Below, piece by piece: positions 1 to 5,909 of a stretch of 5,909 nucleotides of DNA. Under the pieces are notes generated by a model. The model was given only the letters and a program-made list of their open reading frames with translations, was not told the origin of the DNA and ran no database searches. Source of the stretch: an uncultured Desulfobacterales bacterium (lineage in GTDB: Bacteria; Desulfobacterota; Desulfobacteria; Desulfobacterales; JAFDCJ01). Position numbers and translations under genes: made by a program. The stretch is from contig CALZJV010000402.1 in assembly GCA_945787595.1 (NCBI GenBank), positions 1-5,909 of the forward strand. Reading direction: 5' to 3'. Position 1 is the first letter of the stretch, and each line of letters opens with the position of its first letter.

Positions 1-42
1 GAGTATTTGAATAAGCTCCCCAGGGAAGATAATGGATGAAGG

Positions 43-68
43 ATCGCGGCTGGAAAGCCGCTCCCACG
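43..68 (+). repeat. REP element, copy 1
   Basis: This is a perfect hairpin, GCGGCT (46-51), loop GGAA, AGCCGC (56-61), followed by CTCCCACG, the complement of the GTGG head typical of REPs. It is a perfect 26-base inverted match to 120-145. The 51-base spacer between the two makes a head-to-head pair. The likeness to copy 3 extends to base 74. Confidence 0.85.
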
Positions 69-119
69 TGCCATGATGAGATTTATTAGCTAAAGAACAA
101 GTAATTGTATCATATAGCT

Positions 120-145
120 CGTGGGAGCGGCTTTCCAGCCGCGAT
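120..145 (-). repeat. REP element, copy 2 (inverted), just upstream of the RAYT start
   Basis: This is the exact reverse complement of 43-68. Its hairpin is GCGGCT (127-132), loop TTCC, AGCCGC (137-142), with GTGG at 122-125 as its head. It ends 28 bases before the ATG at 174, so it lies in the promoter or leader region of the RAYT gene, where binding of the protein to its own REP could affect expression (inference). Confidence 0.85.
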
Positions 146-173
146 AAAAATAGACCAAATCCTTGCTACTAAT

Positions 174-635
174 ATGAAACCACAAAACGGATCAAAATTA
201 CTGCGAAAAGGTCGAGCTTCAATCAAAAAACAGCGTTACTTTATAACCACAACAGTGCTTGAAAGGAAACCGATCTTTAATCAAGCAGAAGCCGCGGAGA
301 TGGTTCTTAAAAGTTTGCATTGGTGTGAAAAACAGGGAAAAATCGTAATGGACGTCGCCGTGGTCATGCCGGATCACTTACACTTTGTTATGTCTCTTCA
401 GAGCGGCTCTCTAGCTCAGCTCATGCATAGCCTCAAAGGCTATACGGCTTATAAGATCAATAAACTATTAAAAAAAAGAGGCCCGTTATGGCAGCGGCAC
501 TATTACGATCATGCAGTTCGACAAGACGAAGATCTTAATGAGGTGGTCCTTTATACATTATATAATCCGGTCCGAGCTGGATTGGTTAATGATTTCCATG
601 ATTACCCTTTCTGGTATTGTAGATGGGATGTTTAA
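174..635 (+). CDS. REP-associated tyrosine transposase (RAYT, IS200/Y1-like)
   Basis: This is a single-domain HUH nuclease of the Y1_Tnp/TnpA_REP family, about 153 residues from the ATG at 174, which is a normal length. From that start the protein opens with basic residues including LRKGR and then YFITTTV, the usual first strand. The HUH metal-binding pair is in MPDHLHFVM (histidines at residues 68 and 70), followed by the family helix with LMHSLKGYTAYKIN, then WQRHYYDH and YTLYNPVRAGLV. The catalytic tyrosine is expected in the YTLYNP segment. An upstream TTG at 105 is in frame and open, but the extra 23 residues would be translated from the REP hairpin, so I prefer 174. There is no clear Shine-Dalgarno site before either start. 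Known family role: single-strand DNA cleavage at REP sequences. The gene looks intact, and its four flanking REPs are its probable substrates. Confidence 0.9.
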   Translation: MKPQNGSKLLRKGRASIKKQRYFITTTVLERKPIFNQAEAAEMVLKSLHWCEKQGKIVMDVAVVMPDHLHFVMSLQSGSLAQLMHSLKGYTAYKINKLLKKRGPLWQRHYYDHAVRQDEDLNEVVLYTLYNPVRAGLVNDFHDYPFWYCRWDV

Positions 636-656
636 TATTGTTTTCAGACTATTTTA

Positions 657-682
657 ATCGCGGCTGGAAAGCCGCTCCCACG
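657..682 (+). repeat. REP element, copy 3
   Basis: It is identical to copy 1 over the whole element and six bases beyond, with hairpin GCGGCT (660-665), loop GGAA and AGCCGC (670-675). It begins 21 bases after the RAYT stop codon, so it could also end up as a 3' hairpin in that transcript. It lacks a following T-tract, so I do not call it a terminator. Confidence 0.85.
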
Positions 683-792
683 TGCCATCATGACAGTTGG
701 TGTGTTAGTATGGCGTTTGGCGAAATAGAAGCCAGATTAAATCGGTTCGATAGTACCAAGGTTCAATAATTGTACAAGGATTGTTCTAAGCC

Positions 793-817
793 TGTGGAAG
801 CGGCTTCCAGCCGCGAT
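793..817 (-). repeat. REP element, copy 4 (inverted, diverged), upstream of mutL
   Basis: It is an imperfect inverted partner of copy 3, separated from it by 110 bases. It keeps the GTGG head (794-797) and both arms of the stem, GCGGCT (800-805) and AGCCGC (809-814). The loop has lost one T (TCC in place of TTCC), and one G in the head-stem junction has become A. It ends 39 bases before the mutL ATG. AATTGTA occurs shortly before both inverted copies (103-109 and 768-774), hinting that the two pairs descend from one unit. Confidence 0.8.
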
Positions 818-856
818 TAGACTCGATCTTCAACGATAGAAATCGTAACTAAGAAT

Positions 857-2761
857 ATGTCAAAAATAAAAATTCTACCCGAAATCCTCTCCAACAAAAT
901 CGCTGCCGGCGAGGTGGTGGAGCGCCCGGCGTCGGTGGTCAAGGAGTTGGTGGAGAATGCTCTGGATGCGGGCAGCAGCCGGATTATGGTCGATATCGAA
1001 AAAGGCGGGCGATCTTTGATTCGGGTGTCCGACAACGGCAGTGGCATGGGCCGTGATGATGCACTGCTGGCGATAGAGCGATACGCCACCAGCAAAATTT
1101 ATAAGGACCAGGATCTTTTTCGTATTCAGACCCTTGGTTTCAGGGGCGAAGCCCTGCCAAGCATCGCGGCGGTTTCGCGGCTTACTCTGGTCAGCCGGGA
1201 TCCATCCGCGGATGCAGGCACCGAGCTACGGGTTGAAGGTGGAAAGATTAAAAATGTTACCGAAGTCGGTGCCCCCAAAGGCACCATGGTAACCATCAGG
1301 CAGCTTTTTTTCAATACCCCGGCCAGACGCAAATTTTTAAAGACCATCGCAACGGAAATGAGCCACATTGCCGACAGAGTCGGCAGCATTGCCCTGGGGC
1401 ATCCCGGGGTTCAATTTCGTCTGACTCACAATGATAAAATCGTGAAAGACTGGCCGTCAACTTCGGTCCCCTTGGATAGAGTGGTCGATGTGCTCGGAGG
1501 CGATTTGAAAAATACCCTCCATTCGATTGAATTTCAAAACAACAGCGCTTCAATTTCCGGCTGGATATCATCGCCCCGGGCTACCCGCAGCACTTCCCGA
1601 GGTTTGTTCATTTACGTCAACGGCCGATTTGTGCGTGACAGGATCATTCAGCACGCCCTGTTTGAAGGCTATTCCCAGAGGCTGGTCAAGGGACAGTTTC
1701 CAATCGCCGCCCTTTTTATCAAGGTGCCGTTTGAAGAAGTGGATGTCAACGTCCATCCCACCAAAAACGAGGTTCGCTTCGCCCGCCAAAGAGACATCCA
1801 TGAAGCCGTGCGACAAGCGGTGGCCCGGACGCTGTTTGAAGCGGACAAAACTAGCTGGGACACCCGCAAGACTTATAAGGATGAGGCGTTTGGGATACAG
1901 GGTCGGGTATCGGATACAGGGATGAGAGAATTCGGAAGGCGGAATGCGGAAGTTGGAAAGGAGAAACTTGAATTCGGAAGGCGGAAGGTGGAAGTTGGAA
2001 AAGAGAAACTTGAATTGGGAAAGTGGAATTCGGAAGGCGGATTGAAAAAAGCGGATGTCAGATCTCAATCTTATTCTGCGGATGACGATAAACACCGTGA
2101 ATTTTTAGACGAATCCGCGACCCGCAACGCGCAACCCGCAACCCGCCTCACGCAGACAACTATCTGGCAAAAGAAACGATTCGGCGACATGCGCCTCATC
2201 GGCCAGTTTCACAATACCTATATTGTTTGTGAAACAGATGCGGGGCTGATCCTCATCGACCAGCATGCCGCCCATGAACGTATCCTGTTTGAACGATTCA
2301 GCGACCGCGCCAACACCTCCCCAAAAGCCGCCCAAAGGCTTCTGGTGCCGGAATCCATTGAACTGGGCTACCGAGAAGCCGGAGTTCTCGAAAAATTAAT
2401 TCCTGATTTAGCAGAGCTTGGGCTGGATATCGAGCCTTTTGGAGGCAACACCTTTTTGGTTAAATCCGTACCGCCGCTGCTGGCAGAACGCGAGGTTAAA
2501 CCTCTGTTAGTTGAAATCGTGGAAAAAATTGTGGAGATCGGCTCTTCATCAGGCCTGGCGGAAATGCTGGATGAATGCCGCATGGTCATGGCCTGTCACG
2601 GCGCCATCCGGGCCAACCAGGCACTTTCCGAGGCACAGATAAACGGTCTTCTGGCGCAACTCGATGAATGCCGCAACCCCTCCCACTGTCCACACGGTCG
2701 GCCCACCTGGATTCGCTGGGACCTCAGGACCCTTGAGAAATCGTTTAAACGAATCGTTTGA
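857..2761 (+). CDS. mutL: DNA mismatch repair protein MutL with endonuclease motif
   Basis: MutL couples mismatch recognition by MutS to downstream strand removal. The 634 residues show the full N-terminal GHKL ATPase: KELVENALDAG (general base E30, Mg-binding N34), DNGSGM (59-64), RYATSKI and GFRGEAL (94-100). The transducer part has FFNTPARRKFLK, YVNGRFV and VDVNVHPTKNEVRF (about 296-308). A low-complexity linker runs from about 335 to 435. The C-terminal dimerisation domain has the metal-binding endonuclease motif DQHA(X)2E(X)4E at 468-479, plus ACHGAIRA (579-586), CPHGRPT (611-617) and FKR near the end. In the MutL family this set marks the nicking type found in organisms without MutH. 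The start is the ATG at 857, because MSKIKILP leads directly into the conserved KIAAGEVVERP block. The ribosome site is weak. The gene is not flanked by mutS, miaA or hfq here. The linker is unusual: it is built from two heptamer-based DNA repeats, annotated separately. The gene appears intact. Confidence 0.97.
   Translation: MSKIKILPEILSNKIAAGEVVERPASVVKELVENALDAGSSRIMVDIEKGGRSLIRVSDNGSGMGRDDALLAIERYATSKIYKDQDLFRIQTLGFRGEALPSIAAVSRLTLVSRDPSADAGTELRVEGGKIKNVTEVGAPKGTMVTIRQLFFNTPARRKFLKTIATEMSHIADRVGSIALGHPGVQFRLTHNDKIVKDWPSTSVPLDRVVDVLGGDLKNTLHSIEFQNNSASISGWISSPRATRSTSRGLFIYVNGRFVRDRIIQHALFEGYSQRLVKGQFPIAALFIKVPFEEVDVNVHPTKNEVRFARQRDIHEAVRQAVARTLFEADKTSWDTRKTYKDEAFGIQGRVSDTGMREFGRRNAEVGKEKLEFGRRKVEVGKEKLELGKWNSEGGLKKADVRSQSYSADDDKHREFLDESATRNAQPATRLTQTTIWQKKRFGDMRLIGQFHNTYIVCETDAGLILIDQHAAHERILFERFSDRANTSPKAAQRLLVPESIELGYREAGVLEKLIPDLAELGLDIEPFGGNTFLVKSVPPLLAEREVKPLLVEIVEKIVEIGSSSGLAEMLDECRMVMACHGAIRANQALSEAQINGLLAQLDECRNPSHCPHGRPTWIRWDLRTLEKSFKRIV
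1893..1921 (+). repeat. Short direct repeat in the mutL linker
   Basis: GGATACAGGG occurs at 1893-1902 and again at 1912-1921 with a 19-base period, immediately before the larger tandem array. It encodes part of the low-complexity linker and has no recognisable function. Confidence 0.6.
1928..2044 (+). repeat. 42-bp in-frame tandem repeat with 7-bp inner period, mutL linker
   Basis: Two 42-base units (1928-1969 and 1970-2011), each starting GAATTCGGAAGGCGGAA and ending GAGAAACTT, differ at only a few bases. They are followed by a partial, more diverged third unit (2012-2044). In protein they read EFGRRNAEVGKEKL, EFGRRKVEVGKEKL and ELGKWNSEGG. Within a unit GGAA recurs every 7 bases (1934, 1941, 1948, 1955), giving YGGAANN heptamers. 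Six heptamers equal 14 codons, so loss or gain of a whole unit keeps the frame, while a single heptamer would not. The charged, glycine-bearing product fits a flexible linker. Confidence 0.9.
2116..2157 (+). repeat. CGCAACC heptamer array in the mutL linker
   Basis: Six successive heptamers start with CGC: CGCGACC, CGCAACG, CGCAACC, CGCAACC, CGCCTCA and CGCAGAC. The first four are near-identical and the last two are decayed. The stretch is 42 bases, the same total as one unit of the neighbouring array but of unrelated sequence. It encodes the Ala/Thr/Arg/Gln-rich end of the linker, directly before the C-terminal domain. Confidence 0.75.
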
Positions 2762-2940
2762 GTGAATGGGTTAAAAAGCGTCCCAACCCGCAAGTGTTAG
2801 CCCAATTGCGTTCAAATTCTGCGCTTACTTTGTTTACGTCCTGTATCTGCATTATGGAATTGGTTTAATCCGGGTGTGAATCAAGACTTTGGTTATTGGT
2901 ATATCCGTGGCAATTTGTGGTATGTCGACATGTAAAGTGA

Positions 2941-2976
2941 AGGAGTGCTGGAGTAATGGAGTAGTGGAGTGTTGGG
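2941..2976 (+). repeat. TGGAGTNN octamer array, + orientation
   Basis: The octamers AGGAGTGC, TGGAGTAA, TGGAGTAG and TGGAGTGT are followed by a decaying TGGG, with a strict 8-base period. The array is intergenic. It is the inverted partner of 3064-3111, with about 90 bases of AT-rich sequence between the two. Confidence 0.8.
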
Positions 2977-3063
2977 CTTAAAAACGGAAATGGATCTGAT
3001 TTTTACTCTTTTACCTTTGGTTATCCGAGATCCAAACATGGTTTATATTTTTCCATTATATCA

Positions 3064-3111
3064 ACCATTCATCAATCCATTACTCCATCACTCCAATACT
3101 CCAATACTAAA
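3064..3111 (-). repeat. TGGAGTNN octamer array, inverted
   Basis: Read on the - strand it gives TGGAGTAT, TGGAGTGA, TGGAGTAA, TGGATTGA and TGAATGGT with an 8-base period. A weaker continuation on the + strand reaches back to TTTTTCCA at 3048. It can pair with 2941-2976, forming a long imperfect hairpin. It lies 70 bases beyond the lipoprotein stop codon. Confidence 0.8.
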
Positions 3112-3180
3112 CGCTGTTATCCCCCAAACCCATTTTCTTTTCCATGGCCCATGGTAGGGAGTGGAGCCTGCCTTATGGGG

Positions 3181-3999
3181 CTACTCGTAAGGGGCGATCT
3201 CGACAGCCATATGAGCCAGGCGATTAATCGTGCGCGTATACTGGGCCCAGTGCAATGTGACCTCGCCGGCCTTGAGAACCGGTAGCGTCCCGCCGACCAT
3301 CGAAGACTTCCCACCGCTTGTTTCCTGGGTGTTGAATCGCCGGATGTGGTCCTGGGTTTTGGGCTGCAATTTGCTTTTGTGGCCGCAGCCGACGATGTCG
3401 ACCACCCAAGCACCGTCATTTTTTGTAGTGATCTTAGTGATAATCTTGGTCTGCTTCATCTGCTTGTTTGTGACCAGGGTCAGCGGAGCCGCCTGCTGCG
3501 CGTTATAAAGGGAGATGGCTCCCGCGTTGCCGCTCCTCACCGGGCCGGCGTAGCTGACCTCGATGTCGTGAGTGCCGGAGGGCGGGTTGATAAGATAGTA
3601 CAGGGCCACCTTGAGAAAGTATTCATCGCCGCGCCACATCTCGGAGAGCTGAACCTCGGAGCCCGACATCAGGGTGAGCTCGCGGCCGCCGCAGGTGACG
3701 CCGGCAATCCCCATATCACCTACATTTTCCCGGCCCTTTTCTTCAACATGGACGCCTACGATCAGCATTCGGTTCCGGCCGCTACCAATCCGAAAATTCT
3801 TTATTGCAAAGCTCTGTTTCTGCACGTTCTGGACCACCGGCAAGCTTGCTCCATCGGCGAAATCGAACTGTATCCCGCCTGCCGTCGGGATCTCTTTCGT
3901 TTCTTGCTCTATAACAGTTTTGCTCGAAGACGCGCAAGCAGCCAGATAAATAAGGCAGAGCGCTAACGCAGTAGCGTAAAGGTATCGTTTCGATTTCAT
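3181..3999 (-). CDS. Predicted lipoprotein of unknown function, last gene of operon
   Basis: This is a 272-residue protein with a lipoprotein signal peptide: basic MKSKR, a hydrophobic stretch, and lipobox LAAC with the lipidated Cys at 22. Residues 24 and 25 are Ser, not Asp, so outer-membrane sorting is plausible if Lol rules apply. The mature part begins with a short charged linker and then a beta-rich domain (about 60-170): NRMLIVGVHVE, GVTCGGRELTLM, YYLINPPSGTHDIEVSY, GAISLYNA. This pattern resembles a jelly-roll/Ig-like domain seen in bacterial surface proteins, and I cannot name the family. Four further Cys/Gly-rich strands follow to the end. The ATG is fixed by a strong Shine-Dalgarno (GGGAGGG, 4006-4012), which lies inside the last codons of the radical SAM gene. 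Only three bases separate that stop from this start, so the genes are probably translationally coupled. The gene reads more GC-rich than the radical SAM gene before it. Confidence 0.85.
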   Translation of the reverse strand: MKSKRYLYATALALCLIYLAACASSSKTVIEQETKEIPTAGGIQFDFADGASLPVVQNVQKQSFAIKNFRIGSGRNRMLIVGVHVEEKGRENVGDMGIAGVTCGGRELTLMSGSEVQLSEMWRGDEYFLKVALYYLINPPSGTHDIEVSYAGPVRSGNAGAISLYNAQQAAPLTLVTNKQMKQTKIITKITTKNDGAWVVDIVGCGHKSKLQPKTQDHIRRFNTQETSGGKSSMVGGTLPVLKAGEVTLHWAQYTRTINRLAHMAVEIAPYE

Positions 4000-4012
4000 G
4001 TCTTACCCTCCC
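4000..4012 (-). promoter_or_regulatory. Ribosome-binding site of the lipoprotein gene, inside the radical SAM 3' end
   Basis: On the - strand GGGAGGG (4006-4012) is followed by TAAGAC and then ATG. The same bases encode the last Gly codons and the stop of the radical SAM protein. This is the strongest Shine-Dalgarno site in the window. Confidence 0.85.
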
Positions 4013-4638
4013 TTTGCCAGTTTTTTCTTCAACGTTTCAGGCAGCCATTTAGTATCCGGAAGCAAAGGATCGTCTGGTTTAAACCGACCGCTTTTCAGTA
4101 TCGTAAACTTAATACCGAATTTTTGCGCCAGCTGATTTGCCGCTTCAATCTGATGCTGATTGAAGCTGAAGATGATAAATTGCCACTCTATCACCGCTCT
4201 ATTGATGGCAGCTCCCAGCGTCATTGCTTCAAATACCTGGGAAAAATTTGTGTTAATCCGATATAAATGAGCGGTATCCTGCAGTCCGTCAAGTCCGAAA
4301 CAAATCTTGTCATGGTTGTCCAATTGGTTGAATACGTTTTCCCACCACTCAAGCGGCTTGCCGCTGCCGTTTGTTGCAATTTTTAATTCTTTGTGCGACT
4401 GTTTTATTTTCTTAACGATTTCAAGAAAATGTGGGTGATAGATAGGGTCGCCGAGAGTGCCGGAAAGCATAATCTTCTTAAAATGTGGATTCTCCACCAG
4501 CCGAAAAACAAGGTCTTGCGGCAAATCCCTGATTTTGTATCGACCCTTAAAACGTGTTCTCTCACAATGGGGGCATGCCAGGCGGCACCTGGATGTCAGT
4601 TCGAGATGCAGGCTGTCACCAAACTGGTAGTCATTCAT
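4003..4638 (-). CDS. Radical SAM core protein lacking its own SPASM domain
   Basis: This is a 211-residue radical SAM protein. The cluster motif CX3CX2C is at C18, C22 and C25 (SRCRLACPHCER) and would ligate the [4Fe-4S] cluster that cleaves S-adenosylmethionine. Then come LSGTLGDPIYHP (59-68, the GGE-equivalent strand, GTLGDP type), KIATNGSGK (86-94), FGLDGL (114-119) and FIIFSFNQHQIEAANQLAQKFG (about 154-175), a set I associate with radical SAM/SPASM peptide or small-molecule modifying enzymes. The protein stops after the barrel, with no C-terminal Cys-rich domain. The ATG at 4638 overlaps the stop of the upstream Cys-rich gene by eight bases (ATGAATGA), which argues for coupled translation and roughly equal amounts. 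Substrate unknown. A frameshifted single gene is unlikely because the overlap is a clean start-stop junction and the conserved beginning (HLELTSRCRLACPHC) sits near the ATG as expected. Confidence 0.9.
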   Translation of the reverse strand: MNDYQFGDSLHLELTSRCRLACPHCERTRFKGRYKIRDLPQDLVFRLVENPHFKKIMLSGTLGDPIYHPHFLEIVKKIKQSHKELKIATNGSGKPLEWWENVFNQLDNHDKICFGLDGLQDTAHLYRINTNFSQVFEAMTLGAAINRAVIEWQFIIFSFNQHQIEAANQLAQKFGIKFTILKSGRFKPDDPLLPDTKWLPETLKKKLAKGG

Positions 4639-4933
4639 ATTTTACTCTTTGATTCAAAGTATTCGACGTAGATTTCGAGTCACAGCTGCAGTGCTTTTTG
4701 CATGCATAGGGTGCGCGTTCAGGGTCCTTTAAAAGTATCTTAATAAATTCTCTGAAGGAATGATTCTTTGCGACTTCCTCTATGGAGTGCAGGTCTAAAT
4801 CGAATGCCGGTTCACTGAAAATGCTGTTTTCATAGACTTTACCAAAATTCGGCAGCCAGCAGCACGGTAACCAGTGACTGTCATAAGACACATAGCTTTG
4901 TTTGCCTTTCAAGCACTTTGGGTATATCTTCAT
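4631..4933 (-). CDS. Small Cys-rich SPASM/twitch-like protein, partner of radical SAM gene
   Basis: This 100-residue protein has six Cys: C7 (YPKCLKG), C24 and C25 (SHWLPCCWLP), C78, C82 and C84 (YACKKHCSCD). The pattern C-X16-CC-X52-C-X3-C-X-C and the phrase SYVSYDSHWLPCCW match the auxiliary Fe-S cluster region that ends many radical SAM enzymes, where it usually reads like 'yis-dG-PCC'. There is no radical SAM motif and no signal peptide, so it should be cytoplasmic. Its start ATG (4931-4933) has AGAAGGA (4941-4947) seven bases upstream, overlapping the stop of the methyltransferase gene. It ends inside the start of the radical SAM gene. I infer that it binds one or two auxiliary clusters and forms a complex with the downstream protein. 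It could instead be the remnant of a second, degraded radical SAM/SPASM gene. Confidence 0.75.
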   Translation of the reverse strand: MKIYPKCLKGKQSYVSYDSHWLPCCWLPNFGKVYENSIFSEPAFDLDLHSIEEVAKNHSFREFIKILLKDPERAPYACKKHCSCDSKSTSNTLNQRVKYE

Positions 4934-4948
4934 CTAAAAATCCTTCTA
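4934..4948 (-). promoter_or_regulatory. Ribosome-binding site of the Cys-rich gene, overlapping the methyltransferase stop
   Basis: On the - strand AGAAGGA (4941-4947) lies seven bases before the ATG at 4933 and overlaps the TAG at 4946-4948. It decides the start of the 100-residue gene and suggests coupling to the methyltransferase. Confidence 0.75.
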
Positions 4949-5650
4949 TTTTCTTTTTACACAATGCAGGGTCCGTTTGGCATCTTCCGGATCGTTTGGC
5001 CCTGAAATGATGTGTATCTCCCAGGCAGCTTTGAACCGATCGCAGGCATAATCCAGCATATAGAAAAAAGCATTTCGGATATAGTCGGCCGGGTATTTTT
5101 CTCTGAGCCCCTGAAAGTCGCCCTGTAGTTTTTTTTCGATATGATAGCGGGGTCTGAGCGTCAGCAGCATTTCTTTTTGTGACAATCTCTCCAGCGAAGA
5201 AAGGAGATCCTTTGCAATTCCGGTTCGGATCATGTCTTTACCGATGATATTAATCATCATGCCGATGTCAAATTTACCGACTTCGTTTGCTTGGGTAACA
5301 TCAAGCGCCCGAAAATTCACCCTGTCAACCGCATAAAGCGCTTTTAATATCTCACATCCCCTGATGACGCGTTTATCAATATCAATGCCGAGAACCCAGC
5401 GCGCCCCGAGGTTTCTTGCAAAAAAAGACCAATGCCCGAAATTGCAGCCCAGATCCACAACGGTCTTGCCTTCAAAGTTCAAGACCCCATCCCTATCGCG
5501 GAGCCCGTCGCAGGCGTCACCAATGCCGTCCGCCAGCAGTTTGTCACCATCAACAACCACAGGTTGCCAGATATTCGGCGGCCCGACTGTTTTAAGTATT
5601 TCTTTAAGTTCCTTTATCTGATCCACAGCTGTTATACATAATTCATTCAA
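4946..5650 (-). CDS. Class I SAM-dependent methyltransferase, first gene of operon
   Basis: The protein has up to 234 residues with a Rossmann-fold methyltransferase core. Motif I is VVDLGCNFGHWSFFARNLGA (64-83, GxGxG variant GCNFG), and the second acidic strand is VLGIDID (D90/D92), expected to hold the SAM ribose. FRALDVTQ (113-120) is followed by FDIGMMINIIGKDM (127-140, motif IV position) and MLLTLRPRYH. The preceding stretch, NIWQPVVVDGDKL before GKTVVDLGC, recalls the mo5U34/CmoB-like family layout, but that is only a resemblance and I do not assign a tRNA role. The start is uncertain: the frame opens at TTG (5648-5650) right after an in-frame TAG, there is no in-frame ATG near the N-terminus, and a GTG at 5624-5626 would give MDQIKELKE. 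Neither has a Shine-Dalgarno site. It is followed after 12 bases by the Cys-rich gene. A possible role is methylating the radical SAM product or a shared substrate (inference). Confidence 0.85.
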   Translation of the reverse strand: MNELCITAVDQIKELKEILKTVGPPNIWQPVVVDGDKLLADGIGDACDGLRDRDGVLNFEGKTVVDLGCNFGHWSFFARNLGARWVLGIDIDKRVIRGCEILKALYAVDRVNFRALDVTQANEVGKFDIGMMINIIGKDMIRTGIAKDLLSSLERLSQKEMLLTLRPRYHIEKKLQGDFQGLREKYPADYIRNAFFYMLDYACDRFKAAWEIHIISGPNDPEDAKRTLHCVKRK

Positions 5651-5681
5651 GTTCTAGGCAACCCAAAAATACAATTTGGAA

Positions 5682-5710
5682 TTTCTACAACTTTCTAATA
5701 GGACTGTCAA
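5682..5710 (-). promoter_or_regulatory. Sigma70-type promoter for the methyltransferase-radical SAM-lipoprotein operon
   Basis: Read on the - strand, a perfect -35 box TTGACA (5705-5710), a 17-base spacer and TAGAAA (5682-5687, four of six matches to TATAAT) point into the operon. Transcription would begin near 5675, leaving a leader of about 25 bases to the TTG at 5650 or 50 to the GTG at 5626. This short leader does not supply a clear ribosome site. Confidence 0.65.
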
Positions 5711-5733
5711 TCCCCACTGCGGGACACCAGGCA

Positions 5734-5813
5734 ACGTCATTTATTCTATCAGCGAAAACCTGGTCCTCTGGGCCAGGTCAGAGTTAACTGGCTATGCCGA
5801 AGAAAAATGACGT
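5734..5813. repeat. Nested inverted repeats upstream of the operon promoter
   Basis: The outer arms ACGTCATTT (5734-5742) and AAATGACGT (5805-5813) are perfect 9-base complements separated by 62 bases. Inside them ACCTGG (5758-5763) pairs with CCAGGT (5773-5778), and GCCAG (5772-5776) can alternatively pair with CTGGC (5788-5792). The structure could be a small palindromic insertion or a structured RNA, and its nature is unknown. It ends where the TGGA octamer array begins. Confidence 0.5.
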
Positions 5814-5852
5814 GGAATGATGGAATATTGGAAGGTTGGAATAATGGGTTCA
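5813..5852 (+). repeat. Third TGGA octamer array (TGGAATNN)
   Basis: TGGAATGA, TGGAATAT, TGGAAGGT, TGGAATAA and a decayed TGGGTTCA follow each other with a strict 8-base period. It is the same architecture as the arrays at 2941 and 3064 but with AAT in place of AGT. It is intergenic. Beyond it, 5853-5909 shows nothing recognisable. Confidence 0.75.
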
Positions 5853-5909
5853 GAAGGATGAAATCTTTTTTAGATACACCTCGTAAATCAGAGATTAATC
5901 CGCCTGCGG

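What the first reader, a model, noticed from the sequence alone, without database searches (positions are those of the whole stretch)
4003..4933. Radical SAM enzyme split into two genes in permuted order
A 100-residue protein with C7, C24-C25 and C78/C82/C84 in a SPASM/twitch-like setting (SHWLPCCW) is encoded directly before a 211-residue radical SAM core (CX3CX2C, GTLGDP, FGLDGL) that ends where a SPASM domain would normally begin. The genes overlap by eight bases (ATGAATGA). In single-chain radical SAM/SPASM enzymes the auxiliary-cluster half usually follows the core; here it comes first and is a separate chain. That suggests a two-subunit enzyme with an obligate partner, which I do not recognise as a described system. 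An alternative origin is two tandem radical SAM/SPASM genes that each lost one half.
Basis: partly seen in the sequence, partly recalled or inferred. Interest (0 to 1): 0.72.

Follow-up and report, generated by a model that had tools for sequence, protein, structure and literature searches.

The report
Two-chain radical SAM enzyme with detached twitch
A radical SAM enzyme whose iron-sulfur 'twitch' domain, usually the tail of the same protein, is made from its own small gene next door; relatives found mainly in virus sequences carry the two pieces separate or fused and in either order, which suggests a genuine two-subunit enzyme.

The parts
4631..4933 (-). Stand-alone twitch (auxiliary Fe-S cluster) subunit, 100 aa; predicted ligands C7, C24, C78, C82, with C25-W26 beside C24
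4003..4638 (-). Radical SAM core subunit, 211 aa, CX3CX2C, no C-terminal auxiliary domain
   Evidence: PF04055 E 2.2e-10; 79 of 81 distinct cores keep CX3CX2C; homologues
4631..4638 (-). 8-base overlap ATGAATGA holding the stop of the twitch gene and the start of the core gene; would fit translational coupling (inference)
   Evidence: Sequence; tight spacing in 28 of 29 split pairs with nearest-start assignment
3181..3999 (-). Putative lipoprotein, 272 aa, starting 3 bases after the core stop; probable co-transcribed passenger, seen only in the nearest relative
   Evidence: 1 of 146 genomes drawn from the order has it, the same G001
4946..5650 (-). Class I SAM-dependent methyltransferase, 234 aa, 12 bases upstream of the twitch gene; not a conserved partner
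   Evidence: PF13847 E 6.1e-9; no match in G001 or G002 (no positive control); in G002 sequence like window 5678-5715 lies directly before the twitch gene

Best explanation
The two genes encode one enzyme made of two chains. The 211-residue chain is the radical SAM barrel: three Cys bind the SAM-cleaving [4Fe-4S] cluster and make the 5'-deoxyadenosyl radical. The 100-residue chain is a detached twitch domain: C7, C24, C78 and C82 bind one auxiliary cluster and, I infer, it caps the barrel opening as the C-terminal twitch does in BtrN, where the cluster has been proposed to take an electron from the substrate radical. The short gene overlap would make the two chains together. Shown here: conserved pairing, four arrangements of the two modules, shared Cys pattern, purifying selection, a two-domain model of a natural fusion with high pTM. 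Inferred: physical heterodimer, number and type of clusters, electron-acceptor role, and a small-molecule substrate (twitch enzymes BtrN and MoaA act on small molecules; best core fold match is BlsE of blasticidin biosynthesis).
Confidence: 0.77

Rival explanations
1. The small protein is a transient partner, for example an electron carrier or a carrier that holds the substrate, rather than a stable subunit of the enzyme.
For: It is a separate chain; a paper on PapB argues for obligatory intermolecular electron transfer in that radical SAM enzyme (passages of PMC10470005).
Against: Natural fusions in both orders with the same Cys pattern and the high-pTM two-domain model point to a fixed place on the core.
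Confidence: 0.13
2. The arrangement arose from tandem radical SAM/twitch units of which one outer half was lost on each side. This is a route of origin and does not exclude the best explanation: the pair would work the same way but its order would be an accident.
For: Several viral loci hold two or more radical SAM genes in a row, and L025 and L026 each hold two core-aux pairs side by side, where losing the outer genes would leave aux-core.
Against: No second core or auxiliary module was found by profile in the window, L001 or L002.
Confidence: 0.3
3. The pair is a decaying remnant or passenger without function in this bacterium.
For: Rare in its order: 2 of 291 genomes; the small gene is relaxed between window and L001 (Ka/Ks 0.58).
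Against: Ka/Ks 0.13 to 0.17 for both genes against L002; all predicted cluster Cys intact; ten further protein clusters of the core at 68-95% identity (P0009-P0018, of which P0015 is L002 and P0018 is partial).
Confidence: 0.07
4. Artefact: one gene cut by a sequencing frameshift.
For: Genes overlap by 8 bases and fused relatives exist.
Against: Same split in independent MAGs and many viral contigs; gap of 153 bases in L002; overlaps of 4, 8, 11 and 29 and gaps of 2, 4, 10 and 11 in the other split aux-core pairs; opposite gene order for 13 cores at 11 loci.
Confidence: 0.01

Closest known systems
Twitch-domain radical SAM enzymes (BtrN, MoaA, SkfB)
   Same: Radical SAM barrel plus a twitch module with an early Cys, G-x4-C and late Cys; the small protein's model aligns to BtrN 166-248
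   Different: There the twitch is a C-terminal part of one chain (passages of PMC9012708 and PMC6231123); here it is a separate chain encoded upstream
NCBIfam NF033640 N_Twi_rSAM (twitch domain-containing radical SAM protein)
   Same: Core matches profile 171-330 at 1.3e-7; fused relative P0020 matches profile 12-270 across both modules at 5.8e-5, so an aux-first single chain is a known kind (that 'N' means N-terminal is my reading of the name and of these positions)
   Different: 22 to 32 bits against a cut-off of 170; fused P0022 has no row for it at E 0.01; the small protein has no match
NCBIfam TIGR04317 W_rSAM_matur (tungsten oxidoreductase radical SAM maturase)
   Same: Best family match of the window's core in NCBIfam, E 1.5e-17, core region only
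   Different: 63.8 bits against a cut-off of 380; no auxiliary part matched
Radical SAM gene arrays of pelagimyophages and Campylobacter phages (PMC7029224, PMC2853527)
   Same: Phage-borne and in arrays; Pelagibacter phage Mosig carries a split core-aux pair, also with an 8-base overlap
   Different: In the section and passages read they are reported only as radical SAM genes; the detached twitch gene is annotated hypothetical in Mosig
PqqD/PqqE (recalled)
   Same: A radical SAM enzyme with a small partner that occurs separate or fused
   Different: PqqD binds the peptide leader and has no Fe-S cluster; PqqE keeps its own SPASM domain

Membership tests
Radical SAM superfamily (core) | CX3CX2C and Radical_SAM profile above cut-off | tested here: met
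   C18/C22/C25; PF04055 41.4 bits, cut-off 29.5
Radical SAM superfamily (core) | Partial TIM barrel fold | tested here: met
Twitch domain (small protein) | First four Cys of the SPASM motif (CX9-15GX4C, then a late pair) without the rest | tested here: met
   C7-x11-S19-x4-C24 with G at 19 in relatives, C78-x3-C82, where the published motif has CX2C (motif from PMC6231123 passages). Loose pattern CX9-15[GS]X4C in 14 of 16 split aux-core modules and 70 of 76 overall; C..C..CX3C in 74 of 76
Twitch domain (small protein) | Twitch fold | tested here: inconclusive
   Only weak matches, all three listed being SPASM/twitch enzymes
Twitch domain (small protein) | Binds one auxiliary Fe-S cluster | not testable with these tools
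   Needs protein and spectroscopy
SPASM domain | Seven-cysteine motif, two clusters | tested here: not met
   Six Cys in the window, five of them conserved at 90% or more in the 63 rows aligned; the CX2CX5CX3C part is absent
N_Twi_rSAM NF033640 | Profile score above 170 bits in one chain | tested here: not met
   31 bits for the window's core, 22.4 for fused P0020
W_rSAM_matur TIGR04317 | Profile score above 380 bits | tested here: not met
   63.8 bits for the window's core
RiPP maturase | RRE part or adjacent precursor peptide | not tested
   No RRE family appeared in the Pfam or NCBIfam rows listed for the pair (one search showed 25 of 40 rows for the core); small precursor ORFs were not searched for

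The most novel reading that the evidence does not exclude
Viruses and a few bacteria use radical SAM enzymes as an exchangeable kit: a detached twitch subunit that pairs with a core in trans, and in arrays with several cores and one auxiliary module found in the fetched stretch (L006, L018) may serve more than one core. That would be a radical SAM system in which the auxiliary cluster is a shared, swappable subunit.
Probability: 0.12. Interest if true: 0.82.

Novelty: new variant of a known kind. Interest (0 to 1): 0.6.

Why it matters
What auxiliary clusters do in SPASM/twitch enzymes is still debated (passages of PMC9012708), and taking clusters out of one chain can wreck the protein (one PapB double variant precipitated; passages of PMC10470005). 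A natural two-chain form would let the auxiliary cluster be added, left out or swapped in trans, so that electron return, substrate binding and docking can be tested directly. It would also show that a twitch domain can stand alone and swap sides, and give a meaning to small 'hypothetical' phage proteins such as Mosig_00085.

Tried and rejected
Frameshift artefact: rejected (independent loci, variable spacing, both orders). SPASM membership: rejected (seven-Cys motif absent). Methyltransferase as obligate partner: dropped; no match in G001 and G002 (no positive control) and not between upstream sequence and twitch gene in G002. Lipoprotein as partner: dropped beyond the window and L001 (1 of 146). 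A second twitch copy in G002 (L005): rejected; two contig ends share 141 identical bases, so it is one gene. Programmed frameshifting to make a fusion: judged unlikely, since overlaps and gaps differ among loci. A substrate from neighbours: Pfam and PHROGs on 98 neighbouring ORFs of 15 loci (98 of the 145 ORFs of 16 loci listed; most of those left out were the pair itself, all of L082, or overlapping ORFs) gave phage genes and radical SAM (12 of 98, some themselves relatives) as the commonest family; the tables show 25 of 38 and 25 of 62 families, by number of members, and no partner shared by more than a few ORFs. Sequence search of the PDB: A3 core profile none at 0.001; A5 auxiliary profile three rows at E 0.33 to 0.47, two of them YydG (EpeE), one an unrelated viral transcription factor. 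First viral scan with the window's core alone found no relative. Window's core in plasmids: 7 distant records, under 60% identity, architecture not examined. Papers: the listings of searches showed no described two-chain core/twitch enzyme; I opened passages or a section of five papers (PMC7029224, PMC9012708, PMC10470005, PMC2853527, PMC6231123) and saw the rest as listings only.

Selections before counts: of 84 viral relatives 80 were kept by the tool. 110 core hits (E up to 1e-30) were collapsed to 81 distinct sequences; auxiliary hits E up to 1e-4; 'adjacent' means under 400 bases between module ends on one strand. Two cores with E above 1e-40 were left out of the tree, giving 79. Of 72 distinct auxiliary stretches listed, 57 went into the 63-row alignment A5 with the window and five proteins; the 15 left out are 14 more divergent or partial ones and Mosig, so its column conservation is flattering: over all 76 modules with a core, 74 keep C..C..CX3C and 64 keep the CC. 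The genome collection was scanned once, with the window's core alone, so bacterial relatives are undersampled against viral ones.

Full report
What is in the window. The minus strand holds, in transcription order, a class I methyltransferase (4946-5650), a 100-residue Cys protein (4631-4933), a 211-residue radical SAM core (4003-4638) and a putative lipoprotein (3181-3999); mutL (857-2761, named from its sequence by recall) and a Y1 transposase lie on the plus strand. Nearest DNA: L001, a Desulfobacterales MAG contig (88% over mutL and over lipoprotein-core-twitch), and L002, another Desulfobacterales MAG, where the pair lies elsewhere, before an ATP-dependent helicase gene (hrpA-like, by recall), with 153 bases between the two genes.

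Relatives. Protein searches gave 7 relatives of the small protein and 17 of the core. Among the latter P0020 (353 aa) and P0022 (244 aa, it looks cut short) carry the same module before the core, and P0023/P0024 after it. A profile scan of IMG/VR found 84 relatives, 80 kept. With iterated profiles of both modules on all ORFs there are 81 distinct cores: 16 with an auxiliary gene upstream, 13 with one downstream (11 loci), 9 fused aux-core, 38 fused core-aux, 5 with none found. All 29 split pairs keep the core and auxiliary Cys pattern. With the nearest possible start, 28 of 29 split pairs overlap by up to 35 bases or are at most 11 bases apart; L002 is the exception at 153 (the nearest-start rule favours short distances, and for Mosig, whose given end already held the stop, the annotation shows an 8-base overlap). 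A last search with 25 split auxiliary proteins found 46 proteins of 82 to 158 residues at E up to 1e-5 among 200 candidates in 5.8 billion sequences, 7 of them known; their gene context is unknown.

Tree. In a maximum-likelihood tree of 79 cores one well-supported half (38 rows, 100/98) holds all 16 split aux-core, 11 of 13 split core-aux and all 9 fused aux-core; the other half is 37 of 41 fused core-aux. The window, L001 and L002 form one group (100/100). Five states need 11 changes (least possible 4; shuffled mean 37.2); order alone needs 3 and split against fused 5. The AU test rejects one clade for split aux-core (p 0.006) and for all aux-first cores (p 0.0009), but not for fused aux-core (p 0.175). 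So order has changed more than once; how often fusion arose is open. The tree is unrooted, so split or fused as the older state is not decided.

Do the two chains work together? Its core matches BlsE, SuiB, MoaA and anSME; these alignments lie in the core for the best rows, so they do not show whether an N-terminal twitch sits where a C-terminal one does. Against: correlation is weak among distant split pairs (0.45; 0.12 for aux-core only), and no interface was computed.

Where it occurs. In 291 genomes drawn from the order of G001 three had a match to the twitch gene; two are the known G001 and G002 and the third (E 2.2e-4, three stops inside) is dismissed. In 395 genomes drawn from the phylum one matched, G001. 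Most other relatives are viral contigs, but only that collection was scanned with a profile; the genome collection was scanned once with the window's core alone. Among 50,697 phage records the window's core matches only Pelagibacter phage Mosig EXVC030M and three Campylobacter phage records. Mosig_00084/00085 is a split core-aux pair, annotated as a molybdenum cofactor enzyme and a hypothetical protein, in a region with nitroreductase, aminotransferase, carbamoyltransferase and methyltransferase genes. PMC7029224 (section 6 read) places radical SAM cassettes in the host recognition cluster of pelagimyophages; PMC2853527 (passages) counts 11 and 12 radical SAM proteins in two Campylobacter phages. 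Acquisition by the Desulfobacterales from a virus is plausible, not shown.

Function. Neighbours give no shared partner. From BtrN and MoaA (PMC9012708, passages) a one-cluster twitch can take an electron (proposed for BtrN) or bind the substrate (MoaA). Four Cys ligands, as in BtrN, favour a closed cluster and an oxidative (dehydrogenase-like) reaction on a small molecule; I hold that at about 0.4.

Verdict. The best NCBIfam match of the core is TIGR04317 (1.5e-17), far below its cut-off, and the closest match to the aux-first architecture is NF033640, also below its cut-off. I found no paper describing a separate twitch subunit in searches of an open-licence library, which misses most subscription journals.

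Noticed in passing
window 43-84, 114-153, 649-698, 805-826: Copies of a palindromic repeat (ATCGCGGCTGGAAAGCCGCTCCCACG) in direct and inverted order flank a Y1 (IS200-like) transposase ORF at 105-635: looks like a REP element with its RAYT transposase (names recalled).
   Followed up: partly
window 1928-2036: The linker of MutL holds a 42-base tandem repeat, 2.6 copies, which stays in frame, so the linker reads as a repetitive, charged stretch.
   Followed up: no
window 3181-3999: Putative lipoprotein with no family above cut-off; found in 1 of 146 genomes drawn from the order, next to the same pair, so lipoprotein and pair may form a small island beside mutL.
   Followed up: partly
window 4934-5677: In G002 sequence similar to window 5678-5715 lies directly before the twitch gene, so the methyltransferase stretch is absent there: an insertion in the window's lineage or a loss in the other.
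   Followed up: partly
L086 7962-8928 (Pelagibacter phage Mosig): Mosig_00084/00085 is a split core-twitch pair hidden under 'molybdenum cofactor biosynthesis enzyme' and 'hypothetical protein'.
   Followed up: yes
L006, L007, L013, L016, L018, L030: Viral contigs with five or six radical SAM core hits in the fetched stretch; in L006 and L018 only one auxiliary module of this type was found there.
   Followed up: no
L038 4784-5635 and L071 1067-1962: Cores that appear in two ORFs, where the similar loci L040 and L034 have one; real breaks or assembly errors were not told apart.
   Followed up: no
L005 end and L002 start (G002 contigs C38 and C329): Two contigs of one MAG end in the twitch gene with 141 identical bases, which looks like an unjoined assembly break.
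   Followed up: yes
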